Positions 1-64,000 of a stretch of 64,000 bases of DNA are shown here, one piece after another (the stretch's first letter is position 1; every line of letters begins with the position of its first letter). This stretch comes from Chrysoperla carnea (Eukaryota > Arthropoda > Insecta > Neuroptera > Chrysopidae): assembly GCF_905475395.1 (NCBI RefSeq), contig NC_058338.1, forward strand, positions 559,001-623,000. Reading direction: 5' to 3'. The notes below the pieces were generated by a model. The model searched no databases and was not told the DNA's origin. It saw nothing but the letters and a program-made list of their open reading frames with translations. The translations under genes and the position numbers were made by a program.

Positions 1-225
1 TCTGACTGTAGAGCCAACATTTTCATTCCGTTCAGTCTCTGAAATTATTCCGCATTGAATCTAATTATTCCGAAATTGTCCTTTTCATTTCAATTACGAT
101 TCATTACTGTTTCGGACACACAGTAATAAGTTGGACAAAGACCCAAGATATTTGTTATTCATTTTATTACATTAGTTTTTTAAGAAACTGTCCGAAACAA
201 AAGGTAATCAATTTTTAAAATGAAA

Positions 226-362
226 ATGATTTTTTTTCTCAACCATCCCTGAACTATAGCGAACAAAACAAACATAAAATTGTGAAAATCGGTCCAGCCG
301 TTTTTGAGTTTTAGCGAGACTAACGCACAGCAATTTATTTTTATATATACAGATTTAGTAAC
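226..362 (+). repeat. LINE-tail-like dispersed repeat
   Basis: A stretch of about 135 bases that recurs nearly unchanged at 44,610-44,735 (for example the shared block AATCGGTCCAGCCGTTTTTG, followed by an A/T-rich tail ending ATATATACAGAT). The same kind of tail ends many insect non-LTR retrotransposons. The family assignment is from memory of such tails; the repetition is seen directly. Confidence 0.6.
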
Positions 363-1039
363 TCATGATTTTAGACCGTAAGTCTATTTTACGCCAGAAT
401 CCAGCATGATAAGTTTGAAAATGAGAGGTTAAATCATGGAATTTGAGAAAGAAATAAGGAATTGATTTGCAATTGATTTAAAAGTATATTTTTTACAAAT
501 TAAATTCACAAATTATCTCGTTAAGATCGATGGTACAAAACCAATAGCTTTGCATTATTCTGGAATAAAATTCGTCAATAACATTAAAGACTATATTTAC
601 TTAAATATCACCTTTTTACCTTTTGAATAAAAACAATTCGGTCATCATCGATTGACTGACTCCAAATCGTATGAGATTATTGATCTAGCACGAATCAATT
701 TAAGTCAATGTCTAAGAAGAATGAATGACTTTAAATATTTGTGCGTTGTCATTCTAAGCCCATCAATTTGTGACATTTATTTATAATCCAACGAACTAAT
801 ATTATTATTAAGGGACTAATGTGGAGGCGCCTGTTTAAGATAACCGTCATCAAAATTGCATCAATAGGCAAAAAGATTTTGTAGATTCAAAATAAAAAAA
901 TTTTGCGCACTTTAATTTTTTGCCAAACGAACTTACCCTGTTTTGTAAGCGCATTACATAGAAAATGAATAAATCACAGCATGCACTGGATATTTAACCA
1001 ATTAGCCTTGTTAATTGTAAAGTATTTTATTGAATTTAA

Positions 1040-1150
1040 GATAATTTTTTCCAATTTTTGGGTCGATTTAAAATGTTGCATTTTTATGGTTTTACCTCCC
1101 AACCAGCAAACAAATTATAACCTGCGATAAGGAACATGCCATTCTCGTAA
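1040..1150 (+). repeat. Partial copy of dispersed family Q
   Basis: Matches the right end of the roughly 430-base repeat found complete at 17,775-18,200 and 36,065-36,492; shared blocks are TTTTACCTCCCAACCAGCAA and GCGATAAGGAACAT. Another short piece lies near 19,380-19,432. Confidence 0.55.
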
Positions 1151-1649
1151 TGGGATTAAATTATCAATCAAGGTACAACACTTGTCTTGTTTCGCCATAT
1201 ATTGGAATGAATCATCATATATCGAATAATAAGTAGGTACACTCCACCTATAGGTTGTTAATCTTTGACTAAGACCAAAGACCAATATGACAAACTAAAT
1301 TGAAAATAGTAACCTTATTCCTGTGGGAACATTCATCTTATACCTATTGTTGGTTATTACATACAGTAACCAATAATATTACTACCAAGACCTACATGTA
1401 AGGAAATGGGCGGGTGTTTCAAAAGTAACGAGCCTATTTAAGTAATTTTGATAGAAAACACACAGCTCTAATTAAAACTTAGAGAAAACTTAAAATTTTT
1501 GTGTGGATTCGAAAATTACAAGGGAGAGAAGGAAATAGTCCGTGCGCAGGGATGATCAACAATAAAAACAAAAATCTCCTCAAAAAAGAGAACATTTTAT
1601 GATATCAGAATGTGATATTCAGTCATTCTTTCTCAATATTTCTGCGAAA

Positions 1650-1810
1650 AATAGAAAAAAAACTTTTCCAAAACTGTGTGCCCATTGAACTTTACACCAC
1701 GATAAATATATGTTGGTTGGGTTGGGTTGGGTTTAGGTGCTACGACTCCACAGGTAGACAGACAGACACACATAGCGGTCAAACTTCCCTTTTTTTGGTA
1801 TGAAGATTTA
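1650..1810 (+). repeat. LINE 3'-end-like repeat with GGGTT run and ACAG repeats
   Basis: Contains three GGGTT units, then GTGCTACGACTCCACAG, AGACAGACAGACACACA and GGTCAAACTT before a T-rich end. The same order occurs at 23,520-23,650. Short open frames on both strands here are repeat shadows. Confidence 0.5.
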
Positions 1811-2274
1811 ATTTTTGCGATTGCCGGGGTTTGATGCCAGAACGTCATGCGTACTAAGCGTGTGTTTAGGCCTCAGCTACACACATCTTTCTTATAAAAT
1901 CACAAGACTTATCTGTTATTTTTTTAACTCGACTGATCCAATACTTTTTGAACGCGGTGTATATAAGTAAAACCATACAACAATTTCAATATCTATTCGA
2001 TACATGAACCTTAAATAATCCCAACAATAGAACTAGAGAACTAGGTTTATCTATTCTAAGATAGGTAGAGGTATATAAGGTTGTAAGAAACCTCATTGTA
2101 CTCTAAGAATTATATTACATTTAGGTTAGAGGTCTAATACAAAGTCGAGTAATCAAATTCATGCCATGATCAACATGTGTGTAGGTGTACACTTGAATTC
2201 ATAAATAAATGAGCAACGATAAAGTAAATTTATTATTTTATTGTGAACATATCGAATACAATATGTGAATTACA

Positions 2275-2400
2275 AAATTTTTCGGATTGAAACGTATCTT
2301 AGAACACTTTCCATTAAATTACCCTTTTCCATAGAACCATCTCCAAACTGAACCGATTTCGAATATCATCGATTTATTCGTTTTTAATTTTAACAAATCT
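2275..2400 (+). repeat. Partial copy of the ACTGAACC dispersed family
   Basis: Shares the order AACACTTTCCATTAAATTAC then AAACTGAACCGATTTCGAA with 23,280-23,520 and 15,660-15,775. Non-coding. Confidence 0.5.
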
Positions 2401-5400
2401 AGAAAAACCACTCTTTTTTCAGGTGTCCCTTCCCGTTCTTCTCCCCTTTTATAGATTAATTAATTATTATTCCCCCAAATCCAGTTTAATTTCCAAGTAT
2501 AAAATAACGTCTTAAAGAAAGAATTACGTTTATTTTTTTTATTAAACTAGCCTGTGAATATAAATATGTAAATAAAGTGTCCCATACAAAGAATTCCTTT
2601 ATAATGTCCAAATGTCCAGTCCACAAAAATATAATTAATTTAAATATAAACATTAAAATTTATTAGAACCAACAAGTAGTGTACCTACTGTAGTACCATA
2701 CCCATCAAATATAAAATAAAAGTTCTCAGGTGAACTGACACAACTATAGTTCTCCCCTAACTTACTTAACACACATAAATTAAAAGAATGACCTAAGATC
2801 CCTTCTTATCGTCAGGTCAATTTATTATTACCAGTAACTAGAACGGTCGGTATAGGTACAGTAATGTTTGTCACCTTGCTGTAATTCTTTGCTATGGACA
2901 GTGTTTTGTCCACTATTATTATCGGGTGTCCTTCTCAAACAATGTAGAACCAAAATAATCTGACCATTTCACCTAGGAAAACAAAACTTTTTGTTGCTTC
3001 GAGCTGAAATGTATAAGTTATTGAAATAAATACCTCGATAGTCGAAATAAAATTGTATATTTTTTAAATAATCAAAAGTCTTTTAAAAAAGATAAAAGTC
3101 CTTAAATTAATATTAGGAGAACATGTATTAAAAATAGTTATCTAACTTTTGCCAATTAAATTTATGATAGGAAATTAACTAATTCAATCAAAATTTCTCA
3201 TTGAAGAATCTACAGCGTAAATCTTGCAATGAATAAGTTAATAAGTTCTAGACAGTTGAATGTTCCAAGTTTTAAATGTGTATACGTAGCTTGTGTGACA
3301 CCCTGTATAGAATGCTAGAAGTATGTGTTTGGGACATAAGAATGTTTTGTCCACAAAGTATAATTATTATTTTCTGCTATGTCCACTCACCAGAGTGCTT
3401 TAAGTTGACCCTAAACTATAACTGTCATTATTAAATCTAAATTCTCTCACAGTTAAACAAAAATATTTTATTTGTTTTTTCGAAAAAGTGACATTTTTTT
3501 TATGAATTTTAATTAATTAAAAAAAAAAAAATTATGTCTTGGTTTATATTTTTTAATTTCTTGGAAATTATTTTAAAAAGAAAAAATATAAATCAACATA
3601 ATTACTTATTTTAATACTCTGTGTATACTGAAGTTTATTTAGTTCACGAGAAAAACTTTATTTCCTTTAAGAAAATTTTGTTTTATTTTTTTAGCCCGTT
3701 CCAAATATGGCACTAAACTAGGCTGTTTTTTTATCTGTCTAAGTCTTCATGAATTTTCTAATTTTCTTAAGATGAAACATGCTTAATTAATGCAGCCCCT
3801 GCTAGAGGATCTCTTTCCGAGCGAACGAACCTTAGAAATGTAAATATGGAAAATATATTTGATATAACCTTTGAGTAAGTTTTTTCACCCTTATTCATAT
3901 TGAAAATATATGAAAATATTTATCAATTTTTCCTACTAAATGTTATTTGATGGAAAACCGCATAAGAAAAGCCTTACATGCGAAAAATATGAAGAAAAGG
4001 GAAAAAATGTAACAATTTTCAATAATAGTTTTCATTCGTTATTGTAATGTCATCTGAATATAAAACAAGTCATACCTACCTCCACGAGAATTGAGTAATA
4101 CCCTTCACGGACAGCTCAGCAGCTTTCACCATTCTGATTAACAAAATTTATTGTAGTTATTGATAAATTTGTAAGCGATATTAGATTAGATTTGAATAAA
4201 AAACATTTTCAACCGAAAATTTGGATCCGTTTTGCGATTTTTAAAACAACAGATAAAATCACAGGCGAAGTTTGATTTGCGGTTGTCAGGATGAAAAGAA
4301 TAATTTTATATTTTGCAAGTTGATAATAATATATATTTTTGATGTATTCGAGTTAGAATAGACTTAGAATTGAATAGAATTGGATGAAGTAAGTGAAGTA
4401 TTTTGATTTAGATATTCATTGCACATATTTTACATATGCGAACCAAACTTGTACATGATCTGAGCAAGCAACCAACTATTACTTTTTAAGTTTAGTGGTA
4501 TGTTAGGACTAGGGCCTGCAATTATCATGGCATTTGATAGTCACTCTTGGAAAACAGTCATGCCAGGAAATTCTTCTTCAAACAACTTTTTTGAGTTCGA
4601 AAACATTCTCCGATGTAGATTCCTTTTCTAGAATAAGATATTAGAGATATATTCATTAAGAAAGATGGAAAGATAATTGAAAAAAGGAATGCGTGTTTTT
4701 AAATTTTACTTCTTGGGTAATAACAAACATAATAATTTATAAATAATGTAAACAAATAATACACCCTGAGCTTATAGAAGTATAACTTCAATGAAAAATG
4801 TTATCATTTTTATTTTCATCAGTGCCAGTCAAGATTAGCGGACAATGAAATTTTTTCAGGCTCCATGCAAGAGAAGTCCCTCAACTACGGAATTTCGTGT
4901 TTAAAAAGTTGTTTAGGCTCACCCCATTAAATACAACGCCTGACCCCAAACCTATACAGTCTCCGTCAGATGTATGTACACCCACATCATTCACTTTAAG
5001 ACGTCATTCATGCGTGCATACGTAAATATACTTACTTATGATATGATGTCATGTATGATAAACTACACACATGACAAAGATAGATATAAAATACATAAAT
5101 TAGAAAGAGATGCATATTGTAAGTAATATATATGTGTACAGGAAGGCACTCTTCTTTTATCTAAATTATGAAAATAGTAGTGCCCAACAGCGAATGAGAT
5201 ATGCATTTGTCTCTCAGGTAAATTGTCTAAAAATTTTAGTTCTTGATGGCGACAATGCTAAAAAATTTGAGATGTTTTATCTTGAATTTAAGCTAAGAAA
5301 AATTTCGGATACTGTTGCTTACACAGGCTAATGGTTTTTGAGTTAAAAGTACAAACTTCAAGTCATACTCATTCTGAAAAAGACTTGAATATGAGTATTG

Positions 5401-6340
5401 TGTGAAAATAGTATTTTTTTATCTACGCTACCATGGATCACAGCATAATGTACCTAAAATCACACTTTTTAATATAAAATCTACACAGAACAATTTAGGG
5501 ACATTCATCATTGAATATGCTTGCTTGAAACATCCGAAAATACTACGAGTGTCCCTTCTAGAAATCGTCTGCTGTGTGTTTTCAATAGAGCTTCAACTAG
5601 CTTCAAATCACAAAGCACAAGAATCAATTTGTCAGAAAATCAATAGTTGAAGTCGAAGTCGAAGTGTTGAAAGGATGTTATCTTTTCAACCCCTTTATAT
5701 GAGCTACTGACGTCCGAAATTCGGCTGTTCAGTAATACTTTTCTTGAGTATATTTAACTTTGTGTGCGGTCCGGTATTATAGGCAAGTGATTGTCATCGG
5801 TTGCGGTTTGCGACCGTTCGGTACCGTCGCGGTCGGCCCATGTACTACTTTGGTACTTACTCCATATGAATTGATATTCAGTTCACGACTTATAAATTCA
5901 TTTTAGTGAATTGAAAGTTTCCTAGTTTTAGTTTAGTTTAGTTTCTGGTTGACAAGTTTTAAGACATATTTCACAATTCTGCTCCCTCCACCACTGCCAC
6001 CATAATATTATGATTCTAATATTAAAATATATACACATATTTATACTTTTTTTTATATCGAATTTCTCATGTTTAAGGAAAATTGAGATATTGGTTTTGT
6101 ACCGATCATCGGATCTTATAAAAGTTCATCATAATTTCTCATTTGAAAGAGGAAGTAATTATAGTTCCATGATTAACGCAAAAGATAATTTTGGGTAGAA
6201 CAAAACTGCTGGCACATACAAATTTTTTGAATAGATTTGCCTCAATTTCGTTGATACACTTCCTAAATTCTTTCCGGAAGGCATGAGAGGATGAATTGTT
6301 GTTAAATCGTATGCTTTGCTGATCACTTATAGTCCAGTAT
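2401..6340. other. Gene-free AT-rich stretch
   Basis: No open frame longer than about 80 codons, no recognisable domain and no exon series. A reverse-orientation fragment of family Q is near 2,965-2,990. A short GC-richer island near 5,770-5,860 (CGGTTGCGGTTTGCGACCG) stands out against the AT-rich background but carries no identifiable gene. Confidence 0.5.
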
Positions 6341-6420
6341 GTCAAAATTTGTATACCCTGTATATTTAAAATATATATATCCAGGTATATTAAGATTAGT
6401 TCCAAGTTTGTAATTTCATT
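6341..6420 (+). repeat. 5' piece of dispersed family P
   Basis: The block around GTATACCCTGTATATT and AGTTCCAAGTTTGTAA matches the left end of the copy at 13,660-14,150. Confidence 0.45.
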
Positions 6421-9011
6421 TGTATTGATTCTAAACTAGGAAATTCATTTAGTTTACGCTACTCTTGCTGATGATAGATTTTTTTAAAATATATATAGAA
6501 TGAGTCATGCTCACTATGCTTTGCTACGCTCCTGCTGATATTATTCACAGGGTATTAGTTTTGATAGTGTGTGTAGTAAATATGATACAGTTTAAAGGAC
6601 ACGCACTTGAAATATAAAAAAATATGGGAAACTTGATCCGATTACAACCGAACGACAAAAAAATAAAACATAATATATCCTTATACTTGTATATTCTTAT
6701 AACAAAACTATTTTATTTGATTTGAATATGAAATAGAAATATATACAACTAACAGTATTAATTGTTAAAATACTATAACTTGGGGAACGTATTCAAGTAC
6801 ATTCATGAGATTTATTAATAGACAAATAAAATAAATTATGATAAAATCAATGATTTTTACGATTTGAGCTTAACATGTGTTAAGCACCAACAACCTTAAT
6901 AATGATTTAATTCTCTTGAATTATTTTTAATTTAAGTAATTAAAAGTCATTTAATTAGTTTGATTGATGCGCATTAAATCAACCAACTATAAGTAAGTAC
7001 TTACTTAGTAGATCTATCTTAAATAGATGACCTTTTTAATTTGACCCTAAATAAACAAAATTATAAATATTATGGGGAGGAAAGATGTCTAGGTTTATCC
7101 TCTGCCTAGATAGGCCCATTTTAGTTTAAACGAATCTAAAATTTAGTTTAATTGGTCGATGAAATGAATCGCAATTGTGTGAAACTTCTATAAAGTGATT
7201 TTCTCTAAACTTTTAGGCATTATTAATAAAAAAAAACTAAGGTACATATCGTAGAATTTTACTCTAAATTTTCGTCTATTTTTCCCTTCTAACTGAGGTC
7301 TATTTTTCTCTTCTACACCCTCAAAATTTAAAATGTAAGTGTCAAATATTTTCATCTACTAATTTTTTTTTTTTTTTTTTGGGAAGTCAACTGTTAAGCC
7401 CACCTTGACAACATTCCCATATTTATAAATCATAATTATAATTATTAATTTATAAAAAATCATAACCATTATCAGTTTTTATCAATTTACAAAGAAAAAA
7501 CTTATTTCATAAATATTTCGTCATATTTTTTGAAATATTTTTAATTTTTTTCGAAAACCAAAATGAATTTAAATTTTAAGTCGGATTCTGATAACGTTGG
7601 AACGGCCAGTTTCTGAGATAAAAAAAAGACCGACTTTTCGACTTTTCTCAATGGTTTTTTTGACCTCTAAGGTGCAAAATTAGGATTTAGATGAAAATGT
7701 CAGAATCAATTTAAATGAATAATTTATATTATTAAAAAATTTAAAAAATAAAAATGTGACATAAGGCATTAAAAACTAAAAATTATTAGCAGCTACCAAT
7801 AGTTATAATTTATTAGTCACTACTTGGGTTCCCTATTGTCACTGTGAGTGTCACACCAGGCGACTAATTCAAAATTACCAAACTGATGATGTAATGAATA
7901 GTGTGTAGTTCACAGGGTGCATACAGTACTCTATCTTACATTTAAATATTACAACTACAGCGTGTAACAGAAACGAATGTTAAGTTTATACACAGAGCGT
8001 TCATTTCAAAAGTATCCATTATTGGAGTCGATGTCAGCTAAGGAAACAACTGTGACCCAACTCAAACCGGCTCCAAAAATAACAATAATTGTAACTACAT
8101 TATTTTATCGTTATTTTTTTTTTTTACTTTTTAGTACATTTTTATATTTTTACTTTTGAAGTCGGTTTACTTTTTTTGTTAAAAGTTTTTTTATTTAATC
8201 CAAAAGCTTTATCCAAAATCAAAAAAGGATTTAAAAAAAAAAACATTAGAAATTAGAATTTGAATATTTTTAATCCACAAAATAGATTTGAATCCCTGAT
8301 ATATCCTGTAAAATATATGATTATTATAGGATATACATAGATGTATGATATGCCTTCAGGATATCATACTAAGCTATTGTGTACAAGGACTATTATTAAT
8401 AGTAATAGATATTATTTTACATAACTATAATATGGGTAATCGAAAACCACACACATGCAGAATTTGGGGCGGATTGGGGGCTCGAACCACAAATCAAACC
8501 AACAGAAAAAATCTATATAATATTAAATTTAATCAATTCATTGCAATAATGGGTTCAATAATTATTATACCATTATTATTTAAGTCGCTGAATTATTGGA
8601 ATTAAGGCAGTAATCTGGTCTAGAAAATTGAAGAAATGGTTTTTTTTTGTGCATATTTTTAAAGGCTAGACTCTTAAGAATATGCTCTTAAAACGGGTTT
8701 TTTCAAAATTCGAATTGTTTTCGGAGACACAGTGAATTTTTTTTGTAACGAAGTTCGAATTGAAGGCAAAACAGCTCGGTTAACAGAAATAATTTTGTAA
8801 AAGAACGTTCAATGTATAGATCTGGGATCGTCGATTAATCTGAAATGAGATTAATATCATTATCCGAGCAGCTTTTCTGATAGAATTGTCTCCGAAACTT
8901 TAAACGTGTTTTTCTACATATTTCGAGGTGGTTGACATGATTAAATCAATGAATATTCGTTCCAAAAATAAGTCATAATAACGGATATAAAAACTTCAAC
9001 AGATGTATCTT
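6421..9011. other. Gene-free stretch
   Basis: AT-rich DNA with poly-T/poly-A runs (7,360-7,380; 8,110-8,130; 8,230-8,245). I see no gene or RNA gene here. Confidence 0.5.
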
Positions 9012-9077
9012 AGTGTCACAAAAAATGCACAGATTACAAACAGTATTACATGTAATCTGTGCATTTTTTATGACACT
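9012..9077. repeat. Near-perfect 27-bp inverted repeat (hairpin)
   Basis: Arms at 9,012-9,038 and 9,051-9,077 match at 26 of 27 positions around a 12-base loop. The core of the arm is AAAAAATGCACAGATTACA. It could be a small foldback transposon or a transcribed hairpin; nothing in the sequence decides between these. Confidence 0.75.
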
Positions 9078-9419
9078 GAGTTTACATAAATACTTTTTAA
9101 GCAAAAGGAAAAAATAATATTATTTTTAAATCCTATTAATATGATTTTGGAACTTTTTAACATCATATTTCGATTATAGTGACCAATTGTCTAAGTATAG
9201 ATATATGATATAGTCTAATCTAATATAGATATAGTATTTATTCAATTAGTTCTTTTAATTGAAATCAATTCATACTTTTTTTAGCTCTTATTAATACATT
9301 TTATAAATAATAATTCTTCATAAAATATAGATTTACAATATTTGATAAAATACATAAAAATAAATTACATAACATAAAGTTGTTGAAACTAGTTTGTCAT
9401 TTTGATATAAAATTATTGC

Positions 9420-10260
9420 AAAAACAGGTAAATCAAACCAAATTTTTAGTCTTTATAAAAATAAAATTCATTTGATGAAATGTATTATTTATTTAATAAC
9501 CAATTAAATTAATTATTTAAATACTCTGTGCTTCGTATAATTATTATTAAAACTAAATAAATATATTATTTTATATAGAAATATAAAATTATTTAACAAT
9601 AAACTAATTTCAATGTTTAAATACTCTGTGCTTTGTATAATTATTAAAACTATAAAATCTGTAAGTAATTACGCTTCGATTTCTTATCCAATTTTTTATT
9701 AATAATGGGTAAAATGTTTTGGGATCAAAATAAAATAAACCGAATTTTTAGTTTTAAGACAAAAGTAAAAATTATTTGATGAAATTTATTAATTATTTAA
9801 CTACCAACTAAAATAATTGTGTAAATACTCTGTGCTTCATATAATTATTAAAACTACAAACACTGTATATGGATTATATTTCGACTTCTAACCCAGTTTT
9901 TTTTAAGGTATTTTTAAAAAAAATATTATTTGTTAAATGTTTTGGAAGCAAATTTTGATTTTTCATCAAGAATTTATTATATTTAAAATTTATTTTAAAA
10001 TCATTTTTTCGTTTTTTTATAGAAAAATTTCTGCTATTTCGAATATCCTACGAGTGCAGTTCAATGCAGCTTCAATTGGGTTCTGTGAATGATTCGAACT
10101 TCGACTTCTAGCCCAGTTTTTTTGAAGGTAAGTTTTTTTTTATTATTTGTTAAATGTTTTGGGAACAAATTTTGACTTTTAATCAATAATTTATTATATT
10201 TAACAATTCATTTAAAAATATTTTTTCGTGTTTTTTATAGAAAAATTTTTGCTTTTTCGA
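9420..10260. repeat. Degenerate tandem array, long units
   Basis: The block TAAATACTCTGTGCTTCGTA (with small changes) occurs at about 9,522, 9,620 and 9,824. The block CGACTTCTARCCCAGTTTTTTT occurs at about 9,880 and 10,098, each followed by TATTATTTGTTAAATGTTTTGG. The order is that of diverged units of roughly 100-220 bases. No coding potential. Confidence 0.6.
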
Positions 10261-11937
10261 TCGAATTTCGGAATTTCGGTATGAATGCATATAAATATAT
10301 ACTTTTACAGCAATACATAAATGAAAATATCGCTTATAACAGCCAAAATTTTGATCTCAATTCTATGTCTTTATAAACGATTTTGTACGAATTAACGCAA
10401 ATGTTTTGGACATTTAAACAACTTTTGCACAACAAAACATTTGTAAGAATCAAAATTTGAAAGACGAGGGTAATATCTGACAATTATTTTAGAATGGCAA
10501 ATTTTCATAGGTGGGAAATTGACTTTCAAAAAGCCTGGAAAATTTCTTATTTTGTGGCAAAATCTAAAATTGATTAAACACATTACTCAAATAAACGATA
10601 AGAATAAACGAAATTCCAAAAAATATAGAATTATACGCTGTATTTAAAGTAAATTTTATCGAAAAGGGATTAAAAAACCACCCTTTTCGAAGTTTTGGTG
10701 CGTTTTAACTTCAGTATAGGCCCTCAAATTGAGATTCAGGGTTGAAAATCTGTATGTACATTGGGCTATATTTAAAAATTTGACTAGAGCCTTTCGTATT
10801 TCCAACCAGTCTAAAACGGCCTGTTGAATCCTTTCATCCCCTTTTAGACCTATGTATGAATAAGTATATAATAACCGTAACAAATAAAAGCCATAAAGCA
10901 GAGTTTATAATTTACATAAATTACAAATATAAGGTGTTGTTGAACAGTGTAAACCAATAATTTGATTATTTAATTATATTGATTAATTTTGATGGTGACT
11001 TTTATCACAGATGTGATTTAAAATGGTATACATATACCTATCAAGCAGTGACTACGTATAGTGACTACTAGAGCAGGAATAAATAAATAAAATCATTCAT
11101 CTAATATCTAATAATTGTGGGGTTGTTCACCACAAAAAAAAAAGGAATTCGTATATATATTTATTAACAAGGGTTGATTCAAATACATTACATACTGTTG
11201 TGCGTATTTATTAAGGGGAGACTCTAAGTATTACTAAAAAAAATTACATTTTATTTTATTATTATATATAGACAATTACATATAGCTGTTGTTATTCCTA
11301 CACACTATGTATTTAAATGACCATCGATAAAAAGTATACTTATATGTTCTTAAAAAAAGTCAAATTAAGCAGTATAGCTAATTCAAACATTGCAAATTGT
11401 AAAGTGGACGACTCCCTTAATATCAATGAACACAATTATTAGGATTCATATACTTAAAGTCATTTATTTGATGTAGTACAAGTATTACACTGGACCACAC
11501 ACACAATGGGGATTGTTGATGGGTTTGAGTTGTTTTGGGATGGTTTTATATTCGATTGATATCAAATCTTTTACAATTCATTACATTGTCTACGATTATT
11601 ACAAGCTTTATGAACAAGTCCTACAAAGTGATGCTAGTCACTTATTACTAACTATCAGTTACCCATCCGCTTTGCCATCTAATTTCAACTTTAAAAACAA
11701 AAGAGATCAATAATTATTTTTTAAAATAAAGAGCAACTGATGGATGTTTTTCCATGATAAATCGGTTCTCCAATCCAAAAATGTGACATAATTTCTAAAT
11801 GACCCCGAAAGAGATGTACTAGGTTATAAAAATATCAAATTTAAAACTGTTATAAAACAAACTCTAAGTATCACGTTTCGCTTCAAATCAGTTGCCATAC
11901 CATGCTTAAGTTGCCATAACTGACTGATAGCTTATTT
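10261..11937. other. Gene-free stretch
   Basis: AT-rich; short open frames at 10,392-10,583, 10,656-10,883 and 11,513-11,713 show no recognisable domain, signal peptide or splice partners. Confidence 0.45.
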
Positions 11938-11943
11938 ATATAG

Positions 11944-11985
11944 TTATGCACATGGAGGTTTTATATATTTATGCACATGGAGGTT
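11944..11985. repeat. Short direct duplication
   Basis: The 17-mer TTATGCACATGGAGGTT occurs at 11,944-11,960 and again at 11,969-11,985, a 25-base-period duplication. Confidence 0.7.
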
Positions 11986-13659
11986 GTGTGGCGTTCAAAA
12001 CAATTACTTTTTGACTTGTTATCTTCAATAAATTTTAATGCAGAAAATGATGAAATAAATGAATGGTAAATAGAAATAATAAACCTTTCAAAAATGATTC
12101 AAAAACATTATTTTATTATCTCTTAATACCCAAAATATATCATCTGCGGGCCAATTCTTTTATTTTCACTTACAATTTCGACTCATATTTGGGAATTGTC
12201 CCGTAAATTAAATTAACGTTATTTTGAAAAACTCCGATTGAAAATTGTGTACCGATCGATATCGATGGAATTTTAGACACAAAATAAATATTTTAAATTT
12301 AAAATCATTTTGCGGATTATTTATTTGAAGTATAAAGAAATTTTTATATCCATGTATAATTTTTTTTAAAGAATAGATTAATTATCTAAACTATATTATT
12401 CAACCCCTCACAATCCTCCCAGAAGCTATGTAACATATTAAAATAAGCAAAACACAGATGTAATATAGTTGTTATATTTTTTGCTAATTACTAAAATGTT
12501 CAAAATAAATTATAAATTAAAAACAATAAAACAAAAGGGAGCGAAAAGGAGCATAACATACAGCTCGACCACAACTATTATAATAATAAAAAACAATTAA
12601 CTTTTTTAAGGGATGCAAGTTAATAACAGGACTGAAATAGGGACTTTTTAGGATGTTGATCATAAATTTATTATAATTAGAGTTGAATTAGTTCATTTAA
12701 ATTAAAACCATTAATTTTTTTTTGGTAATTTTTATTTTGTGAAATAAAAATGATTTATGAAATAAACGCTGATTCGTTTCTGATGAATTTTTTAATCGTA
12801 ATCCGGAAACAAAATACGAATTCGAGTTCAAATTTTGAGTAAAAATGTATCGAATTCATTTCTTTTTTATCGAGGTATTCAAAATTATTTAAATTCTCTT
12901 TGATCCCAGTTTTATATAGGGAAGAATGGATTAAACGGGTAATTTTCGTAGTGGAGAATGTCTTGTGCAGCGGCACTTTTGTATTGTTATTCAGCGGTAA
13001 TAAATTAGTTTATGTCAAAATACTTTTAAGTACGATATTAATGAGACAATCATAAATTACATTCAATATGCAATCCAAGTGAATCCTGGTCTTTGAATTA
13101 ATGGGACTAGGGTCAGTCGTTGTATTTGACTATTATTTCAGAAAAATTGTGCCTAACTAATTAAATTACGAAGGTATTCAGAGCTGGGGATTCTTTAAAA
13201 TGTTTTCATTGCGTGGCAAATTTAAAATTGATAAATCATTCATTGAGAACAATCTCGAACTTTCAACATAGAAAGGATGTCCGTTGGTTTCGAACGTTGA
13301 GAATTGCAAGTTTATTTAAATTTGAGCTTCGACCATGTGATTCTTTCAATTTTATATCAAAAACTACGCATGGTCCTAGTCGTGTAATTATAAAAATATA
13401 AATAGGTTTTTGATAAAAACAATTAGTTAGCATACGCATCGCACGCGCGCCAAACATGCTACAAAACACTTATTTTAAGTGAAATATTATAAGTAAAAAG
13501 CACTTAAGTCATATTATCTTAAATTCTTTTGGGTTATTAAGAATTAAATTCATTTCAAATTAATTTTTCTAATTAATTTCATAATTATATCTTTTTATAA
13601 TAAATCAAAATATTTATCTTATATATTTATTACTCTAGCAAGTTTTTTGCTGTCGATCC
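11986..13659. other. Gene-free stretch
   Basis: AT-rich with no supportable gene. Overlapping opposite-strand open frames at 13,213-13,469 lack any family resemblance. Confidence 0.45.
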
Positions 13660-14150
13660 CTTTCAAGCTTATTATACCATGTATATATGAAATATACATA
13701 GTATATTAAGTTTAGTCCCAAGTTTGTAACGCTTAAAAATAATGATGCTAGGAAAAAAATTTTGTCATAGGTGTTCATGAAATCACCTAATTAGTCCATT
13801 TCCGGCTGTCCGTCTGTCCGTCTGTGGACACGATAACTCAAAAACGAAAAAAGATATCGAGCTGAAATTTTTACAGCGTACGCAGGACGTAAAAAGTGAG
13901 GTCAAGTTCGTACATGAGCATCATATGTCAATTGGGTCTTGCGTCCGTAGGACCCATTTTATAAACCGTTAGAGATAGAACAAAAGTTTAAATGTAAAAA
14001 ATGTTCCTTATCAAAAATTAAACAACTTTTGTTTGAAACATTTTTTCGTAAACATCACTGTTTACCCGTGAGGGCACCAATTAGGCGGAAATTTTATAAT
14101 ATGTACTATACTTGATTATCAGTTATGTATGTGTCACATGTTTGTATGTG
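13660..14150 (+). repeat. Dispersed family P, longest copy
   Basis: Runs from the TATA-rich start through AGTCCCAAGTTTGTAACGC, GTCCGTCTGTCCGTCTGTGG, ACGATAACTCAAAAACGAAA and CACTGTTTACCCGTGAGG. Partial copies in the window: 6,341-6,420, 31,840-31,985, 33,387-33,425 and, reversed, 38,695-38,895. No open frame. I recognise the style from many insect genomes but cannot assign a class. Confidence 0.65.
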
Positions 14151-15659
14151 TAATGTGATAAAGAAATCAACACTGACTATGCATGGTATTTCAACAATTA
14201 ACTCAGTCAATTGTTTGTTTTCACTTGTTATGTCTAAATTTGACGAACAATATACTCACGGTCTAAAAATGTACCGCTTAGGAAAAAATTAAGCTGGGCG
14301 AATAATTTGAACGAAAAATATCATAAATTTAAATAAATTTATTAGGCAAACATGTTCTCGTAATATTAATTTAAGAAATTTTGATTCTTTTCATCACTTT
14401 TCTACGAAATTTGTTGTTTATTGTTTTTAGCCACAGGTTACGGTAAACTACGAGTTCAAATATTATTACACATGTCTAATGAACAAGGTTTTTAAATAAT
14501 TAACTCAGTTAGTCGTTAATTTTTAAGTTAAAAGACATGATTTAAAGTAAATACTAAAATGATTGGATAAATTTTGTTAAATTTTGTACATTCATGACAA
14601 TGTATGAATAAAACTAATTATTTATAAACAAATTAAATAAAAATAATAATAATAAATTATTTATTTTATGATTTTATTAAATTACACCTTTATAAGTGTA
14701 TATTGACTGACTGTATTAGTGTCACCTCCGTTGGATTATGATTAACCTTTTTGGAGACAAACAAACATATTCAAAGATCTTTCTTATAAACTTTAATTTC
14801 TTTTAAATAATGCAATTTTTTTTTATATTTATTTTATATACAGTGTGTCAAATTATTTATTGTTAACATTTTATTAAAGTCCCAGATATCGAGAAAATTC
14901 TTTGCTTCTTCGGGATTCTTTTAAGGAAAGTTTTCATTTTTAAAGCTTTCATCCAATTTTTATTCTGTTTGAATAGAAAAATAAACCATATGCTTCAAAA
15001 TTGAGATAAACAAATTCATAAAAAATATAATTTTACACAATTTACCTTCGGAACTTTTCAAATTTCATAGTTACAGGGTTGTACAGTAACATGTTACCAC
15101 GAATTTATGTAGTTTAACGAATTGAAATCTGTTTGGGATGTAAATATCAACTTTATAGAATTAAGATAAAAAAATGTGGTGAAAGAAGGAAGTAAATTTT
15201 ATTTTCTACAATTTTGCTTATTATAAAAATTTCAATGTTAATCAAAATATTATAAAATCGGATTCAAAAATTGTAAAGGAACTTTCTTCTTAGAATATAA
15301 TTTTCTATCCAAATAATTCCACGCATGACTTGTTTGCTATGCAATATGTTTCGGCACACCCTCTATACATTTAAGCCATTTATTTTTTTCAAATAAATTT
15401 ACAATCTATAAAATAAATAAAGATAAAAAACTATATACATATCTTTGTCATAAGAATACAAAAACAATAGGAATATAATGTGCTTTCTTTGCTAATGTGG
15501 GCTAAGTTTTCACTTTCCGCACTATTTTCCGTGCGATAAATAGCTAAATGAGCATTATTTACGCTTAATTTACTTGTTGCATCATCTACGTTTGTCGCGT
15601 CCAAATTAAAATTTGCGTGAGACTAATCAATTTGTCGCATTCAATTTGCCATACATATT
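14151..15659. other. Gene-free stretch
   Basis: AT-rich DNA with no long open frame. Nothing recognisable. Confidence 0.45.
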
Positions 15660-15775
15660 TTTCGGGTACTGAGCCCCTTACATTTTTTTCGGGTACTGAA
15701 CCCTAAACTTGCACTTGAAACATATCTAAGAACACAATCCATTGAATTACTTTTCAATTACTTTTTCGTTCGGTG
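15660..15775 (+). repeat. ACTGAACC dispersed family, partial
   Basis: The phrase TTTTCGGGTACTGA occurs twice within 30 bases, followed by CTTGCACTTGAAACATATCT and a run matching 23,330-23,510. Confidence 0.55.
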
Positions 15776-16756
15776 GTTCAAAATAGAATTACATTCGAAG
15801 ATAAAAAAATACTTGTTTCTAGCTCCAACGTAATGTGCGTATTGACTATAAAGTGCACTTGTTGCATACTATACTAATATATTTTTATGTTGATAGTGTC
15901 ATGGCGTATGAAGTCAATTCGCAGGTCAAGTCAATACGATTTAGCATGTTGCAAATATTAAAAATATTATTTATATTTGCATTTTATTATTATTATTGTT
16001 GCATTATATTACAGTCAAAATCGGTTATGATGACGAACCGGTTATAAAAACGAAATGAAAAAATACAATCGGAATCCTTCATACTAACACCATACCTAAA
16101 AGGGTAGTCAAAATCGCGCGTGTAACCGACTAAAAAGGATATAAAAATCCTTTATTTTTGAAAAAAAAGCTATTTTCAATTCCAAAAAACGTCTGATACT
16201 TAAACTAAAAAACAAGAACGAGAAATGTCGTGGGACACCCGGTAGAATCTTTTGTCATTTCCTAGCTTCGTACATTAGAAATGTAGCGTTTTATTTACAT
16301 TTTTGTGAAAATTTGCCAGGGGTTTTTTCAATTTTGTAAATCTCACTTGTTTATCCGTATTTTATGGACAGTATGTTTCTTGAATTCGTTTTTCTACTTA
16401 AGACTTTTTAAAGGTTCATTTCGATTGGTTCAAGCTCTAGTTTCGTCACATATAATATTTTGTCACAATATTCTCTGATTGACGAGGTCAGTGCTTAAAG
16501 GTTCATTCAGATATAATAACAATAATTATGATTATTATTGTAAGTAATATAGCGGCCTTTTTTTTATTACTTTGAAAGCCATTGTTTTTTTTTAAATAAT
16601 TTTATTAAAAAAAAAAGCATTAATGCATATTATTGCCTTTTTATAATTGTGCATTTTAATTTAAATAATAATTATTTTTTATTCTTTCTTTCAATTTCTA
16701 ATTTATTTTCTAATTTTGTTCTCCATTTTAAGTGGTAAAGATCATTGTGATTAAAT

Positions 16757-16806
16757 TTTAACCGACTTCAAACAAAAAACGACGAGGTTCTCAATACGAC
16801 TGTATT
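16757..16806 (+). repeat. ACCGACTTCAAA motif repeat
   Basis: ACCGACTTCAAACAAAAAAC followed by GAGGTTCTCAATACGACTGT; this phrase is a familiar dispersed element end in insect genomes (recalled, not searched). A related GAAGTCGGTTTA lies near 8,159. Confidence 0.4.
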
Positions 16807-16882
16807 GAGAAAATTATGGAAACAATTTTATTCTAATTTGAAAAGACTCGAAAGAAATCCAACGATTAAGAACGATGTATAG

Positions 16883-17529
16883 TTAAGGATGTATGAGCGT
16901 GGTAGTGGAGGCACAAATTTCAAAATAGATATTTTCAATTTTTATGATAAATTTATATTATTACTTGACGATATAAGACGAAAAGTAAGAATACAATTTT
17001 TCGATATCTGGCTTAATTTCCAAAATATTGAAAATTGAAAATTTTGTTTAATTATTTAGCTTTCGATATTTCGAAAACCAAGACACATATCGAAAAATTT
17101 TATTCTTATTTTTCGTCTACATTCATGAAGTTATAACAAAATTCATCATCAAAGTTGAAAATAAGATAAAAATAATTTCAACCCTTAATCTACCCTGCTC
17201 TTACATCCCTTATATGGACGGTGACACTTAGTTTTTTTCTTTTCTAATTCATTGCTAATATGTTTACTTTCTATTAAAAAGTTTTTTTTAAATTTGTTTT
17301 CATTCATTCCAAATGAAAATTATCAAAAACTTCCAAAATATGTCGTTTTTTGAGATTCCTCCATAAGAGCCAATGTATTTTATATCGATTTTTAATGACT
17401 TTTTTCTTAAAAATTTGCACGGATACCTAAGCTGAAATTTTAACCACATATTCTTTGAGTAAAAGTCTAGCTACAAACAAATTTTGAGCCTTTAAATCAA
17501 ACATTGTTGTCATGCTCATACATCCTTAA
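16883..17529. mobile_element. TTAA-flanked non-autonomous TIR element
   Basis: Begins TTAAGGATGTATGAGC and ends with its exact reverse complement, a 16-base inverted match whose outer four bases may be a TTAA target duplication as in piggyBac-type insertions. Inside, GACGAAAAGTAAGAAT near 16,976 pairs with the inverted ATTCTTATTTTTCGTC near 17,105. There is no open frame, so it is a MITE-like derivative. Related elements: 35,186-35,693 and a partial one at 62,160-62,350. Confidence 0.65.
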
Positions 17530-17774
17530 ACTAGATGGTTGTATAAAAACATGCTAAGTTTTTTTTATCTACTGCCTTGGAAATAAAATAAATTTGTCGA
17601 TTTTATTTAAAATCCAAAAAGTTTGTCTTCGACAGTTTTTTTATCGAAAACATAATCATGAATAATTTTACATATGCAACATACTTAGTAAGGGGTCGTT
17701 CAAATCTGATGTACACTGTTAAAAAAATTATTTGGAAATTTACTAAAAAGAACTCAAATATTTGTTCTATGGTT

Positions 17775-18200
17775 TAAGACTGAAATATTAAAGCTACTTT
17801 AACTCTTAAACTTTATGCATTAATTGTAATATTAGTTTAAAAAAGACATACTTCTGATTTAGTAGTCAACCCAATATATGCGTACATTATCTTCATTTGG
17901 CTTAATCAAGATATTTATTATGACTGAACATAAAATTTCCTTGTTCTTACTTTAAATTATTCTCATTTTTTTGAATGAAAAACTTAAATTTTGGACAAAA
18001 ACTATAAATTGACAAATTGTAAATTAGTTTCAAAATATTCCTAAAAGTCATGGCAAGCTGAAGCGATTTAAAAAGTTTTAGTTTCCTAGGTAACACAACG
18101 TCGAATTTTGGACTCGTTTTAAATTGTTGCACATAACAAATTTTTACCAGCTAGCAAATTATAATGTGCGATAAGGAACATAGTTCCAAAAATAACCAAC
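17775..18200 (+). repeat. Dispersed family Q, copy 1
   Basis: About 430 bases that match 36,065-36,492 along their whole length with small indels (shared blocks TTAATTGTAATATTAGTTTA, AAGATATTTATTAT, AGTTTTAGTTTCCTAGGT). Non-coding; class unknown. A reversed piece is at about 18,690-18,715. Confidence 0.7.
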
Positions 18201-19915
18201 AATAGAACGGCAAATTAATATTTTTTACAGTGTAGTTTTAAAATATTAAAAAAAAAGGGTAGTTTGAAGTCGAGAAAAGGTTTTTGTATCTAAGCTTAGC
18301 TTGTGTAACCCAAACTATTCATGGGTTTACGATAAGAAAACTTAGAGGGTTAAATAAAGCATTGTGGATCGTGAATCTAATTATGTATTATCTAAAACAT
18401 TATTTGTTTTAAGACGACCATTACCATTAAACTATTGTCATCACAAAGTGTTTTATATAGGTCTACGGCCTACAGTTGTTGTGACTTTCATTGGACATTT
18501 CAGGACTGATAAAGATGAAAAAAGCTCTTAATAAAGTTGTATATTACAACTGTTTAATACAGAAAACATTTGCAATTCAGCGGACAAAGGGTTGACTGGG
18601 GTGAATGGTTGAATTGACAATTCAGCAGAGACTTTTTGATTAGATGCCTACCTCCAAATTGAAGAATGATAGGTCACCTAGGAAACTAAAACTTTTTCAA
18701 GCGATTGAGTTTGCTATGAATGTTAAGAATATGCAAAAATATTTTAATCATTTGTCAAAATTTTATGCATTTCCATTAAAAAAAGTGAGTTAGAAAAATT
18801 AGTCAGAAGTTAAAGATAATAGATACAATGTACGAAGGTACGAAAGAACTATATTTCTTACCAGGTGTCCCACGACACCTTTAAATATCATTCTCATCTC
18901 AGAACTCTTCGAGTTTAAAAATTTACATGTATAAAAAAGTTTCTAATCTTCCCAACATACGTTCTAATGAACCACGTCTGGCCGTATACCTATTAGGTTA
19001 AGATCTACATCTACAAATATACCAAATAGTAAAAGGTTTAGTTAAAGAGGGTGCATTTTAAGCCGTCTAGTATCACATTTCATCATTGGGTATTATAAAA
19101 ACAAATTTTATATACGTTGCGGAATCTTATCAACACCTTCATCAGTCTATTTTACATTCATACAAATGTTGTAAGTTAAAGGATTATAGATGTGTGTATA
19201 TGTGTATAATGTGTTGACATTGTCACTTCACGCATAGCGAAGTACAAGATGACAATCTTTTATTACAAAGTTTAGAAAAATATCTGATCGGGGAATTTCA
19301 TAACTCCCTTTGTACGGTGAAAAAAAAGAGAGGTATCGTGTAATACCCGGTTGGAACTATGTTCCTGTCGTTTAACATTTTTTGATTTTACCACCCAACT
19401 AGCAAATAAATTATAACGTGCGATAAGGCACAAAAATTATGAAATAGAAAAATATAGCGTAAATAGAATTATTATTTGATGTTTGAGCAAACCAGCGGAT
19501 AAACGTTATATTAAAATCATAATTATTAGTTAATGACATGTCATGACCATGTCATTAGTAGGTACTAAACTACTATACTTAGGTTTTGTTGTGTTTTTTG
19601 GTTGACATGTGCTCAAGAAGAATATGATTGTATAAAATAACAAATGAATATGATTTTGATGAAGCTGAGGACCAGCAGCCCTTGTGGTTGCACTCCACCC
19701 CATTCAAATTATAAATATACAAATATTACAGATTCTTATCAATAAATATATAATACTCAACCATTCAATGGTTTGTTTTTACAATCAAAAAACAACCAAA
19801 AAGGTTTTTTTTAAGCATAGGTTTTTATACAAGGATGAAAGTAAATAAGGCACACTTTATAGTCCGTTGCATACTATCAAAAAAATGTATTCACTTGATA
19901 CAGCCCTGAAACCTA
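18201..19915. other. Gene-free stretch with small repeat pieces
   Basis: Holds short repeat phrases such as GGTGTCCCACGACACC (about 18,862) and a family Q end at 19,380-19,432. No gene seen. Confidence 0.4.
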
Positions 19916-20320
19916 TGACAGTGAAACTTGCATTGAATTAATACTATTTGACGATAGGTACGATATGAGCTAGATTTGCCAGGGTTTATCCTGGTAGAAA
20001 TATTTTTTGCCAGAATATTGTTATTTTTTATTGGTGTGACAGATTTTTGGGTCAAGTTTTGAGCTGTCACATCGAGATATTTCGAAAAACGAACGAACAC
20101 GAATAAAATTTTATTGGTTTTATATATTATAAATCGGTGCGATAGACCTTTCTGCTACGATAAGAGCTGTTCCTAAAAAAAATAAAATTTGCAATAAAAT
20201 GGTCTCTTACAAATTAATTTCCATGAAAGTGCAAAATACTTAATAGTATTGATTCATATGGGAAATTTCGAAAGCGGTGTAAGTGCAGTTTTACTGTCAC
20301 GGGCTCCCCACTTTAATTTA
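19916..20320 (+). mobile_element. MITE-like family M, copy 1
   Basis: Starts near AATACTATTTGACGATAGG, passes GGTTTATCCTGGTAGAAATA, then the TTTCTGCTACGATAAGAGCT and GGTCTCTTACAAATTAATTT blocks, and closes near AATAGTATTGATTCATATGG and CACGGGCTCC. A reversed relative lies at 57,690-58,000, a short palindromic version at 37,732-37,870 and a piece in an intron of GH1-B at 45,695-45,775. No coding capacity. Confidence 0.6.
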
Positions 20321-20603
20321 CATAAAATACGTGCCCAGTTGACGTACACCTTCATATGATATAAATATAGATGTTGATATGATCTGGCATTGCATTACAA
20401 TTGTGTGATGATTTTTCAAAACCAATTTTTTATTATTAATATGGTTTTTGATTTCTAAAACTAACAATGGATCAGATCGGATTGGATTCAGGCAGGATTG
20501 ATACAAAACAATACTACTTGAACAAATCAACGAGCTACCACCGCTACACGAGCGTTCACTAGCAACGTATGCGTACTATATTGAGCGTTATACTTTTTAT
20601 TTA

Positions 20604-21059
20604 TACAGAGTGTTCTACAATAATGCAGCCTGTTCAATTTTCGATGTTATTTTTGAATATTTCGATGCCTTTTTTGGAGTTTGATTCTAAACAAAAATGT
20701 GAAGTATTTCATATTTGACCAGTTTGTCAATCGAATAATATCTTGTAAAGCAAACGTTAATGGATCGCCTAGATCTTGCGGTTTAACGACTTTTATTGAG
20801 ATATTTAGATCAGTTTGGAAATATGGCAATATTTTAGAAAAAAGTTTCCCGAGCAAATTTGAAAGTTTCAAAGGCTTACATATTACGAGGACATATGCTT
20901 ATTAAAAATGGCAACTTTTTTTGTATAAAAAATTCTATTGAATTTAATATTCCGCATATATTTTAACATATATTTAACATATTTTTCACAAAGAGTTTTA
21001 TTTTGCGAATTTACCAGCTTATAGTATCTGAACTTTCTAAATGTGTATGACACCCTGTA
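20604..21059. mobile_element. Candidate TIR element, TACAGRGTGT ends
   Basis: Left end TACAGAGTGTTC, right end TGACACCCTGTA (reverse complement TACAGGGTGTCA), 456 bases apart. The interior has short open frames on both strands without recognisable domains. Similar ACACCCTGTA ends occur alone near 3,299. The element call is inference from the ends only. Confidence 0.4.
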
Positions 21060-22620
21060 ATTTAAAGTATAAAGTATATATTTGTTAGGGTATCAAATAT
21101 AAATAAAATGTGGTTTTATATATTTTTTTGATTTTATCAAAAAAACATATTCATTCATTCATTCATCCTCCGGTCTGGTCCTTGTTTGAGTTTCAAGTTT
21201 TTTTTTTAAACCCAATAAAATGTAGATCTTATCAAAAAACCTCTTGGGCCATTATTAACAGCAGTTAGTCAATCAGTTCCTTCGGTAGCTGGTAGGCCAT
21301 TGATATCAGTTTGATGAAAGCAAAGTTGGCCGTAAAACTGATATGATGTCGGTACTCGAACCAAGCCCTAAATACCACCAAATGACTTTACTTTTAGTTT
21401 TATTGCCCCCGCAAAATATAGACTTATGCATCATTGTATTGAATGTCATATATTTTTGATAAGGATATTTAAACGTGTGCCATAATATAATTGGATATAT
21501 CAGATTACAGCCTTCACCAAAGTACAATAGGTAGATTGAATAAAGGTTGAATAGTTCTTTGTTAAAAAATATTTGTTTGATATTTAATACAGCGATGCGT
21601 GGTTGTATAAAATTACATTGTTGTAATGTGGTTTAAAACACAGATCATTAGATCTAAACACTAGGTCCAAGCGACCCATGTAATATATAATAATTATCCA
21701 AATACCGGATGGCCTACAATAACAACAGGTATCAAAAATTTGAGACCCATATTTGTGTATGTAAAAGAACTGACTCAATGGAGAGTTCAAGTTACTGACC
21801 CAATTTTGAAAATCAATCTTGAATATCGAAAATTTTTACTTTTATTCAAGTTATTCCGAATAGTTCGAGATAAATGTTTCAAGGAAGAAATGTTAGCCTC
21901 TGTTAAAAGAAGTTTTTTTAAGATGCTTTGAGCTAAATATTTTTTCTTTTTTTTGCAGGTTATTCTAATGGATTGGGGGAATAAACTTCTAATCCAAAAT
22001 AACCTGCCTCAAATTACTAATCCATGGACAATATCAAGACAAATGGACCGCCAGCTCATAATAAAACAAAATTGAGGATTGATAAAAGCTTTTATAAAGA
22101 AATTTGAACATCATGGTTCGGATGTGACGAAGAAGGAAAGAAACTGCAAAAAATGTAAGGAACAACTTTCTGAGTTAATCTATTTGTTATCTTATATTCG
22201 AGTAATTTGTTTCCAATTTCTTTTTCTGTGGAATTTAGAAGTAGATTTAATGATATTTAAGATGTGTAATAATTAGGGGGGTCCACCCGGTACACATAGA
22301 CATCAAAAGATTTCAATATCAGATAATAAAAATATTATTATAAAAAAACAGGGATATGATTTGTTTAGATTGTTTTATTATATCATATTGGATGGTGTGC
22401 TTGTAACTGGATGCTGACACATGACACATGTGACACACATGACACACAATAGATATCCTAATCATCTACTTTCATATTCCTGTTTGTTTATTACAATTCC
22501 TACATAAAATATAATATGCGGTTGGTTCTATTCATATATTTCAAACCGCATCTCAATTTAGCAATTTGAATCAAGCGCGAACTTTTTTTGATCTTGACCA
22601 ATATTGAGCCCAGTCGAGCA
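21060..22620. other. Gene-free stretch, one possible orphan exon
   Basis: Only one spot looks exon-like: a T-rich tract and TTTTTTTTGCAG at about 21,948-21,959 are followed by an open frame to a TGA near 22,077 (about 39 codons). It matches no family I know and has no neighbouring exons, so I do not call a gene. Confidence 0.35.
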
Positions 22621-22823
22621 GTTTTAACAGAATTTCTGAAAAGAGAAACGAAAACGACCGAAAAAAAAAGTGTTTGTAAAGATCGTGTAACGTCATAATG
22701 TTAATTAATAATTGTATATACAGTGTATAATATTCAATTAACATTATTACGTCACAACGATCTTTTTCGAACATTTTTGTTTTCGAGCGTTTTCGTTTCT
22801 CTTTTGAAAAGTTATTTTAAAAC
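22621..22823. mobile_element. Palindromic foldback element
   Basis: About 95-base arms at 22,621-22,715 and 22,730-22,823 are inverted copies of each other (for example AAGAGAAACGAAAACG against CGTTTTCGTTTCTCTT, and TAATGTTAATT against AATTAACATTA). The centre is A/T-rich. A MITE-like foldback; no open frame. Confidence 0.65.
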
Positions 22824-23149
22824 TGTTTGTAACTTTAAAATTATCATGAACAAATAAATATAACACCAATTATTCATAAAGAAAACAGATATCTGTAATT
22901 AGAATAACTTTTTTTGAGATTTCTATTGTGAGGAACTTTTGTGCGAATTACTGATGAGTGAATTATAAGTTGAAAGAACTGGTGACTTGATGACATCACG
23001 ATCACAGTGATCTATCAGTGTATGGTTGGTTATAATTTTATAAAAATCAAATACATCATATTTTAATACAATTAAGTATCCAGAATGAATCCTGAATATT
23101 ATATCCTATAAATATAATTATTAGGGATTTCACCCTTATTTAAATTCAT

Positions 23150-23172
23150 TATTATTATTATTATTATTATAC
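23150..23172. repeat. (ATT)n microsatellite
   Basis: Seven or so ATT units in a row. Confidence 0.8.
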
Positions 23173-23279
23173 ATACATATGCAAACCTTTACCAAACTAG
23201 TCATTACTTATTATTGACTCTGTACCTGTTACAGGGTGATTTGTTTTTAAATTCTACAATTGATAACTCAACAAGGTAA

Positions 23280-23655
23280 ATTTACAAAATTTTAAAAACG
23301 ATCGAGAAATTTTTCGAGTACAGAACCCTAAACTCGCACTTGAAACATATTTAAGAACACTCGCCAATAAATTTCGTTTTTCCTTAAAGCCCTGCAAGCT
23401 GAACCGATTTTGAAGATCATCACCAATTTTTTAGTTTTTTTTCGGGTACTGAACCCTAAACTCGCACTTAAAACATAGTTAAGAACACTCTCCATTAAAT
23501 AACTTTTCAAACGAAAAAAAAAATCAAAATTGATTCATCCGTTTAGGCGCTACAATGACACAGACAGACAGACAGTTACACACATACAACTAGCTGTCAA
23601 ACTGAACACCCCTTAACACCCATAACACCCCTTTTTTTTAGTTCGGGGGCTAAGA
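23280..23655 (+). repeat. ACTGAACC dispersed family, longest copy with tail
   Basis: Two successive ACCCTAAACTCGCACTT blocks (about 23,327 and 23,453) followed by CACTCTCCATTAAATAAC and then an ACAGACAGACAG tail, GTCAAACTGAACACCCC and CCCTTTTTTTTAG. The order resembles the 3' end of a non-LTR element; a reversed copy is at 54,180-54,400. The open frame on the minus strand here is not a gene. Confidence 0.55.
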
Positions 23656-24289
23656 ATCAATAAAAATAGACTATCAATTTTCGTCTATTTTCCTTTTCAT
23701 CTATTCGTTCAATGCACTAATTTTTTGGGTTTACACGAACAAAAAAAACTTTATAAGCGGTATATTTTTTTTGATTTTTATTTTAAGAGAAGTCGCATTC
23801 ACCCCTAAACCTTTCAACTAATAAAACACTCTGTATATAATAAAAGTACCTATAATATTATAATTTTGTATGTGGTTTATATAATTCCCGCAGCAAGCTC
23901 CATACACATGTGGTTGTGACTTAATAATTAGGTTAGAGATCAATTATATTATAACATTATAATATAATTACAGGATGAATCAGACACTTTTATATATGTT
24001 GTAGACATAACAACTATGTGTTCATAATAATCAAATCCTAAATTTAAAGCAAAAGTAAAGATATGTTCTTTTAATTCATCGATTCGCTTTATTTACATAA
24101 TTATATATTCCAACTAATGAAATTTAAACTAAAATCAATCTCTTTCATAGAAGTAATGATTTTGTTTATTTAATTTCAATGATTTTGTATCAAATGAATT
24201 CATATTTTAAATTCAATTTCATTCTATTGTAAATATTTTTACATTATATTATTTGAACTTCTTGTCATTATTTTAATTTTTTTTTTGCA

Positions 24290-24600
24290 GTGTGTGAAAT
24301 GAAAAATATAACCAACTTGCTGCTGAGTTAACCAAGAAAGGCTACAGAGTCTCATTGGATGTATTTGTCGTTGGTTCGCTCGGGTCCTGGCTAGCGAATA
24401 ACTATGGGATTACGATGTCTTTGATCTAATAGCACTGAGATATACGCAGGTCAAGCTCTGTTGATGGTGTCAGACACGATCCGCTGATCGCGCTACATGG
24501 ACATCGAACACCTAACCAGACAGAGGCAGTACTATGATCAGCCCCAAGTGTCCAAGCACAAAGTACTGGGTGGCCCGAACATCTGAGCCATCCCTCCCCC
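24290..24600 (+). mobile_element. LINE 3' coding remnant
   Basis: Reads in one frame as KYNQLAAELTKKGYRVSLD then VGSLGSW up to a stop near 24,428, and in a shifted frame as LLMVSDTIR, a stop, then SRYMDIEHLTRQRQY. In intact elements these two blocks lie in one frame downstream of the reverse transcriptase, so this is a frameshifted, 5'-truncated LINE end. The resemblance is from memory of such C-termini; the clade is not certain. It is not part of a host gene even though a TTTTTTTGCAG precedes it. Confidence 0.55.
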
Positions 24601-25120
24601 CATCTTCAGTGAAAAGTGATTGTGCATCTGTGATTATTTTAAACTGTGATAAGACACTTACTTGTTCTGATTCTAATTTTAAATGTTACTATTGTAAATA
24701 TTTTTATTTATCGACTATTTCCTGTTTTATATCAAATTTTGTAAACTTTGTATCTTTTTAAGAATATTTAATTTAACTTTATATAAGTACAATATTGAGA
24801 CACCCTTTAATATTATTGTACTGTCTCACGCTGTATTACATAATATAAATAAATGAAATAAAACAACCACACCACACCCCTAGCTCCCAGCTCCTAGCTC
24901 CCAGTCAGTCACCAGCTCCCATGTGTATAATCATATGAAGTGAATAAAACGATACATCATCACAAATTTAGTTCTGGTGACAACTTAAAAAATTGGCCAA
25001 GACATCAACACACACTCACACAAATTATGGTACAGAGTGACTACCATTCTTTTCTAGTAAAAATCCTTAAAAATGAATGAATGAATTTTTGGTAAGAAAT
25101 AACAAAGTTAAAAAAAACAC

Positions 25121-27310
25121 TTAAGTGTGATATTTTTTATTTAATGGTTGACGATTTGGACGATTTGGACTTTTCTTCATTCGCATTTCGTTATGTAGTT
25201 CCCAACATTTATCTTTTATCCAAGATTTAATTTCATGGTCTGCTACTCTTACAAAATAATCTGCGGATTTACATCCCTTAGCAATGGTTGTTCCAATCGC
25301 ATATACTTTGTTGTTTACTATAAACGGTGTTCCAGAATCACCATCACATATTCCTCCCTGAAATGTATCATTCAAATCCTTGACACAAAACGAATGTTCG
25401 TTCACAAACTTGCCTGTTTCTTCATCACATTGATCAACTGGCACACTTTTCATTTGAATTTGTTGTAACGTGTTTGAGAGAGAGTTAGCGTTCGCTGTCT
25501 GAAATACAAACATCAAGATATACCTACTGAGTGATTCATTTAAATTGAGGCAACTAACTTGAATGGTCACAACTAAGATTTTGGACTTCATGTTTAAAAT
25601 CTTATCAGGGAATGTACCTGGATGCCCTGGTAATAGATGTCAGAAAGAGACATATTTTGCAGTCAATGCTTCAGTTTTTCCTGAAAACACGGATTAAAAC
25701 GACTGCATACTAATTTTCATGAATAAACAAATAAACTTACCTTCCAACCCCAACCAACAACTGTTCCAACTTTATTCGCTTGTTCAAAATCGTCTTCAGT
25801 TGCAAACTTTAAAGGTTGTATGGTTTTGGATCTGCATAGCGGTCTGTTCAGCTAAAACAAAAACAAAAAATTGTTATAAAAATGGCTCATTTTCTTTGAC
25901 TTTCATTGTCCAACACTTCAGTGTTGATTGCTCGATTATCTTCATAAAAGAATACACACAAGAGATAAAGACGCTTGGCAAGAATCCAAAAGACCCAGGT
26001 TCGAATTAAGTATCTTTAACATGTGCTTACCTTCAATAACGCTATGTTATATTGCATGTAGTCCTGATCATAGCTATATTTATCATGAAGAATTCCTCTT
26101 GCAAAGTAAATTTTTTTTGCTCTGGGATCATCACGGTTTGTCACTCCAGCTTTAATGTATGCATTCGTAAATTGTAAAGTTCTCTCCTCCGCGAAATCAT
26201 TATCATCACCATGTTCAAGACATATTGCAGTTGTCAGGATAACAGTTGACGTCAATATGACACCAGTACAACCATATCTGGAGCTTTCAATCCCTTGACC
26301 GTCAGGATTAATTTGAGTTAGAAATACCTAATATTTTCAAAGAAATAAGTTATTACATTTTATGGAGCTGTGCTAATACGAAAGAATGGTCATGAGGGAA
26401 GGTTAAACCATTCTTTTTCCGTTTACTTTTTTACCTAAAATTCGGAGTGCTAAAGTATTCTACCGAGGATAAAAATTAAAGAAAGTTAAATGTTATTTGA
26501 ACGAATGATTGAAGGTTAACAATTTTATTGGTAAAAGGAGTATCTTGTCAAAGGAGTTAATGATTCCCGCCGTTAATGAAAACCGGGGAATTGGCGGGAG
26601 TGCTGACGTGCTAACTGTGCATGCTAATACTTACCACGTATGGAAATTCTTCGATGGAAGCATCTGTTCCCTTAATAATATAAGGTTTATTGCCAACGGC
26701 ATATCCACGATTTTCTTTATAATCACTGTCATTTTCGTCACCATAATTCCCTTTGCCAAATAAGTACAAATTATTATTTAAAATTAAAGTTAATTAATTC
26801 GTTAATTTTACTAGGAATACCGAATCAGACGGGTCAAAATGATTCATTACGTCAGTTAGGTCTTTTTTCCCAACTCATTAGATGTTTCTTGCATTTTTCG
26901 ATTTTGGAACAAATCAAATACTTATATAAGATGTAAATATTTACCATATCCTAAGATGGCCAGATTAGAATTTGACAAATTGAAACTTCCAAAAGGCTCT
27001 TCAGATAAGAGTTTCAATTGTTTTATCGGAGCGTTGTCATGAAAAAGGCTGTACACAATGAAAAGCATAATAGTTTTTGCACTTTCGGTACGCTTTCAAA
27101 GTTCTTAGGAAGTAAGATAACTTTTTTAATCATTCCAATCCCTGATAAAAACTGGTGATCCGTGATAAAAAAACTTTCATATTTCATTTCGTGGTCACTA
27201 AGTCTTAATTTTTTAATAAACAGCAACTTACTTATTTTACCGCTAACGTTTTGAGACGCTAAGATTGTGAATACAATTAATGAAAAGTAAAATTTTCCAT
27301 GCGCAAACAT
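25121..27310 (-). CDS. Secreted serine protease homologue (S1 fold, triad His and Asp replaced)
   Basis: A chymotrypsin-fold protein in five exons: 27,232-27,310 (signal peptide ending near ASQNVSG); one ending at 26,945 whose start (about 27,030-27,090) I could not settle; 26,635-26,750; 26,031-26,327; 25,741-25,851; 25,121-25,498. YIIKGTDASIEEFPYV is the activation-site region. The His-57 motif reads TAIC, so Ile replaces His. The Asp-102 motif reads NIALLK, so Asn replaces Asp. Ser-195 is kept in GDSGTP, and the S1-pocket position 189 is Gly. With two of three triad residues gone, hydrolysis is unlikely; such homologues usually act as cofactors or binding proteins (known for insect SPHs; its role here is inference). 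The tail beyond the domain (CWELHNEMRMKK onward) is basic. Apart from the exon 2 start, splice sites and phases fit well, with a rather weak acceptor at 26,751. Confidence 0.85.
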
Positions 27311-30300
27311 TTTTCACTTGAATTACAAATATTACGACTTTAGCACACAGAAAATTCACAAAAAGATCAACTGAAGGTTTTCCTGAATTGCTTTCCCTTT
27401 TTTAAATAATTTCAGCTAATTAATGTTATTTCTCAAAATGTTTTTTATTTTCTAACAAATAAACAAAATATTTTGCAACAAATTTGAATTCTTGCGATAA
27501 AAATTGAGTACGTTGTTGAGTTTCTAATTGGACCAAATATTTAATTGATTGATTGATTTAGGGCTACGCACCAAAAAAGGTTGCAATTGTCTTCTTTTTA
27601 AGGTTGCAATTGTCCAGCGAACACGATATTCATTGATTATCAAGTGGTACGAAGTTCACCGGGGCAGCTAGTTTTAAATTTAAAAATAAGTGTTTAAATT
27701 GAAGTGTCCATTTGATTAAATTTTTAAATCTTCATTAAGTAGCGTTTGTCCTCACTGAAAAGACCATTTTTGAACTTAAGCCCTTTATTCCGAGTGCGTC
27801 AATTATTTTAAAAAACCACTGAGAAAACCAACACTTTCTTTTCTTTTATAAATTCTTTCTTCTATTTCTATTTTTTCGTAAATTTTCAAACATTTAAGTG
27901 CATTAAAATAAAAAGTAAAATCTTAAATCCTGTTTTATTCAATTTGATATCAAATTTTTTCCTGCACATAAAATGTTAAATACACTTAATAGCTGGATAT
28001 CGCTTCGTCTACAGATCACATTAGATTCGTATCCAGAAAATATTGTCATCATATGGCTGTTCCATGCATTTTTATTTTGATACAGTGCGTTTCGTAAATA
28101 TTGAAAGTTGCTCGAACAATAGTTTATTTATTAATCATTTTTTTTTAATTTTAACGTTTTGTTTTTCGTTTTTCATTACGAGTTACTTTTTACCGATGCT
28201 GATAATCAAGGTCAAATACGAGATCTTTGTAAGACGTCCTCCTTCAAATTGAAACAATTTTTATCCGGATCAATTTTTCTTTATAAAATTTATTGCAATA
28301 AATTTACTTCATTTAAAAAATTAATTTTGGAGTAAGCACATAATTTTTATTTGTTAAAATTGCCAAGCGTTTTTCTCAATTCTTTATTAATAGTAATTTC
28401 ACCTTCAGTTTTTCACAAACTCGTATTATGTCTATACGTTTAAATCAATTCACACAACTTGAAATTTATGGAAATTTGATTTTGATATTGCCATCATTTT
28501 TTTGCTGTGGTTCTTTCATATCAAAAAAAAAAAAAAAATAAAATTTGAATTTATATCTAAATACGAATTTCATTTAGCTCTCACAGACCAAGGTGGGAGC
28601 ACAGTGGTGAAGGAGGAACAACGAACAACTGGTATTTAAAGTCTAGGGCCAAGCGTTAGCATTTGACAGTCATTTTATACTGAGTAAACATTTGAATAAA
28701 ACAAAATTTAACCCTAAATTGTTTTTGCCTTCTGTAAGTGAGAAAAATAACTCCTATACTTCGGTAAAATTGCACGGTACCTTCAACTTATACCGGTTCG
28801 AATATAAATTAGTTTGTCCGACAACTAAAAGAACGAGTTATTCTTTTCCATGGCGTCATTAAAATTGCAATTTTAAAGGAATGGACGACGGAGACTCAAT
28901 ACTTTTTAGCTTCCCGTGTATTCGAAATTTTTCCAACCCCCCTCGAAAGAAATAATTATCTACTATGAAAGTATCCGTAGGAAAAAATGTTTATTCGGCC
29001 AGATATGCAGTTTTTCTAGACTGTCTGTTCAAATTGTCAAATTCTTCTGTTTGGTTCCAGACGCTCCAGTTAGTACGATACATTTATTTTTTTTTTGTCT
29101 ACTTGAACAAGGGTAGATTCCTTTGACTGCCCTCAAGCCTAATATTTATTGTCACATTCGTTTACATATTAAAAATAATATATTCCTTATGTTTGGTGAT
29201 ATCTATGGAAATAAGGACTATAAGGGACAAGATAAGGATTTTTTTTTTTGTCTGCTTACAAATAACTTTCAATTTTTTTTTTATACAAATCATAATTTTT
29301 TTTTTTTTAGATTTTTTTGAGTTAAATTTTTTTTTTTTACTTGTAATGTCAAAGGTCATGTGGGTCTTAATAGACATATTGTATTTGTGATTATTGGTCC
29401 ATAAATATATTGACAGAATATTACAAATGAATGATTTTTGTTAGTTTAACGGAAACGGTTAAAAAAAATCAGAGATAATTTCTTTATCATTTCATTTTTC
29501 AATTTCAACTTTTTAGCCTCAAAAACATAACGGTTTAAGCTTTCGAATGAGTTCAGATTTATTTCTGTTTAAGTTAAGGTAACGTTTATTTCTGAAAAGC
29601 ATTCATTTTGCTATGTCGGAGAATAATTCAATGATGAAAATGTTTGAAAGTTGAAGCTATCGAATGAGATATATTTCATTCAGATCTAATCATTTTTCGC
29701 CGAAATATACCTCTTTAAAATTTCGAAAAAAGTGCGTTACTTTTTTTGCGAGGCTTTATATTTAATATTCACAATGGTCAGTGATTTCTTCTGACCCCAA
29801 ATCAGAATTCATATCACATACGAAAACAAAACTTGAAGAGGGTAAAGTTTACAACCCAAGCTAAAATAATTTTTTGTTGTTGGTTGAATATCTAATTCTT
29901 GCATTGTACCATCTGATCTGAATTTATTTAAATGTTTCTCACCTTTTTTTTTGTCTACTAAGGCAGTACTATCACGTCTCTTATTGCGGGATACTAAATT
30001 GTGGCTTAAAGTGGTTCGGCTGTCACGTGATTAGTCAACTAGTCAACGTAAATGTACGAAAATATTTAGTTCAGATAGTAAGCAAGAAGATTTTTTTCCC
30101 AATTTTAAAGATTTGTGCACCTAGTGGATTGGAAATTTTTATCCTATTTTGTCAAGGAGTTTTTAAAATTTTTGTAAAGTTTACTTTTTTGAATATCGCC
30201 CTCCAATGATCATATTCGTTAACTTTTATTTTGTTGTTTTGTGTTTATAACTAAAGTACCGTGATAGTACTCCCTTAAAATAAATGAAATAGCAATAAAT

Positions 30301-30570
30301 ATGTCCAAATGTTTACGAAAATAATCTTTTTAAAAAAAAATCTGTCACTAATATAGTCTAATTTTTTTTAATGTCTTCAATGATTTAAACCAATTTTTGT
30401 TATTTAATTTTTTTTTTTTTTTTTTTTGGGTAAAATGAACGCATTGACGTGTTAACAACGAATTTAAGCTACTTAAAGGTACTTTTAAAAATAAACGTTA
30501 AGGTCAATCTAATTTTATTTAAAGGGCGTGAATACTAATTTTAAAATTAGAATACGTACAAATTTTTTAC
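27311..30570. other. Gene-free stretch, low complexity
   Basis: Upstream side of the serine protease homologue. Long T runs around 29,238-29,340 and 30,405-30,427 and an A run at 28,526-28,541. No gene, no recognisable repeat except the low complexity. Confidence 0.45.
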
Positions 30571-30599
30571 CGTTTTTTTTTGGGAGAAAAAATAGACTT

Positions 30600-30977
30600 T
30601 ATTTATAAATATTATTTTTTGTTCAGAATTAAAAAAATCTTTGACTGTCGTTTTATTAAGACTGTTGGACCACAAATGGAAGATGATGCAGATAAGTGTT
30701 GGATTTTGAAAATGATGTATAAAATGAATGCCCATAAATTTTTTACCCCGATGACTCCGAAGGTTATGTGTTTGATCGGTATGCATGTCTGTGTATGTTG
30801 TTGGTTCATCTTTTCCCTCATAGCTTCTAAACTTCTTATCATAATTTGACAAATGAGATATCGTTGACGGCTTCTTGATCGTCCTCTGGTTATAGACTAT
30901 GTGACGTCACATTAAATTGAATATGATGACGATGAATACAAAACTTGGGACTAAACTTAGTATATCTTGATATATAT

Positions 30978-30980
<3 letters not shown>
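30600..30980. repeat. Dispersed repeat, possibly an end of family P
   Basis: GATGACTCCGAAGGTTATGT, GCATGTCTGTGTATGTTG and TCATAGCTTCTAAACTTCTT, then ACTTGGGACTAAACTTAGTA, which is the reverse of the family P start. Open frames on both strands across it are a sign of repeat sequence rather than genes. Confidence 0.5.

Positions 30981-31008
<28 letters not shown>
30980..31008. repeat. (AT)n microsatellite
   Basis: Uninterrupted AT run of about 14 units. Confidence 0.9.
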
Positions 31009-31011
<3 letters not shown>

Positions 31012-31839
31012 ATAAAAACGCATGAATTATAAATGATTTGTGATTTTCGATGACAGAACATCAGGTTGTAACCCTCGCTCCCACCCCGCAGTGCAGTGGT
31101 ATATATAAATATCGTGTTCTTAAATTACAAAACACTCAATATATAAGGTTGGTAATAATATAATATAGATATTTATACGTATCTATAGATATATTTATTG
31201 AGTAGGTAAATTTGAGATGGAATAAAATATCTGATAAATTGAACGGGGGTGTTCTAAATGATTATATCAATGAGCTAAAAACATACCCATTTTCTGGTTT
31301 AATACTAAAGACATATATATCTATAACAGGGTGTGCCATAACAACCGAATCAGAAAAACAAGGTAATAATCTTTATTCAGTTAAAACAAGTTTACATTGA
31401 ATTAAGAACGTCACAAAAAAAAAACAAGCTTGAAAAATATCGATGTGACAAGAAACGTTTCAACACTCGATTAATATTTTATGGGAAAACTCATGAAAAA
31501 AGTCATAAACGGAACAAAATATGTTAAATATGTTAATTCTAGTGATAGAAGATCTTCACAGAAAGTGTAACTTATTTTGAAAAATAAATATCCATTACGT
31601 GTTCCAATATACAATTCGTACAATTTAGTATATACTCGTTCTGCTACATCTTGTACATAAATATTTGTGATGTCTTTTTACCGTATTAACAAGTACATTT
31701 ACAGGATGTTTCAAACTTATATCGTCAAACCTGTGAAGGTTGAAGCGGTTCTCAGCTCACGCTTCGTTTTCGAGATGGAGAAATTTAAATATTTATGAAA
31801 AAAAAAAAATTTTTTAGAAAGCCAAGATATTTTTTACCC
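31009..31839. other. Gene-free stretch
   Basis: Nothing recognisable except the phrase ACAGGGTGTGCC at about 31,327, a form of the TIR-like motif seen at 20,604 and 21,059. Confidence 0.4.
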
Positions 31840-31985
31840 TATAAATATATCAGGGTATACAAAGTTTAGCCCCAAGTTTGTATCTAGAACTTACAAATAT
31901 TAATGCTTCAAGCAAGATTTTGTAATAGGTGTTCATAAAATCATCTAATTAGTCCATTTGTTACTCTTTTTCGACCTCTAACCGC
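31840..31985 (+). repeat. Dispersed family P, truncated copy
   Basis: GGTATACAAAGTTTAGCCCC, then TAATAGGTGTTCATAAAATC and AATTAGTCCATTTG in the same order as 13,700-13,800. Confidence 0.6.
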
Positions 31986-32222
31986 GGATTTGAAGTATCG
32001 TCGGTATATTTATGAATCACCCTCTACAATCACATGTCCTCTCTCTGTATACGTACACTGTACCGCTGCTGTACGTATACGCATCAGGATAGATACAATT
32101 CCCAAGGGATGGTATCAGTATCTATATATATATAAACCATAGTGGAGTGATTGCTGGAATTAAGTGACCTTATATAACCTACCCTTAATTACTTATGGTT
32201 TGCAATCAGAGAACACTGAGTT

Positions 32223-32237
32223 TGTGTGTGTGTGGGA

Positions 32238-32268
<31 letters not shown>

Positions 32269-32272
32269 TGTT
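32223..32272. repeat. (GT)n microsatellite
   Basis: GT/TG run of about 50 bases with three interruptions. Confidence 0.9.
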
Positions 32273-32639
32273 CCCACCCTATTATTTCATTCAAATAGTT
32301 GGTAACTGAGCTACCAAGCTCCAAACTACAAGCTACAAGCTTTTCACATGTACGTTGTAGTTATAAATTGTTGACTATACCTTCAATATATTATTTTACA
32401 GGATGTCAATCTGTAAAATGAGTATCTATGATTATGAAGTTCATATTCAAAATTAGTACAATGAAACTAAATATCCTAAAAGGAAAAAATTAACGCATCT
32501 TTGAAATTTTCTTCCACACTTGTTTATTAGCATGTAAACACTTCGTTAAAAAAAGGTCGACCGCTCTAACCCCCTTATTTGGGGGGTTATTGGTTGGGTT
32601 GTAATCAGTTTTTTTTTAAATTACAACAACAAAAAATAT

Positions 32640-32720
32640 ACATCAACTAGCTGACTCGTCAGACGTTGTTCTGTCTTCACTATGAATATTGAATTCGATA
32701 TCGATACCCCTAGATGACTC
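32640..32720. repeat. Possible dispersed repeat start
   Basis: CTAGCTGACTCGTCAGACGT then TGTTCTGTCTTCACTATGAA; the phrase is familiar from insect interspersed repeats but no second copy is in the window. Confidence 0.3.
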
Positions 32721-33119
32721 GTGGAACCTCGTTTCACCTACAATTCATTTAATAAGTAACTATTGATAAGCGATTATTAATTTTAACTAATCTGCAGATC
32801 CAATTCATTAATAGCTATACTATGCTCAGTCCATCCGTTAAGGCAACCCGTAAGCCCGTCTTCTGCTTAGCTCGCCCGCTAAACTCAAACTTTATTACTA
32901 TCTCTTGAATAATTATAAATAATACCTCAATCCTATTCAAATACCTTCCTATTCATAATTCTAGATAAATATGGTGGGAGCGCAAATAAATACATATAAC
33001 ATAGTAACATCTAATATAATGCATTATTTATATGCGTTTCCACCATTAATATGACGCTGTATTTGAAAAAAAGATTTTCCCGCTTTTCTGTTGAAATTTT
33101 TCTTGAATTCTTTTATTTT

Positions 33120-33246
33120 CTTTGCTATAAACCTCACGGAGCCCGAGATCTTTCCAACGAATGCAAAACCGTGGAAATCGGTTTGTGCGTTCTGGAGTTA
33201 TAGCGTCAGGAAGGAAAACCCGACTTATTTTTATATAGTATATAAC
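33120..33246 (+). repeat. LINE-tail-like repeat
   Basis: CCTCACGGAGCCCGAGATCT, then CGTGGAAATCGGTTTGTGCG, GAGTTATAGCGTCAGG and an A/T tail. Similar in layout to the tails at 226 and 44,610 but a different family. The open frame over it is not a gene. Confidence 0.5.
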
Positions 33247-34244
33247 AAAAATTCAATGAAAAGTTCTTCCTGAAGTATTTGTGCACATTTTCGTTTATTT
33301 TCAACTTTCCAGCTTTGACCGAGACATGCCAAATTTAAAATGGATTTTTTTGCTCTTTCAATCAAATGAAAAAGTATCTTGTCAACCGTTAGAGATAGAA
33401 CAAAAGTTTAAATGTAAAACTTATTCCTAAATTGACATACGGTATATACATGAAGGGTTACAACTATATTCATTCATATAATGTATTATAACAAAAGCAA
33501 CAAGCAATTTTCATTTACGAGTTTTCCAGTTTATTATCTATCACGTTGAAAAGCGTTTTATATCGAAAACTAACTAGAAATCTACCTAGATATCGAATAA
33601 AACCATCCAGATCTAACTTAAACAACCGAAATAGTAATTATTATTATTATTACTGAACATATTCAATTTAATTCAAATATCAATTTAATTTAGGTTTAAG
33701 TACTATTTTTATTTCTAATTATTAATTAATCCGTCAGCGTTCAATCGTTCTAGTCATTCCGTCATCGTTAATCGTACGTTAAATGTTCTTGTAACTTTGT
33801 AAATCATAACCTCTACATAATTTTATATAATATAATAATTTAATTACATTATTATTGAATTATATTTCACCATATATATTTTGCAAGTTTTTTGTTTAAT
33901 TTACTGAGTACGACTTATGTCTTTTTAGCTAGAATTTTTTGTCAGAACAGACTACAGTACCGAAGTTTCCAGAAGTATTTTGTGCCACCCTATTTTCCAT
34001 TTAGCCGTTTCAATTCGTATCCGTTGTGACGTCACGTACCCACAGACAGATATATTTTTTTTAAAGTGTCCTAAAACTTAATATAATGTCAATGTTTGAA
34101 TGTGAACTGTCACGCCTAATATAAGATTATTAACATTACAGTTCATTGATTTTATTGTAAATTCATGCATTGCACCCCAAACAAATTTATTTTAATGCAA
34201 AAAGGAACTAAAATATTGTTCAATATATTTTATTTTTATACAAT

Positions 34245-34540
34245 TACTAGCTATTACTCGTCACGATTCAAGACTGGCAAACATTAGACGAACACTCTCT
34301 GGATGATTTGGGCACGCAGGCCTCATATAAGTAAAGCAAAAGTTATTAATTCCTCCCATCCAATTTTTCGCCTTCTGAGATTGATTTCTAGAAAAAAAGA
34401 AGTTTATCTTACATCCTTAATATTGAAAGTATCTTCAGGTTAAACACGATTCAGTAGTTTAACCGTGCAAGTGAAAGAGACAAGATGAGCAAACAAACAA
34501 ACTTACTTTCGCATTTGTAATATTATTACGAATACAATGA
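34245..34540 (+). repeat. Dispersed repeat, TACTAGCTATTACTCG to ATTATTACGAATA
   Basis: Starts TACTAGCTATTACTCGTCAC and ends with AAACTTACTTTCGCATTTGT and ATATTATTA, the start and end usual in a common insect interspersed repeat (recalled). One copy here. Confidence 0.4.
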
Positions 34541-35185
34541 TATACAATATTTGAAATGTTTAAAATAAGGGCAATTTTATTTTGATAAGAATTCTTAGAA
34601 AATACTTTTTCCTGCCCTTTGAGAAATAAGCTTTTGGGTCGATTTGGAGTTGTTTTTACCGATTTGCCATTTTATTGGCTTTGCCATTTTTTTAGTAAAT
34701 TAATTCTATACAAGAACTGACATAGATAAACGATTTTGGATACATGTGGGAAAGTTTGAAGATAAGAGTCAGGTTTTCAAGTATTTTAGAAATATTATCC
34801 GAATCGTAAATCCAAGCAATTCCGATTTATCCGAAGCGAAAACTTGTTAGACTCAACTTAAGCAACAGCTTCTAAAATTTTCAGTTTTTGATGAATCACA
34901 GTCACGCCTGTTCAGAAAATCTTGAAGAAATTCCCACACATTTTTCTTCAACGTAACTATATAGGTACCAAAAATTAACCAAATTTATTCAAAAACAAAA
35001 AAAAAGGTGAAATAATAATTGAAAAAAAGAAGGTTTTTGAGAAAGGTTAAGAACAAAAGCAAATAAATAGTTGTTGCATAAATAAATCAAATTTAAAATT
35101 CTTAAAGTCCATTTATTTTGTCCCTTTCTTTTAATAAATTCAGTTTTGACCGTTGGTCAAAATATCTTTATAAGTACAACAAAAA

Positions 35186-35693
35186 TTAAGGATGTTCCAG
35201 CATGGTATTTGCAGTTTCTATGTTAAAGCAATGGTACAATTTTTTTTTCGACAGAATTTAACGAAAAATTAAATTTAAGAATTTAATAATGCTTACTATT
35301 AATTCCCAAAGTTTCAGAAATTTTGACCGTTTAAAATGGGAAATAATTATCCCAACGTCCCAATTTCGATCAATTTACGTCAAAATTAATATCTCGAAAG
35401 TGAAAATTAATTTCTAAATTTTTTTTTTAGAATTTTATTGTATAAACATTTTTTTCTACTTTTTCTTCAATATATAATAATATCATAAAAAATAGTTGGA
35501 GAGACCGGACATTTTACATGCTTTAAATGGGACATGACCCTCAAAATCGCGAACTTTGTCTTTAAATATCTCGCGATCTAAACGGTCAAAAATTATGAAA
35601 TTTTAGGAATTCATAAATAAAGCTATTATAAACCCGAGAAAAAAAATTCGGCCAAATCTGTCGAAAAGTGATTTCATGCTGGTACTACCTTAA
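35186..35693. mobile_element. TTAA-flanked TIR element with long arms
   Basis: Left end TTAAGGATGTTCCAGCATG; right end reads, in reverse complement, TTAAGGTAGTACCAGCATG. The inverted similarity continues inward for about 150 bases (TTCGACAGAATTT, AATAATGCTTACTATTAATTCC, TTTTGACCGTTTA). Same terminal design as 16,883-17,529. No open frame. Confidence 0.65.
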
Positions 35694-36064
35694 ATATTTA
35701 TGCAAATTTTTATGAACAGGATAATTTTGTAAGTTTATTCTTTTTGCTTATCGGTACGATTATTTTAAAAATTCTTTTGTAAAATGACCTATATATAGAT
35801 CCATATGGTTTGACTGACCCATTTTTGAAATACTTACTTAAAATAAATAATTAAATTAATTTTTACTTTGCATTAATTCTCACGCAAAAAAATTGAAAAG
35901 GATTTTAAAATGAATGTGGAATTATTATTAATATTTATGAAGAAATTGTTTAAATAAAATTTATTTAGGACAAGATTCTATCTACTTAAGGCTCCACTGT
36001 TCTAAGGGATTGGGCTGAATAACGAATTTCTGGTCAAGAAGTCAAATACTTTTTTTATTGTTTA

Positions 36065-36492
36065 ACGAATTAAATATTAAAGCTACTTTAACTTTGTAGT
36101 TTATGAATTAATTGTAATATTAGTTTAAAAAAGACATACTTTTGATTTACTAGTCAACCCAATATGTACGTACATTACCTGCATTTGGCTTGATCAAGAT
36201 ATTTATTATAACATGTTATAAAATTTCCTTGTTTTTACTTTACAAATTATCTCTGTTATCTTTAACTTCTGATAACTAACAACTCATTTTTTTGAATAAA
36301 AAGCTACTTTGGATAAAAAATATAAATTGACAGATTGTAAATTATTTTCAAAATATTCTCAAAATTCATGGCAAAAAAGTTTTAGTTTCCTAGGTTACAC
36401 ATTGATTTTGGGGTCGCTTTAAATTGTTGCACATTTCTTGGTTTTACCTCCCAGCCAGCAAACAAATTATAACGAGCGATAGTTCCAAAAAA
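36065..36492 (+). repeat. Dispersed family Q, copy 2
   Basis: Full-length match to 17,775-18,200 with an extra insertion near 36,250-36,285. Ends near GCGATAGTTCCAAAAA. Confidence 0.7.
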
Positions 36493-37234
36493 TTAGAAAA
36501 AGTTCACAACCTTTTCAAAGGTGAAACTCACTAAATTTGTTCGTTATTTTTCCAATAAATATCTCAGCAATAAATCAAACACCAAAAAGAATTATAATAA
36601 ATTGATTCTCTGACCGAATGGGTCCGCATAAAATCGAAAATTACATAAAAATCGAATTTTGAATAATAATTATATTTTTCAGCTATTTATGAATATGTAA
36701 AGGTATTTATTTATTTAAAGACCTTACAAATAAAATATTATTCCCCCTTTTATATTTTTATGTAAAATATTTCTACGATAAAGACCCTCTTTATAACAAC
36801 AAGAAGCTATGGTAGTAACTGGACAACGATCAACCAGGACAAGCAGACGTAAAAACTTTTAAAGAATGTAATAAAGTTTAGTGTGGTCACGGATTATTGA
36901 TTTTAAACGATATTTGATACTGCTATAGCAGCCTAAAAACTTATAATATTCCCATGCACATATATTATCTTATTAATATAATTACATAGCATGTCTAGGT
37001 ATGTCATTTAAATACTCAACCGTATACAAATCTTTATTTTTTGGAACCGTATCAAAATCGATCCAAAAACTTTTAATTTATTCGTACAAATTTATTTATT
37101 TTTGTGTGCATTTGAAAAATAATTTTATGACACTTTGAATTCTTTATTTTGTACTTTCAATAAGAAATAAAAATTTTATTTTGAAACGATTCAAGGGAAA
37201 AGTTGAGGCTAGTTGAAAAAATTTTTAGGATTTA

Positions 37235-37729
37235 TCATCATCACTACATATTATAAAACAAAGTCGCTTTTTCTGTCCCTATGTCCCTATGTCCCTATGT
37301 ACGCTTAAATCTTTGAAACTACGCAACGGATTTTGATGCGGATTTTTTTAATAGATAGAGTGATTCAAGAGGAAGGTTTTTATGTATAATACATCTATAT
37401 TATAGTAGAGTAAAGGATTGAAATAGGGGTTGAAAGGGATATGCTTCAAAAACTAAAAAAGTTGGGAATCGATTAAGCTCAAATATTGACACGATATACA
37501 ACCAGCTTCAATGATCTATTGTTTTTATCTACTTTTAACCTTCGGAGGTTAGAAAGGTGTAGCGAGAAAGTGGGAAGGAATTATCGAATATTTACAAATA
37601 TACCTAAGTGGGGTATCAAATAAAAGAGCATGACGTATACATTACAAAACTGTTATCCAACGAAAGGAAATGTGGAGAGAGGGGTGCAAGTAGGGATGTT
37701 GCCCAGCAAAGCGGGTAGTTCACAACTAG
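37235..37729 (+). mobile_element. Non-autonomous Helitron-like element
   Basis: The 5' end is TC preceded by A (37,235; 37,238 and 37,241 are equally possible). The 3' end is CTAG (37,726-37,729) followed by T, with the hairpin-capable CCCAGCAAAGCGGG 12 bases before it. These are the structural marks of Helitrons. Near the 5' end a 10-mer (TGTCCCTATG) is repeated three times, then ACTACGCAACGGATTTTGAT. No Rep/helicase frame, so non-autonomous. Confidence 0.6.
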
Positions 37730-37731
37730 TC

Positions 37732-37870
37732 AATACTATTTAACGATAGGTACAAGGTGTTTCAGGGTTTTCCTGGTAGAAATATTTGTTGCCAGTCCAT
37801 AGTCCATATTGTACTCATCGTTAAATAGTATTGATTCATATGCGAAAGTTCGAAATCCGTATACGTGCAG
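37732..37870 (+). mobile_element. MITE-like family M, short copy with perfect 16-bp inverted repeat
   Basis: AATACTATTTAACGAT (37,732-37,747) and its exact reverse complement (37,817-37,832) bound a 101-base unit that includes TTTTCCTGGTAGAAATA. The following ATTCATATGCGAAAGTTCGA is shared with 20,252 and 45,712. It begins two bases after the Helitron-like end. Confidence 0.65.
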
Positions 37871-38694
37871 TTTTATTGCCTCGGACTCCTCGCTTATAAA
37901 TAATAAACACTTTTATAACTATAATTACTCCAGATATAATATAATAACTGATTCAAGTCAGTGTGTTCTGTTATTTGTTTTTAAAACTATATTTTACATA
38001 AATTCAATAAAGATATTAAAATATTAAAATATATTAAATTATTAAATATTAAATTAAATTATATACAATTAAATTGGTATTTAATATTTAAATGAAGTAT
38101 TGTGTTTTAAACAAATGTAAATTGTAAATAAATATCCATCATATTATTTTGTACGCGCAATTTTTATAAATATTTTAGCGCCATTTATAATCACAGCGCC
38201 ATTTTTACCTACAAGAGAGCTCAGCTCGCTGTTTATTTTATATAATTTATATTATTAAATCATCTAAATTGAATTATATTAAAATATATTAAATATGAAA
38301 TATGAATACAAAATTATTATGGATGCTTTAAACTGTATGCTTTGTAAATTGTATGCTTTGTTTTGTAGCTTAAATATTGAAGGTATAAATATGTTTTATA
38401 CAAAATATCCTTTTAATCGACTACAGTTTCTGTTTTGCTGGCTCAATTTTCTATTATCTCAATTCTATATAGAGAAATAATATTAAGATTTAATTTTTTT
38501 CACTATGTAATTTGTATAACACATTTGTAAGAAAATTGCCTATAAATGAAAAATAAAAGTACTTCTCTAGTCTGTTTTAAGGCTCCTCCAGCCTACGGTA
38601 CCGCACTGTGGAATTCCGTACGGGTCCACCTAGTTAAACTAGAGTAAACATTCTATATCCACGATTTATCTTTCAAAGAGGGGAGGGCGCAAAA

Positions 38695-38895
38695 AAATGG
38701 TGCGATTATGAAAACGCTCGTTTTTGAGTTATTATATCTACAGGCAGACGGACAGACAACCGGAAATGGACAAATTAGGTGATTTTATATACACCTACCC
38801 CAACATTTTCTTCGTAGCATCAATATTTTTATGCTTCACAAACTTTTAATTAAACTTAGTTTACCTTGATATATTTCATGTTAAAAAGATATAAA
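38695..38895 (-). repeat. Dispersed family P, reversed copy
   Basis: TTTTTGAGTTATTATATCTA, CAGACGGACAGACAACCGG, AATTAGGTGATTTTATATAC and AAACTTAGTTTACCTTGATA are the reverse complement of blocks in 13,700-13,850. Confidence 0.6.
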
Positions 38896-40396
38896 ATAAA
38901 CAAAGATTTTCGTGAATTTTGAATTTATAAAAGTAGAATTTTTGTACTTTTTAATATATTTTTGATTACCATTTTCGAGGTAAAAACAATAATTTTCTAT
39001 AAGAAAGCTATAATAAAATACAGCAGGTGTATGAAAATTGTCACCCATATAAAATGGATAATGCGGTGAATTGTAGAAAATCTATTAAAAACATATAATA
39101 TTTAAAAGATGTTGTTGGAAGGGAAATTATTAAAATCCAAAAGTGTTTGACGACGCGTTCTTTTACTTCTTAATATTATTTTAATTATTTGTACAAAATT
39201 TAAATTTTATTATTTTATATATTTAATATTCTATCTTTGTTACTACTGATACTGGGTGGCACTCACTGTCATTCTTACAATTAACTATAACTTTAAGGTT
39301 TTTCAGCACATTCAAAGTTCATTTTTTTAAGCTCAATCAACGATTAATTTTTGTGTAAAACTTTGTTAAATATCACAATTTTAAAATGAAATAATTCCAA
39401 ATTTTGCACTTCAAGAGACTCCAAAACTGTGTTTATTGTGATCAAGAGACTTTAAACTATCATCTACCGCAAAAAAAAAACTTGCTCAAACAGCCGAACA
39501 ACTTTAATAAGAATCAAAAAGCTACAAATAAAATTTAAAATATTTGGAATTTTAACGTTCTTAGAAACATTTAATATGATAAGTAGTAGTGCCACCCAGT
39601 ACTTAATATTTTATAATTGATCAGCTAATTGATAAATAATTGTTTGTGTGAGACAAGAGACAATACCACAGACATTTGTCACACATGTTGAGACATTCAA
39701 ATCTCATTTTAAATATATGTATACGAATCTACTAACGGTAGGTGGGTGCGCCCTTGGAGCGGCCTTGGAGCTTCTTACATGCATGCACTGTTATATGAGT
39801 GTAAACGCTTTAGAGGGTGAGTTAACCATGGAGAACGTATAAGTTTGAGAGGTGACAGCTGTAATTTTATTGCCCTTTTGTAAATTATAATCGTTAATAT
39901 ATTATTTTAAATCATTTTGTTTTAATTAATTTATAAACTTTTTACAATTACGTATTATTACTTTTATTTAACCCTTAACTAGCAACGTTAAGCAACCTCA
40001 AACGGAATAAACCTAAATTTTATACCATAACGAAATTTCCTAATCAACTGTATGTGTGGGTTTTCTTATTAAACGTACCTAATTTTTTTGAAACTTTACG
40101 GACTTATTTCAAAACTTTTCCCACTTGTATTCAGCTGTTTTCCTATGTGCAATTCAAGTACACAGTTTTGTACTTAACCAATCAAAATATAACTTAAATA
40201 AAAGATGCAGACTTTGATGGGATACATTTATGGTTGGAAAAATAATCCAAAGTGACTATTTTGCTTCTTCAAGAAGTTATTTAATAAAAAATTGGTGTTT
40301 TCGATTTAATGTTGAAGAAAAATGGGAAAGAATTTCTTAAATGAAACGATTATATCCAAATTTAAAAAAATATATATTATATGATTCTTTGTAAAA
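38896..40396. other. Gene-free stretch before the GH1 array
   Basis: AT-rich. A 64-codon open frame at 39,648-39,842 is slightly less AT-rich than its surroundings but matches nothing I know and has no splice partners. Confidence 0.4.
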
Positions 40397-43322
40397 TTAA
40401 TATTGAACTAAAATTAAGTTAATTATGAATACAAAGATAATACTGACATGTGTAACTAAATTTGTAGCTCCATTTATGGATCCAATTTGTTGGTCGAAAT
40501 TTTGGTTGTTTGTCTGAAAAATATTTTTAATTAAAATATTAATAAAATAACTTTTTCTAAAAACATTTGATGAACAGAAAAATAATATTGGTGAATCCTT
40601 TTAACTATCCTGAAAGTCAAAGTCAAATACAAGATTTTCGTAAGGACCCGAACCAAAAACATAATTTTTTACGCTTTGTTCAATGATAATCTTTGTAATT
40701 TTGTTTGGTTAAAAAATTTTAGGTACAATTCTTACCTTAACATCTGTTAAAATTTCCTTGAAAAACTCAGCAGTGGCCTTAGGTTTGGCAGGGCGTGACT
40801 CATTCTTGAAATCCGTATGAAATAATCCAAATTTATGTCTACAAAATATTTTCAATTTTAGCGAACTTTTCTTATAAAGAAAAACTTTATAGAATATACT
40901 AACGTGTAACCCATTTCCCATTCGAAATTATCCATTAAACACCAAGCAGTATATGCTAAAACATTACAGCCATGATTAACCACTGCATCGTACACCGCAT
41001 CCAAATGATCCTAAAAAAATCCAATAGAAATTATTTTCTTCTTTAAATATTCCGAAAATTATTTTACCTTATAATAATCAACACACTCATAGTTTTCCAA
41101 CTTATCATGCGAGCTTCCACAACCATTTTCCAAAATTAGAATTTTTGGATTATTGTAAATCTTCTTTAAATAGATCAAAACCAGTTTTAAACCTTCTGCG
41201 TGGTTCTAAAATTACACAATTAACGATTTAAATGATTTAGAAATTAGAACATTCGTGGGAACATAATTTTCCCAGGAAGAGAGAGGTTGCTAAAGTAAGG
41301 TATTTTCATAATCGAAGGCTTCTGTTTCGGAGGATCTATGGTGTTGTTATTTTGTATGTCGAAAGTATGCATTAATTTTAAATTTGTCGGGCAATTAAAA
41401 ACATCCAGATCGATTAAAAGAGTAGCCCAGATTTCTGAAAAGAAAAATAAATTTGTTTTTACCCTTAACCACTCTACGGTTGTGTTTTTCCAAGTCACAT
41501 CATAAACTCCTTTGTAATATCCTAGATCATCTGTAAATGAAGGTATTGGCTGTGGTTCAGATGGTATCCGAGGTTGTTTGTAACTTGTGTAATAATTTAC
41601 ACCCAAAAAATCGTACGCATTACGAATATATTCAATTTCAGCGATTGTCCATTCGGGTAATCTTGATTTCAGGAAACCTTGTTCCATACTTTTATTGGCA
41701 ATCGTTGCCTTTAATATGTCTGGAAAATCTCCGGTACTTGAGTATATTGGATCCGCAAATAATCCATACTGTAGAAAGAATTTTCGATTATAACTTATTT
41801 CCATTTGTATCACAAAAATCCCGTGAAAGTAATAAAATTTGGCCAGAATACTTACAACCATAGTCCGTAGCTTTTCAATCACTTCGATGTCTTCTGTAGA
41901 ATTTGTTAAAGGCTCGTACCAATTGAAACTATAACCAATTCCCATCATGCCTAAAAATTATCAGGAGAGGGTTTACTTATCAACCCATTTGCCAATTAAA
42001 AATTTATTTCCCAAAAACCTTACCTTTATTCTCCGTATCATAATATTTCTTATACAAATGATAGACACGAGCATGCGCCAGAATAACATTCCGTGCGCAT
42101 AAATAATTCGAAATGCCAGATGAGCCATATATTGGAGGCCAATCATTACTCAAATCATGCTGACGACACACATTATCTGGCTCAATAAATGTTACCCAAA
42201 CTTTAACTTTATCGGCAAAATTATCCAAAACAATTCGTGCATAATTCTCAAAATAATCAACAATCAGTTCATTTGTCCATCCACCGAAATCTTGAATATT
42301 TTGTGGAATATCGAAATGATTCATCGACACAATTGGAATTATATTATTCTCTATTAATTTATCGATTAAATTATGATAATATCGAAGGCCAGCGGCGTTA
42401 CCACGTTGCATTGGTATCGGTGCGATTCGAGGCCATGATAATGAAAAGCGATAAAATTGTACACCCAAATATTTAAGCATACTAATATCACGATCCAGAT
42501 TATGATATGAATCACAGCTTACATCAGCATTGGATCCATCAACGACTCGACTTGGATCTTCATGGATAAAATGATCCCATATACTTTCCACTCTGCCTGT
42601 AAAATTGACAAGTTTCTTCAAATAATTATGGTTACAAGATGATGATCTAAAGATCCGTGGAAATTTTGAGGCAGGGGATAATATTCTCACCTGACTCATT
42701 CCATGCTCCCTCAATTTGATTGGCTGATGTAGCAACACCAAATTTTAGTTTATAGTTCTTTGCTAAGTCATGAATTTTCAATCTCGTTTCATTGTAATTT
42801 TGACTCTGTGTTAATCTAAAAAAAATAAAAGAAAATTCCAGCTTATAATATTTAAACTTGGAAACTTGGAGGGGGAGGGGAGGTGATGAATTCCTCTACG
42901 CGCCTAGACTTCAGAACCCTTACACGTTTTCACCATGAAGAAAATTTATCACAGATACTGTTTATGCAATTTAAACATTACCTTACGACGCTTTCCAAAA
43001 AGGAAACATAAAAAAAACTTTAGTTTTTGACGCTTTTTCGATATTTTTAGAGCATGATTTTACATTTGCGTTATGCAAATTGCCTAGTTTAAGATATTTT
43101 TAGAGCATTTTCTAACATTTACGTCATACAGATTGCCTGGTTGACTAGTTGACTAGTCATGTGATAGCCGAACCAATTTAAACTTTTACAGTTTGTGCTT
43201 TTTTATCCGATATCGAGTGATTTTGGAGTCCATTATAAAAATTCTTAGAAATTCAAGAATTAAATTGTTTAAACTTACGTGATGACACAACAAACGAGGA
43301 ATGCTTTACAATAAACTTCCAT
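40397..43322 (-). CDS. GH1-A, beta-glucosidase/myrosinase-like protein, putatively GPI-anchored
   Basis: GH1 (beta/alpha)8-barrel protein of 535 residues. Exons: 43,279-43,322; 42,691-42,815; 42,024-42,596; 41,856-41,950; 41,463-41,768; 41,068-41,205; 40,904-41,010; 40,736-40,838; 40,397-40,513, all GT-AG with matching phases. Exon 1 encodes a signal peptide (CKAFLVCCVIT). Glycone-site marks: SANQIEGAW, NHFDIP (HWDLP in canonical enzymes), acid/base motif TFIEP (Glu kept, preceding Asn replaced by Ile), nucleophile in LENG, and WCLMDNFEW. Both catalytic glutamates are present, so glycoside cleavage is possible, but the missing Asn, which contacts the sugar 2-hydroxyl, and the Phe in place of Trp predict altered substrate use. 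The last exon ends in a hydrophobic run (VSIIFVFIINLILV) after SINGATN, a layout fit for GPI attachment. First gene of the array; next is GH1-B, same strand. Substrate unknown. Confidence 0.93.
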
Positions 43323-44330
43323 AATTTTGAACAATTAAAAACGAACTATGTATTTACATCACAGCATTCAATCATAAAACTGTAGACTTGAAGCCTGAAT
43401 TACAAAGCATCATAAAACTTTATCTTTTTAAGTAACTTTATTATTAATAAGATTAAAACTATTAAGTAAGTAATAAAATGAAGAAAACAAAGTTAAAACT
43501 GTTTATTTATTTTGAATTAAACACCACTACTTGCTTAAAATGGTGTTCGTTTGGAAAATAGCACGTAATGGAAAAATTTTTACTTCTAGTAATAATAGTA
43601 ATAATTGAAATGAACTTGAAAGTTTAACAAAATGAAGCCGTGATAAAACTTTAAGTTTAATTAAACTACTGACGATAGTGACGCCTGTCAGTCTTGCCCA
43701 TAATTCACTAAATTATTTTAAGACAAGTCCAACAATTGGTCTCAATCCAGATCTATGGATTAGGACCACTTGCTGGGATCAAATTTTGCAGGATGACTGT
43801 TCAGAATCACTTCCAATTATCAAACAAACAGGCAGTTTCTAGAACCATCACTTAGTGGCAGTCGCGGTTTTTAGTGATAGCTCGGGATTGGGACTATTTC
43901 CTGGGCTCAAATTTTACTGGATGACTGTTCAGAATCCTGGGGGAGTATTCCACTTAGAAATTCTCGGAACCTTACAGGGTGGCTTGAGGCATTACTTACC
44001 ATCATATTTAATGTTCAGCAGACCGTAACCATAACCATCAGTAAATCATATGGCCAGCTCCCAAACTATTCGTAATGGAAGAACTCGATACATTTTTTAT
44101 GACATACTAGCTGAATACAGAGAATTACAAAATTATCCCCTCTTTGTATCCAACTATTCCATCTGGCAGTCCTGGAGCAAGCCCCTAAATCAACAGCCAA
44201 ACCAATGTTTATGAAAACTAATCTGATTGGCAAATTCCATCTATGGGGTATGGGTATGGAAGTTAGCGGACCATGCTCTAGCATCGCCAAATAGACCCTT
44301 GCACTCTATCCCCGCTACGCTTTTCAGTGG
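43323..44330. other. Intergenic, GH1-A to GH1-B
   Basis: Contains a diverged direct repeat: TGCAGGATGACTGTTCAGAAT near 43,788 and TACTGGATGACTGTTCAGAAT near 43,916, each preceded by TCAAATTTT. This may be the 3' untranslated part of the minus-strand LINE next to it. No gene. Confidence 0.4.
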
Positions 44331-44334
44331 CTGT

Positions 44335-44605
44335 TATAAACCAACTGATGTACTGAAACTCAGGATTTGCCTAGCGCTGAGTTTCTTAATTTCTTCTGGT
44401 TCGACTATGGCCGAACCAAACCATTTCCTTCGCTGCTGTATGAGCGCCGGGCAGTAACAGAGAAAGTGGATCGATGTTTCTTCTGAATTTTCTCCGCATC
44501 TGTCACACGCGGGAGATAGTCTTTTCCAATCTGATGTTGGAACTTGTTCAGGTTATCCTGCTCTGTGAGTAACTCTACGATGACTCTAATATCAGCTCTG
44601 TTTAG
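44335..44605 (-). mobile_element. LINE 3' remnant (Jockey/R1-type zinc knuckle)
   Basis: On the minus strand it reads LNRADIRVIVELLTEQDN, KFQHQIGK, then after one frameshift CDRCGENSEETSIHFLCYC, RRKWFGSAMVEPEEIKKLS and SFSTSVGL-stop. The Cys/His pattern after the RNase H-like part is the usual C-terminus of Jockey-type LINEs. 5'-truncated, inactive. The plus-strand open frame across it is a shadow. Confidence 0.75.
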
Positions 44606-44740
44606 TTTTTTTTTCTAAACCATCCCTGAACTATAGCGAACAAAACAAAAAAAAGAATTTGAAAATCGGTCCAGCCGTTTTTGAGTTTTAGCGAGACTAA
44701 CGCACAGCAATTTATTTTTATATATACAGATTAGGAGCTA
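44606..44740 (+). repeat. LINE-tail-like dispersed repeat, second copy
   Basis: Near-identical to 226-362 (AACCATCCCTGAACTATAGC through ATATATACAGAT). Joined directly to the minus-strand LINE remnant but in the other orientation, so a separate insertion. Confidence 0.65.
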
Positions 44741-44958
44741 TAGGAGATCCATTTGGATCTTTTCCCGTTGTGCATGTGACGAACTAAAGTTATGGAATGT
44801 TTTTAAAATGTATAAATAAATAATTTTCATTAACATTTTATTAAAATATGATAACAACATATTATTTACAATTACATTTTTTTTTACTACATATTTTTTA
44901 TTTAAATAAAAATTATTTTTAAAATAAATAAATTAAATTCGCTGTTTAAAAATAAATA

Positions 44959-47900
44959 TTAAATCATAAGATTTTGTGTTAAAATTAAATTGAAAAGTAT
45001 AACTAGCAGGATTACGAAATTGTTTAAATTTCCTAATAAATATCTGAGGGAAGCACTACCATTCATTTGTGGGTCGACATTCGATGGGGGTTGATGTGGA
45101 CTTACTGTTGTCGATGGATTAATAGTCGTCTCATTCTAGAAAAAATAATGCTATATTAATTCTAATGAACGGATCAAGGATCAAGCACGCTTTATTTCAA
45201 ATCTTTGGAAAAAGTTTTTTTTTTTTTTTTTTTAAAGATTTTACCTTTTCATCACTGAGGATCGCGTGGAAAAAGTGAGCTGTTGCTTTTGGTTTTGTAT
45301 GACGTGTTTCACTATCGAAATCAGTTTCAAATAATCCAAAACGTTCCCTAAAATAAACAAAGTTGTTGATCAAAAAATTACAAACGATAAAAACCATCAA
45401 ATTAAATGGAAAAGTGGAAATAGCTTTAAAGGGACCAAAACAGTGCGAGAAACTGAAATACCATAACAAAATAGGCCAGTTTATACTTACGTGTATCCTT
45501 TTTCCCATTCAAAACTATCCATAAGAGTCCACGCACTGTAGCCAATCACATTACATCCTTCATTAACGACAGCATAATAAACGGCATCCAAATGATCCTG
45601 TAGGAATCGAATTTCATTACGTTTATTTATCAAATTTGGTGCAAAAAATGAGCTAAACTCAACTTAATAAATAAAAACTTACCTTTGGGAATTAGGAAGT
45701 TAAATAGCATTGATTCATATGCGAAATTTCGAAATCTGTGTAAATACAGTTTTTCAAGGACTACGGTTCTACTTTTAAGGATAATATAAATTAAAATATA
45801 ATAAAATACCTTAAAATATGAAACACATTCGAGATTTTCCAATGTACTTTCAGCAGTTCCACATCCATTTCCCAAAATCACTACTTTTGGATTATTATAC
45901 ACATTTTTAATATACAATAAAACATTCTTTAACCCTGTAGGATAATTCTGCAAAATAACATTTTAAGAAAATCTTAGCCATACAAAGCATAAATTGTTCG
46001 AAACTGACAATAACCTGATATATCCAAAATTTAGCCATTTAAGTAAAATAATATTAATTATGCTTACCTGCAACAAAGAAATTGATGTTTTGGTCCAATT
46101 TGCATCGAACACCCCTTCACGAATACCCAAATCGTCTTCGTATGATGGAACTGGATAAATTTGCTCCGATGTTTGTGGTAATTGATACGACGTAAAATAT
46201 GTGATACCCATAAAATCGTAGGTATTTCGAATAAATTCAATTTCAGCAATTGTAAATGATGGTAATCGTGAATTACGGAAACCTTGTTCTTTGCTTTTAT
46301 TTGCAATTTGCGATTTTAATAGTTCTGGAAAATCACCGTACTCAGAGTGTATTGGATCGGCTTGAATCCCATACTAAACAATGGAAAACAAATAATTGAC
46401 TGAGTTAGTTGTTAGAATACCATGTCCAGATAGTTTTGATCACGGAATCGTTTATTTTTTTACAAATATAAACAAAATACTCACAAAAAGTTTACGAAAT
46501 CTTTCGACAGATTCAATATCTTCGGTGGAATTTGTTACAGGCTCATACCAATTAAACAATAAGTTTATACCCATAATTCCTGAAATCTCAGTCATAAATT
46601 TAGAAATGCTAAAGTAAAACAAAACTATGGAAATATAAATTTCGAAAAATTTTATCGAAACTTCGAAAAATGATCTTACAAAATTGAACATTAACTCAAT
46701 CATTTAAACGATAAAAAGTTTGGTATTTCCCAAAAATTTGTGCGAGAATTAAAAACAAATTGAATAAATTTTACCTGTATTGTCGGTATCAAATTGACTT
46801 TTATACAATCGATAAACCGTTGCATGAGCCAAAAATAAATTTCGCAAACATAAATAATCCGCTATACCGGATGAACTAATTTCTGGTGGCCAATCATCTG
46901 TACCATAATGTTTATGGCATATCTGTTCCGGTAGATCAAATGTTATCCAATCTTTAACCTTGGATGCGAAATTCTTAAATACAAGTTGAGCATAATTCTC
47001 GAAATATTCGATGATCAATTCGTTCGTCCATCCACCTAATTTATTAAGTAAAAATTAGGTATGTGTGTTCTATGGTGATTTTAAAAAGTCATGTCCTTTT
47101 GGGATTTGACAAAGAAAGTGGTCGATTTCAATATTATAGGACGTTGCATCATGCCCCGGGCGCTCACAAAGGGCGCTAAATTAAGCTCCCTACGCCACTG
47201 TTCTAAATTCAAATAAAATTGAAAGACACTGTGTTCAATTGAAATCCACCGCTTTCTTAGTTAAATCCAGAAAGGGAAATTTTGATAAAACTAACCAAAA
47301 TCCTGAATATTTTGTGGTAAATCGTTATGATACAACGTAATTACCGGTGTAATATCATTTTCAATTAATTTATCGATTAACGAATGATAATAGTTCAAGC
47401 CTTCATCGTTAACCGCAGCATCACGCATCGGTGTGGGTGAAATCCGTGGCCATGATATTGAAAAACGATAAAATTTCACACCCAAATATTTTAACATTTT
47501 TATATCACGATCGATATTATGATACGAATCACAGCTGATGTCACCATTTGATTCATCCATGATTTTCTCTGGATGTGTGTGAACAAATCGATCCCATATA
47601 CTTTCGGTTTTACCTGTAGCAAAAGCGTTATTATTTGGCATTAAAAGATAAATAATTAATTGTAGAAAATTCAATTTCTAACCTGATTCATTCCATGCTC
47701 CTTCTATTTGATACGCGGATGTCGAAACTGCAAATACAACTGAATGTTCATTTTTTAACTTTGTTATTTTTTCTCTTGTTTCGTTATAATTTTGAGCCGT
47801 TGCATTTCTAAAACAGAAAAAAAAACTCATTTAAATTAGGGGGAACAAAAATTGGAGCAAAAAAAAAACGTAAGCTGTATTCGTAGCCGTAAATCGATCA

Positions 47901-48065
47901 TCAAAGTGATTGAAGAGACAATGACAAAGTAACTTGTATTCTGTCTCGCCTAGTTTCAAAGTCATGCGACTTTTTTAAGGCCATTTCTAAATACTTTCTA
48001 AAAATATAAAATCGAACTTACTGCATCAAAACACATAAAATTAAATAAAATACAATTTGGCACAT
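44959..48065 (-). CDS. GH1-B, catalytically dead GH1 homologue, putatively GPI-anchored
   Basis: GH1-fold protein of 557 residues. Exons: 48,022-48,065; 47,683-47,807; 47,296-47,613; 46,775-47,035; 46,485-46,579; 46,068-46,373; 45,810-45,947; 45,491-45,597; 45,245-45,347; 44,959-45,135. Signal peptide in exon 1 (FYLILCVLM). SAYQIEGAW and WTLMDSFEW are conserved, so the barrel and part of the sugar site remain. The acid/base motif reads TFDLP (Glu to Leu) and the nucleophile motif reads LGNG (Glu to Gly, GGA codon), so neither catalytic carboxylate is present. The frame is otherwise intact and the splice sites are good, arguing for a functional pseudoenzyme, such as a sugar-binding receptor or decoy (inference; Klotho proteins are a precedent for GH1 folds lacking catalytic residues). 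The intron 47,036-47,295 is absent from all paralogues. The C-terminus has NGSAS, a spacer, then VILLVILFNLIL, a GPI-signal layout. Confidence 0.92.
45690..45778 (+). mobile_element. MITE-like family M piece in GH1-B intron
   Basis: GTTAAATAGCATTGATTCAT, then GCGAAATTTCGAAATCTGTG, matches the right end of 19,916-20,320. Lies between the exons ending at 45,810 and starting at 45,597. Confidence 0.5.
47143..47202. mobile_element. hAT-like MITE fragment in the GH1-B-specific intron
   Basis: ATCATGCCCCGGGCGCTCAC, AAAGGGCGC and CTACGCCACTG match the MITE at 56,133-56,226; the left terminus is missing. Confidence 0.55.
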
Positions 48066-49735
48066 AATGAATCGATATCCAAAATAATAATCGTAGTCAC
48101 TGAGGTAGAAATCACTGGTTTGAATCCCCCAAAAACTAATAATTAAGTCACTTAATTAGTAGAAACAATATATTACTTGCGCTGCTAAGTAAAAAAAAAA
48201 ACTCTATTATTTATGTTTGACTTAGATAACGAACAAAATATTTTAAATTTACAGCTGTTTGGAACTCAAAAAACTATTTCAAGGCGATTTTTAATAGCAC
48301 TCATTCAAGTCACTATTGACTGTATACATGCTTCGTAGTTTTATGGAAAAATTATTTATAATCAAGAAAAATTTAATTTTTAATTTTGACTTCAATAGTG
48401 TTAAAAAGATCCTGAAATGGAAAATATCATGCTTAAGGACGTTTTTAACACTCCTTACGGCGTAAAAAAACAATTTGTTCTGTCTAGTTAATTCAAAGCT
48501 TGATCAGTGTTGGTTTGTAAACTTAACACTGTGACAATCTCCTTGCTTTGTCTTTGTAACTAAAGTTAAAAGTTGCCAACAAGATTTTTGCCCGAATGAA
48601 GGCACTTTTGAGAGATTATGCAAAACTTCTCCTGTAGTACCTAAAACTTCTATTTTGCACCAAATTGTCTATTTCTAAAAGAAAAATTGTTCCTAAGCCT
48701 CCCTCCTCCCATCTTGGGCCAAAAGCTTGGTGCAAAAGCTGGATGCACCCATGAAGACTTCAAATTTTTGAGCCAGTATAATGGAAGTAGTGCGATGAAT
48801 GTAATCAAGACAAGAAAGAATGAAAAATTGTGAAATGTAAATATTTAAAAAAGACTTAATTAAAATTAAAATAAAACGTAAAATTGAATGGTTTGTTATC
48901 TGTTTAAACAATTTAAATTACGATTAACCGCTTAGTCAGCTAGCTAAAGCTAAGAGGGAGTATTGTGGGTAGTTAGAAAAGTATCGAAACAGCAAGTGAT
49001 TGAGTCAATCACTCAGTTCAATTTTAGTGCAATTGTATTGCCGGACAGGATGTAAAAAATTCACTCGAAGCACTCGATATTTTCAATGACGATACGTTTC
49101 CAAATGTCTACGCTGCGCGTTCTAACAGTTTTGCCTGTCTCCAAACATAGCATAGGTCGGCAATGTCTGAAGATTAGCCAAACGGCTTTAGCTTCGCAAA
49201 ATATACATCGCGGTATAGAGATCGATGGGCTTAGAATTTGGAAAAGTTTTCTGTGTTTAGAATTTGAAAAATATATATCACATTTATTGACCTTACATGA
49301 TAAAAAAAAGTCTAAACCCCACGACCCCTCTTGGATGATTCCTTCACACGAGCCTGCTAGGTCAGATACTCGCTACCGAAGTAAGAAAAGTGAATTTATT
49401 TTAAATTTGTTTGCTTTTTATATCAGAAAACTTAAAAATTACGGAAAAATTATTAACAGAGATAAGAAACTGGGCAAACAACAAATCAAACTAGTTGTGG
49501 TGAATACAACCTATTAGGGCCAGACCATTTTATTTCTGATATGCAATATATTATTGTATTCTGCTAATGCTAATTTTGAGCACATTTTTCGAAAAAGGGT
49601 TTGTAGTATTAAAAGGCGGTAAAATCTGGATCTCTTGATTAATAATAGTTAAGAGCTAAAGAAAAAATTTTATCTAGTTTTACTTTCCGAAGACGGGTTT
49701 GTAGGTAAATAATCAAATTTCGAATTAGTTTTGAA
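48066..49735. other. Intergenic, GH1-B to GH1-C
   Basis: No supportable gene. A 143-codon open frame at 49,086-49,517 is the longest non-GH1 frame here, but it has no recognisable domain. The stretch 49,035-49,105 shares CTCGAAGCACTCGRTATTT and TCAATGA.GAT.CGTTTC with 52,820-52,875, downstream of the next array unit, suggesting duplicated flanks. Confidence 0.45.
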
Positions 49736-52417
49736 TTATAATTTTATTAAAACCAAATAAATAAGCACTAAATAAAAAATTTTATTTTCTAATTTCGAGG
49801 AGCTGCTTTGGACTTCTTCAGGATTAATAAATGGATCTTTGGAAACCTGGAAAAAATTTATTAAATAAGATTTCTAAAATTTGTACTGAGAACTTTTATT
49901 TTACATACATTTAACCCATCCAAAATTTCTTTAAAGAAGTACGCTGTTGCTTTTGGTTGAGTAGAACGTTTTGCATCAGTAAAATTGGTACGAAATAACC
50001 CATATCGATAGACGTAACCTTCAATCCATTCAAAACTATCCATTAAACTCCAAATGCCATACGATTGTACATTACAGCCTTCATTTACAACCGCATCGTA
50101 AAGTGCATCCAAATGACCCTACAATCAATAATATTCGTAAGTAAACACTTTGACTTTTTGTCCGCACTTTCTCGAATATCATTTAGGCTTCTCGCTTAGC
50201 AAAACGGAGCTCCTAGCCCTAATATACCAGTTCTGCCGTCTTCTTTTTTATCATTTAGATTGCCCTGAGTAAAATTTTAGAACAACTTACCTTAAAATAT
50301 TTCACACAATTGTAGTTGTCCAAAGTATCTCGAGCTGTTGCGCATCCATTTTCCATAATAAGAACTTTTGGATTATTGTACGTATTTTTTATATACAGCA
50401 AAACTTTCTTCAAACCTTCTGGATAATCCTTCAAAATTTACAGACACATTAATAATTCAGCAATAAATTTTGGAACAGTCCTTAAAAAATCCTTACCATT
50501 ATTCGTGGATTTTCTGTTGGTTCCCAATTTGGATCAGGTGGAGCAAAATAATAATTAATGTCATCCAAAAAAGATGGTATTTTAATATTGAATTTTATGT
50601 CTCCTACCGTAATATTCGCGTCTTTTTGATTCCTATAAATTCTATTTGGAGTATAATAATTCAAACCAAAAAAATCCGAAGTATTACGAATGTATTCAAC
50701 TTCATCCTTTGTAAATAAAGTTAATCGTGATTTATGAAATCCTTGCTCTTTACTTTTTTTGGAAACTTTTTCTTTAAAAATTTCTGGATAATCACCATGT
50801 TGCGAAAAAATTGGATCCCAGTAAATTCCACTCTAAAACATAAAAACAAATTTTTTTTTCATTCGTTATGCCATTTCAGACAATTCAGGTAGATTTCAGT
50901 ATAACTGGATTGTGGCTCGTATCAAAGTAAACGTTCATAGTGAACTATGTGATCGGTGGCGTGCCCAAAATATTGTGAGGCGTTCTAATTGTGTTTGCGC
51001 GTTATTGGTTCAGCATCCCTGGTCAAATCATTCTATAGTGCAGTTTTTTTTTAAATATAAGCCTGCTTATGACTGTCACATTGGCCGCTTGACTTTAATT
51101 AGTGAATTTTTCGAGTCCTAAAAAGTGGTACGTATTTTGTGCAAAATTCTATGAGGACATCTTTTAAGCTGACAGATAAAATTAAAAAATGTTGTACCAT
51201 AATGAAATCCAACTCTTTTCTCCGTCGGATCCTTTTTTTGATTATTTTAATTATTTTTTGTTAATGTAAATGAACGACTTACAATAATTTTACGGAACAT
51301 TTGTATAAACTCCAAGTCTTCGGTGGAATTTGACATTGGCTCGAACAAATCTAGTCTTGTAACCAACCCAATAAGACCTTGATTTTTTTCATTATACTTC
51401 TGTTTATATAAATGATAAACTTTAGCATGAGCCATAAATGTATTTCTCAAACATAAATAAACAGCAACTCCTGATTCTTCCTTAGAGGGCGGAAGTGGAT
51501 CAAATCCATATTGGAAAGCACAGGCAATATCGAGCTGATTGATAGTGACCCACACATTCACCTTATCAGCAAAATTATCAAATACAATTCTTGCAAAATG
51601 CACAAAATAATCGATGGTTTCTGCATTTGTCCATCCACCTAAATCGCTCACACTGATTGGCAAATCGAAATGTGATAATGTTACTATTGGTGTGATATTA
51701 TTTGCGATTAATTGATCAATTAAATTGTGATAATACTGTAACGCTTCTTGGCTAACACCATCATGCAATATTGGTGTGGGTAAGAGTCTGGACCATGATA
51801 TTGAGAGGCGATAAAAGTGTACACCCAAAAATTTCAGCATATTTATATCTCGTTCGAGATTATGATATGAATCTACACTAATATCGGCTGTCGAGTGATC
51901 GTGAATTTTTTCTGGATGTTCGTGGGTAAAACGGCTCCACATAGTTTCACCTTTCCCTAACAAGAAAAAAAAATTTTTCGTAAACAAGCGCAAAGTAAAG
52001 TAAATTATAATAATTTTTGATCGATTACCCGATTCATTGCATGCCCCTTCATATTGAAATGCCGATGAGGAGACCCCAAACTTAACATTATATTTTTCTA
52101 TTAGTTCTGCAACTTTTTCTCTTGTTTCTCTGAAAGTTTGAGCGTTGGCTGCTTGTCTAAAGAATATTTTAAAATTAAAATTTGAATTTAGTCGAATTTT
52201 ATCTATTTGAACATTGACGTCTTTTCAAAAGGGTGGGAAAAAGAAAATTACGACATGGACCGAAAATTTCAAGTCATTTAACACATTTATATTTTGTATA
52301 ACGACGCTTAAAAATAGGAATTACTATTGTTTAGCCATTATTGAATAAAAATTGCATAAAAATAAAACTTAAAACTTACGCAACCGTTGCAATACACAAT
52401 AAGAGGTAAAACTTCAT
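49736..52417 (-). CDS. GH1-C, myrosinase-like GH1 protein with Gln acid/base, putatively GPI-anchored
   Basis: GH1 protein of 544 residues. Exons: 52,380-52,417; 52,029-52,156; 51,283-51,956; 50,497-50,832; 50,291-50,428; 49,909-50,118; 49,736-49,846; phases agree throughout. Signal peptide MKFYLLLCIATVA. SAFQYEGAC, SHFDLP, the acid/base motif TINQLD (Gln for Glu), nucleophile in MENG, WSLMDSFEW. Plant myrosinases also carry Gln at the acid/base position and cleave S-glycosides, whose leaving group needs no protonation; that this gene does so is inference. Two introns found in paralogues are missing: the one in the NxGxIG region, which GH1-E keeps, and the one after GYT/GYV, also absent from GH1-E. 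The C-terminus [12 protein letters not shown] followed by FYLVLIYLVLIKL resembles a GPI signal. Closest relative in the window is GH1-E, on the opposite strand. Confidence 0.93.
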
Positions 52418-53551
52418 TTTAAAAAAATAAAATTTTGGTTGGACAGTTTCATGGTCAGACTAAAACAAATTACAAAAATTCTTGGCGGTTAATCATGAAT
52501 TTTTTTGTGCTTGCGTAAGAAGTATTAGGCATAAATTATAATTAAAACTTTGCTTCCTCATCATATAAATTATTAGGAGCTACATGTGCGTAACCGGTCC
52601 TTGCGTAGGGGGGGGGGGTAGGATTGTATCTGTCCACATAAAGTTGAACTTACAATATAGTTTTGCATTTTTTGCTTGTCTCTTTCCAAACAAAATGAAA
52701 AATTTGATGAAGACTCTTGTACTCAACTTTTTGAACCATACTTTTAAATTTTGCTCGTCAATATCCGTAACATTTGGAACAACGAAGTTAAACTTTGAGG
52801 AAAATGCATTGCCAAACTGTATGAGAAAAATTTTCTCGAAGCACTCGGTATTTGCAATGAAGATTCGTTTCTAAATATCTATTAAATGCTATCGCAACTT
52901 TTTAAACTCGAACAAAGAGAAGGAGACTCTCCCTTCCTTGAATGACTCCGACGTACGGGTCTGGTGCGTGGTATTCTACGGGCACATCAATTCAGGGGAT
53001 GGATGGAATAAGAGCGTGAGTTCATAAAAAGTATTTTGAGACAATGTTAATCAAGATTTGTAATATGATATTTTGAAGGAATGTTTTTGGCTTTACCTAA
53101 TTTGGACCCATATTTTCCACTTTTCCAAGACTGTTTGTAAGCCTTTCTTCAATAAATATAAATTGAATACACCGCGGTAATTAAAAAATAATCATTTTGA
53201 GGCAAGATTTGTAGTATTCGACCCGATTCCTCAGTTATACTACATTACTTAATAATTAATGTTAGATAAATTGTAATAAAATTTATTTTCTAATTCTCGA
53301 ATTTTTCATCAAGCCTGGAATTCTTGGATTTTGAAGGCTAGGCTTAGCGGTAATGACTTGGATTTCAAGGAAAAGTACTTAAATTTCTGCTTGCCTGCGC
53401 TTCTGTGTTTTTTACGTTTTCTTATCTTGGTAATGAATCTAATAATTTAATAGTTTTATTATAAAATACAAGCTTGAACAAGAACGATGCTCTTAAGTGT
53501 TCAGAAGAAAAGTCAAACTGATTAAATTAGGGGGAGATCGTAAGAATCTGG
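52418..53551. other. Intergenic, GH1-C to pseudogene D
   Basis: Includes a G9 run at 52,609-52,617 and a flank block shared with 49,035-49,105. Around 53,255-53,340 a T-rich block (TTATTTTCTAATTCTCGA) resembles the end of the last GH1-C exon and its 3' side (49,775-49,810), possibly a decayed last exon of D. No intact gene. Confidence 0.35.
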
Positions 53552-53726
53552 AAGAAAGTCTAGACCCTGATATTGAGAGGCGATAAAAGTGTACACCCAA
53601 AAATTTCAGCATATTTATGTCTCGTTCGAGATTATGATATGAATCTGCACTGTTATCAGCTGTTGAGTGATCGAAAATTTTTTCTGGGTGTTCGTGGGTA
53701 AATTGGCCCCACATTGTTTCACCTAA
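53552..53726 (-). pseudogene. GH1-D, truncated GH1 exon fragment
   Basis: On the minus strand, [35 protein letters not shown] and HFYRLSISGSR match the start of exon 3 of GH1-C nearly residue for residue, with Gly for the conserved Trp after SIS. Similarity stops at 53,726 on the 5' side, just inside the start of the corresponding GH1-C exon, and near 53,552 on the 3' side. No other clear exons flank it. It is a relic of a partial tandem duplication, most like GH1-C and GH1-E. Confidence 0.8.
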
Positions 53727-54692
53727 GCGGTGTTTTTTGCGTATATTTTTTGACATAGTAAGCAAATCGGACTTTAACCACTTTAAACGCAAAATGGAAG
53801 CTTTCTAAATGGAAATTATTCACGTGAAACCCACATGAATTACCGAATTAATCCTAGAGCCATAAAAATATTAATTTTTTTTTAATTTAAAAAATCACGG
53901 ATTATTCATAAACGGTTCCATGATTATACAAAAAAAAAAAAAATGTGTTGTTAATCTCCATTAATCCCCGCTTATAAAATTTACTGAGAGACATGTTTAA
54001 GCAGTAAGTAGCTTCATATTATGTTTTACTTCCTTGAAAAAATGAAGAAAGTATTGTAATCGCGAAAAAATTCAAGGTTATTCATTTTGAGTAATCGTGA
54101 ACTCATTTTTGACTTATTTCGGCATTATATCATCTGTATGTGTCTCGCACTAAACATAGAATGCCACTAACCGATGGCAAACAGTGGAGAAAGTTGCATT
54201 GGGTCTTGTAAACCTCAAAAGAAAGTATATATTACCTATCTACGTATAAATTTGTCGTTAACTTTATTGATTCTAATTTCATACGAAACTCATCCGATAA
54301 CTGAAATTTTGGATTCAGTATTGTCTCAGTTTGGGAAAGGCTTTAATGAAAAAGGTAATTTAATCGAGAGTGTTCAGCAAAAGTGCGAGTTTAATTTAAT
54401 TTTGTAAATTTCTCTTGTAACTTATTATGAGCTGAGCGTACGAGGAAGTAAAATGGAATCTCCAACAAAATTTAATAGGTATCCATATAAGAGTAGCGTT
54501 AATACCGTAGACTACAATTTTATAATAAAAATTATCAGCAATTTCAACTTAAAGATTAGCTAGAATTTTTTCGTTCTAATAAAAGTTGTAGAAAATAAGG
54601 TTCACGAAGCTTAAGCATTTACTGCGAGATTAGTTTGTTTAAAGTAATTGCACGTATTTGATTTCATATCAAAAAAATTTGTTCGATTTGAA
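53727..54692. other. Intergenic, D to GH1-E
   Basis: Apart from the reversed dispersed repeat at 54,180-54,400, nothing recognisable. This is the point where transcription direction flips between GH1-C/D and GH1-E. Confidence 0.4.
54180..54400 (-). repeat. ACTGAACC dispersed family, reversed copy
   Basis: In reverse complement, AAACTCGCACTTTTGCTGAA, CACTCTCGATTAAATTACC and CCCAAACTGAGACAATACTG follow the order of 23,330-23,420. The 77-codon plus-strand frame over it is not a gene. Confidence 0.5.
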
Positions 54693-57266
54693 ATGAAATC
54701 GTGCAACGTAAAAATTTTGATTTTATTTTGTATAATAACGTAAGTTTTATTTAATAATTTAAATATGATTTCAAAATCGGTTAAAAAATCAGCGATTTCA
54801 ATCATTTATATTTTCATTCTGTTTAGACACCTCACCTTAGGACAAAGATATAATGAAACAAGGGTAAAAGTTAAGGAACTAATTGAAAATTTCAATATAA
54901 AATTTGGAGTGTCAACATCAGCGGAACAATTCGAAGGGGCATGGAATGAATCAGGTCTGTTAGAAATCTTAAAAACTAAATCCTCTGTGTCACAGTTGAT
55001 TATCTTTATCGTCGCATTTAATTATCAAATTTGCTCACTTTCTCTGATTATTAACTAACTCCGTTAATTTTCGTGCAAACGACTTCTTGCTCAAAAATCA
55101 AACGCTCCTTTTGTTCCTAGGTAAAGGTGAAACAATGTGGTCCCATTTTACTCACGTGCATCCAGAAAAAATTGCCGACCACTCAACAACAGACATTAGT
55201 GCCGATTCATATCATAATCTCGAACGAGATATAAATATGCTGAAGTTTGTGGGTTTACAATTTCATCGATTCTCAATATCATGGTCCAGACTTTTACCCA
55301 CACCAATATTGCATGATGGTGTCAGCCAAGAAGCGTTACAATATTATCACAATTTAATTGATCAATTAATCGCAAATAATATTACACCAATAGTGACGTT
55401 ATCACATCAAGATCTACCAATCGGTGTAAGTGATTTAGGTGGATGGACTAATGCAGTTATTATCGATTATTTTGAGCATTTTGCTAGAATTATATTTGAT
55501 AATTTTGCTGATAAAGTGAAAGTTTGGATTACTATTAATCAACCGGATTTAACTTGCGCCTATCATTATGAGAAGAATATGTTCCCACCTGATATGATGA
55601 ACACAACGGGAGTCGAAACATATTTATGTTTGCGAAATTTATTTCTGGCACATGCTAGAGTCTACCATTTATATAAAGAAAAATATGATGTGGCGAATAC
55701 AGGTAAATTTGATGAGGGAGCAAACAGTTCTCTCACATGAGCCCTTGAGCCAGCTTTTAATTGATGACCTCTCCAAGTTGAGGTCCGTTAACGTCAAAGA
55801 ACTCCTACTGTTCTTAAACAACTCCAAATTGTTCATGGAGTAGTGGCCGGGTATGTTCCCCACCCTTTCTAGAGATTTTGCAAAGAACAATCTTCTAATT
55901 TTTCGACTTTGCTTAAAATTCAGAGTTAACCTCATTTTTACGATTCTAGGTCAAATTGGAATCTTGACAAGAATGGAATGGTTTGAACCGATGTCAAATT
56001 CTACAGAAGACTTAGAATTTATAACAACGTTCCGTAAACTTTTGGTACAAACATTTTTATAAGATAATATCCACGTGTGAAAATTTGCAATGTCCACATA
56101 CACAGTTTCTTATTAATATCATTTTTCCCAAACAGTGGCGTAGTGAGGGAGCAAGAGGGTGTATCATGCCCCGGGCGCTACTCACAAAGGGCGCCATATG
56201 GTCGAGTTAAGTTCGCTACGCCACTTCGAAAAATCTTATTTATACATTATAGTTAAACAAATGTATATAATTTTTTTTAGAATGGAGTTTTTTCTGATCC
56301 AATTTTTTCGGAACATGGGGATTATCCAGAAATTTTAAAAGAAACAGTGGCCAATAAAAGTAAAGAACAAGGATTTCATACATCACGTTTAAAGTTATTT
56401 ACAAAGGATGAAGTTGAATATATTCGTAATACTTCGGACTTTTTCGGTTTCAATTATTATACCCCATTAACGATTGTAAAAAAATCCTCTGAAAATCGTG
56501 ATTTAATAGCGAAATCAAATATTAAAGTTCCATCATTTTTTGATGATATTAATTATTATTTTGGCCCAGCTGATCCAAATTGGGTGCCTACCGAATTTAA
56601 TCGTGTTCACGTAAGGATATTTCTAATTTTGTTTTTTAATTTTCTTTCAATCACAATGAGATTTTTATCCATTTTAAGGACTACCCAGAAGGTTTTAGAA
56701 AAAGTTTAGTTTATGTAAAAAATACATACAATAATCCAAAAATTTTTATAATGGAAAATGGTTGTGGAACTATGCGAGATACTTTGGACAATTACAATTG
56801 TGTGAAATATTTTCAGGTATTGACCCAAATTTCTAAGAGACATATGACTTGAGTTGAGCTTTGGATGTTATTTGTTTCAGGGACATTTGAATGCACTTTA
56901 CGATGCGGTCGTTAAAGATGGCTGCAATGTTCAATCGTATGGCATCTGGAGTCTATTGGATGGTTTTGAATGGGCCGACGGTTACACTATTCGATTTGGA
57001 TTGTTTCATACAAATTTTACAGATGAAAAACGATCCACTCAACCAAAAGCAACTGCGCACTTCTTTAAAGAAGTTTTGGAAGGTTTAAATGTATGTAAAC
57101 ATTTGTTAGTAAAAATTTTAAAAATCCTATTTAATTATTTTTTTAATTCCTCCAGGTTTTCAAAGATCCATTTATTATTTCTGAAGAAGTCCAAAGCAGT
57201 TCCTCGAAATTAGAAAGTTATATTTTGAATTTATTACTCATTATTTTGGTTTTAATAAAATTTTAA
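54693..57266 (+). CDS. GH1-E, myrosinase-like GH1 protein with Gln acid/base, putatively GPI-anchored
   Basis: GH1 protein of 546 residues, the only plus-strand member. Exons: 54,693-54,739; 54,827-54,954; 55,121-55,702; 55,950-56,044; 56,281-56,610; 56,679-56,816; 56,881-57,090; 57,156-57,266. I start at 54,693 ([16 protein letters not shown]): donor GTAAGT at 54,740 and acceptor TTTAG at 54,826 restore the exon 1/2 split and phase of the paralogues, whereas the longer open frame from 54,765 runs through the intron. [15 protein letters not shown], acid/base motif TINQP (Gln for Glu), nucleophile in [13 protein letters not shown]. The Gln mirrors plant myrosinases; the substrate is unknown. 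Small repeats sit in the introns: a LINE end in 55,703-55,949 and a hAT-like MITE in 56,045-56,280. The C-terminus QSSSSKLES then [13 protein letters not shown] has a GPI-signal layout. The gene is an inverted close relative of GH1-C. Confidence 0.93.
55717..55865 (+). mobile_element. LINE 3' remnant in GH1-E intron
   Basis: Reads [20 protein letters not shown] then [12 protein letters not shown] and a stop, matching the piece at 59,215-59,350 in the same order. Only the last 50 or so codons and the start of the 3' end remain. Confidence 0.55.
56133..56226 (+). mobile_element. hAT-like MITE in GH1-E intron
   Basis: Terminal CAGTGGCGTAG and inverted CTACGCCACTT bound a 93-base GC-richer unit with CATGCCCCGGGCGC inside. 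CAGTGGCGTA-type ends are usual in hAT-derived MITEs. I see no clear 8-base target duplication. Confidence 0.6.
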
Positions 57267-57689
57267 TTCGAGAATAATTCGAATTTCGAAACTTATTTAT
57301 TTAAATGTTTGTCAAAATGTTCATTTTGAACTCTTTGGAAGAGTTTTGTGTTGAAACTGAAAGGAAGGTGAAGAAATAATTTTTTTTAAATTTTTCAGCC
57401 AACATTTTTATATTTGAACCTTCCTGAAATGATTTACAAACCGAAAGGTTTTAACAGAAATATTGGAATTGCAAAATATAGTATTTCGATTGATTGCGGC
57501 CAAATCAAAAAATTTATAAAGAAACAAATTTTGTTAACTTATGCAGTATTTTGTAGATGTTGTTATGAAGTTTGCCTAACGTCTTAACTTTTAGCTCAGG
57601 TTAAAAACAATTTTTGATCGATTTTCTCGAATAAATGATCCATACAACTTTTCTATTAACTATTAGATAGTTAGAAACGAAAAATAAAT
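57267..57689. other. Intergenic, 3' side of GH1-E
   Basis: AT-rich, nothing recognisable. Confidence 0.4.
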
Positions 57690-58000
57690 CGTTGTTTATT
57701 CTGGCAGAAATATTTTTTATAATTTTAATAATTAAGTATTTTGCACTTTCATGGAAATTAATTTATAAGAGACCATTTTATTGCAAATATAATCTATTTT
57801 CAGAAAATTTTGTGTGACATCTCTTATCGTAGCAGAAAAGTCTGTCACACCGATTTTTATTATGTAAAGCCAATAAAATTTTACTCTTATCGCGGCATTA
57901 CTTTTTTTTTTATTTGTTCTTTTTGAGTTCTACTTTCAAGATATCTTAGTGTTACAGCTCAAAACTTAACCAAAATATCTGCCACGGGCTCCAGGGATAA
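57690..58000 (-). mobile_element. MITE-like family M, reversed copy
   Basis: CTGGCAGAAATATTTTTTAT at the left and ATATCTGCCACGGGCTCC at the right; in between CACTTTCATGGAAATTAATT and CTCTTATCGTAGCAGAAAAG are reverse complements of blocks at 20,140-20,240. The two ends are imperfect inverted repeats. Confidence 0.6.
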
Positions 58001-58673
58001 TTTAAATAAAATTAAAAACACAAAATAAGGTTTAAAAATATTTATTTCAAATTTTGATTTTAGAGATTGTTAAATTATATTTTGCCAAAACCAAAATTAT
58101 TAAGCCGTCAATCTAAAATCAAAAATTTATTTAGTGTTGGTTGAAATGACCCAAACAAAAGCGTTAAAACAATGCGCCAACATTGCAGAAGAGACGAAGG
58201 TAGATTTCGAAATTGTATTCAAGGAAAAATTGTGCTGAGGCAGTCACAAAAATTACCAATCATAGCTTAATTTTACCTTAGGACATTTTGTTCGTTCGAG
58301 TGAAAATGATAATTTCTGAGCTGTGGAAATTTTGATCGAGAAAAATAGTTGTTTTGAGAAATGATCTCAAATTTGCAGTCTTTCCAGAAAAGCTTGTCAA
58401 ATTTTACCCCCGCCATATGACTAGTTCCGTTTTTTCGAAATCTACCCTAAAAAACAGTTTTAGAAAGACGGAAAACTATTGAAAAACTTTTTTGGATGAT
58501 AGAATAATTGGTTAAAAATGATAAGATTGTAGGTATGTACCTTGCTCCAAGCTGCATGCGTTAATATTTAATGCGCTTATAGCTACAATTTTATTTATAA
58601 CTCTTCAACGGCTCCTTAAAAACAAAAAAACAAGAAAACTTAATTTTTTGAGATTTTTCAATAATTATTTTAT
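58001..58673. other. Intergenic, GH1-E to GH1-F
   Basis: Lies between the convergent 3' ends of GH1-E and GH1-F. AT-rich; no gene or repeat recognised. The strand of any transcript here is unknown. Confidence 0.4.
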
Positions 58674-61600
58674 TTATAAAATAAAAAATTTTACGATTAT
58701 AAAACTACAAATATTAATAATAAATAGACTACTTTTTAGACTGGAACTTGACGATTGACGATTTTGGATTAATAGTTCTGATGGTGCTAATAATTTTACA
58801 CCACTTTTTCGGCGAGTCTCCTGGAAATAAATTAAAATAAGTTAATTTTTTGTCGCAAAATTCGTCAGCCAGTCATCCTTTGTACGAGTTTTAACAATAA
58901 GGACACTGGTACAACTTTAGTTTGAGTTTTTTTTAAACTGGAATAAATCCGTCTGCTCCGTCACAAGCTGCTCCTGAATGAGGATATCTTAAAAAGACCA
59001 ATCTTAAGTAAATTAAGGAACACACACTTGTGGTACTACGAGACAGATATGATCTGGGTACAATCGCAGGCATTCCGAAGATCTTATATCGCTTCAAAGG
59101 ATCTCTTTAAGCAAAATTATCACGGTTACTACAGGACACTAGCTAGGCCACAGGTACCTTGAAGGACTGTGCTTTCCTGTACATCACGATTATGGAATGA
59201 GCCCATCAAGTGAGCCCATCGCGAAGATAGACTCACTTGAGCCAGGCTTTTTTCTGACGACCTCTCCAATCGGAAGTCCGTTGACATCAAAGCACTCTTG
59301 CTGTTCTTAAACAGCTCCAAATGGTTCATGGATAAGTGGCCGAGGGTCGGTCCCTTTTCTGTGTCCCAACGGACAATTATAAAAAGTAACTAGATCGTTA
59401 TCCAGCGGCCAAATAATTAGGGTATTATATAAAAATTTCGACAAAAAGTTGGCATGAGCCAAGAAGGCCTTTTTTTTATTTTTTTCGACATGCTGTACTC
59501 GACGTCTTTCGACATGGTTTTTACTCGACATGCTATAAATTTTATCCAATATCCTAGTCCCTAGATAGGAAATCCTTGCTAAATATAAATGAATGGAAAA
59601 TAATTTACATATTTGGAGTTTTGGCCCAAAAAATTTTGTTCGAGGATTTCATCTTGACAGTTGCTACTTTAGAAATTTCAAAGTATTGACGACCTACCTT
59701 AGAATATTGATTTATTTCTTGATAAAATTTGCCAGATTTTTTGATACTCGTAGATCGTTTAGGATCCGTGAAATTGGTATGATATAATCCAAATGAAATC
59801 CTAAAATAAAATTCCAAAATTAAATCAAGATTACAACGATTACTTGAACAGACATACGTGTAACCAGTATCCCATTCAAAACTATCCATTAAACTCCAAG
59901 CCACAAATCCACGAACATTAATGCCCTCTTCCGTGACAGCTTCATGGATTACATTAATATGATCCTTATAATATTTAATCACTTGGGTCTGATCGACTTC
60001 ATTGTCTTTTTCTCCTGTGCATCCAATTTCGGTAATAATTGTTAATGGATTATTAAAGTGTTTTCGAACATAATCTAAAGCGGCTTTTAATCCTTCGGGA
60101 ACTATCTGAAATTAAAATCAAGTTTATACACAATTCTATATAACGTTAGTCTGATTTGAAAGAGGTCCCTCGGTGATAATGATGAAGCAAATTCCTTACC
60201 TGTAGCCATTCGGTTGATGTTTGCACCCAATTTGGATCAACATGTAACGTAACCCGCATATCATCCATAAACGTGGGATCAGTTACAACGACCTCTTGGT
60301 TTGTTCGTGCTAATCTGGACGTATAATAATTTATACCCAAAAAGTCTGCACTGCCCTTAATATATTCAATTTCTTCTTTAGTAAATTCTGGTAAACGAGA
60401 TTTTTTTAAACCTTGTAATTGCGATACCATTGCAACATTTTCCTTCACAATTTCAGAATAATCACCTTTTGGTCCGAAAATTGGATTTACAGCCCATCCA
60501 AGCTATAATACAAGCAAAATATTAATTGTGAACTTTGAATCTAGATCCATTTGAGGTCTATTAAGCTAACTGAAGCTTTCGAAATCGTTTAACGGGTGTT
60601 TTTTTCGAGTAGAGCTTAATAAGACCTAGCGAACTTACATCTCCATTCCCTCGAATACTCGCATCAATATCCTCTTGATCCTGAGAATACGGCAATTTGA
60701 AGATACAACTGGAAACATAGCCAACAATCCCATTTTGTTGTGCCTTAAATTCATTCTGATACAAATGATAAGCACGCCCATGCGCTTTCAATAAATTATG
60801 CATGCATAAATAATTACTAACGCCGGGAACATAGTCCTCGGGAGCATACGAAACTCCCCCATAGCCCAATTCACAAATATGATATGGTTCATTGATCGTT
60901 ACCCACATTTGAACTTTTTGACCAAAATGTTTGAATAGTGTTCGAGCATATTTTTCAAAATATGGAATAATCAATTCATTTTGCCATCCACCCAATGTAT
61001 GGAGTGTTTTTGGTAAATCCCAATGGTATATTGTCACCATTGGCGTGATATTTTTCGCTATTAACGCATCGAATAACTTATGGTAATATTGTAGTCCTTT
61101 CTCATTTAATTTTTCGGTTAAACCACCGTCGGGCATAATTCGTGTCCATGATATTGAAATTCGATAATAATCAACATTTAGTGTATCGATCATTTTTAAA
61201 TCACGCTCTAAATTATTGTACGAATCACAAGCAATGTCTCCGTTACTTTGATCTGCCATTCGATGTGGATATTTATGCGTGTACTCGTCCCACATACTTT
61301 CCCCTTTTCCTGGAATATTGAAAATTAGTTTATTACTTCAAAGATCAATCATGAAAGGATCCTCGACAACAACAGATTCTGTGGACGTTATAAAATTGAT
61401 AATCGAAAAAAATAGACCCCGAAAAATTGTTGTAAATTTATTTTGCCTTCAAATTTTTGGTTTTGTAATAATTCTTGGAAATATTTTTCCCAACAAAAAA
61501 AAAAAAGTTGAATGATGAAATACTTCATAAAATTGAGTTTTTTCTCCGTCTCAAGGGCAAATTTGATTAATTGTTAACGGTAATATAAAACTTCTTACAA

Positions 61601-63015
61601 AAGACTATCATAAAAACAATTTTTTCTATTATCCTAAACAAGTGATGAGTTTAATCAAATGAATTCTCGCAGGCGTCTCTTCCACAAAATTAATTTATAT
61701 TGAAAAACTTGAACTATTTTCTACCGTATTTTTAGAAATTATCGATTGGTTAAAACTTCGGAAATTTTACGAATTCGCTCTTTTCATGTTACGAAATACT
61801 ATTGGTTTCAAGATACCCAGTTGTAGAAATTCAATAAAATTCAAAAAATTTCGACCAAATTTTTTGCTCATTGGTTAATTCCATACAAATTTTCTTACAG
61901 GCACGTCCTAACGGATATTTATTCTCTGAGCAATTAAACCGATGTAATTGTAGTTAAATTTTTATATATTTTAAAATAAATTACCATCTTGATTCCAACC
62001 GCCTTCGATTTGATATGCTGATGTGGCTACACCCCAAAAGAAGTTATGTTCGGTTATCAGCTCTTGTACTTGTGTTTTCCAATCTTCGGCTGAGCCATAA
62101 CTAAGTACAGAAATTATTTTTATTACTAAAAACACTTTTAGTACAATTAAACCAAATATAGCTATAAGACGAAAAGTAATTTTTCGATATCTGGAATAAT
62201 TTTAAAAATATCGAAAATTAACAATTTTGTTTAATTATGTAACTTTCGCGGAAACCAAGATTCATGATCAAACTTTAAAATAAGGTACAAATAATTTCAA
62301 CCACAAGTCTAAAGTTGCCTTGAGGCTCATACTACCTTAATATGAAAATTCTCAGCCGGTCTTAGTAACAATTGGATCCATTCTGTAATTATATAATAAC
62401 TATTTACACATGAAGTATGTAAACAATTATTTGCATGCAATAATTAATGGTCTTGTTATCTAATTATTATTTATATAAAATGTAATTTTAATTTGTCAAC
62501 AAGAAATTCGCTTGTTGTACTTCCGTGCAGTCAACTGCAGTTAATGCATCCCAAATATTCGAATTCCAGTCGCCTTAAGTATAGTTAAAGTAATATTTAT
62601 AATTAATTATAATTAACTATGAATTTAAAACTAATATTTTTAATTAATTACTAATACAGTTATTTGTATTTTCAAATAATTTTTATCTTGTTGTATATTT
62701 TTCATTTTTTCAAATCGAAATTTATATCAAAAAAATAAAAGCAAATCTGATTAAAACAGTAAGTTATATTAAATACGAAGATACGATAGGAACATAGTTC
62801 CAACCGGGTGCTCAACAACATCTCTTGTTTTTTTGTTTACAACTTTATGTCGTTGGAAACTACATATTTGAAATTGTTCGTACAACTATTTTCAATCACA
62901 TGTCATTAAAAATACCTTAAAAACGATATGAAAAATAAATGGAAATTTATCTTTACCTGAAATATCCCAAAAAATAATATAAATTCCATAAAAAAATTGT
63001 ATTAAAACTTTTCAT
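58674..63015 (-). CDS. GH1-F, canonical GH1 beta-glucosidase/myrosinase-like enzyme, putatively GPI-anchored
   Basis: GH1 enzyme of 548 residues. Exons: 62,957-63,015; 61,985-62,100; 60,639-61,309; 60,200-60,502; 59,858-60,105; 59,698-59,800; 58,674-58,820, all phases consistent. I start at 63,015 because only that ATG gives the phase needed at the next exon; an ATG at 62,989 is out of phase. Signal peptide in exon 1 (FLWNLYYFLGYF). SAYQIEGGW, YHWDLP, acid/base TINEP, nucleophile in ITEIG, WSLMDSFEW: every key GH1 residue is in place, unlike A, B, C and E, so this is the one gene here I expect to be a standard retaining glycosidase. Natural substrate unknown. The last exon (NRQSSSSSLKS then LFIINICSFIIV) again looks like a GPI signal. 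Introns are longer than in the others; the last one holds a LINE remnant and the first a piece of a TTAA-flanked element. Confidence 0.93.
58920..59410 (+). mobile_element. LINE 3' remnant in last GH1-F intron
   Basis: Plus strand reads DDLSNRKSVDIKALLLFLNS then SKWFMDKWPRVGPFSVSQ, antisense to GH1-F. It is related to 55,717-55,865. The upstream part (59,030-59,160) is GC-richer with several stops and is probably the eroded preceding region; its limits are uncertain. Confidence 0.5.
62160..62350 (-). mobile_element. Partial TTAA-type element in first GH1-F intron
   Basis: TATAAGACGAAAAGTAATTT, TTTTCGATATCTGG, AATTTTGTTTAATTATGTAA and a final ACTACCTTAA follow the left half and the end of 16,883-17,529. 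Confidence 0.5.
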
Positions 63016-64000
63016 TTTTCTTCACAAAAAACACTTAAACACTAAACTGAAAACTTGATTTTGAAAGCAACCCTTTTACTGGGGTCTTTAGACTTTTAAT
63101 TTTATTCTAAGATTTAAAACAATAAACAACCGAACATGTTTTAAATATTATCAACAAAGTATTTATTTAAATCAACAATGAACACATACAGATAACAATT
63201 AATTACAACAATTTTCAAACATATTCAACAACAAAAAAAACACAGTTTTGTTAATTGGTTGGGATCCAAAAACGATCCAAAGACCGTTGAATGTTTGAAT
63301 GATGTTGGAGGATGTGTGACAAATGAAAATAAAAAAATATTTATATTTCATATATAATTATTAAAATACCTTTTTAAATAAATTTTTTTTATGAAATTAT
63401 TTGTTTCAACCTTGGAAAATTTATCAATTATTAATTAAATACCTACAGTGTGGCACTCAATCATTTAGTCATCTGATACATATATGCTTCTGTTTCGAGA
63501 CAAATTCGTTTTCACAAAAAGGTATGCATTTCTCGAAAATTAAAGTAATTTTATCAATTTTCCGCTTTTTAGAACTTGACAATTTGAAATACGAAAATTT
63601 TTTTAATTGGCGAAATAAAGGTAGGTACTTAAAGGACACTTTTTGCTTAGATTTCATCTCTTTATCGTTTATTTTACAAGAAGTTAGACAATTGTTTATT
63701 CAGCAAATTTACTGGAATTTTTGTTTTCCTTGTAAACTAAAAAAAAAGAATGTTTTTAAACATTGAATTGACGTAAATTTTTGAACAAATAATTGGCGTC
63801 AAATTTTTTGGATTTTTCGTTTTAGTCTTATCTCCAAAATACTTTTTAAGCCTCTTTGAGGCAAAAATGGGAAAGTTGAGTACCCTAATGTGTCATCATC
63901 TTAGAGCTTTACATTGACGAGAAGGACAATATAGAAGCTGCAATTTTATTAGGAAATTAATTTTGTTGTGACTGGTGAATACCAAAGAAAACAAAGGAAA
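63016..64000. other. Upstream of GH1-F to window end
   Basis: Should contain the GH1-F promoter, but I see no firm TATA/initiator pair. A 121-codon open frame at 63,401-63,766 has no recognisable domain and contains likely splice-like GTAGGT, so I do not call it. Confidence 0.4.

Follow-up and report, generated by a model that had tools for sequence, protein, structure and literature searches.

A lacewing glycoside hydrolase family 1 protein that lacks both catalytic glutamates and shows purifying selection along its branch

Pseudoglycosidases are an established class of proteins, with the Klothos in glycoside hydrolase family 1 (GH1) and the chitinase-like proteins in GH18 (PMC7828330). The GH1 pseudoenzymes named in the consulted part of that review are the vertebrate Klothos, which consist of tandem GH1-like repeats (PMC7828330). 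In beta-Klotho, the old sugar pocket holds a sugar-mimicking motif of FGF21 at the 'catalytic' E693 (PMC8465397, PMC7828330). Chitinase-like pseudoenzymes of the YKL-39 type bind sugars without cutting them (PMC7828330). Insect beta-glucosidases of the GH1 family are described as having two Glu residues (PMC5078806), and classical plant myrosinases, GH1 members in which the acid/base Glu is replaced, carry a Glu and a Gln, with the nucleophile Glu retained (PMC8836197). For the insect beta-glucosidase Sf-beta-gly of Spodoptera (5cg0), the consulted part of the study by Tamaki et al. (PMC5148593) distinguishes a catalysis-related set of residues (E187, E399, R97, Y331 and N329) and a glycone-binding set (Q39, H142, N186, W444, E451 and W452). 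Mutants of the catalysis residues lose kcat, and the Y331F change lowers the Km for NP-beta-glucoside (PMC5148593).

The window, i.e. the whole 64,000-nucleotide stretch of Chrysoperla carnea DNA analysed here (NCBI RefSeq assembly GCF_905475395.1, contig NC_058338.1, positions 559,001 to 623,000), harbours the GH1 loci A, B, C, E and F and the relic D (Table 1). For GH1-B, the first-pass annotation had proposed ten exons and 557 codons, and spliced alignment returned the identical gene, with 9 GT-AG introns, 1671 coding bases followed by TAA and 557 open codons free of internal stops. The query was a protein assembled from ORF frames, which makes this alignment a check of splice sites and frame and not of exon choice; the latter is backed by intron positions common to the paralogues, as all introns except the third match at least one paralogue in position (the first to within one alignment column). 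Stops, frameshifts or lost splice sites, which would mark a pseudogene, were found in none of the 10 exons and 9 introns of the model. The Pfam Glyco_hydro_1 profile (PF00232) matches residues 38-498 with a score of 415 bits and is the sole Pfam family found at E-values up to 0.001. The best PDB matches are beta-glucosidases, and identity to the termite enzyme NkBgl (3ahz) reaches 42.6% over 453 columns. GH1-B belongs by descent to GH1.

Klotho chains rank among the better PDB hits of GH1-B, and a parallel with Klotho had been drawn from the outset. It holds as a functional analogy, since both would be GH1 members without enzymatic activity on the cell surface, as far as can be predicted for GH1-B from its sequence. 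As a family assignment it fails, because GH1-B has a single GH1 domain (residues 38-498) and not two in tandem. GH1-B also has neither Glu, whereas beta-Klotho retains its 'catalytic' E693 (PMC8465397). In a 17-row tree built with 16 lacewing models and NkBgl, the row nearest to GH1-B is that of its neighbour GH1-A.

The third intron of GH1-B is absent from the other 15 GH1 models. Its donor and acceptor sites score at the 24th and 12th percentiles, respectively, among the 92 introns of the other models, and another GH1-B intron, at a position shared with paralogues, scores equally low (11th and 10th percentiles). Once intron 3 is removed, the frame of GH1-A is restored. With its G/GT junction, this intron is a candidate intron gain. 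Its membership of a repeat family is unsupported: a search that skips very common words returned, beyond the intron itself, one partial match of 61 bases at 81%.

Table 1. Features of the lacewing GH1 genes. Coordinates are window positions unless a contig is given.
Feature	Coordinates	Strand	Description	Basis
GH1-B CDS	44959..48065	-	557 aa + TAA	spliced alignment; Pfam Glyco_hydro_1 E 3.9e-124
GH1-B exons 1-5	48065-48022, 47807-47683, 47613-47296, 47035-46775, 46579-46485	-		spliced alignment
GH1-B exons 6-10	46373-46068, 45947-45810, 45597-45491, 45347-45245, 45135-44959	-		spliced alignment
GH1-B exon 1	48022..48065	-	start codon and hydrophobic, signal-peptide-like segment	spliced alignment, by eye
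GH1-B intron 3	47036-47295	-	260 bp; phase 1, in the codon of the first Gly of FGGW	spliced alignment
GH1-B Gln48	47708..47710	-	CAA, in SAYQIEG; glycone-binding, retained	
GH1-B Asp196	46935..46937	-	GAT; replaces glycone-binding Asn (Sf N186)	
GH1-B Leu197	46932..46934	-	CTA, in TFDLP; acid/base position, Glu in NkBgl and Sf-beta-gly (E187)	
GH1-B Thr339	46200..46202	-	ACA; replaces catalysis-related Asn (Sf N329)	
GH1-B Phe341	46194..46196	-	TTT; replaces catalysis-related Tyr (Sf Y331)	
GH1-B Gly409	45870..45872	-	GGA, in ILGNG; nucleophile position, Glu in 15/15 other lacewing GH1 models	
GH1-B FEW	45505..45513	-	Phe-Glu-Trp; glycone-binding Glu and Trp retained	
GH1-B C-terminal 34 residues	44962..45063	-	NGSAS...LTQNLMI; GPI-signal-like or membrane tail	hydropathy, letters
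GH1-A	40397..42805	-	sister gene, both catalytic Glu (TFIEP, LENG); first exon modelled without confidence	
GH1-A C-terminal exon	40513-40397	-		
GH1-C	49736..52417	-	Gln at acid/base (TINQL), nucleophile retained	last exon end read by eye
GH1-D	53538..53720	-	single-exon GH1 relic; example of decay within the cluster	
GH1-E	54693..57090	+	Gln at acid/base (TINQP), nucleophile retained	
GH1-E further 3' exon	near 57150-57260	+	exon with tail	read by eye
GH1-F	59698..62100	-	canonical NEP and Glu nucleophile (core exons only)	
GH1-G	C1:79130054-79134423		Gln acid/base, Glu nucleophile	
GH1-H	C6:10250133-10262892		Gln acid/base, Glu nucleophile	

The reading of a Leu at the acid/base position and a Gly at the nucleophile position was borne out: the codons are CTA and GGA, and Leu197 and Gly409 stand opposite the two catalytic Glu residues of NkBgl (174 and 383 in the numbering of the construct, E193 and E402 in that of the literature). 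An active retaining beta-glucosidase has Glu at both positions, and retaining GH1 hydrolysis is not expected without either of them. The Gln/Glu pair of classical myrosinases, present in the lacewing paralogues C, E, G and H, is not that of GH1-B either, whose nucleophile Glu is gone. It is extremely improbable that one or both codons reflect sequencing or assembly errors; they are known from a single assembly, but they are substitutions rather than homopolymer indels, and in a gene that is otherwise clean five active-site residues are changed at once.

When the two Sf-beta-gly sets were mapped by motif onto the lacewing models, the changes in GH1-B proved to be unevenly placed. Four of its five catalysis-related residues are changed (E187L, E399G, Y331F and N329T), only R97 being retained, and the glycone set reads Q H D W E W, with five of six residues retained and Asp for N186. 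The other lacewing models have at most two changes in the catalysis set (gene G) and at most one in the glycone set (A, L014 and L015). In comparison, 3 of the 86 other near-invariant columns, defined as identical in at least 15 of the other 16 rows, are changed in GH1-B. The excess of losses in the catalysis set over these columns is pronounced (Fisher test, p 6.4e-5), while the glycone set does not differ significantly from them (p 0.24), and the direct contrast between the two sets (p 0.067) suggests a difference; the changed residues of GH1-B were already known when the two sets were adopted. At the columns invariant in all other rows, GH1-B has 3 changes out of 66, compared with 0 to 4 in the other 16 rows; its number of changes is ordinary, and they are striking by their place alone. 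Relative to the insect beta-glucosidases, GH1-B shares the glycone residues Q, H, W, E and W and differs by the loss of both Glu residues and of the tuning Tyr and Asn and by an anchor-like C-terminal tail. The Phe of the Y331F mutant is present in GH1-B.

The first-pass annotation had deduced a maintained sugar-binding fold from the SAYQIEG and FEW motifs. Taken alone, these say little, since the Gln of the former is found in all 16 lacewing GH1 models and FEW in 14; as stand-alone evidence they are weak. The exact heptapeptide SAYQIEG is found in four of the 16 models (B, F, L013 and L016), and within the clade of six genes described below GH1-B alone has it. A maintained sugar-binding fold is argued for more strongly by comparison with the catalysis residues, which are lost. 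A nucleophile Glu-to-Gly replacement is also the change made by glycosynthase engineers, and together with a largely intact glycone site it might point to a natural glycosynthase-like or transferase enzyme with altered catalysis. We consider this very unlikely, because glycosynthases require an intact acid/base residue and an activated donor, and in GH1-B the acid/base is Leu and Tyr331 and Asn329 are gone as well.

We searched the whole C. carnea assembly (559,487,470 bases in 337 contigs) for GH1 genes, and the 66 exon-by-exon matches collected correspond to at least 16 genes, which is the number modelled, and one relic. Outside the window lie eight further genes besides G (contig C1, 79.13 Mb), H (C6, 10.25 Mb) and I (C3, 64.91 Mb). 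Of the 16 models, GH1-B alone lacks the nucleophile Glu, which the other 15 have; at the acid/base position 11 models have Glu, four have Gln (C, E, G and H) and GH1-B has Leu. In the tree, A and B are sisters (99/97) and are joined by G, E, C and H, which form one clade, in a six-gene clade (100/99), with F and I next outside. Three of the rows used in the alignment, the tree and the column counts (L011, L015 and L017) were combined from two aligner outputs and differ from a later re-made model; the codon models described below exclude them. The exons of two and three bases close to the beginning of the G and H models are aligner artefacts outside the core.

The N-E-P of the T-x-N-E-P motif is intact in all ten lacewing models outside the six-gene clade and in none within it, where it reads IEP in A, DLP in B, NQL in C, NQP in E, NQS in G and NQP in H. 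As the motif is altered in all six genes, GH1-B represents the most extreme case of a shift that affects the whole clade. The four Gln genes depart from the description of insect beta-glucosidases as two-Glu enzymes in the consulted part of that study (PMC5078806). GH1-A has both Glu residues (window 42024-42596) yet carries Ile for the glycone-binding Asn before the acid/base residue, and it may be atypical. In the relic GH1-D, the Trp of the SISW motif is replaced by Gly, and no matching GH1 exons were found beside it.

Selection was analysed with codon models of eight genes over 468 codon columns, with one fixed topology and a single rate across sites. A single omega for all eight genes was estimated at 0.113. 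Freeing the GH1-B branch gave 0.097 (2dlnL 0.36 against one omega), and fixing it at 1 cost 43.1. With A and B both free, omega was 0.108 for B and 0.077 for A, the difference between them not being significant (0.59); for GH1-B, 2dlnL was then 4.29 at 0.06, 4.34 at 0.20 and 28.2 at 1, setting limits of about 0.06-0.19 (2dlnL below 3.84, read between grid points). Neutral evolution of the branch (omega 1) is rejected whether A is free (28.2) or not (43.1). Gene G alone of the six tested departs from the common omega, with a lower value (2dlnL 9.16). The GH1-B estimate spans the whole time since the A/B split, any enzyme phase included, and is rough because of the length of the branch (about 3.8 neutral changes per codon). 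If the rate of A is taken to represent constraint, the neutral share of the branch is 3% by the point estimate and up to about 12% by the upper limit. GH1-B was under purifying selection over its branch as a whole, so that it combines lost catalytic residues with retained constraint, one of the marks of a pseudoglycosidase, the constraint being that of the whole branch.

At the 203 columns conserved in at least five of C, E, G, H, F and I, 17 changes are private to A and 17 to B, and the two genes both differ at 29; their tree branches are 0.37 each, and six core Cys residues and four sequons are common to both. Neither the codon models nor the private-change counts of A and B revealed a raised rate or a relaxed omega on the GH1-B branch.

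These data bear on whether GH1-B is in early decay, having lost catalysis recently, with selection ended and the frame open for lack of time. The real relic GH1-D in the same tandem cluster and the unique intron 3 with its weak splice sites would fit such a course, and the consulted part of a family survey reads partial insect GH1s that lack important sites as cases of pseudogenization (PMC9500737). Decay is nevertheless unlikely, given 1671 bases without stop or frameshift, the equal conservation of GH1-A and GH1-B elsewhere and the low joint probability that GH1-B remained intact while the named codons were hit neutrally. The latter is at most 6.5e-3 for one codon (k=1), 1.6e-4 for two and 6.9e-6 for three; these bounds, from a simple formula, consider substitutions only, with about 130 lethal site-equivalents and indels excluded, and depend on the codons chosen, k being set by how many changes may predate the loss. 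The weakest bound (k=1) is the relevant one if the changes at the acid/base, Asn186 and Asn329 arose during an enzyme phase, which is possible because paralogues have Gln (C, E, G and H), Ile (A) or Ser (G).

The signal peptide and C-terminal anchor signal announced for GH1-B were judged from hydropathy and by eye. A signal-peptide-like start and a hydrophobic C-terminus, with a small-residue stretch, a spacer and a hydrophobic end, are indeed present, but the tail is not specific to this protein. Hydrophobic C-termini are common to the six clade genes, with best 15-residue Kyte-Doolittle means of 2.11-2.72; apart from that of GH1-B, the tails were identified by eye in open frames. A candidate hydrophobic C-terminal exon (L009:7074-7217, behind the AG at L009:7074; Kyte-Doolittle 2.66) also follows the core of gene I, which lies outside the clade and probably carries an anchor signal like those of the six clade genes. 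If this tail is real, the anchor would predate the six-gene clade. Two of the remaining models were scanned, F and L016, with nothing convincing in the former and no such tail in the latter. The anchor is hence no novelty of GH1-B and seems to be older than its loss of catalysis; common to all six clade genes, it appears to be inherited and is no evidence for a new receptor role. Insects also have GH18 chitinase-like pseudoenzymes, the IDGFs, of a different family and with different ligands; we know of no GH18 chitinase-like pseudoenzyme with a membrane tail.

GH1 proteins are often dimeric, and GH1-B might be a regulatory or scaffolding pseudoenzyme that pairs with and tunes a paralogue from the cluster, either active or of the Gln type, its own pocket being incidental. 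The tandem array of paralogues bearing the same anchor-like tail and the constraint without catalysis fit this idea, which leaves the retention of the glycone site alongside the loss of catalysis unexplained; we consider it possible, with rather low probability.

On balance, we incline towards GH1-B being a secreted and probably membrane-anchored GH1 pseudoenzyme kept by selection, most likely to bind a beta-glucoside without cleaving it. Its predicted (beta/alpha)8 barrel would be kept, as would the floor of the glycone pocket, with the machinery of retaining hydrolysis dismantled, and a beta-glucoside or an imitator would be held uncleaved at the cell surface. Binding is favoured because the glycone floor is preserved, the Tyr has changed to Phe and the rest of the protein is constrained. 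GH1-B is well supported as a pseudoenzyme, but not yet as a receptor. GH1-B might act as a lectin, a glucoside sink or a co-receptor, and perhaps works like the Klothos or the chitinase-like proteins. It would have originated within a clade of six lacewing GH1 proteins of this kind, which drifted from ordinary O-glucosidase chemistry. According to the consulted part of one study, C. carnea larvae encounter glucosinolate products of plant origin in their prey (PMC6934381), which makes glucosides plausible ligands of GH1-B. More speculatively, and with a fairly small chance of being right, the six membrane-anchored proteins may have left O-glucosidase chemistry together, with GH1-B as the end point, an independent single-domain counterpart of Klotho or a glucoside-sensing lectin; the ligands could then be plant or prey glucosides, and the paralogues may have converged on the Gln/Glu pair of myrosinases.

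Within the known class of pseudoglycosidases, GH1-B would be a single-domain insect case, with close paralogues that have both Glu residues or one of them. A search by title or abstract start, with most subscription journals outside its coverage, returned no maintained insect GH1 protein lacking both Glu residues. The consulted part of one family survey attributes partial GH1s that have lost sites to pseudogenization (PMC9500737), and no comparable case was found in the consulted part of a second survey (PMC12295287). The Glu/Glu, Gln/Glu and Leu/Gly series within one gene clade makes the passage from enzyme to binder directly testable.

The C, E, G and H genes share the Gln/Glu pair of classical plant myrosinases. 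Gene H (L018) has an intron of 4634 bases (C6:10250577-10255210) within what is a single exon in A, C, E and G. L014 and L015, GH1 genes of another clade, have the glycone-site changes E451Q and W452F. Elsewhere in the window, an ORF at 25121-25591 carries a GDSG motif that presumably resembles the end of an S1 serine protease.
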